From Microcaldota archaeon (GTDB taxonomy: Archaea; Micrarchaeota; Micrarchaeia; Micrarchaeales; CABMGC01), in contig JAGWGW010000001.1 in the NCBI GenBank assembly GCA_028867135.1, forward strand, positions 1-53,597: DNA of 53,597 nucleotides, read 5' to 3'. Shown in pieces: positions 1 through 53,597 of this stretch. Positions within the stretch are counted from its first letter, which is position 1, and each line of letters begins with the position of its first letter. Both the position numbers and the translations under genes were made by a program. The notes beneath the pieces are model-generated. The model did not search any database. It saw only the letters and a list, made by a program, of their open reading frames with translations, and was not told the DNA's origin.

Positions 1-1
1 G

Positions 2-52
2 ATAGGGAAGAACGGACTGGTAGTGAAGCCTGTGGAAAAGGTCTATGGGTAG
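2..52 (+). CDS. possible 3' end of a gene cut by the window edge
   Basis: An open frame runs from the window edge and stops at a TAG at 50-52, reading IGKNGLVVKPVEKVYG. It lies just upstream of the V4R pair on the same strand. The fragment is too short to identify, and another frame is also open here, so this is only a tentative gene tail. Confidence 0.25.
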   Translation: MGKNGLVVKPVEKVYG

Positions 53-88
53 GACAGCTGTTTCCACAGCGCGTAGTTGGGGGTTGGG

Positions 89-643
89 ATGAACATATTT
101 GAGAGGTTCTTACTTTCGAGAGAGGTGACTGTCAGGGAGGGGGAGATAACCCTGGATCAGCAGAGGGTCATAATGCTCCCAGTGAATTTTATAGCCTCTT
201 ACACGCTCAAGCTCGCCAACGACAAGGCCGAGGGCAGAAAACTGTACGAAGCCATGAAGAAGGGAATGTTTGCCTTCTCGATACCGCTTGGCAAGGCGTA
301 CGGTCTTTCTTATAAGGACTTTTTGGACAGATGGATCAAGTACAACGCGTTTGCAGGGTGGGGCATAGTAGAGTACCAGTTGATAGAGACGGATACGACG
401 CGCGGGTTCCTTACATACAAGAACCTGACGCTGCATTTGTACCTGAAGGGCAAGGGCATAACAGAGCATTCGGACAGGCTGCTGGAAGGCATAATCGCCG
501 GGGCGCTGTCAAGCACCTTTAAGGTGGATATCGACGCTGTGGAAACCAAATGCGTATGCTCCGGAAATGACGTCTGCGTTTTCTATTGGGGGCCAAGAAG
601 CTATCTTAGGAAGGAGTTTCCTGAGTTGATATCGAAGTGGTAA
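89..643 (+). CDS. V4R-domain protein, first of a tandem pair
   Basis: A 184-residue protein resembling the V4R (4-vinyl reductase) small-molecule-binding fold. The C-terminal part has the family's conserved pattern, a hydrophobic helix (LLEGIIAGALSSTF) followed by ETKCVCSGNDVCVFYWG with spaced cysteines. V4R domains usually bind hydrophobic or aromatic ligands or act as sensors or adaptors; here the domain stands alone with no DNA-binding or enzymatic partner. The open frame could begin at a TTG at 77, but ATG 89 follows a purine-rich GGGGGTTGGG and gives MNIFERFLLSREV, which aligns with MNFFEMLIMSKRM of the next gene. The stop lies 4 nt before that gene, so the two are co-transcribed and arose by duplication. 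The ligand is unknown. Confidence 0.65.
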   Translation: MNIFERFLLSREVTVREGEITLDQQRVIMLPVNFIASYTLKLANDKAEGRKLYEAMKKGMFAFSIPLGKAYGLSYKDFLDRWIKYNAFAGWGIVEYQLIETDTTRGFLTYKNLTLHLYLKGKGITEHSDRLLEGIIAGALSSTFKVDIDAVETKCVCSGNDVCVFYWGPRSYLRKEFPELISKW

Positions 644-647
644 TCGT

Positions 648-1196
648 ATGAATTTCTTTGAAATGCTTATAATGAGCAAGAGGATGTCCTTCGAGGACGG
701 AACTGTGACCCTGTATGGCGAGAATGTCCTGATCATCCCTGCGCCGAATATCGTAAAATACATATGCATGGCAGGCGCCAACCAAGGAAATGGTAGGGAC
801 ATGTATTCCAGGGCCAAGGCAGCAACGCTTGAGTACAAGCAGGACCTTGTGAAGGCGTACAAGTCTGGTGGGGGCATGTCATGGATCATCAATACCATCA
901 ACCTGTATGGCTTGGGTAAAGCCACATACCAGGGCGCCAGCAATAGCCTGCCTGCGGGAGTAATAATCCTGGAAAACTCGCCTTTTGCCCACAACCCAGA
1001 TTGCAAGGCTGGTGCGCCCATTGATCATGTCTTGCGTGGCATAATAGCAGGCATGGCCTCAGCGATATTCAATAAGGATTTTGACACGATTGAGTTGAAA
1101 TGCGCTGCTGCAGGAGGCGATTCGTGCAAGATCATCATAGACTCTAAGAAGAACCTTATGAGGAATTTCCCTCAATTCTATGAGGATCAGATATAG
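648..1196 (+). CDS. V4R-domain protein, second of a tandem pair
   Basis: A 182-residue paralogue of the preceding gene. It shares the N-terminal MNxFExxxxSK segment, the central (LLE/VLR)GIIAGxxSxxF helix and the C-terminal IELKCAAAGGDSCKI cysteine-bearing strand pair typical of V4R domains. The two copies have diverged considerably, so they may form a heterodimer or bind different ligands; this is an inference. ATG 648 follows the upstream stop by only 4 nt, suggesting translational coupling. The gene ends 6 bp from the convergent terpene-synthase-like gene. No catalytic function is claimed. Confidence 0.65.
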   Translation: MNFFEMLIMSKRMSFEDGTVTLYGENVLIIPAPNIVKYICMAGANQGNGRDMYSRAKAATLEYKQDLVKAYKSGGGMSWIINTINLYGLGKATYQGASNSLPAGVIILENSPFAHNPDCKAGAPIDHVLRGIIAGMASAIFNKDFDTIELKCAAAGGDSCKIIIDSKKNLMRNFPQFYEDQI

Positions 1197-1202
1197 CGTC
1201 GA

Positions 1203-2177
1203 TTACCAGGTGTCTGTCTTCATCTCGTACGCCTTTTCTATGTACTCCCTCTCCTTCAGGAACCTGACGGTGTCTATTGATTTGATCTCGTTTGCTATCT
1301 CTTTGAGCAGTTGGTAGTAGTCCTGCCATTGCTTGATTATTTTCTCCTCGAATTTCGGATACCTGGTTTCCCGCTTAAGCATCTTGTTGAGCTTGAACTC
1401 TATGCCGCCCTCGTGCTGTTTGATGAATTTGAGAACGGCCTCGCTTGACATGTCCGACTCTATCAGCTCCCTCGGATAGGTTCCCAATACGTTACCTATT
1501 CTTGCCATTTTTTGGGAGATGTAGTTGAGCTGCCGCAACATGGCAAGCTCTGAATCGTTGAATCCCTTGGAGCACATCAGGTCGAGATCCATCTGTATCA
1601 TGATTTGCATGCCGTGCGGCACGTAAGCGTCGTTCTCGATCACATTGGCAACATTTTCATCCTCGTTTACGAATTTGCTGTATCTGAGCGCGTTCAGGAG
1701 CTGCATTACGTCGAAATCGAAGGATTTCTTGTACCTCTCGTATTTAGGATACCTCCTAATTTCGCCCATCAATGAATTATCCCATATCTCCTTGGTTATG
1801 TCCAGGTACTTCAGCTCATCAGCGTTGAGTTTTGATCTGTCTATGTGCTCTGCCTCAAATGGAATTTTAAACAGTTCGTCGAAAAGTTTGAAGTTGCGCA
1901 TGTCCGCGTTGTCGATCAGGTCGTCTAGCAGGACTTCCCATAATGCAAATTCCGTTTTTACGACCGCGAGGGAGCCCATATACAGTGGCTCTACAGTTGA
2001 CAAGCTGCAGTTCTCAAGGACGCGCAGGGTCCAGTCGAACATGCTTTCGTCCCTGCGCCCTATCTGAGCATATTTTTCAACTGTGCCTGAGAGATCTTTG
2101 ACGAGATCTTCGTGCCTTGCCACGATCTCTGGCCTCAGGACCGTTTTAGGAAAGCCCTGCGAAGGGTATCTTTTCAT
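1203..2177 (-). CDS. class I terpene synthase-like protein
   Basis: A 324-residue all-helical protein carrying both metal-binding motifs of class I terpene cyclases. A DDxxD motif (DDLID, about residues 85-89) sits in WEVLLDDLIDN. An NSE-type triad, N-xxx-T-xxx-E, sits in IGNVLGTYPRELIES (N229, T233, E237). Their spacing of about 144 residues and the total length fit bacterial-type terpene synthases. Such enzymes ionise prenyl diphosphates with Mg2+ in the cytosol. The substrate here is unknown, and a non-cyclising prenyl phosphatase role is possible. The open frame extends to 2219, but ATG 2177 is preceded by GTGAT-like bases and removes an unconvincing extension. An isopentenyl-diphosphate isomerase gene lies about 4 kb away. 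The family assignment rests on motifs only. Confidence 0.55.
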   Translation of the reverse strand: MKRYPSQGFPKTVLRPEIVARHEDLVKDLSGTVEKYAQIGRRDESMFDWTLRVLENCSLSTVEPLYMGSLAVVKTEFALWEVLLDDLIDNADMRNFKLFDELFKIPFEAEHIDRSKLNADELKYLDITKEIWDNSLMGEIRRYPKYERYKKSFDFDVMQLLNALRYSKFVNEDENVANVIENDAYVPHGMQIMIQMDLDLMCSKGFNDSELAMLRQLNYISQKMARIGNVLGTYPRELIESDMSSEAVLKFIKQHEGGIEFKLNKMLKRETRYPKFEEKIIKQWQDYYQLLKEIANEIKSIDTVRFLKEREYIEKAYEMKTDTW

Positions 2178-2249
2178 GAGTATCACTCGTTTGACTGATA
2201 AGAAACCTCTGCTACACACACCTTCCCGATTAGATAATTGTAGCGCAAT

Positions 2250-2259
2250 TAATATAAAA
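2250..2259 (+). promoter_or_regulatory. TATA box for the 2276 gene
   Basis: TAATATAAAA lies about 22-26 bp upstream of ATG 2276, the usual spacing for a leaderless archaeal transcript. It is the only strong AT box in the 98-bp divergent region shared with the terpene-synthase-like gene. Confidence 0.6.
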
Positions 2260-2275
2260 TCACAATCATAGTCCT

Positions 2276-2701
2276 ATGAAGGGACAGGTAGATGTTTTGA
2301 AGCACATAGGAAGGTTCTGGAGGGAGGTAATACTGGGCATATTCTTCCTGGACGGCCTGTTCGCGTCGCTGCAGATAAACCCGCTCGGCTCCGTTTTCCA
2401 GATGTTCGACAGCACCACCGCTCAGCTCAACCAGACGATTGGGACTCCTGTTGTAGATAGCTCAAGGATATACGTAATCGCTTCTATAATCTTGGAGGTG
2501 ATAGGGGTTGTGATAGGGCTCATCGTGGCTGGATTGCTGGGCCTGATAGCGATAGCCATCGCCTACGGTTCCGGATACCTGCTTCTAGGCAATCCTCTGA
2601 TAGGCATTGCCCTGTTCGTCCTGTCCGCCATATTCCTGTTCCTCGGGCACAGAAACAAGAACAAGAAAAGGCTATACGACGGCAAGAATGGAAAGATTTA
2701 A
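2276..2701 (+). CDS. small multi-pass membrane protein
   Basis: A 141-residue protein with about three to four predicted membrane segments: one near residues 17-35, a long hydrophobic pair near 65-100, and one at 104-124. It ends in a basic tail (GHRNKNKKRLYDGKNGKI) that should face the cytoplasm. The loop after the first segment is Ser/Thr/Gln-rich and has one N-glycosylation sequon (NQT). No family was recognised. ATG 2276 sits at leaderless spacing from a TATA box. The next gene, an AbrB-type antitoxin, has its own box across this gene's 3' end, so the two are probably separate units. Confidence 0.6.
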   Translation: MKGQVDVLKHIGRFWREVILGIFFLDGLFASLQINPLGSVFQMFDSTTAQLNQTIGTPVVDSSRIYVIASIILEVIGVVIGLIVAGLLGLIAIAIAYGSGYLLLGNPLIGIALFVLSAIFLFLGHRNKNKKRLYDGKNGKI

Positions 2702-2727
2702 GTATTTTTACCATAAAATAGTAATTT

Positions 2728-3012
2728 ATGGAAAGCTCTGTCGTAGTGATGGATGACCAGGGGAGGATATACCTGCCGAAAAAGGTAAAGGAGGGCATGG
2801 GCAGGAGGTTCTTCGCGTTCAAGATGAGGGGAGAGTTGATACTGGTGCCTATACCCGAGGACCCGGTCAAGGACCTGCAGGAGCAAGGAAAGAAACTGCC
2901 GAAGAATATATCGATAAAGACGCTCAGGAAAGAGGCATACGAAGAGGCAATGAAAGAAGCGATGTCGAACGTTGAGAGGCTAGAAAAACTCAAGAAATCT
3001 AAAGGCTTATAA
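2728..3012 (+). CDS. AbrB/SpoVT-type antitoxin (VapB-like)
   Basis: A 94-residue protein with an N-terminal swapped-hairpin AbrB/MazE domain (VVVMDDQGRIYLPKKVKE, then a GRRFFAFKMRGELILVPI strand pair, about residues 4-43). A basic, helical C-terminal half would wrap around the toxin partner. It would bind operator DNA and neutralise the PIN toxin encoded 44 bp downstream. TTTAAGTA at 2697-2704, overlapping the end of the previous gene, lies about 27 bp upstream of ATG 2728 and is the likely TATA box. The pairing with the PIN gene is inferred from order and families. Confidence 0.7.
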   Translation: MESSVVVMDDQGRIYLPKKVKEGMGRRFFAFKMRGELILVPIPEDPVKDLQEQGKKLPKNISIKTLRKEAYEEAMKEAMSNVERLEKLKKSKGL

Positions 3013-3056
3013 TAAAGTATATAATCTTTTACTTAAATATAAATTACGTGGTAATA

Positions 3057-3413
3057 ATGCCATATGCCGATGCCGATTTTTTCCTTGCAATACTTAAGCC
3101 GTCTGATTGGCTCAAGGATAAGGCCTTGAAGCTTCTTGATAAATATAGGTCTGATATTACAGTTTCCGAGGCGACATTTGTTGAACTTATGCTTATTGTT
3201 AAGAAGAACGGATTGGATCCCGTGACAATAACTACCGATGCCATGGAAATATGTGGTATTGACAATGCAGTATACTTGAAGGCGGCATCTTTCATCGCTG
3301 AGGGAGTTGGAGTGCTTGATGCATTTCATGCGGCGCACGCCGACGATGAGATAATCAGTTCCGATTCCGTTTATGACAAGTTAGGGATCTTAAGGATAAA
3401 GCTGGAGGAGTGA
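3057..3413 (+). CDS. PIN-domain ribonuclease toxin (VapC-like)
   Basis: A 118-residue PIN-domain protein. The acidic residues expected in the active site are visible: Asp in YADADFF near the N-terminus, Glu in SEATFVEL, Asp in GVLDAFHAAHA, and Asp in IISSDSVYDKLGI near the C-terminus. VapC toxins are Mg2+-dependent endoribonucleases that often cut tRNA or rRNA. The frame is open from a GTG at 3048, but ATG 3057 is preferred because GTGGT then serves as the ribosome-binding site. A TATA-like TTAAATATAAA at 3033-3043 suggests some transcription independent of the antitoxin gene. Confidence 0.75.
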   Translation: MPYADADFFLAILKPSDWLKDKALKLLDKYRSDITVSEATFVELMLIVKKNGLDPVTITTDAMEICGIDNAVYLKAASFIAEGVGVLDAFHAAHADDEIISSDSVYDKLGILRIKLEE

Positions 3414-3434
3414 AAGGCGCAGCATTGTGAAATG

Positions 3435-3445
3435 TCTTTAAGCTT
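3435..3445 (+). promoter_or_regulatory. TATA box for sodN
   Basis: TTTAAGCTTTT lies about 30 bp upstream of ATG 3471. It overlaps the alternative upstream ATG at 3432, which argues that 3471 is the true sodN start. A very similar TTTTTAAGCTTTC precedes the Tes-like gene at 12672. Confidence 0.5.
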
Positions 3446-3470
3446 TTATGCGGAATGTTTCTTGATTGCT

Positions 3471-3989
3471 ATGGAGAGGAGAAGCGGAATAATCAAGAAG
3501 GGGATAGGAGTACTTGACAGGGCCTTTGGGTTCGAGGAGGCGTACGCTCACTGCGACATACCTTGCGGGATATATGATCCGCACATGGCGCAGATGTCGG
3601 CCCATACCGTGATAAGGATGCTTGACATGATAAGCGCGCTCCCGACCGAACCCTCGAAGATGACAGCTGAGGACAGGGAGAAGTTCATAAGATGCGTCAA
3701 CGTGAAGGAGGAGCATGCCGCGATGGTCAAGAACGAGGTCAGGATAATATGGGGCGATTACTTCAAGCCGGAGCACCTGAAGGCGCATCCTGAGCTTCAC
3801 GACCTTGTCTGGAGCATAATGAAGGCGGGCTCGAAGTCGAAGCAGACGCTTGACATGAAGGCTGCCGAGGAGCTTCTCGAAAATGTCCAGAAGTTCGCGG
3901 AGATATTCTGGGCGACGAAGAACGTGCAGACAACAAGGGCGAAGTCGTTCTATCCTACTGAGAGAACGTTCGTCTATCCTAAGGTATAG
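3471..3989 (+). CDS. sodN: nickel superoxide dismutase precursor
   Basis: Nickel superoxide dismutase converts superoxide to O2 and H2O2. The diagnostic nickel hook HCDIPCGIY is intact, with His (ligand after processing), Cys2, Cys6 and Tyr9 of the mature numbering. From ATG 3471 the hook begins at residue 27, so about 26 residues must be removed to free the N-terminal amine that binds nickel. The mature part of about 146 residues is helical, as expected for the four-helix subunit, and somewhat longer than the roughly 117 residues of the Streptomyces enzyme. An upstream ATG at 3432 is in frame but lies at the TATA box. The gene is followed after 3 nt by a S26-family protease gene, the standard sodN-sodX order. 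There is no obvious export signal, so the enzyme is probably cytosolic. Confidence 0.85.
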   Translation: MERRSGIIKKGIGVLDRAFGFEEAYAHCDIPCGIYDPHMAQMSAHTVIRMLDMISALPTEPSKMTAEDREKFIRCVNVKEEHAAMVKNEVRIIWGDYFKPEHLKAHPELHDLVWSIMKAGSKSKQTLDMKAAEELLENVQKFAEIFWATKNVQTTRAKSFYPTERTFVYPKV

Positions 3990-3992
3990 TCG

Positions 3993-4283
3993 ATGCGATT
4001 TCCCATAAGGATATTCAGGGTAAGGAGCAGCAGCATGGAGCCCACGCTCAGCGACGGCGATTACGTGATAGCCAGCGCGTGGCATGGAAGACTCAGGGAA
4101 GGGGATATCGTGGTGCTCAGGCATCCTTCAAATGGCATGCCGATCGTGAAGAGGGTAAAGGCCGTAGGCAATGGCAGGCTCTTCGTGGTCGGCGACAACT
4201 GGCAGTACAGCGAGGACAGCAGGACCCTTGGCGCATTAGGCATCGGCACAGTCATGGGTAAGGTGCTATTCTCGGCCAAATAA
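3993..4283 (+). CDS. sodX: SodX-type NiSOD maturation protease (S26 family)
   Basis: A 96-residue minimal signal-peptidase-fold protease. The catalytic Ser14 is in RSSSMEPTLSDGD and the general-base Lys53 in PIVKRVKAVG; the C-terminal VGDNW...SEDSRTLGALGIG block is the conserved box E of S26 peptidases. There is no transmembrane anchor, unlike export signal peptidases. That fits the SodX group, which trims the NiSOD propeptide before the nickel-binding histidine. The gene lies 3 nt after sodN, with AAGGT spanning the sodN stop as a ribosome-binding site. Assignment rests on family and adjacency. Confidence 0.85.
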   Translation: MRFPIRIFRVRSSSMEPTLSDGDYVIASAWHGRLREGDIVVLRHPSNGMPIVKRVKAVGNGRLFVVGDNWQYSEDSRTLGALGIGTVMGKVLFSAK

Positions 4284-4289
4284 GAATTC

Positions 4290-4297
4290 TTATAAAC
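4290..4297 (+). promoter_or_regulatory. TATA box for the L10e gene
   Basis: TTATAAAC lies about 34 bp upstream of ATG 4328, just past the sodX stop, giving the ribosomal protein gene its own promoter. Confidence 0.5.
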
Positions 4298-4327
4298 CTT
4301 GCATGGCATAGCATAATACTGGTTTTT

Positions 4328-4900
4328 ATGAAGCTAAGACCCGCACGCTCAGTCAGGGAAATACGCAGCCAGGCATGGGCTAGGTACTCTGTCAAGAAGC
4401 CCAAGAAGAACTACATCAAGGCGCTGCCGCACACCAGCCTGCTGATATTCAACATGGGCGTGGACAAGGACACATACGACCTCAAGCTGACGCTTGACTC
4501 GCGCCAGTACGTGCAGCTAAGGAGCAACGCGCTCGAGTCGGCAAGGCAGGTCGCGAACAAGTTCCTGGAGAAGAGCCTTGCCACCAACTACTACTTCAAG
4601 ATACTCACATACCCCCACAATGTCATCAGGGAGAAGAAGAGGGCAACGGGCGCAGGGGCGGACAGGATCTCGCAGGGAATGAGCCTCTCGTTCGGGAGCC
4701 CGTCATCGCTTGCAGCAAGGATAAAGAAAGGCCAGTCGGTGCTCATGATAAAGACAAGCAGCACGAACAGGAAGGTGGCAGAAGAGGCCCTGCACAGGGC
4801 GGCCTCGAAGCTCTCGGGCACCTATTCAATAATCAAGACAGAGATAGCGCCAGAAAGAAGCGACCAGCTTGCACAGGCAGAGATCCGGGTCGCAGTTTGA
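4328..4900 (+). CDS. rpl10e: 50S ribosomal protein L10e (uL16)
   Basis: A 190-residue ribosomal protein of the archaeal/eukaryotic L10e (uL16) family, which sits in the large subunit near the A-site tRNA elbow. Conserved features include the N-terminal MKLRPARSVREI and the central segment YPHNVIREKKRATGAGADRI followed by an SFGSP block. The N-terminus contains ARYSVKKPKKNYIKALPH, more basic than usual. The gene is monocistronic with its own TATA box and ends 17 bp from a convergent toxin gene. Confidence 0.93.
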   Translation: MKLRPARSVREIRSQAWARYSVKKPKKNYIKALPHTSLLIFNMGVDKDTYDLKLTLDSRQYVQLRSNALESARQVANKFLEKSLATNYYFKILTYPHNVIREKKRATGAGADRISQGMSLSFGSPSSLAARIKKGQSVLMIKTSSTNRKVAEEALHRAASKLSGTYSIIKTEIAPERSDQLAQAEIRVAV

Positions 4901-4916
4901 GGCATGTTTAGGGGCT

Positions 4917-5165
4917 TTATCCGAGATAATCGTATACACCCTCCCTGCTTTTGAAGAATATCAACAAAATTCTGGATCCGTCTATGTTATATACAAATCT
5001 CTTGTTGCCAATCCTTACTGAATAGGTATTTTTGGCGTGGCGAAGAGGCTTACCTATGAAATTAGATGCTTTGAGTCCTTCTACTATTGCATTTATTCTT
5101 TTTACCTCTTCTTTAGTTGCCTTCCTGAAGTCTTTGTCGAATGAGGCCGTAGAGAAAATCTCCAT
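4917..5165 (-). CDS. RelE/ParE-superfamily toxin
   Basis: An 82-residue protein with the RelE/ParE layout: N-terminal helices (STASFDKDFRKATKEEVKRI), then YSVRIGNKRFVYNIDGSRILLIFF strands and a short tail ending YDYLG. The motif pattern V-R-I-G-(N)-(K)-R-x-V-Y is typical. RelE toxins cleave mRNA in the ribosome and ParE toxins poison gyrase; the sequence alone does not decide between them. It lies 9 bp downstream of a small putative antitoxin gene. Confidence 0.7.
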   Translation of the reverse strand: MEIFSTASFDKDFRKATKEEVKRINAIVEGLKASNFIGKPLRHAKNTYSVRIGNKRFVYNIDGSRILLIFFKSREGVYDYLG

Positions 5166-5174
5166 ATGCCCACG

Positions 5175-5396
5175 TCATCCGAACTTATGTATCTTCTCTT
5201 TTCCTTTAGCTATTTCTTTAAGCATTTTATTTGCAGCAACAGCATAGAGTTCGTCGTCTGTAAGTCCGTGCATCTGATCAAATTCGAAAAGCGCAAGGCG
5301 TACGGCTTCTGTCTTTGTCTTGGCATAATTCTCCTCAACCATCCTGTCTATCACCTTTTCCACATAACCCTTTACCTCTATGTTAATATTTGACAT
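5175..5396 (-). CDS. putative antitoxin of the RelE-like pair
   Basis: A 73-residue protein with a beta-strand start (INIEVKGYVEKVIDRMVEEN) and helices (AKTKTEAVRLALFEFDQM), resembling ribbon-helix-helix antitoxins, followed by a charged C-terminal tail for toxin binding. It precedes the RelE-like toxin by 9 bp in the classic antitoxin-first order. An inverted repeat between its TATA box and start codon is a candidate autoregulatory operator. Confidence 0.6.
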   Translation of the reverse strand: MSNINIEVKGYVEKVIDRMVEENYAKTKTEAVRLALFEFDQMHGLTDDELYAVAANKMLKEIAKGKEKIHKFG

Positions 5397-5406
5397 AATA
5401 ATATCT

Positions 5407-5433
5407 ATAATAAATTATTATAAAAAAGATATA
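5407..5433 (-). promoter_or_regulatory. promoter and palindromic operator of the toxin-antitoxin pair
   Basis: On the minus strand a TATA-like ATTTATATC lies at about 5430, roughly 30 bp upstream of the antitoxin ATG (5396). Immediately inside it, 5407-5421 is an inverted repeat with perfect 7-bp arms ATAATAA/TTATTAT around one central base. This position, between TATA box and start site, suits repression by the antitoxin-toxin complex. The repeat is AT-only, so chance symmetry is possible. Confidence 0.5.
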
Positions 5434-5466
5434 AATATCTTTGCTTTTTATGAGATGAATGCCATC

Positions 5467-5991
5467 TTACTGCATCTCCTCGTATGCCTCTATTACCCTG
5501 TTTATGCTCATTACCACCCATGGGGAGAACTTCTTCGGGTCCTTTGCTATCTCCTTCTTGAGGTCGCGCAGGCCCACCCACTTCCAGTCCGATACCTCCC
5601 TGGGATCAGGCTTCGGGTCCTTTCCGTAGAACCCGAAGAATACGTGGTCGTACTCGTGCTCTGTAAGCCCCTGGCCTACATCAGCCTTGTAGGTGAAATG
5701 GAATGCCTCCTTCAGGTCGCAGTCGAAGCCCATCTCCTCCTTGAGCCTTCTCCTTGCAGCTGTTATGGTTGCCTCGTTCGGATATGGATGGCTGCAGCAT
5801 GTGTTGCTCCATATGTTCCTTGCGCTGTGCTTCGTGGGAGCCCTCTTCTGCATCATGGTCTCTCCCTTGTCGTTGAAGACGAATACCGAGAATGCCCTGT
5901 GCAGCTTGCCGCCGTCCTGGTGAGCCCTTATCTTCTCCTCTATGCCTATCTGGTTGTCATTGTCGTCTACCAGTATGACCTGGGTCTCCAT
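5467..5991 (-). CDS. idi: isopentenyl-diphosphate delta-isomerase, type 1
   Basis: A Nudix-fold isomerase interconverting IPP and DMAPP for archaeal lipid synthesis. The active-site cysteine region reads IWSNTCCSHP (E. coli WTNTVCGHP). A Nudix-like AARRRLKEEMGF and the EHEYDHVFFG acidic segment with catalytic Glu follow. The length of 174 residues matches type 1 enzymes; many archaea instead use the FMN-dependent type 2 enzyme. The frame opens at 6033, but ATG 5991 (METQVILVDD) lies 26 bp from a TATA element and is the likely leaderless start. It is divergent from dph2 with a 56-bp gap. Confidence 0.9.
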   Translation of the reverse strand: METQVILVDDNDNQIGIEEKIRAHQDGGKLHRAFSVFVFNDKGETMMQKRAPTKHSARNIWSNTCCSHPYPNEATITAARRRLKEEMGFDCDLKEAFHFTYKADVGQGLTEHEYDHVFFGFYGKDPKPDPREVSDWKWVGLRDLKKEIAKDPKKFSPWVVMSINRVIEAYEEMQ

Positions 5992-6012
5992 GGATAGATA
6001 TTCCAAGAAAGG

Positions 6013-6022
6013 CATAAATATG
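6013..6022. promoter_or_regulatory. shared bidirectional TATA element, idi/dph2
   Basis: The near-palindrome CATAAATATG is the only TATA-like element in the 56-bp gap. Its centre is about 26 bp from the idi ATG (minus strand) and about 30 bp from the dph2 ATG (plus strand), leaderless spacing in both directions. Confidence 0.5.
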
Positions 6023-6047
6023 TGAGCGGGCATCTGTTGATCGTCTA

Positions 6048-6986
6048 ATGCTGATGCACATGCGGATACTTTTGCAGTTCCCCGAAGGCCTCAAACAGAG
6101 GGCCTTGGAGCACGCCAAGAGGCTCGAGGCCGAGGGAAACGAGGTGCTGATATCTGCTTCGCCAACATTCGGGGCCTGCGACCTTGCCATAGACGAAGCG
6201 AAGAACGTGAAGGCAGACAAGCTCGTGCATTTCGGGCATGCGGAGTTCCACAAGGTAGACTTCAACGTCGAGTACGTGGAGTACTACACGGACGCTGACC
6301 TTGGCATACTGAACGACTCGCTCAAGCCTTTGGAGAATTACAAGAGGATAGGGATAGTGACAACGATACAGCAGATAAGGCAGCTTGACGCTGTAAGGGA
6401 TTTCTACGAGAGGAACGGCAAGACCGTGATTATAGGCAGGCCGTACGGCTTTGCGAAGAGGAGCGGCCAGATACTCGGCTGTGACATAGGCAGCGCGGCA
6501 TCGATAGACAGGGATGTCGACGCGTTCGTGTACTTTGGAGGTGGATTGTTCCATCCTCTCGGGGCCCTGCTAAGCACAACAAAGCCCTTCCTTGTTGTTG
6601 AGCCTTACACGATGAAAGTGGAATTCATAGACAGGTACAGGGACATCTACAAAAGAAGGAGCAGGGGCAAGATACTCGGGTCCGTAGACGCAAGGAACTT
6701 CGGCATACTTGTCAGCACGAAGAACGGCCAGTTCAACATGGGCCTTGCCAAGATAATCAAGGACAAGATAGAGGGCCAGGGCATGAGCGCAGCGATACTG
6801 GTGTCGAACAGCATAGACTTCGATTCGGTGAACAACATGATGGAGTTCGATGCGTTCGTGAATACGGCCTGCCCTAGGATAGCGATAGATGACATTGACA
6901 GGCTGAGGAAGCCTCTGCTGAGCGCGAACGAGCTCATGGAAGTCCTGAGGATAAAGAGGGAGCAGAAGACAATGATGCTGAGGTAA
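6048..6986 (+). CDS. dph2: diphthamide biosynthesis radical enzyme Dph2
   Basis: Archaeal Dph2 transfers the 3-amino-3-carboxypropyl group of SAM to a histidine of elongation factor 2, using an unconventional [4Fe-4S] radical chemistry. The three cluster cysteines, one per domain, are visible: C44 (TFGACDLA), C145 (ILGCDIGSA) and C275 (NTACPRIAIDD). The N-terminal LLQFPEGLK and the GGGLFHPLG segment are also family signatures. The length of 312 residues is normal. Three in-frame ATGs (6048, 6054, 6060) are possible; the first fits leaderless spacing from the shared TATA element. Confidence 0.9.
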   Translation: MLMHMRILLQFPEGLKQRALEHAKRLEAEGNEVLISASPTFGACDLAIDEAKNVKADKLVHFGHAEFHKVDFNVEYVEYYTDADLGILNDSLKPLENYKRIGIVTTIQQIRQLDAVRDFYERNGKTVIIGRPYGFAKRSGQILGCDIGSAASIDRDVDAFVYFGGGLFHPLGALLSTTKPFLVVEPYTMKVEFIDRYRDIYKRRSRGKILGSVDARNFGILVSTKNGQFNMGLAKIIKDKIEGQGMSAAILVSNSIDFDSVNNMMEFDAFVNTACPRIAIDDIDRLRKPLLSANELMEVLRIKREQKTMMLR

Positions 6987-7011
6987 GCGGAATCTGCACA
7001 GGCTAATTCTT

Positions 7012-7054
7012 TGAAAAAACAAAAAAGAAGAGAGTAAGGGCGAAGGGCCCTTAC
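7012..7054 (-). terminator. hairpin plus T-tract terminator after the pilin-like gene
   Basis: Downstream of the pilin-like gene on the minus strand is a perfect 8-bp stem GTAAGGGC/GCCCTTAC (7034-7041 and 7047-7054) with a 5-nt loop, followed by a T-rich run (complement of AAAAAACAAAAAAG at 7014-7028). It separates this gene from the convergent dph2. Confidence 0.65.
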
Positions 7055-7078
7055 AATGAACTCAAGCTGATAGAGGCT

Positions 7079-7639
7079 TTACGTTACCTTTATCGAGACC
7101 GTTGCTACCTTGACTGCTGTTGTCGCGGCTGTCGTTGCAGACGTCGTGCTGTAGTTTATCCAGATGTAGCCGGAGTATGCTGTCCCAAGAGCGTTCGTCG
7201 CCACCTGGGCCGTAGGCATGTTTATTACTACAGCGTTTGTCGCTCCAGTCACCATCGACGTTATAGCTGACGGGTTTGTTGCGGTGCTTGGAAGCAGCCC
7301 GTTCCAGACAGCTGTGGTTGATGGGAAGCCTGCCGTATTGAGCGCAGAGCTCTGAGGTGCTGCTGATATTATGACGTTATATATCGTCGACCCTGTGTTC
7401 TGCCCGAACGTGAACGTGAGCTGCGCGACAGTCGTTGATGCGCCTCCGGTGAGGATGTGCGTCAGCACCGGCGTCGAGCACTGGTAGCCTGAGAAGGCTA
7501 TGCATGCGGTAGGCGTGAAGCCTCCGCTGAACAGCCCGAGGCTGAAAAGCGATACCATGACGATTGCTATGACGAGGATCGCCCAGCCATATGTCATGAG
7601 GTATTCCATTGCACTTTGTAGTCTGAATCTTTTGGTCAT
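7079..7639 (-). CDS. pilin-like protein with class III signal peptide
   Basis: A 186-residue type IV pilin-like protein. The short basic leader MTKRFRL is followed by QSAMEYLMTYGWAIL and a hydrophobic helix, the class III signal-peptide arrangement cleaved before Gln by EppA/FlaK-type peptidases. The rest is rich in Thr, Ser, Ala and Val with strand-like periodicity, one Cys pair (ACIAF, YQCST) and few charges, as in surface filament subunits. The same N-terminus occurs in the LamG proteins at 11706 and 44344. A TATA box at 7678-7688 and AGGT before the ATG give it its own promoter, and a terminator hairpin follows. Confidence 0.8.
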   Translation of the reverse strand: MTKRFRLQSAMEYLMTYGWAILVIAIVMVSLFSLGLFSGGFTPTACIAFSGYQCSTPVLTHILTGGASTTVAQLTFTFGQNTGSTIYNVIISAAPQSSALNTAGFPSTTAVWNGLLPSTATNPSAITSMVTGATNAVVINMPTAQVATNALGTAYSGYIWINYSTTSATTAATTAVKVATVSIKVT

Positions 7640-7677
7640 ATTCCCATACCTTTTCTTATTTAGACTTAAGGAGTAAA

Positions 7678-7688
7678 GTATTTAAATA
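7678..7688 (-). promoter_or_regulatory. TATA box for the pilin-like gene
   Basis: On the minus strand ATATTTAAATAC lies about 44 bp upstream of the ATG at 7639, giving a leader of about 15-18 nt that contains AAAAGGT, a ribosome-binding site. A leadered transcript fits a highly expressed surface protein. Confidence 0.5.
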
Positions 7689-7707
7689 TGCACATGTTGA
7701 GCGCTTC

Positions 7708-8277
7708 CTATTTCTTGCCCCTGGCCTCAAGGTATATTATCTCGTTTATGGTGCCTTCAATCTGGATCCTTGCAGAGTCCTGTTTCCTCCTGAAGTCAGG
7801 CAGCATCGAGCTTGCGAAGCGCATGTGGAGCGTCGAGTCGTATATGTCCAGCATGAAGCTGTAGTACAGCTTTGCGTCGCCAAGCCTATTGTTCCTCATG
7901 GCCTCGAACGCCTCCCTCTTCAGCTCGCCGACGACATCCATTATTCCGAGCAGGTACGGAGCCGCTTCCTCCCCCAGAGAGGCTGCGTCAGGAATCCTCC
8001 TGCTGGTTATTATGCTCCGGAGCGCCATCGCTTCGGTGTACTCCTGGTGCGCCTGCAACGTGTGGTACTCGAAGCCCTTCTCTACCTTCCTCAGCTGCGA
8101 CCTGTTCTCCTCGAGCTTCTTGAAGAGCGCATTGGCACCCTTTATGTCGCGCGCGTGGAGCAGCGTGATCGCCCTTCCAGCGGTCCTTATCAGCTCTCTC
8201 GAAAGCTGCATCGCCTTGTCCCTTGCGGATTCGAGCTCCAGGAGCCTCTTCTCGATTTTGTCTATGTCCGGTATCAT
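7708..8277 (-). CDS. translin-family nucleic-acid-binding protein
   Basis: A 189-residue, almost entirely helical protein of the archaeal translin family, single-stranded nucleic-acid-binding octamers that in some archaea act with RNase activity. Supporting segments include the heptad-rich N-terminus, the QAHQEYTEAMAL helix (position of the HxxQEYVEA motif), the APYLLGIMDVVGELKREAFEAM block and the C-terminal DSARIQIEGTINEIIYLEAR helix. The ATG overlaps the stop of the upstream OGG gene (ATGA), so the two are translationally coupled. A role in RNA or DNA-end handling with OGG is only an inference. Confidence 0.8.
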   Translation of the reverse strand: MIPDIDKIEKRLLELESARDKAMQLSRELIRTAGRAITLLHARDIKGANALFKKLEENRSQLRKVEKGFEYHTLQAHQEYTEAMALRSIITSRRIPDAASLGEEAAPYLLGIMDVVGELKREAFEAMRNNRLGDAKLYYSFMLDIYDSTLHMRFASSMLPDFRRKQDSARIQIEGTINEIIYLEARGKK

Positions 8278-9173
8278 CTTCCCACCTTGAGACTCCTTGC
8301 GTTATGGAACAGGTACTGCTGCGCGTATCCGAGCATCTCCGGCTCCCAGCGCCTCTCAGCGAACCTGTGGAGCTCCTTAATCGTCTTCTTCCTTCCTTTG
8401 AAGTAAACCGTCTCCATGACCCTCTTTATCCACGTGTCTATAGGGAAAGCCTCCATCTTCCTGTACCCGAACAGGAGTATGCAGTCGGCCACCTTGTCTC
8501 CGACCCCGTCAAGCTCCATGAGGGCTGACTTCGCAGGTTCATAGTCCATTGGATAGAGGCTTTGGAGGTCAAGGCTGTTTGTGCACGCTGTCGCGGCGCT
8601 CTTGATGTACTCCGCCCTGAAGCCTGTGCCGCATACTTTGATATCCTCAAGAGACGCATCTGCGATAGCCGACGCGGACGGGAAGAGCTTCAGTTCCTTA
8701 TTATCGTATCCGTAGGTTTCGCCAAACCTCTCTATCAGCTTCCTCGTTATGAGCCTTATCCTCTTGATGTTGTTGAACTGCGATATTATGAAGCAGAGCG
8801 TGGCTTCCCACGGGTCGTTCTCTGTTATCCTCATGCCGTTGAAGCTCCTTATCGCGCTGTCCATGAAGGGGTCGGTGTTTATGCCTGCGTAGATGGCTTG
8901 GATGTCGTCGGCGAGCGCGAACCTTCTCACCACCTCGTTTCTCGCCGACGAGGCAGAGTAATCGCCGATATAATCGTATGAGAGCCTGTTGCCCTTGCTT
9001 GCCACAGAAATCCTTCCCCTGCCGGTCGCGTACGAAAGATTCCTTGAGGGCCCTGACTCGGTATAGTCTGCATGGAAGGTGAGGGGCTGCCCGCTCTCGA
9101 ACGTGTGCCTGATGTCGAATCTGTCAGTCCGTATAGTATCTGAATGCTCCATGAGTATTGTCTCAGTTTCCAT
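8274..9173 (-). CDS. ogg: 8-oxoguanine DNA glycosylase (OGG1 family)
   Basis: A 299-residue base-excision repair glycosylase/AP lyase removing 8-oxoguanine. It has the N-terminal OGG beta domain, then the helix-hairpin-helix ELDGVGDKVADCILLFGY with catalytic Lys227, followed by FPIDTWI with catalytic Asp246. The full N-terminal domain and length place it in the OGG1 family rather than the short Ogg2 or AGOG types. It starts 4 bp after the GlyRS stop and overlaps the translin start, forming a three-gene operon glyS-ogg-translin. Its presence fits other oxygen-defence genes in the window. Confidence 0.88.
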   Translation of the reverse strand: METETILMEHSDTIRTDRFDIRHTFESGQPLTFHADYTESGPSRNLSYATGRGRISVASKGNRLSYDYIGDYSASSARNEVVRRFALADDIQAIYAGINTDPFMDSAIRSFNGMRITENDPWEATLCFIISQFNNIKRIRLITRKLIERFGETYGYDNKELKLFPSASAIADASLEDIKVCGTGFRAEYIKSAATACTNSLDLQSLYPMDYEPAKSALMELDGVGDKVADCILLFGYRKMEAFPIDTWIKRVMETVYFKGRKKTIKELHRFAERRWEPEMLGYAQQYLFHNARSLKVGR

Positions 9174-9177
9174 ATCA

Positions 9178-10665
9178 TCATGCGAATTTGTTTACATCGA
9201 ATGTGGTATTCTCCATTAGGAACCCTTCGAGCTCGCTCACCTTTACCCTCTCCTGCTTCTTGCTGTCCCTGTGCCTTACTGTGACCGTGTCGTGGTTCGG
9301 AGAGTTCTTGTCGACGCTCTCGAAATCAATAGTTATGCAGAACGGCGTGCCTATCTCGTCGAGCCTTGCATACCTTCTTCCTATCGAGCCTGACTCGTCG
9401 AGCGCGATCCTCATATGCGTCCTAAGTTTCCTGTATATTGATTCGGTAACCTTCTGCAGGGCGTCGTCCTTCTGGAGCGAGAAGATGCCGGCAGAGAACG
9501 GGGCGAGATACGGTGGCACTTGCAGCACATCCCTCTCGTCTATCTTCTTGTAGAAGAGGTCGACCAACATCCAGACGTTCCTGTCGACCCCGAAGCTCAG
9601 CTCAAGCACATTTGGCATGACCTTTTTCCCGTTTATGTTGACCGACAGATCCTTCCCCGAGCCCTTGGAATGCGATTTGAGGTCGTAATCTGTCCTGTAA
9701 TGAAGGCCGCCGACTTCCTTGAAGCCGCTCCAGCTATCCACGTTTACCTCTATATCCATGTGAACCTTGTTGTAGAACGCCTTCTCGGTCCCTCCCTTCT
9801 CGCGGAACCTGAGCCTATCCTCAGGAACCTTCAGCACTTCCCTGTAGAATATATCTATTATTGCAAGGTGGTGCGCATAGAATTCGGGTATGCCGTACTT
9901 CTCCATCCATTCCTTTACAGTAAGGTTCTCCATCTGCTCCTTTTGGTACATGAGCACGTTGACCTTCCTCCCGCCGAGCTTCCCCAGTCCCGGCTTCCAT
10001 TCGTCTGGATCGAAGAATATCTGCAGCTCCGCCTGGATCAGCTCTCTCAATCTGTACAATCCTTGCCTTGGCGATATCTCGTTCCTGTACGCCTTTCCTA
10101 TTATCGCAAGGCCCATTGGCAGCGTCTTCCTGAGCGCGTTGAACTCCCTTGAGAAGTTGAGATAGACTGACTGCGCTGTCTCCGGTCTCAGATATCCTTT
10201 CTCGTTCTTCTCAGGACCTATCCCCAAATCGAACATCATGTTGAATGGCTTTGCATGGGCCATTGCGCCTTTGCACTTCGGGCACTTCACGCTGCGATCC
10301 TTGACAAGCTTGTCTATCTCCTCTATAGTTGCGCCGTCAGACACCTCTATTCCAAGGTCATTGAGAAGTACGTCGGCCCTATAGTACGTATTGCACTTTG
10401 AGCAGTTTATCAGTATGTCATTGAACAATGCCGCATGACCTGATGCGATTAGCGGCTTCTCTGGCAGTATGTTCGAGCCGTCTATGATGTAGTAGTCCTC
10501 ATGAGACTCGACGAAGTATGCAGCCCAAACATCCTCAAACCGTCTCTTCAGCATCGCACCTATGTGCCCATACTCATACACGCCTGCAATTCCCCCGTAT
10601 ATCTCGGCACTGGGCCAGAACAGCGCCCTCCTCTTCGCAAAAGCCATTAACTCTTCAACATTCAT
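9178..10665 (-). CDS. glyS: glycyl-tRNA synthetase, archaeal/eukaryotic dimeric type
   Basis: A 495-residue class II aminoacyl-tRNA synthetase charging tRNA-Gly. Visible features are the N-terminal FWPSAEIYGGIAGVYEYGHI block, an inserted zinc ribbon (INCSKCNTYY and VKCPKCKGAM), motif 2 YRNEISPRQGLYRLREL and motif 3 LELSFGVDRN near the end of the catalytic core. The C-terminal anticodon-binding domain reads ALDESGSIGRRYARLDEIG. It is slightly shorter than most archaeal homologues. An AT-rich box (ACATAATAAGT at 10694-10704) lies about 33 bp upstream of the start. Confidence 0.95.
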   Translation of the reverse strand: MNVEELMAFAKRRALFWPSAEIYGGIAGVYEYGHIGAMLKRRFEDVWAAYFVESHEDYYIIDGSNILPEKPLIASGHAALFNDILINCSKCNTYYRADVLLNDLGIEVSDGATIEEIDKLVKDRSVKCPKCKGAMAHAKPFNMMFDLGIGPEKNEKGYLRPETAQSVYLNFSREFNALRKTLPMGLAIIGKAYRNEISPRQGLYRLRELIQAELQIFFDPDEWKPGLGKLGGRKVNVLMYQKEQMENLTVKEWMEKYGIPEFYAHHLAIIDIFYREVLKVPEDRLRFREKGGTEKAFYNKVHMDIEVNVDSWSGFKEVGGLHYRTDYDLKSHSKGSGKDLSVNINGKKVMPNVLELSFGVDRNVWMLVDLFYKKIDERDVLQVPPYLAPFSAGIFSLQKDDALQKVTESIYRKLRTHMRIALDESGSIGRRYARLDEIGTPFCITIDFESVDKNSPNHDTVTVRHRDSKKQERVKVSELEGFLMENTTFDVNKFA

Positions 10666-10817
10666 CAGATAAGCCCCATCGCTGCCTTAAGAAACATAAT
10701 AAGTAGTGTAATTGTTATACAAATAAATAACTTGTTATGTAGATATATTGGGGAATTTTCCTGAAGGAGACTATTGAGCAGAAGAGGAACAGGCTTCTTG
10801 GGCTTGCAAGGGCGAGC

Positions 10818-11654
10818 GTGAGCAACGCGTACTCTGTTGGAGACCATGCGGTCATGCAGGGCATCGCATCCTACAACGAGCTCGAGAAGACGAGGAACCT
10901 CATACATGAGAAGCTCGAGGAATGGTACGGCATATACTTTCCTGAGCTGAGACTAAGCAACCAGCTCAGCTACGCGCGCTTTGTGATGGAATTCGGGGCG
11001 AACAAGAAGGATGCGACGAAGGAGAGGCTGGACGAGGTGCTTGGCGGGAACGGGGAGAGCGTATTGAACAGCATACAGAGGAGCATAGGCAAGGAGCCGA
11101 GCGAACAGGAATACCAGATGCTGAGGGGGCTGGCTGAGCAGGAATTGAGCATGGCGAAGGAGCTGGAGTCCCTGGACAAGTATCTTGAGAAGAGCGTCAA
11201 GGAGCTGATGCCTAATATCTCATACCTCGTAGAATACAAGATAGCCGCAGAGCTTCTTGGGAAGGCAGGATCACTCCAGAAGCTCTCGATAATGCCGTCA
11301 GGGACGATACAGCTGCTCGGAGCAGAGAAGGCGCTATTCAAGCACATAAAGTTCGGGTCAAAGCCGCCAAAGTATGGAGTGCTGTACAAGCTGCCGCAGA
11401 TAGGCACAGCAGGAAGAGGGGTCAGGGGCAAGATCGCAAGGGTATACGCGACCAAGATAGCGATTGCCGCAAGGGCCGACGCGATAACGAAGAACTTCAT
11501 TGCCGAAGGGCTCAAGGCGCAGCTGGACAAAGCTATAGAGAGGATAAACAGCGCCCCGGTGAAATACAAGAAGGAGGAGAGCAGGGATGACAGGAGTTTC
11601 AAGGGCAACAGGAACTTCAGAGGCAGGAACCGGGGATACAGGGGCAGGCGCTGA
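10818..11654 (+). CDS. Nop5/NOP56-like C/D box RNP protein, short at the N-terminus
   Basis: Nop5 is the scaffold of archaeal box C/D ribonucleoproteins that guide 2'-O-methylation by fibrillarin. The coiled-coil segment (NELEKTRNLIHEKLEEWYG, then IYFPEL) and the Nop domain (LPNI-like MPNISYLVE, GSLQKLSIMPSGTIQLLGAE, HIKFGSKPPKYGVLY, GRGVRGKIARVYATKIAIAARAD) are clear. The tail is Arg/Gly/Lys-rich. The N-terminal fibrillarin-binding domain of about 120 residues is missing. GTG 10818 is the first canonical start, but the same frame encodes convincing Nop5 coiled-coil residues upstream (KETIEQKRNRLLGLARAS) back to an in-frame TAG at 10740 with no ATG, GTG or TTG. The true start is therefore a rare codon near 10755-10773, or there is a frameshift. 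Confidence 0.85.
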   Translation: MSNAYSVGDHAVMQGIASYNELEKTRNLIHEKLEEWYGIYFPELRLSNQLSYARFVMEFGANKKDATKERLDEVLGGNGESVLNSIQRSIGKEPSEQEYQMLRGLAEQELSMAKELESLDKYLEKSVKELMPNISYLVEYKIAAELLGKAGSLQKLSIMPSGTIQLLGAEKALFKHIKFGSKPPKYGVLYKLPQIGTAGRGVRGKIARVYATKIAIAARADAITKNFIAEGLKAQLDKAIERINSAPVKYKKEESRDDRSFKGNRNFRGRNRGYRGRR

Positions 11655-11673
11655 CCCCATCGCAAGTGCAGAC

Positions 11674-11683
11674 TCTTTTTATT
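11674..11683 (+). promoter_or_regulatory. TATA box for the first LamG protein
   Basis: CTTTTTATTA is centred about 27 bp upstream of ATG 11706, the spacing expected for a leaderless transcript. Confidence 0.5.
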
Positions 11684-11705
11684 ATTTGGCAGGGATACTT
11701 TCTCT

Positions 11706-12587
11706 ATGCGACTCAGCAAGGGCCCGAGGCTCCAGTCAGCGATGGAGTACCTGATGACTTATGGATGGGCGATACTCGCGATAGCCATTGTGATGGTTTC
11801 GTTGTATTCGTTGGGTATCTTCAACCTGGGCAACTTGGCGCCTACCGCAACTCCGGGTTCATGCCAGGTGATAAGGACCGCTGCGCAGACAAGCCTCGCG
11901 GGGCAGTGCAATAACCTCATTCCCAAATACGTCGGCAAATTCAATGGCAATAGCGCCTACTCGCAGATTCCGTACTTCTCGCAGATCAATCCTTCCAAAT
12001 TTACCGTTGTGATATGGGCTTATGCCAAGGGAAGCCAGGGGACCTACAGAAGCCCGATGACGTCGAGATGCGTCGTATCAAGCGTGAATGAGGGCTACAT
12101 GCTCTACGCGTCGGATGCGAACCAATGGAAGTTGCAGATAGGATGCGGGGTAGGCTGCTGGGGAGGACCGAGCGGGGGCACCGTGTCGCTGAACACATGG
12201 GTGCAGGTTGCCGGAACGTATGACGGCACTACGGCAACAGTGTACGTAAACGGCGTCAATGTTGCTTCGGCCAACACGAGTTACACTGTCAATCCTTCTT
12301 GCGTCATGAGGATAGGGGCAGGATTCACAGAGGGCAGCCCCACATATTACTTCAACGGATCGCTTGCAAATCTTCAGATATACAATACATCCATGCCAGC
12401 AGGCGACATAAAGGCATTGTATACTGAGGGCGTTGGAGGAGCTCCGATAAACGTGCGCAACCTCACCGCATGGTATCCTCTTAATGGGGATTCGAACGAC
12501 TACTCTGGGAACTACAGGAATGGCAACCCGACAAGCATAGTCTGGAACGCGAACTGGCAGAACGGATACAAAGCGCCAACGTCGTAA
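11706..12587 (+). CDS. surface LamG-like protein with class III signal peptide (copy 1)
   Basis: A 293-residue secreted protein. The N-terminus RLQSAMEYLMTYGWAIL is a class III (pilin-like) signal with a hydrophobic helix to about residue 40. A concanavalin A-like/LamG domain follows: FTVVIWAYAKG, LNTWVQVAGTYDGTTATVYV, FNGSLANLQIYNTSMPAGDI and WYPLNGDSNDYSGN are typical strands. LamG domains usually bind sugars or cell-surface ligands, here probably displayed on a pilin-like fibre or anchored by the helix. Copy 2 at 44344 shares the architecture, the PTAT.GSCQVIRTAAQ.SLAGQCN linker and the final NANWQ.GY motif. It is transcribed alone from a TATA box at 11674. Confidence 0.85.
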   Translation: MRLSKGPRLQSAMEYLMTYGWAILAIAIVMVSLYSLGIFNLGNLAPTATPGSCQVIRTAAQTSLAGQCNNLIPKYVGKFNGNSAYSQIPYFSQINPSKFTVVIWAYAKGSQGTYRSPMTSRCVVSSVNEGYMLYASDANQWKLQIGCGVGCWGGPSGGTVSLNTWVQVAGTYDGTTATVYVNGVNVASANTSYTVNPSCVMRIGAGFTEGSPTYYFNGSLANLQIYNTSMPAGDIKALYTEGVGGAPINVRNLTAWYPLNGDSNDYSGNYRNGNPTSIVWNANWQNGYKAPTS

Positions 12588-12671
12588 TCCGTAGTGAAAA
12601 GCCGATTCGGCATCGTTAAGCGCCGATAGGATATAAGTCAATCAACAGATGATTGCGAAGCATCGGGCAAC

Positions 12672-12714
12672 CTTTTTAAGCTTTCATTTTAAAACAGGGT
12701 AATAGAAGGTGAAT
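12672..12714 (+). promoter_or_regulatory. promoter and ribosome-binding site of the Tes-like gene
   Basis: CTTTTTAAGCTTT at 12671-12683 is the TATA-like box, and AAGGTGA at 12706-12712 lies 4 nt before GTG 12717. The Shine-Dalgarno match fixes this GTG as the start; an out-of-frame ATG at 12713 is ignored. The 129 bases between 12587 and 12717 hold nothing else recognisable. Confidence 0.55.
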
Positions 12715-12716
12715 GC

Positions 12717-14738
12717 GTGAGCTTAGAAGGAAAAATCGATGGGGCATCTGCAACTGAAACAATAGACCAGAACCTTGTAAACAACATAAACAACAAGAGG
12801 CCTGAACAGCCTGCTGATACGACTGATTATTCCAGCAACCCAGTTCTCGCCCCGTATCATAGGAGCCTTGAGGACATAGAGAGGATGCCTGTACTTGAGA
12901 GGACGAAGACTGTTTGCCCAGAATGCAAGCTTATCGTCGACGGCATAATCTACAAGGATGGCGAGAACGTCATGATAAGGAAGACGTGCGAAGACCATGG
13001 GATGACTGTGGAGAAGTACTGGGAAGACTACGAGATGTACGTGAAGATGAGGAATTACAATTACTATGGGAGGGGATTCGACAACCCGAACTACATAAAC
13101 AAGGGCGAGAATTGCCCTTTCGACTGCGGAATCTGCGAGAGGCACAAGTCGCACACGGGACTCGCCAACGTCGTCATAACCAACAGGTGCCACCTCTCAT
13201 GCTGGTACTGCTTCTTCTACGCGAAGGAGGGAGAGGCGATCTACGAGCCTACACGCGACGAGATAGGAAAGATATTCAATGTGCTCAGGACCCAGAAGCC
13301 GATTCCGGCCAACGCGCTTCAGATAACCGGGGGAGAACCTACAATGAGGAGCGACCTTGTCCAGATAGTGCAGATGGCAAAGGATGCGGGCTTCGACCAG
13401 ATACAGCTCAACACCACAGGAATAAACATCGGGACCAACCCGCAGGAGGCGCTCAGGCTCAAGCATGCGGGAGTAAGCTGCCTGTACATGTCCTTCGACG
13501 GAGTCAGCAAGAGGGCAAATCCGAAGAACCACTGGGAAGTGCCTTCCACTCTTGAGGCGTGCAGGAAGGCGAACCTCGGCATAGTCATGGTCCCGACAGT
13601 AATCAGGGGAATAAACGACCACGAGCTTGGAGACATGATCAACTTCGCGCTCAACAACATAGACATTGTGAAGGCGGTCAACTTCCAGCCTGTTTCGCTG
13701 GTAGGGAGGATGCCTTCAAGGCTCAGGGAGAAGCAGAGGATATCGATTCCGGGAGCGATAAAGCAGATAGAGGAGCAGACAGACGGGGTCATAAACAAGG
13801 AGGACTGGTTCTCAGTGCCTTATGTTGGAGGAATAAACAAGTTCATAGAGGCGCTTTCAGGAGAGTACAAGTACGACCTCTCGATACACTTCGCATGCGG
13901 GGCCGGCTGCTACCTGTTCCTTGACAATGACAACAAGATAGTGCCGCTGACAAGGTTCGTGGATGCGGCAGGGCTCATGGAGCACCTGCAGGCAGCGATA
14001 AACGAGATGGACGGCAAGAGCAAGCTCGAGAGAAGGCTCATAGCGCTCAAGGCGCTGACAGGCGTAAAGAGGTACATAGACAAGAGCAAGCAGCCAAAGT
14101 CGCTCAACTTCGGCAAGCTCTTCATGAGCCTGATACTGAAGCATGACTTCGCGACGATGAGCAGGTTCCAGCTGAAGAGCCTGTTCCTTGGCATGATGCA
14201 CTTCCAGGACGAGTACACCTACGACATAAAGAGGGTAGAAAAGTGCGACATACATTATGCGATGCCTGACGGAAGGGTCCTCCCGTTCTGCACGTTCAAC
14301 GTCTTCCCAGAGGTGTACAGGGACAAAATACAGAAGCAGTACTCGATACCGTCTAAGGAATGGGAGAACATGCACCACGACTGGACCTACAAGTCTGACA
14401 AGTACACGAGGGATGTCAAGGCCCTTGAGGCCAGCGATGTCTACAAGAGGACGTATGTACAGGCAACGGACTACTTCAGGCTGCCGGTAAACGCTGCCGA
14501 GGCGCAGCAGATAATGGCCCTCAGGGGAAGAACAAGGGCATCTAGCGCTGCTGCAGAAGAAGCCTTCATGCACAAGATGGAAGCTGCGCAGCACGGGCAT
14601 GCCCACGGGCACGCACACGCGGCCCTGGCAGGCGCAAAGAAGGAGGAAGGCTCATGCGCATGCGGAAAGGGAGAAGGAGCATGCGGTTGCGGAGCGGCCG
14701 GGGCTGACGGGGACGGCTGCGGATGCGGCGCGTGCTGA
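12717..14738 (+). CDS. tes: radical SAM protein of the tetraether lipid synthase (Tes) family
   Basis: A 673-residue radical SAM enzyme of the MJ0619/MA_1486 type. Members called Tes couple two archaeol chains carbon-to-carbon to make tetraether (GDGT) lipids; related MJ0619-like enzymes were earlier linked to pterin methylation. The N-terminal iron site has CPEC (67-70) and C91. An accessory cluster motif CPFDCGIC (133-140) precedes the SAM-cluster motif CHLSCWYC (158-165), which is CX3CX2C, and ITGGEPTMRSD. Further cysteines occur at CGAGCYLF, KCDIHYAMPDG and PFCTFNVFP. A tail from about residue 620 holds HGHAHGHAHA and then many CxC and CGCG units, which I do not know from typical family members. 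The start is set by AAGGTGA before GTG 12717. Lipid function is inferred from family. Confidence 0.8.
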   Translation: MSLEGKIDGASATETIDQNLVNNINNKRPEQPADTTDYSSNPVLAPYHRSLEDIERMPVLERTKTVCPECKLIVDGIIYKDGENVMIRKTCEDHGMTVEKYWEDYEMYVKMRNYNYYGRGFDNPNYINKGENCPFDCGICERHKSHTGLANVVITNRCHLSCWYCFFYAKEGEAIYEPTRDEIGKIFNVLRTQKPIPANALQITGGEPTMRSDLVQIVQMAKDAGFDQIQLNTTGINIGTNPQEALRLKHAGVSCLYMSFDGVSKRANPKNHWEVPSTLEACRKANLGIVMVPTVIRGINDHELGDMINFALNNIDIVKAVNFQPVSLVGRMPSRLREKQRISIPGAIKQIEEQTDGVINKEDWFSVPYVGGINKFIEALSGEYKYDLSIHFACGAGCYLFLDNDNKIVPLTRFVDAAGLMEHLQAAINEMDGKSKLERRLIALKALTGVKRYIDKSKQPKSLNFGKLFMSLILKHDFATMSRFQLKSLFLGMMHFQDEYTYDIKRVEKCDIHYAMPDGRVLPFCTFNVFPEVYRDKIQKQYSIPSKEWENMHHDWTYKSDKYTRDVKALEASDVYKRTYVQATDYFRLPVNAAEAQQIMALRGRTRASSAAAEEAFMHKMEAAQHGHAHGHAHAALAGAKKEEGSCACGKGEGACGCGAAGADGDGCGCGAC

Positions 14739-14793
14739 GCCTGTAGGAAAGTTTTATCTATGCAGTCTTGCATATGCTTATCGGGGTAAAATC

Positions 14794-15483
14794 GTGGATC
14801 ATAGGGAAAACGCAAACAACGCTTCGGGGTTCATGAAGGACCTTGAGTCGGGCGGCGAGGACTTCAACGATATGATCACTGAGAACGGGAAGACCTTCAG
14901 GGTGCCGTACAGGATGGTCAAGGAGGTAATCTTCAAGAACCTAAGGAAAGAAGAGCTGAAGGACATGGAGCACTCTGCAAGGCTCCAGTACCGGCTTCTC
15001 CTTATGGACCCGATACTGAAGGCGAAGGTCGAGTTCAACAAGCAGCGGATTGTCATTGTATACAACCCTGTAGGCGCGGACAACAGGAAGGAGAAGATAA
15101 GCGAGAGGGAGCTGATGGAGTTCCTCGCTAAGGAGGGGATCAAGGTCGACAGGAGCTCTGTCGACGAGCGCGACGTCGATTACTACAACGAGATCTACAG
15201 GTACCAGTTCGACCCCGTATCCATACGCGAGCACCCGCCGTACAGCTATACAAGGGAGCAGTGGAGGGAGATGAAGCCAGCGTGGGAGAAGATGAGGGAC
15301 GAGGCCGAGGCTGTGAAGAAGGAGAAGTTCCGCGAATGGCAGAGGAGCTTCCTCGATGCGCATCCTGAGCTTGCCAAGGAGTACAACCATGTTCCTCAGA
15401 AGAAGAAGCCGACCCTGATGGAGAGGATATTCGGCAAGAAGAAGGATGAGAAGGAGAAGGGCTTCTGGTTCCACGGAGCCTAG
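14794..15483 (+). CDS. conserved-looking hypothetical cytosolic protein
   Basis: A protein of about 229 residues with no recognised family. It is very rich in charged residues and predicted mixed alpha/beta. A middle segment (KQRIVIVYNPVGADNRKEKI) looks like a beta-strand and turn; the C-terminal third is a long charged helix (WEKMRDEAEAVKKEKFREW) ending in a Lys-rich region and FWFHGA. The open frame extends back into the Tes gene to 14599, but GTG 14794 is preceded by CGGGGT and a TATA-like GTTTTATCTA at 14751-14760. No signal peptide or membrane segment. It ends 5 bp from the convergent DHH gene. Confidence 0.65.
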   Translation: MDHRENANNASGFMKDLESGGEDFNDMITENGKTFRVPYRMVKEVIFKNLRKEELKDMEHSARLQYRLLLMDPILKAKVEFNKQRIVIVYNPVGADNRKEKISERELMEFLAKEGIKVDRSSVDERDVDYYNEIYRYQFDPVSIREHPPYSYTREQWREMKPAWEKMRDEAEAVKKEKFREWQRSFLDAHPELAKEYNHVPQKKKPTLMERIFGKKKDEKEKGFWFHGA

Positions 15484-15488
15484 GCTTG

Positions 15489-16904
15489 TCAGCTAACGCG
15501 CCAATTTGCGGCTTTCATCCTGTCGATCAGCGCCTTTATGACCTCTTTTTTCGAGTCCTTGCTGAAGACCTTTATGCTGGCTGCGCAGTCGTGCCCTCCG
15601 CCAGCCTCTATCGTGTCCGGATATGCTGACTTCAGCGCGGCTATGATCGGAAGGATGCTCATGCCCTTGCATACGCTCTTGCTGAGCCTGACCGAGATGT
15701 AGGACCCTGCATGCACTATCACAGCGCACTGCTCCCTGCTCGAATCCATGACCCTGTCCAGCAGCCTTGTGGCGAACCTGCCTGGCAACGGATACTTCGA
15801 GTCGCTGTCGCGGACGTCCTCGAAATCAAGCACGTAGATTCCGTAGCCTTGCGCCTGATGCTGTTTCAGGTATGGAAGCGCCCTGTCCAGCGCCTCCTCG
15901 AGCCTTATCCTTGCGTAGTTGTACAGCTCTGCCCTCTTTTTGCTGTCGGCAAGCACAGAATCCAGCTGCTCAGGCGTTATGTCGTTGCCCGTGTATCCGT
16001 ATATTATCCTTGAGTCGCTGGTCAGCAGGTCCATTATCATTGACATTTCGTAGCCCTTTGCCTTCTCGTCTGCGTACTTGCTGTAATCGCCTATGAACGA
16101 TGCGTTCTCCATCTCCTTGGTGTCGATTCCCGAGAATGCCTTGGAAAATGCGGCTGCTAGGAACCCTGCGGTGTAGTTCGAATCGCTGCCGCTGCCCCAC
16201 GGGTTTATGTAATGCTCGAGCGCAGCCCCAGCAAATCCCTCAGCCATGGGATGGTGGTCGAGCCAGATCATGTCCGCCCTGTCCTTTATCGATTCTATCC
16301 CGCTGTTGCTGTCTGCGGATGTGCCGAAGTCTATCATGATCAGCAGCGGCTTCTCGATAGTCTCGTAGCCGTTCAGCATGAAGGCGTCGTTGCTCGCGTC
16401 GTTGCTGCTGTACGAGACGCCCCTGTTCATCATCCATATCATGTTCGGGCATATGCCTGTGCCCCTGGACCTGAGGTCCTCCACGGCCTTGTATATCGAG
16501 TATGCGCCGCTTAGCCCGTCGCTGTCGTTGTGGAACCTTACTATGGTCGGCGTGCCCAGCAGCAGCTTCCTTATGAAGAGCGATGCCGATTCCGAGAGCC
16601 TGGGCCACATCCTTCCTGTCGCTGCGTCGACCTCCGCGATGCCGCTTATGTACGGCTCGGAACTTGAGAGCCTTGCCGCGGTTTTTTCAGCTAGCGATAT
16701 GACCGATGACATGAAGGACGCATCCTGCTCAACGAGCGCTGTGCCTATCTCCCCGCCATTGGCCTCGTCAGTCTCTATCGCCTCGCCCGCCTGCAGCGTT
16801 ATCGCGCTCTTTGCCGCGCTCGTTTTCAGGGATCCGCCAGCTGCGGTGGTTATGAAATACTCGGTTTCTGAACCGTGCCTTATGCATGATACTATGCCGT
16901 GCAA
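15489..16904 (-). CDS. RecJ-like DHH/DHHA1 phosphoesterase
   Basis: A DHH-superfamily phosphoesterase of about 471 residues, probably a single-strand nuclease related to archaeal RecJ/GAN or a nanoRNase. Motif I is HNDSDG (near residue 125), motif II is IDFGTSAD, motif III is WLDHHP (the DHH signature) and the C-terminal DHHA1 glycine motif is AGGGHDCAAS. The frame opens at an ATG at 16943 inside the upstream gene. TTG 16904 is a better start because GGGTGA (16909-16914 on the minus strand) lies 4 nt before it and overlaps the upstream stop codon. That implies translational coupling to the Cys-rich surface protein gene. The precise substrate is not clear. Confidence 0.8.
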   Translation of the reverse strand: MHGIVSCIRHGSETEYFITTAAGGSLKTSAAKSAITLQAGEAIETDEANGGEIGTALVEQDASFMSSVISLAEKTAARLSSSEPYISGIAEVDAATGRMWPRLSESASLFIRKLLLGTPTIVRFHNDSDGLSGAYSIYKAVEDLRSRGTGICPNMIWMMNRGVSYSSNDASNDAFMLNGYETIEKPLLIMIDFGTSADSNSGIESIKDRADMIWLDHHPMAEGFAGAALEHYINPWGSGSDSNYTAGFLAAAFSKAFSGIDTKEMENASFIGDYSKYADEKAKGYEMSMIMDLLTSDSRIIYGYTGNDITPEQLDSVLADSKKRAELYNYARIRLEEALDRALPYLKQHQAQGYGIYVLDFEDVRDSDSKYPLPGRFATRLLDRVMDSSREQCAVIVHAGSYISVRLSKSVCKGMSILPIIAALKSAYPDTIEAGGGHDCAASIKVFSKDSKKEVIKALIDRMKAANWRVS

Positions 16905-16908
16905 TTTT

Positions 16909-17988
16909 TCACCCTGTAATGTTATAGTACTTGAAGTTGGCATAGCAGGCGCTGCTGACTGTGCCGTTCTTTATGTACGAGCAGTACGCTGAGTCGTTGT
17001 ACTCCTGCGCAAGCGACGAGTAGCAGTTGTTGGAGTAGTTCGTCGGCAGGGTGGAGCATATGGTCAGGTTCCTGCTCCTCAGGGCCTTCAGCGTGAGGTA
17101 CGTGCTGTTGCAGGTCTGGTAGTCGCCTGTCGTATTGTAGCATTGGTATATCAATGCCGTGTAGTTGAGTTCGGTGTAGTTGAGCGCGCGCGACACGGTG
17201 GTCGAATTGGCAAGCGCCGCGCATATGCCCTTTACAGTGGAATTGCCGATGCCGGAGCAGTAGGAGTAGTTGCCGTGCTGGTACGCCACAGAAGTGTAGC
17301 AGAAGTCCCTTGCGCTCATCGACAGGTTTGCGAGCGCGTAATAGTCGATCACCGAGGAGAGCGACGCATTGACCCTCGAGAACGTTTCTGCGTCCGATAT
17401 TATGCTGCTGGATATCGTGTAGTTGGTGCTCGGCGAGACCGTCTGGCAATAGGAGCTGTTGCCGTATTTGAGAGCCCCTGACAGATTGACGGAGGAGCCG
17501 CATTCCATCCTCTTTGTCGCGTTTGATATGCCGTCGCACACGGCGCTCGACAGGTCCTTGCCAGCAAGCTGCAGCAGGCAGTCGTCCCTGTATGCGGCGC
17601 TCGCCTGCGAGCAGAGCGCGTAGTTGTCTGTTGAGAGCGCCAGGGATACGAAGCAGCTGCTCGAGGAGCCCTGGTTCGATATCCTGCCGCAGAGCGATGC
17701 GTTGCTCTGGTTGTGCGCCAGCGTGGCGTAGCAGTTGTCAGCTGTATTGTTAGGCAGCATGCCGCACATCGTGCTGTTGCCTGTCGCTAGCGCGAGCGTC
17801 TCTATGCACGAGTACTTGTTCCCTGATATCGGCGTGGAGAGGCACCTGCTGAGCAGGGACCCGTGCGGCGCAAGCACTACAGAGACAACGGCGATTACGG
17901 CAACAGCTATCACGATTGCGGCATATAGCCTGAGCCTCTCGTTCTGACTCATAGTCCCAAGAAACGCGCGCTGGCCTTCCCCCTCCAT
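16909..17988 (-). CDS. membrane-anchored Cys-rich repeat surface protein
   Basis: A 359-residue protein with one N-terminal membrane segment (about residues 22-40), a short cytoplasmic lead and a large external domain. The exterior is built of helical repeats spaced by cysteines: patterns such as NCYATLA, SCFVSLA, DCLLQLA, FCYTSVA and NCYSSLA alternate with C-xx-(I/L) turns. It contains many N-glycosylation sequons (NST, NNT, NQS, NAS, NYS). Such Cys-spaced helical repeats occur in archaeal surface proteins and are probably disulphide-stapled outside the cell. The function is unknown. A TATA box at 18015 suits ATG 17988 as a leaderless start. The coupling to a nuclease gene downstream is unexpected. 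Confidence 0.65.
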   Translation of the reverse strand: MEGEGQRAFLGTMSQNERLRLYAAIVIAVAVIAVVSVVLAPHGSLLSRCLSTPISGNKYSCIETLALATGNSTMCGMLPNNTADNCYATLAHNQSNASLCGRISNQGSSSSCFVSLALSTDNYALCSQASAAYRDDCLLQLAGKDLSSAVCDGISNATKRMECGSSVNLSGALKYGNSSYCQTVSPSTNYTISSSIISDAETFSRVNASLSSVIDYYALANLSMSARDFCYTSVAYQHGNYSYCSGIGNSTVKGICAALANSTTVSRALNYTELNYTALIYQCYNTTGDYQTCNSTYLTLKALRSRNLTICSTLPTNYSNNCYSSLAQEYNDSAYCSYIKNGTVSSACYANFKYYNITG

Positions 17989-18014
17989 TTAATCCGTATT
18001 GATTATGCTTTCAA

Positions 18015-18025
18015 AGTTATATAAG
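18015..18025 (-). promoter_or_regulatory. TATA box for the Cys-rich surface protein gene
   Basis: On the minus strand CTTATATAACT is centred about 32 bp upstream of ATG 17988, so this gene does not depend on read-through from the KaiC-like gene that ends at 18030. Confidence 0.5.
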
Positions 18026-18029
18026 TTGG

Positions 18030-18755
18030 CTACATGAAGGCTGTTGCGTCTTCTGTGGTGAATATCTTGAAACCTTCCGGGGTTATCTCGTACGGTGCCG
18101 TGACGAAGCTGTGCTTCGTGCCCCTCATCTTTATCACCTCTATCCCAGGTATCCTCCTCTGCTCCTGCACCATCTGGTACATGACTATTATTCCGTCAAA
18201 GATGAAGTAGGTGCTCTTGAACTTGAGCCCCGACCTTTCGGGGTCTGGGAGCTCGGACGTGAGTATGGATGTGACTCCAAGCCGTCTGAAGTTGGTCGCC
18301 ATCGATATCATGGACCTCCTGAAGGAGAGCGGGTCCTTGACGAGTATCTCCAGTATGCTTGACGAGTCTATCACTATCCTTGTGGCCTTTTCCGAGGTGA
18401 CGAGCGATTCTATGTCCGATACCAGCTTGCCGAACTCGTAGCTTGTGTTGTCCGACGAGCCGAATATCGACGTCTGGGGGTCCTCGCCCTCTATCACAAG
18501 GTTCTTTGAGTCGAGAAGCTGGTCGATTTCGGTGAACTGGGGGAACGCCTGCCTCGCGTTCTTGAGGACCCGGTCAGGGCTCTCGTCGATGCTGAAGAAT
18601 ACCGACTTGTTGCCCATCGTCGCGTTCTTGTACAGGAACTCGAATGCTAGCAGCGTCTTTCCCGCTCCTGGGCCGCCTGCCAGTATCACCTGGTTCTTCG
18701 CAGGTATGCCGCCGAAGAGCATCGTGTCCAATCCCGCTATGCCTGTCTGTACCAC
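18030..18755 (-). CDS. KaiC-like RecA-superfamily ATPase
   Basis: A single-domain KaiC-type ATPase of about 241 residues. The start MVQTGIAGLDTMLFGGIP matches the family's usual N-terminus. Walker A is GGPGAGKT, the catalytic Glu follows in FFSIDES, and Walker B is RIVIDSSS. Archaeal single-domain KaiC-like proteins are widespread and act in motility (FlaH), signalling or unknown processes. The frame is open to 18863, overlapping the divergent gene. GTG 18755 is chosen because the TATA-like CTATAATAAAG (18773-18783, minus strand) lies about 23 bp upstream and because of homologous N-termini. It is not beside archaellum genes, so a FlaH role is not supported. Confidence 0.8.
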   Translation of the reverse strand: MVQTGIAGLDTMLFGGIPAKNQVILAGGPGAGKTLLAFEFLYKNATMGNKSVFFSIDESPDRVLKNARQAFPQFTEIDQLLDSKNLVIEGEDPQTSIFGSSDNTSYEFGKLVSDIESLVTSEKATRIVIDSSSILEILVKDPLSFRRSMISMATNFRRLGVTSILTSELPDPERSGLKFKSTYFIFDGIIVMYQMVQEQRRIPGIEVIKMRGTKHSFVTAPYEITPEGFKIFTTEDATAFM

Positions 18756-18832
18756 ATCAGCCAACCAAACCACTTTATTATAGTTTTTTGTTGTATGGTT
18801 ATTTCTAGTAGTGTCATCAGGTGAAAAATTGC

Positions 18833-19585
18833 ATGGACAAAAGGCTCTTTCTTGTAGGCGCACTGGTGTTCATGCTCGGCATTGCGGCGTTCTGGGCGGG
18901 TGCGCAGCAGAGCGTTGACCAGCTTTCAGGGCAGGTGCCGAACAGCCAGCCCCTAGTGCTCAACTCTGGCGACGACACGTTCGTGCCGTTCACAGCCAAC
19001 GGCACAGAGGAGATCAGGAGCGCTTACATAACATCAAACGTGTCGATAAACTACTACATGATGAACAGCTCAGCGTTCGAATCGATAAGGAGCATGGTGA
19101 CACCGGACCAGAGGCTAGGGGACGCTGTGAAGGGGCTTGAGGGTAAGGGCGTGTTCGCTGTGATTCTCAACAGCTCCGCGGGCCAGTATCCATATCCTGC
19201 TTCGTACACGGGCCTTCTCCCGCAGCCGAACTTCTCATCCAACTACTCATCGCTTCCCAAAGGCACGTACTACATGGTCTTCGAGAATCCGACGTCCAAG
19301 AACGCTACGGTTGTGTATTCGATCACAATGGGCGGCATGCTGCCCGGGCAGGGACAGCTTGTAAGCTCCTCGACTGCGCCTGGCATAGCGGGCGTCGTGC
19401 TTGCTGTTATAGGAATAGCGATAGGCATATACTCGCTGTTCAAAAGCGGGAAAAAGGAGGAGGGGCTTGCGCAGGAGGACGTGGACAGGCTTTATGCGGG
19501 CATCGAGGGCAGGAAGGGCGGAAAGCATGGCAGGGCTAAAGGGGCCAACTCCAGGAAAAATGGCAAGGCTGCAGGCGGTCGTTGA
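18833..19585 (+). CDS. bitopic surface protein with cytosolic basic tail
   Basis: A protein of about 250 residues with an N-terminal membrane segment (residues 5-24), an external domain of about 150 residues containing several N-glycosylation sequons, a second membrane segment near residues 182-203, and a cytosolic tail rich in Lys, Gly and Arg. The external part has strand-rich Ser/Asn sequence without a recognised domain. The frame opens with a GTG at 18821, but the GTG lies within GGTGA (18820-18824), an 8-nt-spaced ribosome-binding site for ATG 18833. It is divergent from the KaiC-like gene. Confidence 0.6.
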   Translation: MDKRLFLVGALVFMLGIAAFWAGAQQSVDQLSGQVPNSQPLVLNSGDDTFVPFTANGTEEIRSAYITSNVSINYYMMNSSAFESIRSMVTPDQRLGDAVKGLEGKGVFAVILNSSAGQYPYPASYTGLLPQPNFSSNYSSLPKGTYYMVFENPTSKNATVVYSITMGGMLPGQGQLVSSSTAPGIAGVVLAVIGIAIGIYSLFKSGKKEEGLAQEDVDRLYAGIEGRKGGKHGRAKGANSRKNGKAAGGR

Positions 19586-19642
19586 TCATCTTGCCGCGTT
19601 TCGTCAATTAGCTTAATAAACATTCTTTGCAAATATCCTTGC

Positions 19643-20332
19643 ATGGACAGCCTCCAGGAGAGAATTGCGGGAGAGATAACGCTGTCTGACAGCCCGGGCA
19701 GCACCATGAAGAAATGGAGGGAGTTGTTCGGGGTTTCGCAGGTCGAGCTCGCCAAGGCGCTGAAGATATCCACATCGACCATAAGCGACTACGAGGGGAA
19801 CAGGAGGGCCAGCCCGGGAGCTGGCATAATAAAGAGGTTCGTGACAACGCTTTTCACGATAGACGGCACGAAGGGTGGAGAGGTGACGAGGAACCTGGAG
19901 AAGTACAACCTCCCGGTGGAGAAGGAGCCGTTCTACTCTGTGCATGATTTCTCGTCCCCGATAACCGGCACGGACTTCGCCAGGATAATAGACGCCAAGA
20001 TAGTGGCGAATCCGTCGTATCTTGACACTATCAGGCTTTTCGGATACACGCTGCTGGACAGCCTCAGGGTGATCCTGGAGGTGTCTCCGAGCGACTATCC
20101 GAGGCTGTTCGGCACTACGAACGAGCGCGCGTTCGTATTTGACCAGGTGAGCACCGGGAGGAGCCCGATGGTGGTCATAAGGGTGGCGCCGATAAAGCCG
20201 AGAGTGGTGGTCATACAGAACGTCGACAACGTTGACAAGCTCGCCATAAAGATATCGCAGATAGAGAAGATCCCGCTGCTGACTACAAAGCTCAACGCGG
20301 AGCAGCTCAGGGCCAGGCTCAACAACATCTGA
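19643..20332 (+). CDS. XRE-family transcriptional regulator with extra C-terminal domain
   Basis: A 229-residue regulator. The helix-turn-helix is at about residues 24-55 (WRELFGVSQVELAKALKIS, then TSTISDYEGNRR). A C-terminal domain of about 150 residues follows, with PFYSVHDFSSPITGTDF and RVVVIQNVDNVDKLAIKI strands, resembling the archaeal COG1709 group of predicted regulators. It probably binds an unknown ligand. A TATA-like AGCTTAATAAAC (19609-19620) lies about 29 bp upstream of the ATG, consistent with a leaderless message. Target genes are unknown. Confidence 0.75.
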   Translation: MDSLQERIAGEITLSDSPGSTMKKWRELFGVSQVELAKALKISTSTISDYEGNRRASPGAGIIKRFVTTLFTIDGTKGGEVTRNLEKYNLPVEKEPFYSVHDFSSPITGTDFARIIDAKIVANPSYLDTIRLFGYTLLDSLRVILEVSPSDYPRLFGTTNERAFVFDQVSTGRSPMVVIRVAPIKPRVVVIQNVDNVDKLAIKISQIEKIPLLTTKLNAEQLRARLNNI

Positions 20333-20334
20333 TC

Positions 20335-21285
20335 CTAGAGATAGAATGTGGCTGCTATTGTGACGAAGTAGAGCAGCACGAACAGCATCCCGTTCATGAA
20401 TGATATCCTTCCCCTGTTTATGGCCCACAGCGCGATTACGTTTATGGCTATGACAGCGACGAACGCGGAGAGCGCGCCATTGAGCGCTACAGGTGATGCG
20501 GAGAGGAGGCCGATTATGCCGAGCAGCATGGTGTTGTTCTGGAGCTTCCCGCCGACGAAGCTGACTATGGCCGTTGAGCCCCCTCCGTGCGTTTTCGTGG
20601 CTATCCTGTAGGCCCCAAGGTTCTCCTCGAGCTCCGCTGCAAGAGGGGATATTACAAGCGCAAGCCATATCGGCGGCACGCTGAGCACGCCCGAGAGGTC
20701 CGTCAGAAGATGCACGAACGTTTCGGAGAGCAGCAGCACTATTATCGTGCCTGCGGCAAGCAGGGCCGCGCCTTCAAGTATGGTCCTTTGCGCTGCTTGG
20801 CTGCTCGTGTTCCTCTCTATCATCGCCCTTGACTTGTAGTACCTGTACCCTATGTATACAGCGTATATGAGTATCATCAGCGTTCCCGACAGCCTGCCGA
20901 GCTTGCCGTAGAAAAGCAGGGCGACCATTGCAATGGTTGCGATCATGAGGAATATCGATTCTACATGGTAGTCTTCCTTCATCAGCACCGGCTTCTTCCA
21001 TTTCATCATGTATACTATGCCTACCACGCCTATGCCAAGGGTGAAGAGTATCACGTTGCCCCCAAGCGCGGAACCGAGCGCTATGTCATTGGAGCCGTGC
21101 AGCATGGCTATTATCACGAACATTGTTTCCGGAAGCGCGCCTAGGAGCCCGAGTATGACCCCTCCGGTCATGCCCTGGTCGAGCAGGGGCTCCAGCTTGC
21201 CTGTTGCCCTTGCCACGAGCTCGGCTGCGATGCCGAAGCCGGCTATGACTATTATTATCTCAGTTACGAGCGACGCGAGCGCCAT
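20335..21285 (-). CDS. cation/Ca2+ exchanger family (CaCA) membrane antiporter
   Basis: A 316-residue membrane protein with about ten helices in the duplicated layout of Na+(H+)/Ca2+ exchangers. The first alpha-repeat is GALPETMFVIIAMLHGSNDI followed by ALGSALGGNVILF. The second is SPLAAELEENLGAYRI followed by an STAIVSFVGGKLQNN stretch. The acidic residues of each repeat (PET, ELEEN) bind the cation. The second repeat's EENLGA is less usual, so the transported ion could differ from Ca2+. It converges with the XRE regulator gene with 2 bp between them. Confidence 0.85.
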   Translation of the reverse strand: MALASLVTEIIIVIAGFGIAAELVARATGKLEPLLDQGMTGGVILGLLGALPETMFVIIAMLHGSNDIALGSALGGNVILFTLGIGVVGIVYMMKWKKPVLMKEDYHVESIFLMIATIAMVALLFYGKLGRLSGTLMILIYAVYIGYRYYKSRAMIERNTSSQAAQRTILEGAALLAAGTIIVLLLSETFVHLLTDLSGVLSVPPIWLALVISPLAAELEENLGAYRIATKTHGGGSTAIVSFVGGKLQNNTMLLGIIGLLSASPVALNGALSAFVAVIAINVIALWAINRGRISFMNGMLFVLLYFVTIAATFYL

Positions 21286-21428
21286 GCTACCCCAAATATG
21301 CTTATTCCACTTTTCAATTAAAAGGTTTATAAGACGCTGTCATGCTCTTTGGCATGGATCCAAAACCTTTGCTCCTGGAAAGTAATATATATTTTCCAAA
21401 TGGATAGGAATTGTAAAGCGTGAGCCAT

Positions 21429-21662
21429 ATGCACAAGTCCAAAAGGAAGGAGTGGATGCTCGCGGGGCTGGCGTTGGTCACTGTTGTCGCTGCGCTTGTG
21501 GCAGTGCTGCTCGCCCTGATGAACATGATAACGCTCTCCATATACGTCATGCTCTTCTCAGCTGTATTCGCGGTGCTCACAGTAATAGCTGTCATCATGC
21601 TCATATACAGGGAGGAGAGGGAGATACTGGCGCTCGAGGAGAAGCTCGGGACAAAGGCGTAG
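21429..21662 (+). CDS. small two-helix membrane protein
   Basis: A protein of about 77 residues with two membrane segments (near residues 12-32 and 37-60) in a hairpin and charged ends (KSKRKEW at the front, YREEREILALEEKLGTKA at the back). No family recognised. The frame opens at GTG 21420, but GTGAG there can serve as ribosome-binding site for ATG 21429. Confidence 0.5.
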   Translation: MHKSKRKEWMLAGLALVTVVAALVAVLLALMNMITLSIYVMLFSAVFAVLTVIAVIMLIYREEREILALEEKLGTKA

Positions 21663-21674
21663 GCCCAATCATCC

Positions 21675-22253
21675 TCATCTGACGAACCTGTCGTAGTAGA
21701 GGAGGGCCTGGATGGAATTCCCGTTCCTTATCCTGTTCTCCTTTACCATCTGCATGGCCTTGCTGAACCTCACCAGCTTTACAGTTATCATTTCATCCTT
21801 CTCGAGGCTCTGCCTCGTCTTCTTCAGTTTCGTGGCCATGAAGTAGTATGTTGTCTCTGTGGTCCTGCCCGGAGTCGGATAGGACTTGAATAGGTATTCA
21901 AGGTTTGAGCTGCTGTACCCCGCCTCTTCCTCGAGCTCGGCCCTGGCCCTCTCTATCGGCTTGTCCCCTTTTTCTATGGTTCCTGCAGGAAGCTGGTAGA
22001 GCCATTCCTTCACCAGCGGCCTGTACTCCCTTATCATCACTACGGTATCATCGTCAAGAAATGGGAGTATCACGGCTGCAGGATTCTGCTTTACGACGTC
22101 GTAATCCACGTACCTGCCATCGGGCATCCTCAGCCTGCTCTTGTAGACCGCTGTATACCTTCCCCTATACACCAACATTGCATCGCCTGCCTGCCGAATC
22201 CGATATGAGAGCCTTGACTCCGATGTAGAATTGCTGATCCTCCACGATATCAT
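21675..22253 (-). CDS. Nudix hydrolase, ADP-ribose pyrophosphatase-like
   Basis: A Nudix protein of up to 192 residues. The Nudix box GTIEKGDKPIERARAELEEE followed by AGY has the Glu residues that bind Mg2+. The preceding AAVILPFLDDDTVVMIREYR and WLYQLPAG strands are typical of ADP-ribose/NDP-sugar pyrophosphatases, which detoxify free ADP-ribose. The start is uncertain: ATG 22253 lies inside a TATA-like AAATTTAAATG, and an internal ATG at 22178 (MLVYRGRY) follows AGGCGATGC, the same string found before the start at 40467. The shorter form of 167 residues would still contain the whole domain. Confidence 0.8.
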   Translation of the reverse strand: MISWRISNSTSESRLSYRIRQAGDAMLVYRGRYTAVYKSRLRMPDGRYVDYDVVKQNPAAVILPFLDDDTVVMIREYRPLVKEWLYQLPAGTIEKGDKPIERARAELEEEAGYSSSNLEYLFKSYPTPGRTTETTYYFMATKLKKTRQSLEKDEMITVKLVRFSKAMQMVKENRIRNGNSIQALLYYDRFVR

Positions 22254-22266
22254 TTAAATTTCTCTT

Positions 22267-22506
22267 CTATATCTCTTTCAGGCCTTTCTTTGCCTTGTCG
22301 AGCTCCTTCCTTGCCTTGTCCATCTGCCCTAGGACAACGTCGAGCCCGTCTATGATGCCTGCCTTGAGGTCGCTCTTCACCCTCTTGGCAACGGACCTGT
22401 TTATCCGTATTATGTCGTTCCTTGACTTGAGCAGCTCCTTTGTCATCCTGTCCAGCATCCTGTAGTCCTTCAGGAGCCGTGCCTTGTCGCTTTTCTTGTC
22501 TTCCAT
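22267..22506 (-). CDS. small charged helical protein
   Basis: A 79-residue, highly charged, Lys-rich protein predicted to be two or three helices (DYRMLDRMTKELLKSRNDII, then GLDVVLGQMDKARKELDKAK) that could form a coiled coil. No cysteines, no membrane segment, no recognised family. It lies between two Nudix genes in the same direction and may be co-transcribed with the first. Confidence 0.5.
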   Translation of the reverse strand: MEDKKSDKARLLKDYRMLDRMTKELLKSRNDIIRINRSVAKRVKSDLKAGIIDGLDVVLGQMDKARKELDKAKKGLKEI

Positions 22507-22579
22507 AGACCCACCACATTAATCATGCCAAACAACGAATATAACATTTGCCTTATGACACGGAAGGCGTTTTGTTGCA

Positions 22580-23002
22580 TCATTGTCTTGCAAACGGATC
22601 GAACCCCTGCTCTAGCAGCCTTCTTACTGGCAGGAAGAGAGGCCTTGGAAGCTTGCCCCATTCGAACCACCCGAACCCGTCGCACTTGCCAGGCTCCATG
22701 ACCCGTGGTTTGCCGGACCTGATCCTGCAAATGAAGAAGAGCGTTATCGAATGCTTCTTCTCCTTCCTGAAGATGTTGTTCGTTACGGCAGCAAAGCGCA
22801 CGACGTCGGCCTTGAGCCCTGTCTCCTCGAACACCTCCCTTTTCACAGCATCCTCGAATTCCTCGTTGAATTCGAGCTTGCCTCCGGACGGGGCCCATGT
22901 TCCGCCGCCGTGATTGCCTTTCCTCTTGCCTAGCAGAACCTTGCCGCCCTTGATTATTATGCCTGCCACGCCAATGAACGGTTTCTCGGTCTCCTTTTTC
23001 AT
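22580..23002 (-). CDS. Nudix hydrolase, MutT/NUDT15-like
   Basis: A Nudix protein of about 140 residues. The sequence GVAGIIIKGGKVLLGKRKG, HGGGTWAPSGGKLEFNE and AVKREVFEETGL forms the complete Nudix box with its strand. The arrangement resembles MutT/NUDT15-type nucleotide-pool enzymes more than ADP-ribose pyrophosphatases, and sanitising oxidised dNTPs would suit the nearby OGG and NiSOD; that role is an inference. The frame opens at 23044, but ATG 23002 (MKKETEKPFIG) is chosen because the longer version runs close to the tRNA-Trp gene and adds a non-conserved leader. Confidence 0.8.
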   Translation of the reverse strand: MKKETEKPFIGVAGIIIKGGKVLLGKRKGNHGGGTWAPSGGKLEFNEEFEDAVKREVFEETGLKADVVRFAAVTNNIFRKEKKHSITLFFICRIRSGKPRVMEPGKCDGFGWFEWGKLPRPLFLPVRRLLEQGFDPFARQ

Positions 23003-23050
23003 ACAATCAGGTAAAATGTCTTGGGCTGGGGGAAATTGCTCCAAAAAGTT

Positions 23051-23190
23051 TGGGGTTGCGGGGATTTGAACCCCGACTCGCAGGTTACTTCATATTTATT
23101 TTGTAATTCCAGATCCTAATCATCGCACAGGCGCTCAATTTTTTGTAAACATCTGGAGCCTGCTGCGCTGCCAAATTACGCGACAACCCC
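23051..23190 (-). tRNA. trnW: tRNA-Trp (CCA) with a 67-nt intron
   Basis: Read on the minus strand, the acceptor stem GGGGTTG/CAACCCC, D stem GCGT/GCGC, anticodon stem GCAGG/CCTGC and T arm CGGGG-TTCAAAT-CCCCG fold fully. The anticodon loop is C-T-CCA-G-A, interrupted after G37 by an intron at 23086-23152, the canonical 37/38 position. Exons are 23153-23190 and 23051-23085, with discriminator A and no encoded CCA. Intron bases 23108-23114 (AUCUGGA in the transcript) can pair perfectly over 7 bp with UCCAGAU at the anticodon and 5' splice site. This fits an archaeal pre-tRNA-Trp cut by the splicing endonuclease and joined by RtcB, which is encoded at 38783. Confidence 0.93.
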
Positions 23191-23215
23191 TTTGCTAACA
23201 TTATCTGAACGCTTG

Positions 23216-23224
23216 TTTTTATAG
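23216..23224. promoter_or_regulatory. shared bidirectional TATA element, tRNA-Trp/proline dehydrogenase
   Basis: TTTTTATAG (CTATAAAAA on the minus strand) is centred 30 bp from the tRNA-Trp 5' end and about 34 bp from the proline dehydrogenase ATG. It is the best TATA candidate for both divergent genes in the 63-bp gap. Confidence 0.5.
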
Positions 23225-23253
23225 CTTCAGTTTAATCTGATATTGTATTTGGT

Positions 23254-24102
23254 ATGCCCATACTAAGCAGGCTCGGCATGGTCTTCGCACAGAAATGGAT
23301 TGCAGGAGTGAGCATAAGCGATGCGATACGGAAAGCCAGGGAGATTAACGGCAATGGGGAGAAGGTGATCATGAACTACCTTGGCGAGGACCTTACCGAC
23401 AGAAGGAAGATAGATTCGGAGATAATGTGCTACAAGGAACTGCTTGATTCGATGCGAAGGAACAGAATCAAAGGCGCAATATCTGTGAAGCCTACGCAAC
23501 TTGGCCTTTTCCTTCAGGAGAAGCTTTTTGCCGAGTCTCTTGACGGCATTGCAGCATATGCCTCAAAGCGAAAGATATTCGTATGGCTTGACATGGAGGA
23601 TTACGAGTTCGTGGAAAAGACCATAGACATCTATTCGAGACTGCTGCAGAAAAGAAAGAATGTTGGGATATGCATACAGTCAAGACTCAGAAGGAGCTAT
23701 GACGACGTGAAGAGGCTTGCAGGAGCTGGCGCGAGGATAAGACTGGTGAAGGGAGCGTACAAGTACACCGATGATATTTCATACATGTACGACAGCGAGG
23801 TCGATGCGAACTACATGAGATGCGCAGGATATCTTTTCAAGAACTCTGATGGTTTCATGATCGCTACGCACGATAGCCACCTGATAGAGGAATGCAGGAG
23901 ATTGGAGAGGAGGTACAAGAAACGCGCGCAGTTTGCGATGCTGAAAGGCATAAGAGGCATGCTTGCGAAGGAGCTCGCAGACGGCGGGGAGGAAGTATAC
24001 ATTTACATGCCATTCGGGGAGGAGTGGTTCCGGTACTCTATAAGGAGATTAAGCGAGGAAGGGCATGCATTATTGTTATTGAGATCCGTATTCCAGGGAT
24101 GA
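23254..24102 (+). CDS. proline dehydrogenase
   Basis: A 282-residue FAD-dependent proline dehydrogenase (PRODH) oxidising proline to pyrroline-5-carboxylate. Signature segments are NYLGE, SVKPTQLGL, VWLDMEDYEF, ICIQSRLRRSYDDVKRL, RLVKGAYKY, IATHDSHLI, QFAMLKGIR and the substrate-binding C-terminal YMPFGEEWFRYSIRRL. The length matches monofunctional PRODH, and no P5C dehydrogenase is adjacent. The gene heads a probable operon with a HAD hydrolase (4 bp away) and prolyl-tRNA synthetase, which places two proline-using proteins together. The electron acceptor is unknown. Confidence 0.9.
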   Translation: MPILSRLGMVFAQKWIAGVSISDAIRKAREINGNGEKVIMNYLGEDLTDRRKIDSEIMCYKELLDSMRRNRIKGAISVKPTQLGLFLQEKLFAESLDGIAAYASKRKIFVWLDMEDYEFVEKTIDIYSRLLQKRKNVGICIQSRLRRSYDDVKRLAGAGARIRLVKGAYKYTDDISYMYDSEVDANYMRCAGYLFKNSDGFMIATHDSHLIEECRRLERRYKKRAQFAMLKGIRGMLAKELADGGEEVYIYMPFGEEWFRYSIRRLSEEGHALLLLRSVFQG

Positions 24103-24106
24103 TTTC

Positions 24107-24718
24107 ATGATTAAAGGAATAATATTTGACATAGGAGGAGTCATAGTCAAGTGGGATAACCGCACCTATTTTAGCTATTTGGGTAGGCTGAGCGGCATTA
24201 GTGCAAAGGAGATAGGAAGAATAGTAGATAACATAGACAAACGATATGGGTTCGAACGAGGCAGGATATCAGTATCAGAATTTGAGAAGGTGCTCGCGAA
24301 GAGGATTGAAATAAACGTCAATAGGATCAGGTGGTTCCACTTCTACAGGGCGAACATGAAGGTCGACAGGAAGGTCGTCGATATCACAAGGAGGCTGCAC
24401 AGGGATTACACGACTGCATATCTCAGCAACATAGACAAGAGAAGGCACAGCTATACAAGAAGAGTAATGGATACGAGTGTATTCGATTATGGCTTCGCGT
24501 CGTTCGCCATAGGATACGTGAAGCCCGACAGGAGGATATTCGAGTATGCGATAAGAAAGATGGATATGAAACCGAGCGAGCTGCTTTTCATAGATAATGT
24601 GAGGGAGAACGTTGAAGGCGCAAGGAAGGCAGGACTGAACGCAATACTTTTCACTGGAGCTGCAAATCTTGGCAGGCGGCTCAAGAAGATGGGCCTTCTC
24701 GATGCAAAATATAAATGA
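24107..24718 (+). CDS. HAD-superfamily hydrolase
   Basis: A 203-residue HAD phosphatase-like protein (subfamily IA, YihX-like). Motif I is IIFDIGGVIV (nucleophile Asp8; the second position is Gly rather than Asp, as in the YihX branch). Motif II is AYLSNID, motif III is the Lys of GYVKPDRRIFEYA, and motif IV is LFIDNVRENVEGARKAG. A four-helix cap lies between motifs I and II. The substrate cannot be told from the sequence; sugar phosphates are common. It lies 4 bp after proline dehydrogenase and 28 bp before proS, in the same operon. Confidence 0.85.
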   Translation: MIKGIIFDIGGVIVKWDNRTYFSYLGRLSGISAKEIGRIVDNIDKRYGFERGRISVSEFEKVLAKRIEINVNRIRWFHFYRANMKVDRKVVDITRRLHRDYTTAYLSNIDKRRHSYTRRVMDTSVFDYGFASFAIGYVKPDRRIFEYAIRKMDMKPSELLFIDNVRENVEGARKAGLNAILFTGAANLGRRLKKMGLLDAKYK

Positions 24719-24746
24719 ATACGGCAATATAGCTTAGGTGCTTGCT

Positions 24747-26195
24747 TTGGAGAAGAAGGATGAGAATGAATACATAACTGTGAAGAAGGGCGAAAACTTC
24801 TCGGAGTGGTACTCCCAGGTGCTTCTAAAGTCGGGGTTCATAGACCACAGCGAAGTATCTGGCTGCCTTGTATTCAGGCCTTCCGCATACGGGACATGGC
24901 AGATAGTCATGGACGCTGTTGACAAGGAGTTCAAGGAGGACGGCGTCGAGGACACGTACTTTCCATTGCTAATACCTGAGAGGTTCCTGAGAAAGGAGCA
25001 GGAGCACCTCGAGGGATTCAGCCCTGAGGTTGCATGGGTGACGCATACAGGCGACAGCAAGCTGGAAGAGAGGCTTGCGATCAGGCCGACCTCTGAGACG
25101 ATAATGTACGTGAGCTTCGCCAAGTGGATACGCTCCTGGAGAGACCTTCCAATACGATACAACCAGTGGAACAATGTGCTGAGGTGGGAGTTCAAGCATC
25201 CTGTTCCCTTCATACGTTCAAGGGAATTCCTCTGGAACGAGGGGCATAGCGTATTTGCCACAAAGGAGGAGGCGATCAAAGAGAGGGACAGCATACTGAA
25301 TATTTACGAGAAGGTGCTCAGGGAATACCTTGCGCTTCCAGGGATCGTGGGTAAGAAGACGGACAAGGAGAAGTTCGCAGGCGCTGTTGAGACCTACAGC
25401 ATAGAGCACATCATGCCTGACGGATGGGCCATACAAGGGCCTGATCACCATTTCGACGGGCAGAACTTCTCAAAGGCCTTTGGGATAAAGTTCCTTGACA
25501 AGAGCGGCAATTCGGATTACGGTTGGCAGACAACCTATGCAATCTCGACAAGGGAGCTCGGTACCATGGTTGCGACTCACGGAGACGACAAGGGATTGGT
25601 GATACCGCCAAAGGTCGCTTACATACAAGCAGTCATTGTGCCGATATACAAGAAGGGCAACGAAGCAGCTGTCAATGATTATGCACGGGAGGTCTACAAA
25701 TCGCTGAAAGGGCATTGCAGGATAAAGCTTGACGACAGGGAAGGCTATACCCCAGGGTACAAGTTCAACGACTGGGAGATGAAAGGGATACCAATCCGCA
25801 TAGAGATAGGCGCAAGGGAGATGGAAAGCAAGAGCGTTGTGGTTGTGAGGAGAGACACGGGGCAGAAGAAGGAGGTAAAGATGGAACATCTGGTCAAATC
25901 AATCGGATCCGAATTCGAGGAGATGCAGGAATCGATGTACAGGAAGGCCGAGGGGTTCCTGAAGTCGCACATTCACGAGGCCAAGGATTACGATGATTTC
26001 AAGAATATCATTAAGGAGAAGGGTGGGATAATTCACGCTCCTTGGTGCGGTTCTAGGGAATGCGAGGACAAGGTAAAGGAGGAGACGAGCGCAAAGATAA
26101 CTAACATACCGATAAAGCAGGGCAAGCCGTCCGGCAAGTGCATCTACTGTGGCAAGAAGGCCGAATTCATGGCGAACTTCGCAAGATCATATTAG
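24747..26195 (+). CDS. proS: prolyl-tRNA synthetase, archaeal/eukaryotic type
   Basis: A class II synthetase of about 482 residues. Recognisable parts are motif 1 near AYGTWQIVMDAVDKEFKEDG, motif 2 RWEFKHPVPFIRSREFLWNEG, the proline-specific AGAVETYSIE and FDGQNFSKAFGIKF segments, and motif 3 YAISTRELGTMVATHGDD. A C-terminal domain has a zinc-binding cysteine set (APWCGSRECED, CIYCGKKA) and ends in Tyr, as in ProRS type 3. GTG 24738 and TTG 24747 are both possible; AGGTG at 24736-24740 lies 6 nt before TTG 24747, which gives MEKKDENEYI and is preferred. Confidence 0.95.
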   Translation: MEKKDENEYITVKKGENFSEWYSQVLLKSGFIDHSEVSGCLVFRPSAYGTWQIVMDAVDKEFKEDGVEDTYFPLLIPERFLRKEQEHLEGFSPEVAWVTHTGDSKLEERLAIRPTSETIMYVSFAKWIRSWRDLPIRYNQWNNVLRWEFKHPVPFIRSREFLWNEGHSVFATKEEAIKERDSILNIYEKVLREYLALPGIVGKKTDKEKFAGAVETYSIEHIMPDGWAIQGPDHHFDGQNFSKAFGIKFLDKSGNSDYGWQTTYAISTRELGTMVATHGDDKGLVIPPKVAYIQAVIVPIYKKGNEAAVNDYAREVYKSLKGHCRIKLDDREGYTPGYKFNDWEMKGIPIRIEIGAREMESKSVVVVRRDTGQKKEVKMEHLVKSIGSEFEEMQESMYRKAEGFLKSHIHEAKDYDDFKNIIKEKGGIIHAPWCGSRECEDKVKEETSAKITNIPIKQGKPSGKCIYCGKKAEFMANFARSY

Positions 26196-26271
26196 TTTCA
26201 GAGACTCTCTTTCTCATCATTGCTCAGAAATACCTCATCTCATCATCAACATTATGCTAAACAAGCAAGCA

Positions 26272-26280
26272 CTATTTATG
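26272..26280 (+). promoter_or_regulatory. TATA box for the 2H phosphoesterase gene
   Basis: CTATTTATG lies about 34 bp upstream of ATG 26310 and inside the longer open frame that begins at 26220. It supports 26310 as the start. Confidence 0.45.
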
Positions 26281-26309
26281 CCTATGCCAGGTTTATCAGT
26301 AATGAGACC

Positions 26310-26915
26310 ATGGTGCAGAACCATTTCACAACGCATCCGTGGAGAAAGGGGGAGATAAGATGGACATTCAGCATCTTTCCCGACAACAATGTGCGCAACA
26401 TGATCTTGGCCTATCAGAAGCATTTGGATAGCAGCGTTGTGTTTGCGCCCATACCCAGGAAATGGCTCCACATGACAATACTCCAACTCGGGGATGTCAA
26501 CAGCATATCAGAGAGTGAGATTGGCAGGATAGTGGAAAAATTGCGTAAACCATGCAGGAGAATCCAGATTCCGGAACTTACTGCAGGTCCTTGGTGGACA
26601 TGGTCTGGCTCTCCCGAAATACAGGTAACGCCAGAGCCGCCCCTGCGCAGGGCATTTGAGGAGACGCTCAAGGCTACCAGATCCGTCCTTGGGGAAAAGG
26701 CGCCAGAACACAGTGGCGCCTTCATACCACATATCTCCATGGCCTACTCAAGGGATTATTACAAAACGCAGAGAGTTGATAAGGAGCTTATGAAGCTCAG
26801 GATAAAGAGCGTCAGGTTCAGGGCACCATACCTTTCGCTTGTCAGGCAGGCGCAGACTCCTCCATTCTATCAATGGAGGGAGTACGAGGAGATAGAACTG
26901 GGCCAGGCTGATTGA
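26310..26915 (+). CDS. 2H phosphoesterase (2'-5' RNA ligase/LigT superfamily)
   Basis: A protein of about 201 residues with the paired HxT/S motifs of 2H phosphoesterases: WLHMTI in the N-terminal half and FIPHISMAYS in the C-terminal half. Members open or close 2',3'-cyclic phosphate or 2'-5' linkages in RNA, or act on small cyclic nucleotides. Length and motif spacing fit the family. Start selection relies on the TATA box at 26272; the longer frame adds a low-complexity His/Ser leader unlike any family member. It may work with RtcB and tRNA splicing, which is an inference from the window's content. Confidence 0.8.
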   Translation: MVQNHFTTHPWRKGEIRWTFSIFPDNNVRNMILAYQKHLDSSVVFAPIPRKWLHMTILQLGDVNSISESEIGRIVEKLRKPCRRIQIPELTAGPWWTWSGSPEIQVTPEPPLRRAFEETLKATRSVLGEKAPEHSGAFIPHISMAYSRDYYKTQRVDKELMKLRIKSVRFRAPYLSLVRQAQTPPFYQWREYEEIELGQAD

Positions 26916-27066
26916 GTATTAAACGGAAGGAATGCAAGGTTTGGGATGGGTTGGGAAAAATAGTCCTTGCAATGCCATTCCAAGTATATTACCCAGGCCA
27001 TATTTATATACATTATTTTTTGAGCAAATTCTTGAAGTTTTTTTGTTATTTTGTAACAAGAAAGGA

Positions 27067-27139
27067 TAGTCCCGACCAGATTCGAACTGGTGTTCGCGGG
27101 TCCAAAGCCCGCTGTACTTGGCCACTATACGACGGGACT
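27067..27139 (-). tRNA. trnQ: tRNA-Gln (TTG)
   Basis: A complete 73-nt tRNA on the minus strand: acceptor AGTCCCG/CGGGACT with an A1-U72 pair, D stem GTA/TAC, anticodon stem GCGGG/CCCGC with loop CT-TTG-GA, T arm ACCAG-TTCGAAT-CTGGT, discriminator A. There is no intron and no encoded CCA. The A1-U72 pair is the archaeal tRNA-Gln identity feature recognised by the GatDE amidotransferase. A TATA box (TTATTTATAG on the minus strand, about 27164-27173) lies about 30 bp upstream of the 5' end. Confidence 0.95.
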
Positions 27140-27179
27140 GCAGATAAGCTATCCGCATAACAGCTATAAATAATAAGGC

Positions 27180-27932
27180 TTAGCGCCTGCCTATTGCGGC
27201 TATTTCGCTGACCTTTCCGAAATCAAGGAGCTCATCCTCGCCTATGCATATAGCTTCCATGCCCCCAACATCGAGCATCTTTGCGAATATCGGAGAGTTC
27301 TCTCCGAGATCCCTCATCGCCACATCTACCCCTTCTGCGAAATAGTTCATTGCAGGCAGGATGACTATCTCCCTTCCATCCTCCATCTTGCCGTAAAGGA
27401 AGCATTTCAGCTTCTCCTTTATGCCAAGCTTGTTGTATACGCCTATGGCCGGATGCAGGTGCCCCATTACCAGGAACCTTGCTTCCTTGTCATGCGGAAG
27501 CTCTTCGCCATGGAAAAATAGGAATCCATTCATCGAGGCTTCCTGCCTGTACAGCTTTATATTCGATGATTTCTCGTACCTGTCGATGAAGTTGTCATGG
27601 TTTCCCTTTATCAGGTCTATCTGCTTGAGCTTCAGTTCCTCCCTCAGGAACTTGGTGAACTCATAGAACTCGTTGAACTCCTCAACATGGACATTCGAGA
27701 ACTCGTTCTTTATGTCTCCGTCGATGATTATGCGCTCCGCGTTGGTCATCTCTATTGCTTTCTTTATCGTCTTCTTTATGTTTCTGAGATTGACCTTTGG
27801 CAGGAATGTGCCCCTGTCTGCCATGACCCCCTCGTATCCGAGGTGCAGGTCGGAGCATACTATCGCGGATAACTCTTCTATGTAAAGCACGGGCAAGCCC
27901 TCCAGCGCCTCAACCCCCTTTGCGATCCGCAT
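27180..27932 (-). CDS. metallophosphoesterase associated with Lhr helicase
   Basis: A 250-residue calcineurin-like phosphoesterase of the COG1407 group. All metal-binding motifs are present: CSDLHLGYEG, IIIDGDIKNEF, IKGNHDNFI, FFHGEE and MGHLHPAIG. COG1407 proteins are often encoded next to Lhr-type helicases and are presumed to act with them in DNA repair. Here the ATG overlaps the Lhr stop codon by one base (TGATG), so the two are translationally coupled. The substrate is not established. Confidence 0.85.
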   Translation of the reverse strand: MRIAKGVEALEGLPVLYIEELSAIVCSDLHLGYEGVMADRGTFLPKVNLRNIKKTIKKAIEMTNAERIIIDGDIKNEFSNVHVEEFNEFYEFTKFLREELKLKQIDLIKGNHDNFIDRYEKSSNIKLYRQEASMNGFLFFHGEELPHDKEARFLVMGHLHPAIGVYNKLGIKEKLKCFLYGKMEDGREIVILPAMNYFAEGVDVAMRDLGENSPIFAKMLDVGGMEAICIGEDELLDFGKVSEIAAIGRR

Positions 27933-30586
27933 CAGAACATCCTCTTTATCTTCGACATTACCTGCTTGTGCAATTCTCTTATGTGCTTCCTCCTGTCCTT
28001 CATCATTATAATGTCTGCCTCGCCGAACGTTATCATGTTGTGCGAGAAGGGCGATGGAACCGTAGTCTCTATGAGCTGGTATGTTATCTCGTCCTTTGAC
28101 ATCTTCTTGAGTATGTCCTCTGCCTTAGGAAGGTCCATAACGTCGTCGAATATCTCCCTGTACGTTTCCTTTATTATCGGGAAATTGGGGTCTATCTCCT
28201 CCGCGGCCTTGAATACGAGCTGCGCGTTTATCTGCTGTTTCCTTACGCTTATCTTCCTGCCCTTGTAGTTCCTCAATACCATGAAACCTCTCGCTGCACA
28301 GTACCTGAACCGTCTCTTCATCATCTCGGTTCTCTTGATGTTCTCCTTGAGCATCTCGCGTATGTTGACCGTTGAAATCTCCTTCAGGAAGATGTCTATG
28401 TCCCTCTTCTTTATGTCTATCTGCGAATCCGTTATCACCACGAAACCGTTGTCGACTATGTTCACGCCTATCTCGCTCTCGTATCTGTCCCCCAGGTATA
28501 TCGCGACGATCCTCGAGAGCGCGTCGTTGACCCTCCTCCCGTAGAGGCTGTGGAATATTATGTAGTTCCTGTCCTGCTCCTTGTACTTCGTCTTCTCTAT
28601 CAGCATGTGATGGTCGTTCGGTATGACCTTTGTGTACAGGAGCTGCTCCATGAAGTACCTGAATATCGCATTCCTAGCCTTGTCGTCTATCGGCATGTCC
28701 TTGAGGATCCTTATGTCGCCAATCTCCTTCTTCGGCTTGCCGGAGATGAGGCTCAGCAGCTTCCTGCTCTTCGTGTACTCCATAAGCTCCTTTGACAGCT
28801 GCTCGCGGAACTTGCCTATCTCTATAGCGAGCTCGTATGTCAGCGGCAACTGCTCCGAATACCATGGAGGTATGGTCGGTATCTCTCCTGATGCGTCGCT
28901 GACTATGCACCTCATAACCCTTGAATACTCGAACTTGTACCTGTGGCCACCAAGCACAAAAACGTCTCCCGGCTTCAGCCTCATCATGAACTCTTCTTCT
29001 ATGTTCCCTATCCACTTGTTCTCTGTTGTGAAGACGTCTATCGCAACATCATCGGGTATCGCGCCGAGGTTGAGGAAGTATATTAGCTTTGTAAGTTTGC
29101 CTCTCCTTCCGAAAGTATGCTCATTCTCATCGTACCATATCTTTCCGTATACCCTCCTGCTCTCAAGCCCGACGTACTTTCCCGATAGGTAGAATATGAG
29201 CGCCATGAAGTCGTCCATGGTCAGGGTGTGGTAAGGATACGCCCTCCTTATGACCTTGTAAGCCTCATCGATGGTCCATTTCTTCGTCTGCGACATGCCC
29301 ACTATGTGCTGCGAGAGTATGTCGAGCGCGTTCTTCGGGGTCGAGAACCTGTCAAGGTGCCTCTTCTTCGCAGCATCGAGCATTACAGAGCATTCGACAA
29401 GGTCGTCCCTGTTCGTGACTATCGTCTCGCCTTTTGCGATGTCCATGAAGCCGTGGCCGCTCCTTCCGAACCTTTGGACGGCTCTTGCAACGCTCTTAGG
29501 CGATCCCAGCTGTATCACGTTGTCTATGAACCCTATGTCTATTCCAAGCTCAAGGCTGGTAGACGAGACGACGCACTTGAGCTCTCCCTTCTTGAGCATC
29601 TCCTCGACCCCGAGCCTCGTGTCCCTGGACAGCGAGCCATGGTGAGCCGCTATGGATTCCTCATTGTACTTGTAGCTCTTCATGAGGTTGTATACGACTC
29701 TCTCCGTCCCGCTCCTGGTGTTCGTGAATATGAGCGTCGTCTTGTTCTGCTTGATTATGCTGTTCAGCATTTTGTATATGCTGCCTTCTATGACGGCGTC
29801 TGTTGCGTTGACTATGTCATTGACAGGACTCATCGCTATGAACTCCATCTTCTTGTCCCATGTCGCGTCCACTATGTAGCAGTCGCGCTCCTCTCCGTTG
29901 TCCCTGTATCCCACGAGGAACCTTGCGGCGTCTTCGAGAGGCGACAATGTTGCACCGAGCCCTATCCTGACAAAGTCGTGTCCTATCATGTCAGCGAGCC
30001 TCTCCACAGACATCGAGAGATGGACGCCCCTCTTGTTGTTGGCAAGCTCGTGAAGCTCGTCTATTATCAGGTACCTGAGGCCCTTGAAATGCTCGGAGAA
30101 CCTCTGCGAGTTTATCAGTATGGCAAGGCTTTCCGGCGTAGTCACAAGTATGTGCGGCGGGTGGGCTAGCATCTGCTGCCTCTCCTTCGTTGTGGTGTCT
30201 CCCGTCCTTGTGGCCACCCTTATCTTGGATATGTCAAGCGTCATCTGCGAGTATATCTCCTGCAGCGGCGCCGACAGGTTCTTGTATATGTCGTTGTTCA
30301 GCGCCCTTAGCGGGGATACGTATATGCAGTACACCTTCTCCTCCAGCTTTCCTTTCAGCGAGAGGTCCATCAGTTCGCTCATGATCGTTATGAATGCCGA
30401 GAAGGTCTTTCCGGAACCAGTAGGAGCAGTTATGAGGAGGTTGTGCTGCTCGCTGATCAGCTTCAGCGAGTACTTCTGCGGAGGGGTAAGCTCCTTGTAC
30501 TTCTTCTCGAACCATTCCCTGATGAAGATATTGAGGTGCTGGAGGCTCTCCTCCTTTGTAAATGGCTTCGTATAGTTCGTAATCAT
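27932..30586 (-). CDS. Lhr-family ATP-dependent helicase
   Basis: An 884-residue superfamily 2 helicase of the Lhr-core type, which translocates 3' to 5' and unwinds branched DNA or RNA-DNA hybrids. Motifs in order are TAPTGSGKTFSAF (Walker A, near residue 54), SPLRALNNDI, TTPESLAIL, IIDELHEL (DExH), GATLSPLEDAARFLVG, FTNTRSGTERV, HHGSLSRDTR, SSTSLELGIDIG and QRFGRSGH (motif VI). The winged-helix and Lhr C-terminal domain follow. The gene is divergent from a small basic protein gene across a 60-bp gap and coupled to a phosphoesterase downstream. Confidence 0.9.
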   Translation of the reverse strand: MITNYTKPFTKEESLQHLNIFIREWFEKKYKELTPPQKYSLKLISEQHNLLITAPTGSGKTFSAFITIMSELMDLSLKGKLEEKVYCIYVSPLRALNNDIYKNLSAPLQEIYSQMTLDISKIRVATRTGDTTTKERQQMLAHPPHILVTTPESLAILINSQRFSEHFKGLRYLIIDELHELANNKRGVHLSMSVERLADMIGHDFVRIGLGATLSPLEDAARFLVGYRDNGEERDCYIVDATWDKKMEFIAMSPVNDIVNATDAVIEGSIYKMLNSIIKQNKTTLIFTNTRSGTERVVYNLMKSYKYNEESIAAHHGSLSRDTRLGVEEMLKKGELKCVVSSTSLELGIDIGFIDNVIQLGSPKSVARAVQRFGRSGHGFMDIAKGETIVTNRDDLVECSVMLDAAKKRHLDRFSTPKNALDILSQHIVGMSQTKKWTIDEAYKVIRRAYPYHTLTMDDFMALIFYLSGKYVGLESRRVYGKIWYDENEHTFGRRGKLTKLIYFLNLGAIPDDVAIDVFTTENKWIGNIEEEFMMRLKPGDVFVLGGHRYKFEYSRVMRCIVSDASGEIPTIPPWYSEQLPLTYELAIEIGKFREQLSKELMEYTKSRKLLSLISGKPKKEIGDIRILKDMPIDDKARNAIFRYFMEQLLYTKVIPNDHHMLIEKTKYKEQDRNYIIFHSLYGRRVNDALSRIVAIYLGDRYESEIGVNIVDNGFVVITDSQIDIKKRDIDIFLKEISTVNIREMLKENIKRTEMMKRRFRYCAARGFMVLRNYKGRKISVRKQQINAQLVFKAAEEIDPNFPIIKETYREIFDDVMDLPKAEDILKKMSKDEITYQLIETTVPSPFSHNMITFGEADIIMMKDRRKHIRELHKQVMSKIKRMF

Positions 30587-30610
30587 TCTACCTAACCTTT
30601 AAACAAAACA

Positions 30611-30620
30611 TTTAAATTAT
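30611..30620. promoter_or_regulatory. shared bidirectional TATA element, Lhr/small basic protein
   Basis: TTTAAATTAT is the central AT box of the 60-bp divergent gap. Its centre is about 29 bp from the Lhr ATG (30586) and about 32 bp from ATG 30647. Confidence 0.5.
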
Positions 30621-30646
30621 GTGGGGCAATCTATTGTGTAGATTTT

Positions 30647-30892
30647 ATGGCTTCTAAGAAAAGTGGGAAGAGCAGGAGCTCGAAGAAGCTACAAGCATTC
30701 AATAGGTCGCAGGAAATATATAAGCTTTTGGAAAAAGGCATAATCGTAAACGAGGCGCTTTCAAGCAGCACAGGCGACAGGCCCGAGGAGGACGCGCACG
30801 TGTCCGACCTGCTCGAAGTGGCCTCTGAAAAGGAGGAGCGCAAATCGAAGCCTGGGAAGGCAAGGATGCGCAGGAAGGCCAAGCGTAGATAG
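30647..30892 (+). CDS. small basic protein of unknown function
   Basis: An 81-residue protein with Lys/Arg/Ser-rich ends (MASKKSGKSRSSKK at the front, KARMRRKAKRR at the back) and an acidic helical middle (RPEEDAHVSDLLEVASEKEE). It may be a nucleic-acid-binding or ribosome-associated protein; no family was recognised. It is leaderless by TATA spacing and ends 2 bp from the convergent response-regulator gene. Confidence 0.5.
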   Translation: MASKKSGKSRSSKKLQAFNRSQEIYKLLEKGIIVNEALSSSTGDRPEEDAHVSDLLEVASEKEERKSKPGKARMRRKAKRR

Positions 30893-30894
30893 CC

Positions 30895-32094
30895 TTAGTC
30901 CTCTTTTCTGTCCTCTTTCTTTGAACCCTTCCCTACGGAGAGCCTTATCCCGTTCTGGTCCCTTGTTATCGTTATGTCGAGATCGTCCCCCCCAAGCATG
31001 TGCCTGAGCTCCTCGTATGTATACGAGCCTATGTCATCCTTCTTCTTGAGTATCTCCGTCCTCCTCTCTATCAAGGGCCCTTTCTCTATGGTGTTGTACT
31101 GCAGGTCCAGCTTGGGCTTGTCTGCGCCGTATATGTCCTCTATGCCAAGCTCTATCGGCTTGTAGCCCTCGCTCTGGTATATGAAAGGCGCAACTGCGTT
31201 GAACTCGGCCCTTATGTCGTTGGTCATCTTGGTTACCCACCCCTTGTCGCCGGCTATCACGAAGTCGTCGCCGTTCAGGAAGCCCACGAATGTCTTGTCC
31301 TTTGATTCCTTGACCTTGTCCTGGAGAAGCTGCGACACCAGCCTCAGTATGGTCATGCCCGAGTCATTTCCGAACTCGTTTGCGAATTCCGCCAGGCCGT
31401 CGACCCTCAGCCTTCCCAGCTCGTAGGCGTTGTTGGTCTCCTGGACCGCCTTCTCCACAGCGTCGGATATCCTGTCCTCGTTCGGCAGGTCTATGAGCGG
31501 GTCGAACTTCTTCCCTTTCTTCTTGAGGAATATGGTCACGAGGCTGCGGAGCTCGCTGGGATCGAAGGGCTTCTTGATGTAGTAGTCCGCGCCGTACTTG
31601 ATGCCCTTGAACCTGCTTGACGTGGCGTCCATGGCGCTGACTATTATGACTATTATGTCCTTGAGGTTCTGCGTCCTCTTGATCGTCTGGCATATCTCAA
31701 GGCCGTCCATTCCCGGGAGCATGAGGTCCAGGATCACAAGGTCCGGCTTCTCGAACTTTATCTTCTGGATGGCTTCCTTGCCGTCGTACACCTGGGTGAT
31801 GTCGAATCCCTTGCCCACGGACAGCGTCATCAGCTTGTTTATGTTCTTGTCGTCCTCTACAACCATTATCCGCCTGAGCAAAGGCTCGTTCTGCAGCATG
31901 TAGTATGTAAGTATGCCGCCGCTGCTCCTGGAGGCTATGGCACTAGCTTCTTCGAGCTCCTTGAGGCCTCTCTTCAGCACATCCTCGCTCACGCTGTTCG
32001 ATGTTGCCAGGGACCTGAGCTCGTTGTACGTTACCTGCTGCTTGTCGTTGATTACAGAGATTATGTCCGATTTTATGTTCTCCGTTCCGTCCAT
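30895..32094 (-). CDS. response regulator with winged-helix-like, REC and degenerate GGDEF-like domains
   Basis: A 399-residue protein. Residues 1-66 resemble a small winged helix. Residues 74-190 are a REC receiver domain with acidic pocket VVEDD (80-82), phospho-acceptor Asp123 in VILDLMLPGMDG and Lys175 in YIKKPF. Residues 195-290 follow the GGDEF fold, from DPLIDLPNEDRI through the FANEFGNDSGMTIL helix, but the catalytic GGDEF loop reads NGDDF, so cyclic-di-GMP synthesis is doubtful. The C-terminal extension (about 290-399) is unrecognised. The probable partner is the soluble histidine kinase at 33215, separated by one opposite-strand gene. The output is not clear. Confidence 0.8.
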   Translation of the reverse strand: MDGTENIKSDIISVINDKQQVTYNELRSLATSNSVSEDVLKRGLKELEEASAIASRSSGGILTYYMLQNEPLLRRIMVVEDDKNINKLMTLSVGKGFDITQVYDGKEAIQKIKFEKPDLVILDLMLPGMDGLEICQTIKRTQNLKDIIVIIVSAMDATSSRFKGIKYGADYYIKKPFDPSELRSLVTIFLKKKGKKFDPLIDLPNEDRISDAVEKAVQETNNAYELGRLRVDGLAEFANEFGNDSGMTILRLVSQLLQDKVKESKDKTFVGFLNGDDFVIAGDKGWVTKMTNDIRAEFNAVAPFIYQSEGYKPIELGIEDIYGADKPKLDLQYNTIEKGPLIERRTEILKKKDDIGSYTYEELRHMLGGDDLDITITRDQNGIRLSVGKGSKKEDRKED

Positions 32095-32206
32095 CCGATC
32101 GCCAGTATACCATATGGTTGGAAAGGATAATATTCCTTTGGTAAATTCCCAATTATTAGCATTACTTAATAAAAGTTAGCGGCAATAGATAGACTTTAGT
32201 GAGCAG

Positions 32207-33214
32207 ATGCTGAAAGCCGCCGGACATATGGGACACCAGGCGCCAGTGCACGGGAGGTCAGGGCTTAACTGGCCTGCGATAGCCATAGTTGCAATAGTGA
32301 TAATCGCCATAGTCTACTTCTTCGTATCAGGCTCGGGGATAAAGACCGTTACATCGACCTATAATTTCAGCATGTCGAGCTCCAACAGCGTGAACTTCAG
32401 GCTCCCGGGCAGCAATTCGACGTACTCGGTGTACCTTGCCTCGGCATCGCCCGCATCGGCCACATTCTATGTGGGCAAGGAGCCGGTGCTCATAAACAGG
32501 ATAAGCGTCTTCACCTTGACCCCTGGGGGTTCCGTTAACGTCAGCACGGACGGCTCGGACCCTGCTAACCTCGTTGTCAAGCTGCATTCATCTGGCACGA
32601 ACACCGCGAGTGTGGAGCTGCTCCACATACCTACGGACTTCAACGCAAGGGTCAGCAGCAGCGTTACATTCCTAAACTCGTCGCAGGCTGCAGCCGCAAG
32701 CACCACTGTGACAACGACTGTTGCAACAACAACTGTAGGCGTAGGGCAGGGCAGCACCACAGCACCTACCACAACGGTCTCCTCATCTGGAGGCAGCGCG
32801 GCGCAGGCGCTCGCCGATGCGAACCTGACAGCGTACGGGACCCTCATGAACAACTACAAGGTGCTATACAACAACGGAAAGCAGTGCACGCCGGGCCTTT
32901 ACAACTCGACAATGCAGTCTAAGGGGTTCTCATATGCGGGACCGAACAGCTACGCGAACATCAGCATGGTGACCCCGACAGACGTCACGAGCAGCGTTGC
33001 GAAGGTAAGCGGAAGCACGTACAACGTGACCTACGTGCTGGTAAAGCCTTCTGGCAATTCGAACGTATTGGTTCTGAAGCTCGACAGCTCATCCAACACG
33101 CTGATAACGTACAAGTATGGCGGTGATTTCAGCGGCCTGACATACGGCCAGCTGAACCAGAGCTATGCAACCGAGGCGCAGATAGGCAACAACTGCGCAG
33201 CCTACATACCGTGA
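32207..33214 (+). CDS. membrane-anchored surface protein with Thr-rich linker
   Basis: A 335-residue protein with one N-terminal membrane segment (about residues 22-41) after a short cytosolic part. The exterior has an N-terminal strand-rich domain (about 45-150), a Thr/Ser/Val-rich linker (AAASTTVTTTVATTTVGVG, then TTAPTTTVSSS, about 160-195) and a C-terminal domain of about 135 residues with two cysteines. N-glycosylation sequons are frequent. No family recognised. ATG 32207 is preceded by GTGA. The gene sits between the kinase and the regulator genes and could carry the surface function that they control, but no direct evidence shows this. Confidence 0.6.
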   Translation: MLKAAGHMGHQAPVHGRSGLNWPAIAIVAIVIIAIVYFFVSGSGIKTVTSTYNFSMSSSNSVNFRLPGSNSTYSVYLASASPASATFYVGKEPVLINRISVFTLTPGGSVNVSTDGSDPANLVVKLHSSGTNTASVELLHIPTDFNARVSSSVTFLNSSQAAAASTTVTTTVATTTVGVGQGSTTAPTTTVSSSGGSAAQALADANLTAYGTLMNNYKVLYNNGKQCTPGLYNSTMQSKGFSYAGPNSYANISMVTPTDVTSSVAKVSGSTYNVTYVLVKPSGNSNVLVLKLDSSSNTLITYKYGGDFSGLTYGQLNQSYATEAQIGNNCAAYIP

Positions 33215-35461
33215 CTACTGCTTCCTCGCCTCTTCCTTCGCCTTCCTGGATACAGGGAGCGTGAAGTAGAACGTGCTTCCCTTCCCGACCTCGGATTTGA
33301 GGCCCACTGAGCCGTAGTGAAGCTTGACTATTCCCTTGACTATTGAGAGCCCTAGGCCTGTCCCGGACTTCTCCTGCATCGTCATGCCCTTCCTCTGCAG
33401 CTGGTAGAACTTCTTGAACACCTTCTGCTTGTCCTCCTTGCTTATTCCTATGCCGCTATCCTGCACCTCCACTCGCACGTTCTTGCCCTTCCTGCTCACA
33501 TGCACCCTTATGAAGCCTTTCTCTGTGAACTTGAGCGCATTGCCTATCAGGTTCACGAAGACCTGTATGAGCCTGTTGGGATCCGCTGTTATCTCAGGAA
33601 CGTTGTAGTCGTTCACCCAGGAGAACTCGAGGCCGCTTTTTTCGCACATCTCCGCTATCGCCTTTATGCTAGGGTTCTCCTTGAGCTCGTTGAAGTTCAC
33701 CTGCTGCAGGTCCAGCTTCACCTTGCCGGATGACAGCTTCGCCACGTCCAGCATCTGCTGTATCAGCCTCATGAGCCTGTCGAGCTCGTCTATGATGAGC
33801 TTGGTGTACGACTTCTGATCGTCGTTGAGCTGGCCGAACTCGCCGTTGAGCAGCAGTATGGAGAAGCCCTTTATGTTGGTTATGGGGGTCTTGAGGTCGT
33901 GCGATATGTTGTATATGAACTGGGTCTTGAGGTCGCTCTCCTCCTTGTACTTCTCTGCGTCCTTGCTTATCCTCTCGATGTTCTCCTTGAGCTCCTCAAT
34001 CATCATTTTAGGCGAGAGGTCCCTGCTTATGAATATGTAGCCGGATGTCCGGCCCGCGTCGTCGGTCAGCGCCTTTATGCTCTGGCTTACGGGTATGCGC
34101 GCGTCTGAGCCCGAGGGCCTCACGTTGACGAATATGTCTGTCAGCGAGCTGCTCTTCTTCGCGAGTATTATCGAATTCGATATCTTCTCCTGGTCCTCGG
34201 CCTCCACGCCCAATGATGCTATGTTCGTGCCGTTGAGCTCGCTGCTCGAATTCCTCAGGAGCTTGTCTGCGTTCTTGTTCGTGCTCTTTATGTATCCCGA
34301 TTCGTCTGTTATGATCACCGCATCGCTCGAGAGCTCTATGACGTCCTTTACGCTCCTGTTCGCCTGCTCCACGTATTTTTTGTAGTCCTTCGAGAGCACG
34401 CACGAGTAGCCGTTTGCGTTCCGGTATATCTGCAGCGTCGCATCGGTGTAGAAATCGTTTCCCACACTTATCTTTATGTCAGCCGAGTAGATGCTGTCTC
34501 CAAGGTTGCTTATCTTGGCTGCTATGTCATCCCCGTTTGCGATTATCTCGCTTATCTTCCTGCCTGTTACCGCCATGCTGTTCAGGCCGAAGACCCTATC
34601 GGTGCTCTGGCTGGCCCACTCTATCCTTGCGCTCTTGTCAAGCATGAGGAACGCGTCGTTGCTGCTGTTGAGGAGCATGTTCCTGTCATCGGCGATGCCG
34701 GCATCCGTGCTGTCCTCCAGCAGCAGGTGCATGAGCTTCTCGTTTACTATGCTGGACGATATCACGAACCTCCTCGATGCTCCCTTGCTGTCCGCGGCGT
34801 CTATCTGCATGCCGTTGCTGAGCTTTGCAAGCTCGTCGTCGCTTATCCTGAAAAAGTCCCTTATGCTGCTACCGGCGATCTCGTTCGCTGTCCTGTCGAT
34901 GAGGTTGAGGCCCATCTTGTTAGCCTTGACCAGCCTGCCCTTCCTGTCGGCGAGGAACTGCGGGAACCTGTTGCCGAACGCGGCATCGAAGTACTTCGCC
35001 ACGTTCAGGCTCTTCTCTCGCTCGAACTTCACTGACGCCTGTGCGCTTGCTAGCTTTGCGATGATGTCGAGCATCCCTGAGAGCTGCTCGCTGAAGAGGT
35101 TCTCGCTCTTCGAAAGCAGCGTTATTATGCCGAATGTCCTGCTGTCGCTGGCGATGGGCAGCGTCATGCAGCTCTTGAACCCTTGGTTGTAATACGCTAT
35201 TAGGTCCGGGAATGCGGAATAGCCGCTCAGCCTGTTGTCTATGTAGGGCTTGCCTGTGTTTACCGCGAACTCCTCGGACTGGCTGGCCTTTATGCCTTCG
35301 AGAGCCATGTCCTTCACGGCCACGCTGTCTGCGTTGGACATCTCCTTGAGCTTCAGCGCGGCCTTGGACACAAGGTCGCTTATGCTAGGCGAGCGTTTTT
35401 CCATCTCCATCAGCTCAAGCAAGGATTTGCCGCTTATTGACTGGTCTGCCATGTCCACCAT
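33215..35461 (-). CDS. soluble GAF/PAS sensor histidine kinase
   Basis: A kinase of about 748 residues without membrane segments. An N-terminal GAF-like domain (about residues 25-150) is followed by PAS-like modules (about 165-250, 260-360 and 375-485). A coiled coil leads into the dimerisation domain with phospho-His521 in YNISHDLKTPITNIKGF. The ATPase domain has the N box (NLIGNALKFTEKG), G1 (DSGIGISKED), F box (FKKFYQLQR) and G2 (SGTGLGLSIVKG). It should sense a cytosolic cue. The frame opens at 35578, inside fibrillarin; ATG 35461 sits about 24 bp from a TATA element. Histidine kinases are sparse in DPANN genomes, so acquisition from another lineage is plausible. Confidence 0.88.
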   Translation of the reverse strand: MVDMADQSISGKSLLELMEMEKRSPSISDLVSKAALKLKEMSNADSVAVKDMALEGIKASQSEEFAVNTGKPYIDNRLSGYSAFPDLIAYYNQGFKSCMTLPIASDSRTFGIITLLSKSENLFSEQLSGMLDIIAKLASAQASVKFEREKSLNVAKYFDAAFGNRFPQFLADRKGRLVKANKMGLNLIDRTANEIAGSSIRDFFRISDDELAKLSNGMQIDAADSKGASRRFVISSSIVNEKLMHLLLEDSTDAGIADDRNMLLNSSNDAFLMLDKSARIEWASQSTDRVFGLNSMAVTGRKISEIIANGDDIAAKISNLGDSIYSADIKISVGNDFYTDATLQIYRNANGYSCVLSKDYKKYVEQANRSVKDVIELSSDAVIITDESGYIKSTNKNADKLLRNSSSELNGTNIASLGVEAEDQEKISNSIILAKKSSSLTDIFVNVRPSGSDARIPVSQSIKALTDDAGRTSGYIFISRDLSPKMMIEELKENIERISKDAEKYKEESDLKTQFIYNISHDLKTPITNIKGFSILLLNGEFGQLNDDQKSYTKLIIDELDRLMRLIQQMLDVAKLSSGKVKLDLQQVNFNELKENPSIKAIAEMCEKSGLEFSWVNDYNVPEITADPNRLIQVFVNLIGNALKFTEKGFIRVHVSRKGKNVRVEVQDSGIGISKEDKQKVFKKFYQLQRKGMTMQEKSGTGLGLSIVKGIVKLHYGSVGLKSEVGKGSTFYFTLPVSRKAKEEARKQ

Positions 35462-35480
35462 AAGAGCTTTATTTTTGAAA

Positions 35481-35490
35481 GATATAAAGA
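35481..35490. promoter_or_regulatory. shared bidirectional TATA element, histidine kinase/fibrillarin
   Basis: GATATAAAGA (TCTTTATATC on the minus strand) is centred about 24 bp from the kinase ATG (35461) and about 29 bp from the fibrillarin ATG (35514), within a 52-bp gap. Confidence 0.55.
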
Positions 35491-35513
35491 TATGCGCTTT
35501 TTCAGATGTTATA

Positions 35514-36173
35514 ATGGACGCAAAGGAGCTTTTTGATGGCGTATTCAGCATTGAAGGCAAGCTCGCCACAGTGAACATGGTGCCGAGGAGGAAGGTGTAC
35601 GGTGAGGAGCTAGTCGAGATCGATGGCAGGGAATACAGGATGTGGAACCCCTACAGGAGCAAGCTCGCGGCTGCCATAATGATGGGCCTGAAGAGCATGA
35701 GGATTGCAGAAGGCGATTCGGTGCTGTACCTCGGGGCGTCGACCGGAACAACCAGCAGCCATGTCAGCGATATCGTGGGCGAGAATGGGGCCGTATACTG
35801 CGTAGAGATATCAGAGAGGAGCATGCGCGATCTCCTCAAGGTGTGCGAAGCCAGGAAGAACATGCTGCCCATCTTCGGCGACGCAAGGAGGGTCGAGGAT
35901 TATGCGGATGACGTGAAGAAGGTAGATGCGATATATGAGGATGTCGCCGCGCCAGACCAGGCAGACATACTTATAAGGAACAGCACGCTGCTGAAGAAGA
36001 GGGGGCTTGCCTACATTGCGATAAAGTCGCAGAGCATAGACATATCGAAGAGGCCTAAGGAGGTGTTCGAGGGATTCCTCGAAAGGGTGTCTGGCCATTT
36101 CACTGTTGTGGAAACCATTGACATAGGCAGGTACGACAAGAAGCACCTGTTCGTAGTGCTTAAGAAAGCATGA
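35514..36173 (+). CDS. flpA: fibrillarin, box C/D rRNA/tRNA 2'-O-methyltransferase
   Basis: A 219-residue archaeal fibrillarin, the SAM-dependent methyltransferase of box C/D ribonucleoproteins. Conserved parts are VPRRKVYGEELV, YRMWNPYRSKLAAAI, SVLYLGASTGTTSSHVSDI (SAM site), VYCVEISERS, IYEDVAAPDQADIL and AIKSQSIDISK. The Lys-Asp-His type catalytic residues appear in these blocks. The frame extends upstream to 35250, but ATG 35514 has TATA spacing for a leaderless message and gives the usual N-terminus. In most archaea the gene adjoins nop5; here the Nop5-like gene is about 24 kb away. Confidence 0.93.
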   Translation: MDAKELFDGVFSIEGKLATVNMVPRRKVYGEELVEIDGREYRMWNPYRSKLAAAIMMGLKSMRIAEGDSVLYLGASTGTTSSHVSDIVGENGAVYCVEISERSMRDLLKVCEARKNMLPIFGDARRVEDYADDVKKVDAIYEDVAAPDQADILIRNSTLLKKRGLAYIAIKSQSIDISKRPKEVFEGFLERVSGHFTVVETIDIGRYDKKHLFVVLKKA

Positions 36174-36181
36174 TGTGATTT

Positions 36182-37024
36182 ATGATCGCTATGGACTTTC
36201 TAAGAGCCTTTTCGGGGGCGAATTACAAGGAGTCTGGCTTGGGGTGCAGGTGCTGCGGCTATGTGCCTTCGATAGTCCCTGGGGATGTTGACGCTATATG
36301 CGGATTCTGCGAGGCGTATGTAGGCATGGTAAAATCCGATGCCAGGGCCTTGCATCCTGAGATGGACATGATCCTGAGCAGCATACACTTCCTTGCCAAG
36401 GAAGGCGAGTGGGATGATGCTATCGCCCTTGCCGAGCAGGTAAAGGTCGGCGATGAGCCGTACCTTTTGTACGGGTTCGGGATTCTCTACAAGGCGTTCT
36501 CGGATGCGGTATACTGGCACGTGGACTACAACTCGAAAGGCTTCATGGAGGGCAATGCGGCGAACAGGAACAACGAACCAAACATGAAGAAGAACAATTC
36601 AATGCACCTTCTTGAAAAATCAAAGGAGATGCTATATAGGTCTATCAAGCTCATGGAGTCGAAGAAGGACGACGCGGAGATCCTGTACATAGACTTCCTC
36701 GCCAACATGAAGCTGGGAAGGCGGGTCGATGCGAAGAGCGCGCTGGATAGGCTCAATACCGTAGGAAATGACAAGGTAAAAATATACGCGAATGCAAAGT
36801 ATTCTGTTGAGTACAACACCGAAGATGCTAGGGCACATCTTGAGGCCCTGGCTAAAGGCGCCTCTCCGAACTCGGCATACTACCTTGCTGTAGATCTCGC
36901 GAGGAGGAAGAGATTCGGCGAATCGAAGAAGATGCTCGGCATACTCCTCAATAATGCTGCGATGCCAGAGGGAATGGAGCTTTTGAAGAAAATATACGGA
37001 CTTGAAACCGCTTCAGGATTATAG
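36182..37024 (+). CDS. zinc-ribbon protein with helical repeat region
   Basis: A 280-residue protein. Near the N-terminus CRCCGY (22-27) and CGFCEAY (about 40-46) make a likely four-cysteine zinc ribbon. The remainder is helical with TPR-like repeats (AKEGEWDDAIALAEQ, LLEKSKEMLYRSIKLMES, ADAKSALDRL-like, FGESKKMLGILLNNA), suggesting a scaffold or adaptor. No family recognised. It begins 8 bp after fibrillarin with GTGAT before the ATG; a second ATG at 36191 is possible. Co-transcription with fibrillarin hints at a link to RNA modification or ribosome assembly, unproven. Confidence 0.55.
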   Translation: MIAMDFLRAFSGANYKESGLGCRCCGYVPSIVPGDVDAICGFCEAYVGMVKSDARALHPEMDMILSSIHFLAKEGEWDDAIALAEQVKVGDEPYLLYGFGILYKAFSDAVYWHVDYNSKGFMEGNAANRNNEPNMKKNNSMHLLEKSKEMLYRSIKLMESKKDDAEILYIDFLANMKLGRRVDAKSALDRLNTVGNDKVKIYANAKYSVEYNTEDARAHLEALAKGASPNSAYYLAVDLARRKRFGESKKMLGILLNNAAMPEGMELLKKIYGLETASGL

Positions 37025-37032
37025 ATGGTTGC

Positions 37033-38805
37033 TTGCCAGAATCTGATGAAAGGAGGAGGGCTTTCCTTTCTAATGGGTTTACATCGGCCTTGGAGCTAGA
37101 CGGCTCGATAGACTGGTTTCCCTGCCCAAGGTTCGACTCCCCCTCGATATTCTCGGCAATATTGGACAGGACAAAAGGAGGCTTCTTCTCGATAAGGCCT
37201 GAGGCAGACTACAAGCTCGCATCGCAGTACATCGGAAACAACATGATGCTGCGGAACGTCTTTGAGACCGAGAAGGGCAGGCTGGAGGTTACGGACTTTC
37301 TGCCATTGGGCGTCTGCGCGATAATAAGGATATTCAAGTCTGAGGTTCCTTTCATCGCTGAGGTCAGACCCGTCTTCCAGTATGGCATGACGAACTCTGG
37401 CATAGAGACCAGCGAGAAGGGCATAACCTTCAAGAACGGTAGTTCCAAGGAGGGCTTGGAGCTCAGCATAAAGGGCGATTATTCAATAATCGATGACGGC
37501 CTGTTCAGGATAAACGCTGGTGAAGGCTACATGTTCGCGCTTTACTCGAAGGACCTCAAATACGGGCTTTTCAGCAGGTCCGGCTCCGTATATCCGGACC
37601 CTTACGAAACGTTTGAGGCGACGCAGAAATATTGGGATGAGCAGCTGTCCTCTGCAAGGCCCGTGGGGAAGTTCAGGGATGCATACTACAGGTCGCTGGC
37701 CGTTGTCCTGGGGCTGATGTACATGCCGTCAGGGGGCATGATCGCCGCACCAAGCGCCTCGCTGCCTGAGATAGTCGGCAAATCAAGGAACTGGGATTAC
37801 AGATACGTATGGGTAAGGGATGCCGCGTATGCTGCCGAGACGCTGTCGAACGTGATGATGCTGTCAAAAGCCAGGAGGGCGCTCAGCTTTTTGATAAGCG
37901 TGATAGACCCTTCGCTTAAGAGCTTCGACCACCCTTTCTATTCGATAGACGGAACTGCGCCGCAGCCCGAGGAGACGCTGCATTGGCTGAGGGGGCACCG
38001 GGGCTCGAGGCCCGTAAGGATAGGCAACGAGGCGTTCACGCACATGCAGAATGATGTCGAGGGGGCGTTCATGAGCGGGATGCACGCCTACATAGAGAAA
38101 TCAGGAGACCTGCTATATGCGAAGGAGAACTGGTGGGCGGTAGAGGCCATAGCCAAATGGACAACAGAATCGTGGAGGCTGAAAAGCATAAGCCTTTGGG
38201 AGGAGAGGGATGTCACTGAGCATTATGTGCATACAAAGGTCATGGAATGGGTCGCGCTCGACAGAGCGGTCAAGATAGGAAGGAGGATAGGCGAGAACAA
38301 GTCCCTAGACGGATGGACTTCTGCAGCAGTGGACATAAAGGCCGAAATAATGAAGGAGGGATATTCGGGCAAGCTCAACAGCTTCACCAAGTTCTATGGG
38401 TCTGATGAGGTTGATGCGTCATTGCTCGTGCTTCCATTGTACGGATTCATAGATGCAAAGGACCCCATGTTCCTGAGCACGCTGCAGAGGATAGAGAAGA
38501 CCCTTGCGGTAGACGACGGCCTTCTGATAAGGTACAGCTCGGATTTCATGGGGAAGGTCGAGCATCCGTTCACGCTTCTCTCAACGTGGCTTGCAAGGGT
38601 CTACCTAAGGCTCGGGGACATAAAGAGGGCTGAAACGATAATTGACAGGCTTCTTTACTATTCAAACGACAATATGCTGATAGCTGAGCATATAGACCTC
38701 AAATCAAGGGAGCCCAGAGGCAACATACCGCAGCTCTTTGCGCACGTTGGATTGATAGAGGCGATAAACGAGCTGAACGACCCTACCCTTTTATTACAGC
38801 AATAG
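37033..38805 (+). CDS. GH15 glucoamylase-like glycoside hydrolase
   Basis: A 590-residue GH15 enzyme (glucoamylase/trehalase-like) in archaeal architecture: an N-terminal beta-sandwich domain starting LELDGSIDWFPCPRFDSPS, then the (alpha/alpha)6 barrel. Barrel signatures include SLPEIVGKSRNWDYRYVWVRD and the DGWTSAAVDIKAEI region; the C-terminal LKSREPRGNIPQLFAHVGLI contributes an acidic active-site residue. There is no signal peptide, so the enzyme probably works on internal oligosaccharides, glycogen or trehalose. The start is a TTG 8 bp past the previous gene, with a weak GATGGT before it. The 3' end overlaps the convergent rtcB gene by 23 bp. Confidence 0.85.
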   Translation: MPESDERRRAFLSNGFTSALELDGSIDWFPCPRFDSPSIFSAILDRTKGGFFSIRPEADYKLASQYIGNNMMLRNVFETEKGRLEVTDFLPLGVCAIIRIFKSEVPFIAEVRPVFQYGMTNSGIETSEKGITFKNGSSKEGLELSIKGDYSIIDDGLFRINAGEGYMFALYSKDLKYGLFSRSGSVYPDPYETFEATQKYWDEQLSSARPVGKFRDAYYRSLAVVLGLMYMPSGGMIAAPSASLPEIVGKSRNWDYRYVWVRDAAYAAETLSNVMMLSKARRALSFLISVIDPSLKSFDHPFYSIDGTAPQPEETLHWLRGHRGSRPVRIGNEAFTHMQNDVEGAFMSGMHAYIEKSGDLLYAKENWWAVEAIAKWTTESWRLKSISLWEERDVTEHYVHTKVMEWVALDRAVKIGRRIGENKSLDGWTSAAVDIKAEIMKEGYSGKLNSFTKFYGSDEVDASLLVLPLYGFIDAKDPMFLSTLQRIEKTLAVDDGLLIRYSSDFMGKVEHPFTLLSTWLARVYLRLGDIKRAETIIDRLLYYSNDNMLIAEHIDLKSREPRGNIPQLFAHVGLIEAINELNDPTLLLQQ

Positions 38806-40222
38806 GCACATTCCTAGAGACTATCGTCGATATTCCAGAGTTTTCCACGACCTTCACGACATCGTCGACGTCCTTGTAAGACCACTCCGCTTCTTCGCTT
38901 ACGAGCTTCCTCGTCTTTATCCTTATCTCTATGTTCTTGCTCTTGAGCGATTCGAAGGTCCTCGAAGCCGGTATCTCGCGTATTGCCTGGTGCCTTGACA
39001 TGACCCTTCCTGCGCCGTGGCATGACGAACCGAACGTCTCCTTCATCGATCCTTCTGCCCCGCATAGGACATAGCTTGACGTTCCCATGCTCCCGGGTAT
39101 CAGGACTGGTTGCCCTATGTCCCTGTAATTCTGCGGTATCTCGGTTCTGCCTTTTGCGAATGCCCTTGTCGCCCCCTTCCTGTGCACAAGGACCCTTTTC
39201 CTTTTGCCGTCGATAATGTGGTCCTCGGCCTTCGCTATGTTGTGCGACAGGTCATACAGTATGTCCATCCCCAAAGCATCCCATTTTTGGTTGAAGACAG
39301 ACTCGAAACTCTTCCTTATCGAGTTCGTTATTATCTGCCTGTTCGTGAACGCGAAGTTTACAGCTGATTTCATCGCGCAAAGGTAATCCAACGCTTCCTT
39401 GCTGCCTATCTCCGCGTAGCTCAGTTCCGGGTCGACCAGCTTGATGTCGTTTTTCCTTTGGTATTCGACGAGTATCCTGAGGTAATCGCTGCATATCTGG
39501 TGGCCGAAGCCCCTCGAGCCGGTGTGCACCATTATGACTATCTGGCCATCGAACAGCCCGAACGCCTTCGCCGTCCTTTCATCGAGTATTTTTTCTACTC
39601 TTTGCACCTCGAGGAAATGGTTCCCTGCCCCAAGCGTTCCCAGCTCATGCAAGCCTCGCGACCTTGCATCGCTGCTCACCTTTGAGATATCTGCACCGTG
39701 CATGCAGCCGTTCTCCTCTATGTTGCCCAGGTCTTTTTCGTTTCCGTAACCTTTCCTTATTATGTACTCCACACCTTCATGAGCTATCTTTTCAAGGTCG
39801 GTTTGCGTAAGGCCTATCTGGAGCTTGCTTCCCACTCCGCTTGGGACATTGCGGAACAATGCGTCTGCCAAAGGGTTTATCTTCGGCCTTACCTCTTTCT
39901 CTGTAAGGCTTGTCTTTATCAGCCTGACCCCGCAATTTATATCGAAGCCGATCGACCCGGGGGAGACTATCCCTTCGCTCGCGTCAAAAGCCATAACTCC
40001 CCCTATAGGGAACCCGTACCCTTCGTGAGCATCGGGCATCACGAGGACGTTGCCGACAAGTCCCGGCAGCGTTGCTGCGTTCGCAGCCTGCTGAAGCGTC
40101 CTGTCCTTCTTCACCTTCTCTATCAGCCTGTCGGATGAGTAGACTATGACGTCAGTATTCATTCCTGGCATGGAATTCTTGCTTATTCTGAACCTGTTTT
40201 CATCGATTTTTTCAAGTTCCAT
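38783..40222 (-). CDS. rtcB: RNA-splicing ligase RtcB
   Basis: A 479-residue tRNA ligase that joins 2',3'-cyclic phosphate or 3'-phosphate ends to 5'-OH ends with GTP and Mn2+, the final step of archaeal tRNA splicing. Metal-site features are MPDAHEGYGFPIGGV, GFDINCGVRL (Cys97), TLGAGNHFLEVQ and MVHTGSRGFGHQ; the guanylylated His lies in the C-terminal CHGAGRVMSR segment, with VHRKGATRAFAKG before it. No intein is present, unlike in many archaeal RtcB genes. Its substrates are present in the window: tRNA-Trp with an intron, and possibly tRNA-Leu. Confidence 0.95.
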   Translation of the reverse strand: MELEKIDENRFRISKNSMPGMNTDVIVYSSDRLIEKVKKDRTLQQAANAATLPGLVGNVLVMPDAHEGYGFPIGGVMAFDASEGIVSPGSIGFDINCGVRLIKTSLTEKEVRPKINPLADALFRNVPSGVGSKLQIGLTQTDLEKIAHEGVEYIIRKGYGNEKDLGNIEENGCMHGADISKVSSDARSRGLHELGTLGAGNHFLEVQRVEKILDERTAKAFGLFDGQIVIMVHTGSRGFGHQICSDYLRILVEYQRKNDIKLVDPELSYAEIGSKEALDYLCAMKSAVNFAFTNRQIITNSIRKSFESVFNQKWDALGMDILYDLSHNIAKAEDHIIDGKRKRVLVHRKGATRAFAKGRTEIPQNYRDIGQPVLIPGSMGTSSYVLCGAEGSMKETFGSSCHGAGRVMSRHQAIREIPASRTFESLKSKNIEIRIKTRKLVSEEAEWSYKDVDDVVKVVENSGISTIVSRNVPIAVIKG

Positions 40223-40303
40223 TTATGCATCCCCTAAAGGCGGTTTTCCGGATACGGAAGCTATATATATGAGATAAATATAGAGAATAATAGTTAGCTG
40301 AAG

Positions 40304-40315
40304 ACTTATAAATAA
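40304..40315 (+). promoter_or_regulatory. TATA box for tRNA-Leu
   Basis: ACTTATAAATAA is centred about 28 bp upstream of the tRNA 5' end at 40338. A second AT-rich stretch (GCTATATATATGAG, near 40260) may serve the divergent rtcB gene. Confidence 0.5.
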
Positions 40316-40337
40316 TGTATTGTAATTAGTATGCTAT

Positions 40338-40435
40338 GCAGGGATGGCGGAGCCTGGTCAAACGCGGCAGACTCAAGATCTGTTGGCTTAGGCCTACGGG
40401 AGTTCAAAAAATATGAACACATCTCTCTCCCTGCA
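40338..40435 (+). tRNA. trnL: tRNA-Leu (CAA) with an apparent 13-nt T-loop intron
   Basis: Acceptor GCAGGGA/TCCCTGC, D stem GCG/CGC, anticodon stem GCAGA/TCTGT with loop CT-CAA-GA, a long variable arm with a GGC/GCC stem and discriminator A identify a class II tRNA-Leu. The T stem GGGAG/CTCTC (40398-40402, 40423-40427) encloses 20 nt, not 7. Removing 13 nt within 40406-40420 restores TTCAAAT, the T-loop of the tRNA-Trp here, and brings the gene to 85 nt, normal for tRNA-Leu. The inserted region can pair GTTC with GAAC, forming the 4-bp helix of a splicing motif. Noncanonical T-loop introns are known in some archaea. No CCA is encoded. Confidence 0.85.
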
Positions 40436-40466
40436 TAACATTTTTAAGATGTAAAAAGGCGATGCT

Positions 40467-41159
40467 GTGAAGAGGAAGTCAAAAACAATAAGAAGGAAGG
40501 CCGCAAACAGGCCTAAGAGGCCTGGGAAGATGCGCGAGAAGGTATTGTTTGACATACCACACTACCCGCAGACCGAGGAATTCACAAGCTCAGCAGCATG
40601 CGCGATGATGGTCCTCAAGTACCTTAATCCAAACTTCAGGCTCAAGAAGGAGCAGGAGTATGATATTTGGCAGGAGGCTGTCAATGGAAGCGTGTGGCAC
40701 GGCTCGAAGTACGGGCTTGCGTACGCGCTAGCGAAGAGAGGCGCAAAGGCCAAGATAATCAGCAACACCAAGGACGAGGGATACGACAGGAAGCTTGCAG
40801 TGTACGAGAACGTGAACCTTGATACGCTCACGGCTTCATACAACGAGATAAAGCAGAAGTCGCAGGACATGGAGATAAGCGAGGATTACGGTACAGCGTC
40901 GATCAACTCCGTCAGGAAGACGCTCTCCGGCAACCAGATACCGATAGTGCTCATAGATGCAAACGTAATAAATCCTTACCTTGAATCATCGCCGCACTGG
41001 GTCGTTGTAAAGGGCTACGACAAGGATGCGTTCTACATCAATGACCCTTATTCTGACAGCACTGTGACGCTAGACTCTGATGCATTCAAGTCCGCTCTTG
41101 GATACGACAACGACTTCCACATGATAGTCATAGGGTCAAAGCCCAAACAGAAGAAATAG
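40467..41159 (+). CDS. peptidase C39-like protein without the nucleophilic cysteine
   Basis: A 230-residue protein with the papain-like C39 family layout: PHYPQTEEFTSSAACAMMVL, an EYDIWQEA segment, a GSKYGLAYALAKRGAKAKII strand-helix, PHWVVVKGYD with His, and FYINDPYSD with Asp. In active members the residue after FT is Cys; here it is Ser41, so peptidase activity is doubtful unless Cys45 substitutes. The N-terminus is very basic (KRKSKTIRRKAANRPKRPGK), suggesting RNA or membrane binding. GTG 40467 is preceded by AGGCGATGC. Function unknown. Confidence 0.7.
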   Translation: MKRKSKTIRRKAANRPKRPGKMREKVLFDIPHYPQTEEFTSSAACAMMVLKYLNPNFRLKKEQEYDIWQEAVNGSVWHGSKYGLAYALAKRGAKAKIISNTKDEGYDRKLAVYENVNLDTLTASYNEIKQKSQDMEISEDYGTASINSVRKTLSGNQIPIVLIDANVINPYLESSPHWVVVKGYDKDAFYINDPYSDSTVTLDSDAFKSALGYDNDFHMIVIGSKPKQKK

Positions 41160-41160
41160 C

Positions 41161-41569
41161 TTATTTTGACTTGCTCCAGAGGGCCTTCGCCTTCTGGAAC
41201 TGAATCTCGGCCTCGGAAGAGAATGTGCTGCCTGCGGCTACGAGGCATGTGCCTGCGAGCGCACTGGCGTTTCCTGCAACCTGCATTTTGCCCTCCTCCT
41301 CGTATATCCCAGACTGGATTGCGAACATGGCTGCTGCCCTCATATAGATGACGCTGGCCCTCTTTTCGTTGCCGGTTTGCCTGCGCATAGTCCGCACGGC
41401 GCCTCAGGTCCCTTGCGCTGTACCAGAAATCGAACTCCCAGTCCCTGCGCCTTGATGCCCTTCTGAAGGTGTCTATCTTCCTTTCAAACGCGGTCTGCTC
41501 CCTGCTCTGCCCATCCTTACGATTCTTCCGCTGACCGTCATCATTGGAAAACGTGCCCCTGAAGCGCAT
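41161..41569 (-). pseudogene. small helical protein gene interrupted by a +1 frameshift
   Basis: Two overlapping frames on the minus strand join into one plausible protein. The first (from ATG 41569) reads MRFRGTFSN... to FWYSARDLRRRADYAQAN; the second continues GNEKRASVIYMRAAAMFAIQ to the stop at 41161. Dropping one C of the minus-strand CCGG at 41372-41375 gives ...ADYAQANGNEKRAS..., a seamless helical product of about 135 residues. So the gene is either frameshifted, mis-sequenced or expressed by frameshifting. The C-terminal half is helical and Ala-rich with TPR-like character. No family recognised. Confidence 0.6.
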
Positions 41570-41609
41570 GGCTTAGAGTAGCCTTTTCCAGATATTTAAA
41601 GAGTTTGTA

Positions 41610-41972
41610 TTACCTGCCGGAGAGCATGCCCTTGAGCAGCGACCTCACGAGCCTTGCCCTGTCTGTCGAAGGCTTCTTGTACACTGACATGGGGGTCCTG
41701 CTCTTTATGTCGTTGTAGCACGGCACGCACATGGTCCTCTTGCTGACAATTCCGTCGCGTACGTACCTGTCCCTGTCCTGCACGTATCTTGGGGGCACTA
41801 TCTTGACCTCCCCGTCCTTCATGGCCTTGCTGCAGGATATGCAACTGTTTTCTATAAGGTATACAAGGTCCCGATCCTCAGTCTCGTCTGTATAGTGCTC
41901 AAGTCCGTCAGACTGCGCCACCTTCCTCGCAAATCCCCTGTTTTCTTCCATTCCCATAGCCTCCACATCCAT
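41610..41972 (-). CDS. small Cys4 zinc-finger-like protein
   Basis: A protein of about 120 residues with two CxxC pairs (SCISCSKAM and MCVPCYND, about 37 residues apart) forming a likely treble-clef or ribbon zinc site. Basic residues (KKPSTDRARLVRSLLKGML) end the chain. No family recognised. The frame begins at a GTG at 42005. ATG 41972 is chosen because GGGGGT precedes it at a good distance and a TATA-like CTATTTTATATTAC near 42020-42033 would place the transcript start nearby. Confidence 0.55.
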   Translation of the reverse strand: MDVEAMGMEENRGFARKVAQSDGLEHYTDETEDRDLVYLIENSCISCSKAMKDGEVKIVPPRYVQDRDRYVRDGIVSKRTMCVPCYNDIKSRTPMSVYKKPSTDRARLVRSLLKGMLSGR

Positions 41973-42113
41973 GTACATTACCCCCTGCAGATGGACTAAG
42001 CCCACCCTCCCCGATAAGTAATATAAAATAGCTCATATATATAGGTTTCGTAGTTATATTGACATAATTTATGTAAAAATGTAATAATCTTACACAAATT
42101 TGCTGTTGATTTG

Positions 42114-42977
42114 ATGGTTTATCTATTGGCGATCGGAGGGAATGCCGTTTCCAACGACAAAATGCCGGAAGAGTTGGGAAGGCAGATAGTGAAGCTTCAC
42201 AAGAAGGGCGTAGGGTTGGTGATAACGCATGGCAACGGACCGCAGGTCGGGGAACTGTCTGGCAAATTCCACGACAAGAGCCTTGCCATGCTGACTGCTG
42301 AGACAGAGGCTGCGCTGGGCATGGTCATAGAGGGGGGGATACACGAAGCTGCAAAGAGAATGCGCATTAAGAGCCCGAAGACCGCTCTGCTTCTCACAAG
42401 GGTCGTCGTGGACAGGCGAAGCGGCGAGTTCAGGAACCCGACAAAGCCGATTGGCGCTTTCATGAATGCAAAAGAGGCGATGGCGCTTAGGAGGAAGGGC
42501 CTCGTCGTGAAGAAGCTGATAAACGGCTACAGGAGACTGGTTCCCTCTCCGGCCCCTGAAAGGATTGTCGACATAGACGTAATCAGACGGTTCCTAGGCA
42601 TGGGATACATAGTCATAGCTGGAGGCGGAGGTGGCATAGCGGTAGACAAGCATCTCAGGTACGTAGACGCAGTAATAGACAAGGACAGGACGTCTGCGAT
42701 GATCGCAGAGCAGATAGGAGCCAAAAGGCTCTACATGCTGACCAATGTTGACGGAGTGTACATCAACTTCCGTAAAAAGAACCAAACGCTCATAGGAAGA
42801 ACGACTGGCATGGGCATCAGGAAGTACATGAAGGCGTTCGAGAAGGGGAGCATGCGCCCGAAGGTGGAGTCCGCGATTCGTTTCGCAGGCGAAAAGAATA
42901 GGGTTGCGGTCATAGGCAACCTCTCTAAGATAGGGAGTGTGATCTCGTTAAAAGGATGCACGGTCATACGCGGTTAG
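42114..42977 (+). CDS. arcC: carbamate kinase-like amino-acid-kinase family enzyme
   Basis: A 287-residue enzyme of the carbamate kinase family, which makes ATP from carbamoyl phosphate or the reverse. Signature segments are LLAIGGNAVS, VITHGNGPQVGELSGKF, VIAGGGGGIAV, YVDAVIDKDRTSAMIAEQIGA and MLTNVDGVY. ATG 42114 is used; a TTG at 42111 is directly upstream. No ornithine carbamoyltransferase or arginine deiminase is adjacent, so an arginine-fermentation role is not supported by context. The last 14 bp overlap the convergent trm1 gene. Confidence 0.87.
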   Translation: MVYLLAIGGNAVSNDKMPEELGRQIVKLHKKGVGLVITHGNGPQVGELSGKFHDKSLAMLTAETEAALGMVIEGGIHEAAKRMRIKSPKTALLLTRVVVDRRSGEFRNPTKPIGAFMNAKEAMALRRKGLVVKKLINGYRRLVPSPAPERIVDIDVIRRFLGMGYIVIAGGGGGIAVDKHLRYVDAVIDKDRTSAMIAEQIGAKRLYMLTNVDGVYINFRKKNQTLIGRTTGMGIRKYMKAFEKGSMRPKVESAIRFAGEKNRVAVIGNLSKIGSVISLKGCTVIRG

Positions 42978-44055
42978 GTCTTATCGCTTTGATGACCTCG
43001 CTCACAGTGCCTGTCGTCTTCAGCGCATCCTTGTCAAACTGCGTGCGCGTCGCTGCTATTCCCATCTTTTCAAGGCGCATCCTTACCGCTTCTGGGGATA
43101 CAGAGCTCATGTGCAGCGATTTCGTCATCCTCGGGATCGAGTAGAAGAATGGCATGTCAAGCTCTCCCTGCATCATCCTGAGCTCCTTCTCCCCCTCATA
43201 TGGATCGTTTACGAGCTTCAGCATCTTCCCTATCATCTCCTTTGACTGGAGCTTTCCGAGCCACATTGGGCCGTATGGCTCCATGGCCTTGGAACAGTTT
43301 GCGCATTTCGGACTGAGCTTCGGCGCGATGCCTTTGGAGAGCGAGAAGTTCCTGCAGCTGCCGCAGAAGCACGCGAACCCGTTTTCCTTTATCGATGCTA
43401 AAGCCTCCTTTGCGCCTGCAGACAGCCTGACGAAGACCCTCATATAATGCATGTCAGATATGCTGAGCAATGGTTCTGACCCAAAATTGAAGACAGCGGC
43501 GTTCCTGGAGATGAAATTGAGGAGTATGCGTATTCCGGATTCCTTGCACAGCTCGTTGTGCATCGGCTTCGAGCCGTACGTCTTCATGCATGCTGCCTCG
43601 TGAGCTCCGCAGAGCACGGCCGTGTCCGTGGCTGTTATCATAAGGACTGTGCCGTCTTTAGATATTTTCATTACATCGAAAACATGAGGGGACGGTGTAC
43701 CGAAGGGGTCAAGATCGATTATGTCGAATTTTTCGGCTGTTGTGTTCGCGTATTCCTGTATGCTCATGTTCAATGCCTTTGCCTTCACGTTGTTCGCAGA
43801 CAGGTTCTTGCGCATGGATTTGTATGCGTCCTTGTTCATGTCGATTGTTGTGATGTTCCTTATCCCTGCTTCCTTTGCATATCTTATCGCCCTTACGCCT
43901 GTTGCGGCTGTGCAGTCGAGAAATGAGGCTGGCTGTTTTTTGTTCAGGGCCTTTACGAATAGGACCGACATGTCCCTGAGCTTTTTCATTTTCGGGTTGA
44001 AGAAGACTCCGTTCCCTGCTTTTATGCTCGCCTTCCCTTCTTTGATGCTGTCCAT
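42964..44055 (-). CDS. trm1: tRNA (guanine26-N2)-dimethyltransferase Trm1
   Basis: A 363-residue SAM-dependent enzyme that methylates G26 of tRNA. It has the N-terminal EGKASIKAGNGVFFNPKMK, the SAM-binding FLDCTAATGVRAIRYA, the catalytic IIDLDPFGTPSPHVFD and ITATDTAVLCG segments, and a C-terminal domain with a zinc site (CFCGSCRNF and PKCANCSKAM). All expected elements are intact. It follows a DUF357 gene by 3 bp in the same direction and is probably co-transcribed with it. Confidence 0.95.
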   Translation of the reverse strand: MDSIKEGKASIKAGNGVFFNPKMKKLRDMSVLFVKALNKKQPASFLDCTAATGVRAIRYAKEAGIRNITTIDMNKDAYKSMRKNLSANNVKAKALNMSIQEYANTTAEKFDIIDLDPFGTPSPHVFDVMKISKDGTVLMITATDTAVLCGAHEAACMKTYGSKPMHNELCKESGIRILLNFISRNAAVFNFGSEPLLSISDMHYMRVFVRLSAGAKEALASIKENGFACFCGSCRNFSLSKGIAPKLSPKCANCSKAMEPYGPMWLGKLQSKEMIGKMLKLVNDPYEGEKELRMMQGELDMPFFYSIPRMTKSLHMSSVSPEAVRMRLEKMGIAATRTQFDKDALKTTGTVSEVIKAIRPNRV

Positions 44056-44058
44056 TTT

Positions 44059-44286
44059 CTATCCTTCTATCTTTAGAATCGCGTCGAGGAGCCCGTGCGC
44101 GTATGCGATGCTCGAGAACGAGGTATGGTAGTCCTTCTTCTCCAGCCAGCTGGCTGCATCCTGAGCGTACATCTTTGCAAGCTCCATGACCTCCTTTTCC
44201 TTATCGTTCAGTTTCTCCGTTCTTACCTTCTTTATGTTATCGGAGAAGATTCCGATGTCTTTCCTTATTCTTTCCTCTATTTCCAT
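44059..44286 (-). CDS. DUF357-family small helical protein
   Basis: A 75-residue protein of the archaeal DUF357 family, recognised by the C-terminal YAQDAASWLEKKDYHTSFSS followed by IAYAHGLLDAILKI. It is entirely helical and probably dimeric; the function is unknown. It lies 3 bp upstream of trm1 and is divergent from the second LamG protein gene over a 57-bp gap containing one central TATA-like element. Confidence 0.8.
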   Translation of the reverse strand: MEIEERIRKDIGIFSDNIKKVRTEKLNDKEKEVMELAKMYAQDAASWLEKKDYHTSFSSIAYAHGLLDAILKIEG

Positions 44287-44311
44287 TACACAACCGCCGC
44301 TCGGTGCAGTG

Positions 44312-44322
44312 TTTAATATTTA
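44312..44322. promoter_or_regulatory. shared bidirectional TATA element, DUF357/LamG copy 2
   Basis: TTTAATATTTA is centred about 31 bp from the DUF357 ATG (44286) and about 27 bp from the LamG ATG (44344), leaderless spacing in both directions. Confidence 0.55.
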
Positions 44323-44343
44323 TGCCATCTTCTTATTTAACTT

Positions 44344-45219
44344 ATGAGTGCAAGGAGCAGGCTACAGTCGGCAATGGAATACCTCATGACCTACGGTTGG
44401 GCCGTCCTCGCAATCGCCATCGTCATGGTCTCTCTATACTCATTGGGGATATTCAATGTTGGAAGCTTGAAACCGACTGCAACTCAGGGCTCCTGCCAGG
44501 TCATAAGGACTGCTGCGCAAGTTTCTCTGGCAGGCCAATGCAATGACCTAATACCCAGGTATGTGGCCAGATTTGTTGGCGGTAGTGGCGCAAGTTCATA
44601 CGTGCAAGTTCCAGATAAATCAAGCTTGAGGCTCAATGGGCCGTTCACCATAGTGTTTTGGGGGTACATAAATGATGCATTGCCCAACAATGGATATCCT
44701 GGATTTATCAAAAAAGGGAATTCCGGGGTCCTTAATGGGGGCTACCTGTTCTTTTACGGCGGTCTTGGAACAATAGGGGTCCCGCCTTTCAAGAGGGATA
44801 ACCAACAATACAACATGCCAGGCAGCGCGCCTGCAGCAAACACATGGTATTTCTACGCAATTACATACGATGGTTCATCGACGTTGACTCTTTACGAAAA
44901 CACCCAATCCTCAACAGTAAGTATGACATACGGCACTGATACGGATACAAGTGCATTATTGATAGGAAGCGGAGACGCTGGAGGCGACAACAATATCGCA
45001 GATGTCCAGATGTACAATACCTCACTTGATTCTGGTTCCATCAAGAGCCTGTATCAGGAAGGCATAGGCGGAGCGCCGATAGATGTGCAACACATAGTTG
45101 GCTGGTGGCCGCTGAACGGGAACGCGAACGATTACTCAGGAAACAACAACCAGGGCAGTGCAACAAGCGTAATCTGGAATGCGAACTGGCAGAGTGGTTA
45201 TACTTCTCCCGCTTCTTAG
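44344..45219 (+). CDS. surface LamG-like protein with class III signal peptide (copy 2)
   Basis: A 291-residue paralogue of the protein at 11706. It keeps RLQSAMEYLMTYGWAVLAI, the linker with GSCQVIRTAAQ and SLAGQCND, and the LamG strands (GPFTIVFWGYI, NTWYFYAITYDGSSTLTLYE, NIADVQMYNTSLDSGSI, WWPLNGNANDYSGN). The domain body has diverged more than the two ends. The pilin-like N-terminus would be cut by a class III signal peptidase, and the product displayed on or near the envelope. It starts at leaderless spacing from the shared element and ends 1 bp from the convergent PCNA gene. Confidence 0.85.
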   Translation: MSARSRLQSAMEYLMTYGWAVLAIAIVMVSLYSLGIFNVGSLKPTATQGSCQVIRTAAQVSLAGQCNDLIPRYVARFVGGSGASSYVQVPDKSSLRLNGPFTIVFWGYINDALPNNGYPGFIKKGNSGVLNGGYLFFYGGLGTIGVPPFKRDNQQYNMPGSAPAANTWYFYAITYDGSSTLTLYENTQSSTVSMTYGTDTDTSALLIGSGDAGGDNNIADVQMYNTSLDSGSIKSLYQEGIGGAPIDVQHIVGWWPLNGNANDYSGNNNQGSATSVIWNANWQSGYTSPAS

Positions 45220-45220
45220 A

Positions 45221-45964
45221 TTACTCTTCCATGTAAGGAGCTAAAAAGTAGGATATGCTTGCTTCGCCGATATTGTAGTTCATCCTTAATGGTTCGTTGG
45301 ACTTGAGGTCTATCAGCACGCTGTTGCCTATAGGGCATGACTTTACCATGTTGTCCATGAATTCTAGGTTGAATACGGCGTCTGCTGGCTTGCTCGCCTC
45401 TATCTTCTTGATCACATCCCCGTTCTTGTCGTGCAGCGCCTCAAGCTCTCCAGAATCGCCCCTCGCGCTTACTCCGAACTGGTCCTTGGTTGCCTTGAAC
45501 GCTATGTAAGACGAGATTAATCCCGCGTCCTTGATTATCTCCTTGAGCTGATCCCCGCTTATCTCAACGTGCGCCTCGAAGTCTACGTTAGGCTCCTTCT
45601 CGACGCTCTTCTTGACGTCTATCATCTGCATCTTGTACCTTCTCCTGCTGCTCGGGCTTATGAACTCCATTGAGAGCTTGTTGTCGGAATCCTTCATGAC
45701 AAGCGCCTCGTTGTCCCTGGTCCTTGAAAGTATCTTCGAGAGGTTCTCGAGGTTTAATCCGACATTTGTGCTCTTGTCGACAGAGTATTTCGAGAAGGCC
45801 TTCTCGGGCATGAAGAACGATACCATGCTTATGCTCGATGGATCCATCGCCTTGAGGCTTATGCCTTCCTTGGTGACGTTGAACAGCCCCTCGTCGACAA
45901 GGCTCACTATTGATGCGACGCAGTCCCTCCAATACTTGGCGTTATCTAGCTTTATTTCGAACAT
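45221..45964 (-). CDS. pcn: DNA polymerase sliding clamp PCNA
   Basis: A 247-residue PCNA, the trimeric clamp for replicative polymerases. The two-domain layout is complete: DEGLFNVTKEGISLKAMDPS, the LENLSKILSRT helix, the interdomain connector around KKSVEKEPNVDFEAHVEI, and the C-terminal YNIGEASISYFLAPYMEE. The usual SISYFLAP motif is present. A TATA-like TTTATATATTTAT (46002-46016 region, minus strand) is about 45 bp upstream, leaving a leader with AAGGGGGT directly before the ATG. Confidence 0.95.
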   Translation of the reverse strand: MFEIKLDNAKYWRDCVASIVSLVDEGLFNVTKEGISLKAMDPSSISMVSFFMPEKAFSKYSVDKSTNVGLNLENLSKILSRTRDNEALVMKDSDNKLSMEFISPSSRRRYKMQMIDVKKSVEKEPNVDFEAHVEISGDQLKEIIKDAGLISSYIAFKATKDQFGVSARGDSGELEALHDKNGDVIKKIEASKPADAVFNLEFMDNMVKSCPIGNSVLIDLKSNEPLRMNYNIGEASISYFLAPYMEE

Positions 45965-46106
45965 TCTACCCCCTTATGATTAGCTATAGAATAAACAGCG
46001 ACATAAATATATAAAACCCATCTGCACCGCGAAGTGCATCTTTATAGAGGTAATTTTTCATAGTACTTATTTATCTGTCGGACAAGATAGAATAGCGGGT
46101 ATCGTG

Positions 46107-48095
46107 ATGGTTCATAGGGCATTTCTGCTTTCTGTTGCACTCCTACTGCTGCTGCCGAACATGCTCCACGCAGGCTACTGGTTCCAGTACGGGATACGGG
46201 GGGGTTACCAGTCGAACTTCAACAACGGAGTCAGCGCAAGCATAGAGACCATGGCGCAGCCTCAGGTGGATTCCGGATCCGCTGCATTCTGGGTCGGGGA
46301 AAGCCTCTCGAACGGCGCCTTCATACAGATGGGCTACCTGACGGAGAACCAGAGCGCGCTCTACCCGCTCTACTGCGACCGCAGCGGCTGCAAGGACTAC
46401 GAGCTCATCAAGAAAGGGGCCCCGGAATGGTTCTACGAATACTTTCCTGCAGGATACAACGGTGGGTTCCTGGGCGCTGTGGGAACCAGCGGCTCGGCCG
46501 GTGCGAACGGAACCTTCAACACCTATGAATTCCATGCTAACGGCACCGTGTGGTCCTTCGTATTCAACGGCAACGTCGTCGGCAGCGTAGACCTGGGCGC
46601 CCAAAACTCAGGGCAGAACGATTCGATAGCGTTCGGCGAGGTGGCGAATACCAGCAACAACAGGGAATTCGTCAACCCTGTCATATTCTCGAACGTGTCC
46701 ATATACAAGTCCAGCAGCAAGGTCCTGATACCGTACGGATATTCATACATAGGATACGGCGTTGGCAGCGACACGACAGCCGCGAATCCGTACGGGGTGC
46801 AGACACTCGACAACAGGATCAATTATTTCGAGGTCGGGTCCGGGCTGCCGCAGCCTCTCAACGGTGCGATCCTATGGCAGACAGGGTACATGCTCAAGAT
46901 CATCTCGCAGTACGGCAACCTCAACAGCTCGATACTCTACGAATCGGGGGCGCCGATAGGGATAAGCGCGCCAGAGCTACTGTACATAGACAACTACACA
47001 AGGGTGCAGTTCGATGGATGGAGCGGCCGTGGAGTCGGCGCTTACAGCGGCAACGCGAACCAGACGCAGATAACGATATACAGCAATGTGACCGAAAAGG
47101 CGAACTGGCAGAAGCAGTACTTCGTGAACGTATCCTCAGCGCATTCGACTGTTTCGGGGACCGGCTGGTATGCTGCTGCCTCTGTAGCAAACTATAGCCT
47201 ATTCTCGAACATTAGCTACTACAACAGCTCAAGCAGGTATGTATTCATCAGGTGGAGCAATGGGAACCCGGAGATGGGCGGGACCCTGGCGGTAAACTCT
47301 CCGGCCAATGTAATCGCGTTGTGGCGGCAGCAGTACCTTGTCAGCGCGACTTCCGATTACGGCAACGTGTCAGGCAGCGGGTGGTACAACAACGGTTCCG
47401 TTGCCTCCCTTTCTGTGAAAAACCCAATCGTGAACCTCAGCTTGACCGAGAAGCTCGCTTTCTATTCGTGGAGCAACGGCGAAACAAATAGCTCGATAAA
47501 ATTCGCGGTTAACGAACCTGAAAACGTCAGGGCATCATTCAAGAAGCAGTATCTGACGACATTCAAGGGCAGAGATGCCTATGGAAACCCTGTCGCACTG
47601 CAGGGGATCGTTCTCGGAAACAGTACCATATCAAGTTCTGCATTCATATTCGGCAACGTGAGCTATGACATAAAGAGCGTCTACTACAACAACGCCAAGA
47701 TCGCCGTAAACAGGCAGACATCCGTCAATTCCTCGGGGACGGACTACATCAGCCTTCCGGTATACAACGTAAGGATACTGACAAAGGACATATTCGGAGG
47801 GCCCATCAAGGCAAACTTCGACCTCAGGTTCTCTAACGGGACGGAGGTCAACGGCAGCTCTGGAAGCGGCGGCGTTATAGCGTTCAGCGGCGTCCCGTAT
47901 GGTTCGGTGAGCGGCACGATCGAATACCTTGGGATAAAGCAGTCGGTTTACACAAGCGGCGGCGCGGCAAAGGTTGTGCCGTTCGTCTCGCTGCTCGACA
48001 TCGTGCTGATGATAGCAGCTGTTGCAGCCGCATTCCTGATATACAACCACTCCAGGAAGAGGCTTTCGGCTCGCGCAGCGGCGGAAGGCGGATAG
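46107..48095 (+). CDS. large secreted repeat protein with C-terminal membrane anchor
   Basis: A 662-residue type I membrane protein. A signal peptide (HRAFLLSVALLLLLPNMLHA) leads into a jelly-roll/LamG-like N-terminal domain (about 25-220). Then come several repeats of the kind YG.(V/L)....GWY..GS followed by aromatic strands (for example TVSGTGWYAAASVA and NVSGSGWYNNGSVA), similar to bacterial InlB-type or Big-like surface repeats. A beta-rich stalk (about 500-620), a membrane segment near 630-650 and a short basic tail end it. N-glycosylation sequons are very common. A GTG precedes ATG 46107 by 3 bp. The function is probably adhesion or S-layer-related. Confidence 0.7.
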   Translation: MVHRAFLLSVALLLLLPNMLHAGYWFQYGIRGGYQSNFNNGVSASIETMAQPQVDSGSAAFWVGESLSNGAFIQMGYLTENQSALYPLYCDRSGCKDYELIKKGAPEWFYEYFPAGYNGGFLGAVGTSGSAGANGTFNTYEFHANGTVWSFVFNGNVVGSVDLGAQNSGQNDSIAFGEVANTSNNREFVNPVIFSNVSIYKSSSKVLIPYGYSYIGYGVGSDTTAANPYGVQTLDNRINYFEVGSGLPQPLNGAILWQTGYMLKIISQYGNLNSSILYESGAPIGISAPELLYIDNYTRVQFDGWSGRGVGAYSGNANQTQITIYSNVTEKANWQKQYFVNVSSAHSTVSGTGWYAAASVANYSLFSNISYYNSSSRYVFIRWSNGNPEMGGTLAVNSPANVIALWRQQYLVSATSDYGNVSGSGWYNNGSVASLSVKNPIVNLSLTEKLAFYSWSNGETNSSIKFAVNEPENVRASFKKQYLTTFKGRDAYGNPVALQGIVLGNSTISSSAFIFGNVSYDIKSVYYNNAKIAVNRQTSVNSSGTDYISLPVYNVRILTKDIFGGPIKANFDLRFSNGTEVNGSSGSGGVIAFSGVPYGSVSGTIEYLGIKQSVYTSGGAAKVVPFVSLLDIVLMIAAVAAAFLIYNHSRKRLSARAAAEGG

Positions 48096-48130
48096 TCAGG
48101 ATTATAATTCCTCCGCGTGAATTATGATTC

Positions 48131-48652
48131 ATGAAAGTCGCGCTGCTTGTTGCCCCTAAACAGTTCCGTGACGAGTCGGTTTCGCATTCGCTGCCGATGC
48201 TGGAAAAGTGGGGAGTGTCGCCTACGCTCGTAAGCTACTCGACTCATGACTGTGTCGGATACAGGGGAGCCGTATACAAGGTCGGATTGAACGGCGGAAA
48301 GCTGCACCCCGACGATTTTGATGCGATAATCCTTGTAGACGGTCCGGGAGTCGACACCTACAAGCTGTACGACTTCAGGCCTTTGCTCGATATCATGAAG
48401 CTGTTTGCGCAGAAGGGCAAGCTGATTGCGACCGTGGGCAACGCGGTCAAGATAATCGCTAGGGCGAACATAATAACAGGGGTGAAGATAGCGACCCCGA
48501 GGGACGAGGAATCCAGGAGGCTTGTCGTCCTTTACAGGGGCGTTGAATCCGACAAGCACCTTGAGCTCGACAAGAACATAATGACGCTCAACGATGGCGA
48601 GAAGATAGAGGAGATGACTGACATGCTCCTTGGCAAGCTAGGAGCCAAGTGA
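48131..48652 (+). CDS. DJ-1/PfpI-like protein lacking the catalytic cysteine
   Basis: A 173-residue protein with the DJ-1/PfpI fold: VALLVAPKQFRDES, DDFDAIILVDGPGVDT, then LIATVGNAVKIIARANIITG at the nucleophile elbow. Active members have a Cys followed by His here (ICHGP); this protein has Gly-Asn, so it cannot work as a Cys-dependent protease or glyoxalase. The rest of the fold (LFAQKGKLIA, ARANIITG) is conserved. It may be a binding or regulatory protein. The 3' end overlaps the convergent RNase P gene by 15 bp. Confidence 0.75.
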   Translation: MKVALLVAPKQFRDESVSHSLPMLEKWGVSPTLVSYSTHDCVGYRGAVYKVGLNGGKLHPDDFDAIILVDGPGVDTYKLYDFRPLLDIMKLFAQKGKLIATVGNAVKIIARANIITGVKIATPRDEESRRLVVLYRGVESDKHLELDKNIMTLNDGEKIEEMTDMLLGKLGAK

Positions 48653-48970
48653 TCCTTTTCCCATGTATATCCTTGACTGGCTGCCGCACTCGCACCTGTA
48701 TATCGAATAGCCTCTCTTTGCCAATATCCTTACTGTGCATGTGACTCCTGGGATAAGGAGGTTGCCGCATTTTTTGCATATCCTCTCCTTTATCGTTCTG
48801 TTGAGCTTCACGTTGTAGTGGCTGCTTATGAGCCTCATGAGCCTTACGTACCTTTTGCCCAAGGCCCTTGATTCGCCGCTATTCTCATGGAACCTTTCAG
48901 TCGAAAGCTCGAATAGCCTCTCTATCCTCTCGCTTGCTATCTTCTCTATCAGTTTCGTGTTCTTTGGCAT
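48638..48970 (-). CDS. rnp4: RNase P protein component 4 (Rpp21/Rpr2)
   Basis: A 110-residue zinc-binding protein subunit of archaeal RNase P, which removes 5' leaders from pre-tRNA. The two N-terminal helices (ERIERLFELS, YVRLMRLISSHYNVKL) precede a zinc ribbon formed by RICKKCGNLLIPGVTC and YRCECGSQSR. The KERICKKCGNLLIPG string is strongly diagnostic. It lies 9 bp after the Rieske gene in the same direction. Confidence 0.92.
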   Translation of the reverse strand: MPKNTKLIEKIASERIERLFELSTERFHENSGESRALGKRYVRLMRLISSHYNVKLNRTIKERICKKCGNLLIPGVTCTVRILAKRGYSIYRCECGSQSRIYMGKGSLGS

Positions 48971-48979
48971 GCTACCATT

Positions 48980-49297
48980 TCACATTTCTACGGTTATTTC
49001 GCCCGTCATCTCATCGACCCTGCACGCATAGGTGCTTATGTCGGTGACCCACGAAGTGCTCTCGTTCGCCTTGCCTGTCTCTATGTCGAACGCCCCTGCG
49101 TGCATCGGGCATATGAGTTCCTTCTTGTCTATGTATCCGTCTCCAAGTATGCCCTGCTCGTGGGTGCAGTAGCCTTGCAGCGCGTACAGCTTGCCTTCAA
49201 GGGCGACGAGTGCTATCTTTGTGCCTGCAACATCGACGGCCTTGACCTCTCCGTCGCTGATATCGCTCCTGTTCAGGTCCAGCTTGTATTCCGCCAC
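48980..49297 (-). CDS. Rieske-type [2Fe-2S] ferredoxin
   Basis: A soluble Rieske protein of about 105 residues. The cluster ligands are CTH (YCTHEQGILG) and CPMH (LICPMHAGAFDIETG), the Cys-His/Cys-His pattern of Rieske ferredoxins. There is no membrane anchor and no partner oxygenase in the window. It could feed electrons to an oxygenase or to a desaturase-like enzyme elsewhere. The frame opens at GTG 49306, whose first base overlaps the upstream TAG stop. GTG 49297 is preferred because GTGGT then provides a ribosome-binding site, as before vapC. Confidence 0.85.
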   Translation of the reverse strand: MAEYKLDLNRSDISDGEVKAVDVAGTKIALVALEGKLYALQGYCTHEQGILGDGYIDKKELICPMHAGAFDIETGKANESTSWVTDISTYACRVDEMTGEITVEM

Positions 49298-49305
49298 TAT
49301 TACCA

Positions 49306-50040
49306 CTATTTCTTCCTGCGCAGGAGCGAGATGACTATGTATGCAGCTGCGATTATCACTATCGCGGCTATGATGAGCGCGTATGCTATGTTCCCGCCCT
49401 GCGTTCCGCTCTTGACCGTCGTGTTCTGCGACCGGTTGGTTGCGTTGCCAGCTGTATTCGGTATGGTAAGGTAGGTGGTCTGCGTGGCGTTAGTTGAAGC
49501 GCTGGCGCTCTGGTTCTGGTACGGCGGAACGGTTGTGGATACCGTGTAGTTCACGAAGTTCCCTGAGAAGTTCTTCGGAGTGTAGGTTGCGTTCGAGCTG
49601 GGCGAATTGCTTGAGCTGTTTGTCTCAGCGAGCATTGTCTGGTTCAGCACTATAACGTTGACGACCTCGTCGTACACCGTGGGGTCCCCTCCGGATGCGT
49701 TCAGGTCTATCTGGTACAGCCCCAGCCTTGCGCTCGGGGATACGCTTACATTAAGGTAACCGAAGAACGTCGGCACGTTCGAGGGGTTTGTAAGCGTGGT
49801 CATTATCCCGTAGCGGCCTAGCTGCGCGCTGTTCCTGATGTTTATCGTTGTCGTGGAGTAGTTGCCGTTTGTCAGCAATAGCACGTATCCGATCGAATTC
49901 GTTGTGCCGGGCAGGAGGATTGCGGTATAGTTGTCCATGAGCAGCGTCGAATTGCCCTTTCCCTGCATTGCCGCGCCCTGCGAATACGCAATAGAGGCTA
50001 TGCAAATTGACAGGATGAACGCCAGCAGCGGTTTCTGCAT
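49306..50040 (-). CDS. secreted Ser/Thr-rich protein with C-terminal membrane anchor
   Basis: A 244-residue type I membrane protein. Signal peptide KPLLAFILSICIASIAYSQ; an external strand-rich domain of about 125 residues (LLPGTTNSIGYVLLLTNGN, SPSARLGLYQIDLN) resembling an immunoglobulin-like or NEW3 fold; a Ser/Thr/Asn-rich stalk (about 140-210); a membrane helix near 218-238; a basic end (LLRRKK). Many N-glycosylation sequons. No specific family. It lies 43 bp after dnaJ and directly before the Rieske gene, so it may be read by the heat-shock operon promoter. Confidence 0.6.
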   Translation of the reverse strand: MQKPLLAFILSICIASIAYSQGAAMQGKGNSTLLMDNYTAILLPGTTNSIGYVLLLTNGNYSTTTINIRNSAQLGRYGIMTTLTNPSNVPTFFGYLNVSVSPSARLGLYQIDLNASGGDPTVYDEVVNVIVLNQTMLAETNSSSNSPSSNATYTPKNFSGNFVNYTVSTTVPPYQNQSASASTNATQTTYLTIPNTAGNATNRSQNTTVKSGTQGGNIAYALIIAAIVIIAAAYIVISLLRRKK

Positions 50041-50083
50041 GCAACCGATAGTCTATTCCAAATCAATAATATAAGCCTTGGCT

Positions 50084-50803
50084 TTACCTGAAGAAGCCGG
50101 ATTTTCTCCTCGATTCCCCTGTATCCTCTCCTACCTTGTTGACCCTTATCCTTACCCTTTCTATGACGCTTACGATGCCATTGCCATTGCATGTCCTGCA
50201 GCTTTTTTCATAAACCCTGCCTCTCCCTTTGCATCGCTCGCATGTCGTTATCGCCTCGAACCTTCCGAAGAAGGAATTCTGCTGGATGCGCCTCCTGCCG
50301 CTGCCGTTGCACGATGAGCACTGGACCTGCTTTGAACCTGGTTCTCCTCCGGAGCCCTTGCACGTCGGGCATTTCTTGTTGCGCTGTATGTCGTACTCCC
50401 TGTCGAGCCCCTTCTCTATGTCGTCAAACGGCACCGAGAAATTGACCGCTGACTGAACCTGCTGCTCGCCGGGCATGCCTCCGAACGGCCCTCCACCGAA
50501 CCCGAAGCCCTCGAAGCCTTCCATGTTCTTGAATATGTCCTCGAAGTTGAAGTTCCTGAATATGTCTTCCTCTGTGTACCTCCTCCCGAAGCCCGAGGGC
50601 CCGAACGAGTCGTACTCCCTCCTTTTTTCCTCGTCGCCGAGAACGGCGTATGCCTCGTTTATCTCTTTGAACTTCTCAACGCTAGATTTGTCCTTGTTAA
50701 CATCGGGATGGTACTTCAGCGCGAGCTCCCTATACGCGTGCTTTATCTGGTCCTGAGTGGCGCTTTTAGGGACTCCGAGCACGTCATAATAATTCTTTGC
50801 CAT
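50084..50803 (-). CDS. dnaJ: DnaJ co-chaperone lacking the C-terminal domains
   Basis: A 239-residue DnaJ (Hsp40). The J domain is intact with HPD at residues 32-34 (LKYHPDVN). It is followed by a Gly/Phe-rich region with many acidic residues ([10 protein letters not shown]), the start of the substrate-binding domain ([18 protein letters not shown]) and all four CxxCxGxG zinc-finger repeats. The protein then ends at [20 protein letters not shown] plus SGFFR, where about 130 residues of peptide-binding and dimerisation domain normally follow. Neither other frame restores homology before the next gene 43 bp later, so it seems to be a real shortened form or an old truncation. Confidence 0.88.
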
Positions 50804-50817
50804 GTGCTACACTATTT

Positions 50818-52659
50818 TCAATTGGCCGACGGTCCTTCAGGGCCGCTCTCTGGGCCAGGCTGCGGACCTGGGCCTTGGTCCTGCCCTGGTTCCGGACCCG
50901 CGCCAGCTCCCTGCTGGCCGTAGACATTCGAGCCTATCTCGCTTAGCGCGTCACGTAGCTCGTCGGTCTTCCGCTTCATGTCATCGTAGTTGGTTCCCTT
51001 GATGGATTCGTCAAGCTCCTTCTTGAGATTCTCAATCTTCTCAGAAAGCTCCTTAGGTATCTTCTCCTTGTAGTCCTTGAGGGTTTTCTCGGTCATGTAG
51101 GACAGCGACTCTGCATCGTTCTTGATTTGCGCCTGCTCCAGAAACGCCTTGTCCTCAGCTGCGTACTGCTCAGCCTCCTTTACCTTCTTCTCTATGTCAT
51201 CCCTGTTCATCTTGTTCGGCGCGACGACCCGCATCGACTGCTCCTTGCCCGTTGCCTTGTCCTTCGCGTTGACATGCAGTATGCCGTTGGCGTCGATGTC
51301 GAACGTGACCTCTATCTGCGGAACCCCTCTTCTTGCAGGAGGGAGTCCTGTAAGGGAGAAGCTCCCCAGCAGTATGTTGTCCTTTGCGGATGTCCTCTCA
51401 CCCTGCAGTATCTTTATGTCAACAGCAGGCTGGTTGTCCTCGGCTGTAGAGAATACCTGCGTCTTCTTTATCGGTATCGTTGTATTCCTGTCTATGAGCC
51501 TTGTCATGACCCCCCCAAGGGTCTCTATTCCTAGGGATAGCGGCGTGACATCGAGAAGGACTATGTCCTTCACCTCCCCTGTGAGCACTCCTGCCTGCAC
51601 AGCTGCACCGAAAGCCACAGCTTCCATCGGGTCTACACCCCTCTCTATCTTCTTTCCCAGGAGCTGCTCCACGTATCTCTGCACTATCGGCATCCTGGTA
51701 GGCCCTCCTACAAGTATCACCTTGTCTATGCCGCTTGGCTCGAGCTTTGCATCCTTTAGCGCCTGCACCACGGGCTTTGTAGTCTTATCCACTATGGGGA
51801 GCACTATCTCCTCGAGCTTCGCCCTGCTGAGCGTGTGGGTGAAGTGCACAGGCGAGTTGCCTGCGCCCATTGTAAGGAAAGGCAGGTTTATCTCGCTTGA
51901 GAGCGTCGTTGAAAGCTCTATCTTTGCCTTCTCCGCGGCTTCCCTCAGCCTCTGCATCGCCTGGCTGTCCTTCGATATGTCTATTCCGGAATCCTTCTTT
52001 ACCTGCTCAAGCAGATAAGCCACAACTGAATTGTCCATGTCTGTGCCTCCGAGCTTGGTATCGCCGCTTGTCGACCTTACCTCGAAGACGCCCTTCCCGA
52101 ACTCCATGATCGTGACATCAAGAGTCCCGCCTCCGAAGTCGTACACGAGTATCTTCATGTCCTTTCCGGTCTTGTCCACACCGTAAGCAAGTGCAGCGGC
52201 TGTCGGCTCGTTCACGAGCCTTACAACCTCAAGCCCCGCTATCTCTCCTGCATCCTTGGTTGCCTGCCTCTGGTTGTCGTTGAAGTATGCAGGCACTGTT
52301 ATGACCGCTTTCTTGACCTCCTCCCCAAGGAATGCCTCGGCGTCCTTCTTTATCTTCTGCAACAGTATCGCCGAAAGCTCCTGGGGCGTGTAGTCCTTGC
52401 CTAGTATCTTGTACTTGTAGCTCTCCCCCATCCTTCTCTTGAAAGCCGTTACCGTGCCGTCTGGGTTAGCAACAGCCTGCCTCTTGGCGGGCTCTCCCAC
52501 AAGCCTGTCTCCATTCTTCGTGAATGCTACGTAGCTTGGGAATGACTTGCCGTATAGCGATGTTCCTTCAGCGCTAGGTATTAGCACAGGTCTTCCTCCT
52601 TCCAGTACTGCCGCAGCGCTATTACTCGTCCCAAGGTCGATTCCTACGATTTTGCTCAT
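50818..52659 (-). CDS. dnaK: molecular chaperone DnaK (Hsp70)
   Basis: A 613-residue Hsp70. Nucleotide-binding signatures are [54 protein letters not shown] and [11 protein letters not shown]. The linker [17 protein letters not shown], substrate-binding strands and helical lid follow. The C-terminus ends in a Gly/Pro/Gln tail rather than the bacterial EEVKD. It is the central gene of a grpE-dnaK-dnaJ operon preceded by a winged-helix regulator. Hsp70 systems in archaea are of bacterial origin. Confidence 0.97.
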
Positions 52660-52667
52660 ATTCTCAC

Positions 52668-53186
52668 CTATTGTTTTTCCTCTTTTTCTCCCTTCTTTGC
52701 CGCGCCCTTCGATATCATCACAGACGCAGGCCTTAACATGATGTCATTGAGCATGTAACCTTTCCTTATTACCTCTATTATCGTTCCTTCGGGTTTTTCG
52801 CTCTCCTTTGCGAGCATTATCTCGTGCTTGTACGGGTCGAAATTTCCGTCGGCGTCTATCTCCTTCAGCCCCAGCGACTTCAGCGAGCTCATGAAATTCG
52901 AGAATATCAACGCAACGCCCCTGGAGCCCTCGTCATTCTTCATCGACTCGATTGCAAGCTCAAATTCATCCAGTGTTGGCAGCAGCTTTGTTATCGCCTC
53001 TGCCTTTCCTATGCTCCTTGCACTCTCGGATTCCTTTGCAACCCTTTTCTTGTAGTTGTCGAATTCGGCAGCGAGCCTGAGCAGTCTGTCCTTTACCGCT
53101 GCGGCGTCCTCCTGCTCCTCTTTCTCCTTTCCGTTCTTTTTGACGTCTTCATTCTTGCTATTGTCTTCTTCCTTTCCTTCTTCCAT
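52668..53186 (-). CDS. grpE: nucleotide-exchange factor GrpE
   Basis: A GrpE of about 172 residues, which releases ADP from DnaK. The charged N-terminal region is followed by the long dimerisation helix ([19 protein letters not shown]), the four-helix part ([15 protein letters not shown]) and the beta-domain ([38 protein letters not shown]). The frame opens at ATG 53192, but GAGGAG spacing favours ATG 53186. Its start overlaps the end of the upstream regulator gene by about 30 bp, so the operon is tightly packed. Confidence 0.93.
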
Positions 53187-53592
53187 AAGCATTCTCCTCG
53201 AACAACGTATCCATCTTCTGGGCGAACTCTATGAGCCTGCTGAACTCTCTTTCAATGTCTGCCTGCAACTCCTGCATCGTGCTCTCCATGTCATCGGATC
53301 TTAGGTAATATTTCCTGCCTTTTCTCACCACGAGGCCAGAGTATATGAACCTGTTCAAATGGTATATCACTGTGCTTCGCGGCACCGAGAGCTTCTCATT
53401 CAGCACCTTGCTCGTTACCCCGGAGCCGTTTATGCTGCTTGCGACTATCTCCTTGAATATGGTAGGCTCGACATCGTCTCCCTTCTTGGTTCCTATGTCG
53501 AATACCTGACAGAAGTACTGAAGGAGGGCTTCCTGGCTCTCCTTTCCAGGCTTGCCTATCTGCCTTATTACTATCTTCTCCTCTCCGGCCAT
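53158..53592 (-). CDS. winged-helix regulator, candidate heat-shock repressor
   Basis: A 144-residue regulator. The winged helix spans about residues 40-100, with IVASSINGSGVTSKVLNEKL and SVPRSTVIYHLNRFIYSGLV (recognition region) and a wing VVRKGRKYYL, as in ArsR/MarR-like archaeal regulators. A C-terminal helix (MQELQADIEREFSRLIEFAQ) likely mediates dimerisation. It overlaps grpE and heads grpE-dnaK-dnaJ, the position hrcA holds in many bacteria, but it is not related to HrcA. Its role as repressor is inferred from position. The promoter lies beyond the window edge; the ATG begins 5 bp from the end. Confidence 0.75.
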   Translation of the reverse strand: MAGEEKIVIRQIGKPGKESQEALLQYFCQVFDIGTKKGDDVEPTIFKEIVASSINGSGVTSKVLNEKLSVPRSTVIYHLNRFIYSGLVVRKGRKYYLRSDDMESTMQELQADIEREFSRLIEFAQKMDTLFEENAYGRRKGRRQ

Positions 53593-53597
53593 ACAAC

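Follow-up and report, generated by a model that had tools for sequence, protein, structure and literature searches.

Can a tRNA gene whose T stem closes a loop of 20 nt still give rise to a canonical tRNA and, if so, by which route? This question is raised by a tRNA-Leu(CAA) gene in the window, i.e. the whole stretch of 53,597 nucleotides analysed here, which corresponds to positions 1-53597 of contig C31 in a source genome of 961 kb (33 contigs, 94% complete). Based on our analysis, the gene very probably encodes a functional tRNA-Leu(CAA) with a 13-nt noncanonical intron at position 58/59, which would be cut out of a relaxed bulge-helix-loop (BHL) motif by an epsilon-2 EndA, with ligation by RtcB. 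Cleavage, the exact cut positions and ligation are predictions made from the sequence and the enzyme genes.

The tRNA-Leu(CAA) gene

The gene was read at 40338-40435 (+) as GCAGGGA TG GCG...CGC G GCAGA CTCAAGA TCTGT ... GGGAG TTCAAAAAATATGAACACAT CTCTC TCCCTGC A, with the acceptor stem GCAGGGA/TCCCTGC and A73 (Table 1). The initial annotation had described a class II tRNA-Leu(CAA) at these coordinates, and correctly so, as the match to the Rfam tRNA model RF00005 spans exactly 40338-40435 (42.2 bits, E=1.2e-5, above the gathering cut-off). Likewise, the T stem reported to close a 20-nt loop can be read directly as GGGAG (40398-40402) and CTCTC (40423-40427) around TTCAAAAAATATGAACACAT, the T-loop of the unspliced tRNA, and removal of AAAATATGAACAC leaves a TTCAAAT loop in a canonical tRNA-Leu of 85 nt, confirming the effect of the 13-nt deletion that had been proposed. 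ARAGORN gave no call for a tRNA-Leu(CAA) at 40338-40435 (+), as expected because the T-loop is disrupted, a warning that tRNAs with such T-loop introns are overlooked by a common gene finder.

Table 1 Features of the tRNA-Leu(CAA) locus, with positions in the window and the basis of each assignment.
Feature	Position	Strand	Basis
tRNA-splicing ligase gene rtcB (479 aa), divergent from the tRNA at a distance of 115 bp	38783..40222	-	PF01139, 549 bits
TATA-like element TTATAAATA, ~32-24 nt upstream of the tRNA	40306..40314	+	sequence; consensus resemblance only
Class II tRNA-Leu(CAA) gene with T-loop intron	40338..40435	+	Rfam RF00005; cloverleaf from sequence
5' exon, end ...GGGAG-TTCAA, positions 1-58	40338..40407	+	next base A/T in relatives, hence outside the mature loop
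Anticodon CAA	40374..40376	+	sequence
GTTC (53-56), exon strand of the four-pair central helix	40402..40405	+	precursor MFE fold; pairs kept in all variants
5' splice-site bulge AA^A (predicted)	40406..40408	+	rule of cutting after the second bulge nucleotide; fits comparative boundaries
13-nt intron AAAATATGAACAC	40408..40420	+	missing from intronless orthologues; 10-21 nt in relatives
GAAC, intron strand of the central helix	40415..40418	+	variants all keep four pairs with GTTC
3' splice-site bulge AC^A (predicted)	40419..40421	+	same rule; three unpaired bases in MFE fold
3' exon AT-CTCTC-TCCCTGC-A, positions 59-73	40421..40435	+	AT invariant in 116 distinct loops; preceding base A/C
C39-like peptidase-family protein, synteny marker	40467..41159	+	PF11814, 95.5 bits; at intron-bearing and intronless loci

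Comparison across the order

A gene search returned matches in 70 of the 79 genomes of the family and in 138 of the 147 genomes of the order, and T-loop inserts of 10-21 nt, most commonly 13 nt, were present in orthologues from 128 genomes of the order. In total, 130 insert-bearing records were parsed from the fetched loci, including the window's own gene (L282) and two copies from one genome, hence the 128 genomes. Most orthologues in the order are ~85-95% identical to the window gene, insert included. In a genome of the same genus, an insert of different sequence (TTCAAAAACTTTGAACAAAT) occupies this position, and the difference lies in its middle. The comparison gives good support to the reading that the 13-nt insert is an intron that is shared by nearly the whole order and has been cleanly lost in several lineages. 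Archaeal tRNA introns range from 11 to 129 nt with medians mostly of 12-25 nt (PMC4090602), and a length of 13 nt is thus ordinary, contrary to the earlier suggestion that this would be one of the shorter ones. One draft genome (G003) carries a tRNA-Leu(CAA) intron of 10 nt, TATTGAATAA (L181), which is one base below the 11-nt minimum of PMC4090602.

The four-pair GTTC/GAAC helix which had been noted as possible would join 40402-40405 with 40415-40418. Across 116 distinct loops, the intron strand facing the invariant GTTC reads GAAC in 84, GGAC in 12, GAGC in 11, GAAT in 8 and GGGC in 1, and the four pairs with GTTC, either Watson-Crick or G-U, are kept in every one of the 116. Counted as sequences and not as independent events, the changes in the intron strand amount to 33, all of them transitions (A-to-G or C-to-T) that preserve the pair, with no transversions, and the four columns just 5' of this strand have 46 transitions and 180 transversions. 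The intron-strand G opposite C56 does not change in any of the 116 distinct loops. This comparative evidence supports the noncanonical intron with a relaxed splicing motif put forward in the initial annotation. Further, the data form a comparative series of a single noncanonical tRNA intron across ~130 species with several precise losses, and such series can reveal which bases of a relaxed motif matter and how introns persist or vanish.

Position of the splice site

In the source genome alone, the same product is obtained whether the exons end and resume as TTCAA and AT (58/59) or as TTCAAA and T (59/60), and a single sequence can therefore not decide between them; the tRNA-Arg intron of the same genome, moreover, appears to sit at 59/60. 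Splicing at 59/60 or at 57/58 instead of 58/59 is nevertheless very unlikely when the relatives are considered. In the 116 distinct loops, TTCAA is followed by A or T (T in 31), and the final AT is preceded by A or, in five loops including that of the source genome, by C. Because the first intron base is thus A/T, the last A/C and the following AT invariant, the boundary falls at 58/59. Splicing at 59/60 would yield TTCAATT in 31 of the 116 loops and splicing at 57/58 would yield TTCACAT in the five, source genome included, whereas TTCAAAT throughout would result only from 58/59, which also agrees with cutting behind the second bulge base at each splice site.

Splicing motif and precursor fold

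With the boundary at 58/59, a four-pair helix would form in the precursor between G53-T54-T55-C56 and a GAAC located towards the 3' end of the intron. The helix would have AA^A as its 5' flank and AC^A as its 3' flank and would constitute a relaxed bulge-helix-loop substrate. Epsilon-2 EndA would cut after the second nucleotide on each side, releasing the 13-nt intron, and RtcB would join the exons to TTCAAAT. In the MFE fold of the precursor, GGGA-GTTC is paired with GAAC-(ACA)-TCTC, and the relaxed BHL motif (a bulge, a central helix and a loop on the other side) is found there as the helix, the 3-nt ACA bulge and the loop. The motif is not a strict BHB, because there is no intron-internal helix; the intron is too short for one and forms a bulge-helix-loop only. 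Three features of archaeal EndA-type introns are found, namely restoration of a canonical tRNA, a four-pair helix between exon and intron, and genes encoding EndA and RtcB.

Since the central helix takes G53, which pairs with C61 in the mature tRNA, the precursor T stem is probably shifted by two, so that GGGA (49-52) would pair with TCTC (60-63) and refold after splicing, a step that we consider only moderately supported. The T stem of the predicted spliced tRNA appears in the MFE fold for 115 of 123 distinct sequences, and the shifted T stem in that of only 39 of 123 distinct precursors. Fold energies, which were expected to separate the shifted from the mature T stem, were nearly equal and gave no decision, with a median difference for shifted versus mature of -0.5 kcal/mol, or +1.0 when the loop of the mature stem is allowed to pair. 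G53 faces C or T in every one of the 116 loops, and position 50 is a purine in all 130 intron-bearing records, as the shifted stem requires. In the order, Leu(GAG) genes are without a T-loop intron and mostly have GTGAG, i.e. T50, and T50 also occurs in two of the four intronless Leu(CAA) lineages within the order (g11 and G082). The evidence from position 50 and from the partner of G53 is no more than suggestive of a shift in T-stem register. A tentative proposal, to which we would give somewhat less than an even chance, is that the T arm of the splicing substrate folds in a way incompatible with its mature form, with G53 in the intron helix, 49-52 paired with 60-63 and refolding only once the intron is removed. 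If the shifted fold were true, the T-stem sequence would be under constraint from a T-loop intron throughout the order.

Splicing enzymes

The initial annotation had expected T-loop splicing to depend on an endonuclease of broad specificity, and the source genome does encode an enzyme of such a type. The EndA (L040, 385 aa from the listed start, contig C30) aligns over its full length to the ARMAN-2 structure 4fz2 with 496 bits, and conserves the catalytic residues Y236, H251 and K282 as well as Y160 and K161 of the specificity loop (ASL). Among solved structures its nearest match is that of ARMAN-2, and among genomes the nearest are Micrarchaeota records, which makes the source organism a relative of Ca. 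Micrarchaeum. By its sequence the enzyme is an epsilon-2 (ARMAN-type) EndA, a single three-unit protomer. In vitro, the epsilon-2 enzyme of ARMAN-2 cleaves both BHB and BHL pre-tRNAs, and alanine at Y160 or K161 leaves no detectable cleavage (PMC12397907).

Of the 30 same-family loci fetched with flanks, some of which are cut by contig ends, 26 have the ligase gene rtcB head-to-head with the tRNA. In 15 flanked loci of the order's second family, rtcB was not found beside the tRNA. In three loci of genus g11 (L283, L284 and L285), ~1.5 kb interrupts rtcB after about residue 97; the interruption is possibly an intein. The RtcB of the window itself is uninterrupted, and its top match is the NCBIfam model for intein-containing RtcB, with a score below the cut-off of that model.

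Intronless orthologues and intron loss

The insert is exactly missing in eight genomes of the order, five of them from genus g11 in addition to G110, G091 and G082. Outside the order, four f15 genomes have an intact 85-nt tRNA that is 93-94% identical and without the intron, and the loops of these twelve intronless genes read TTCAAAT, or TTCGAAT once. The g11 member G015 retains the intron, and g41 (the genus of G110) and g35 (the genus of G091) also include intron-bearing species. As each of these three genera also contains intron-bearing species, at least three losses are implied, with G082 as a possible fourth, and from this distribution inside genera we infer loss rather than repeated gain in the intronless genomes. 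The same C39-like gene lies downstream at the intronless loci of G016, G019, G020, G110 and G091, and at G022 the beginning of this gene can be seen; G017 shows a similar lysine-rich start downstream of the tRNA, and the C39-like gene was not found at the G082 locus. In the intronless tRNA-Leu(CAA) genes of g11 (L184-L188), T50 and T64 are mismatched within the T stem (GTGAG/CTCTC).

We also considered whether the intron tracks the presence of an epsilon-2 type EndA. This seems not to be the case, as families outside the order have open frames of ~385-420 aa with an EndA domain, similar in length to the enzyme described above, and yet f15 is intronless. The type of EndA may permit the intron without explaining its distribution.

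Retention, decay or error

The mature tRNA could also, without any splicing, keep the enlarged 20-nt T-loop, and the tRNA model does score the unspliced gene above its gathering cut-off. We consider this very unlikely, since the insert is free to vary in length (10-21 nt) and in its central sequence but keeps the splice-type helix and the AT end, precise intronless orthologues exist, and the genes for the splicing enzymes are present. Moreover, T54-A58 and the D-loop contacts form the tRNA elbow, and an enlarged T-loop would disturb them.

Still less probable is a decayed copy (pseudogene) of tRNA-Leu(CAA). The gene was overlooked by standard software, but every stem is intact, most orthologues in the order match it at ~85-95% identity with the insert included, and it is the sole Leu(CAA) found in the genome. 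The initial annotation had named an intact second Leu(CAA) as grounds for such decay; none was found in a whole-genome tRNA scan (ARAGORN and by eye) of the 94%-complete genome, and a BLAST search of the source genome with the gene matched only the gene itself. A completeness of 94% leaves some room for a second copy. A sequencing or assembly error, also raised earlier and conceivable in a 33-contig draft, has a negligible chance, as homologous inserts of differing sequence occur in independent assemblies of many species, including that of the same genus, and in 128 genomes altogether. The preferred reading therefore remains that of a functional tRNA-Leu(CAA) with a spliced 58/59 intron.

Other introns in the source genome

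Several other tRNAs of the source genome also have introns, and at least two more of these, in tRNA-Arg(TCT) and tRNA-Ser(GGA), are T-loop introns; the statement in the initial annotation that T-loop introns are rare is thus untrue for this lineage. The tRNA-Arg(TCT) gene (C31:76646-76733; L035, L294) has a T-loop intron apparently at 59/60 with a TTCA/TGAA helix, and among relatives (L295-L323) a similar insert is found in most of the fetched Arg(TCT/CCT) genes, with four lacking it (L303, L304, L313 and L320). The tRNA-Ser(GGA) gene (C33:21061-21180; L037) carries ~21 inserted nt in its T-loop and probably has another intron in the anticodon loop. Judged from the Arg genes of the relatives, T-loop introns seem to occur regularly in the order. 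In addition, ARAGORN misses a tRNA-Trp(CCA) gene at 23051-23190 (-) of the window, which measures 140 nt with its long insert; archaeal tRNA-Trp introns often contain box C/D RNA.

Comparison with known systems

Sugahara et al. reportedly treated noncanonical T-loop introns of archaeal tRNAs in 2008, and Fujishima is said to have described ARMAN tRNA introns in 2011. The Leu(CAA) T-loop intron may already be catalogued for ARMAN-2. Archaeal noncanonical T-loop introns have been documented at 56/57, 59/60 and other positions, mainly in Crenarchaeota (PMC4090602). The Leu intron resembles these introns in its T-loop site, relaxed splicing motif and similar length range, but differs in belonging to Micrarchaeota, in its 58/59 position, in its BHL without an internal helix and in its order-wide occurrence. 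The ARMAN-2 EndA system has an enzyme of the same type, in which the catalytic and ASL residues are conserved, and cleaves a BHL in vitro; however, its assayed substrates, pre-tRNA-Ile UAU (BHB) and pre-tRNA-Cys GCA (BHL) (PMC12397907), are both other tRNAs and not the Leu T-loop precursor.

More distant likenesses exist as well. The tRNA-Ile(UAU) of the red alga Cyanidioschyzon merolae has a T-loop intron (PMC9602550) with a BHB-type motif, but it is eukaryotic and the intron is one of three in the gene, and homology is not expected. Permuted tRNAs joined at 59/60 in Thermofilum pendens and C. merolae (PMC3218864) likewise have a T-loop junction handled by splicing enzymes, whereas the Leu(CAA) gene has normal exon order and a short cis intron. 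T-loop introns and EndA of broad specificity are already known, and the Leu(CAA) 58/59 intron adds to this known class.
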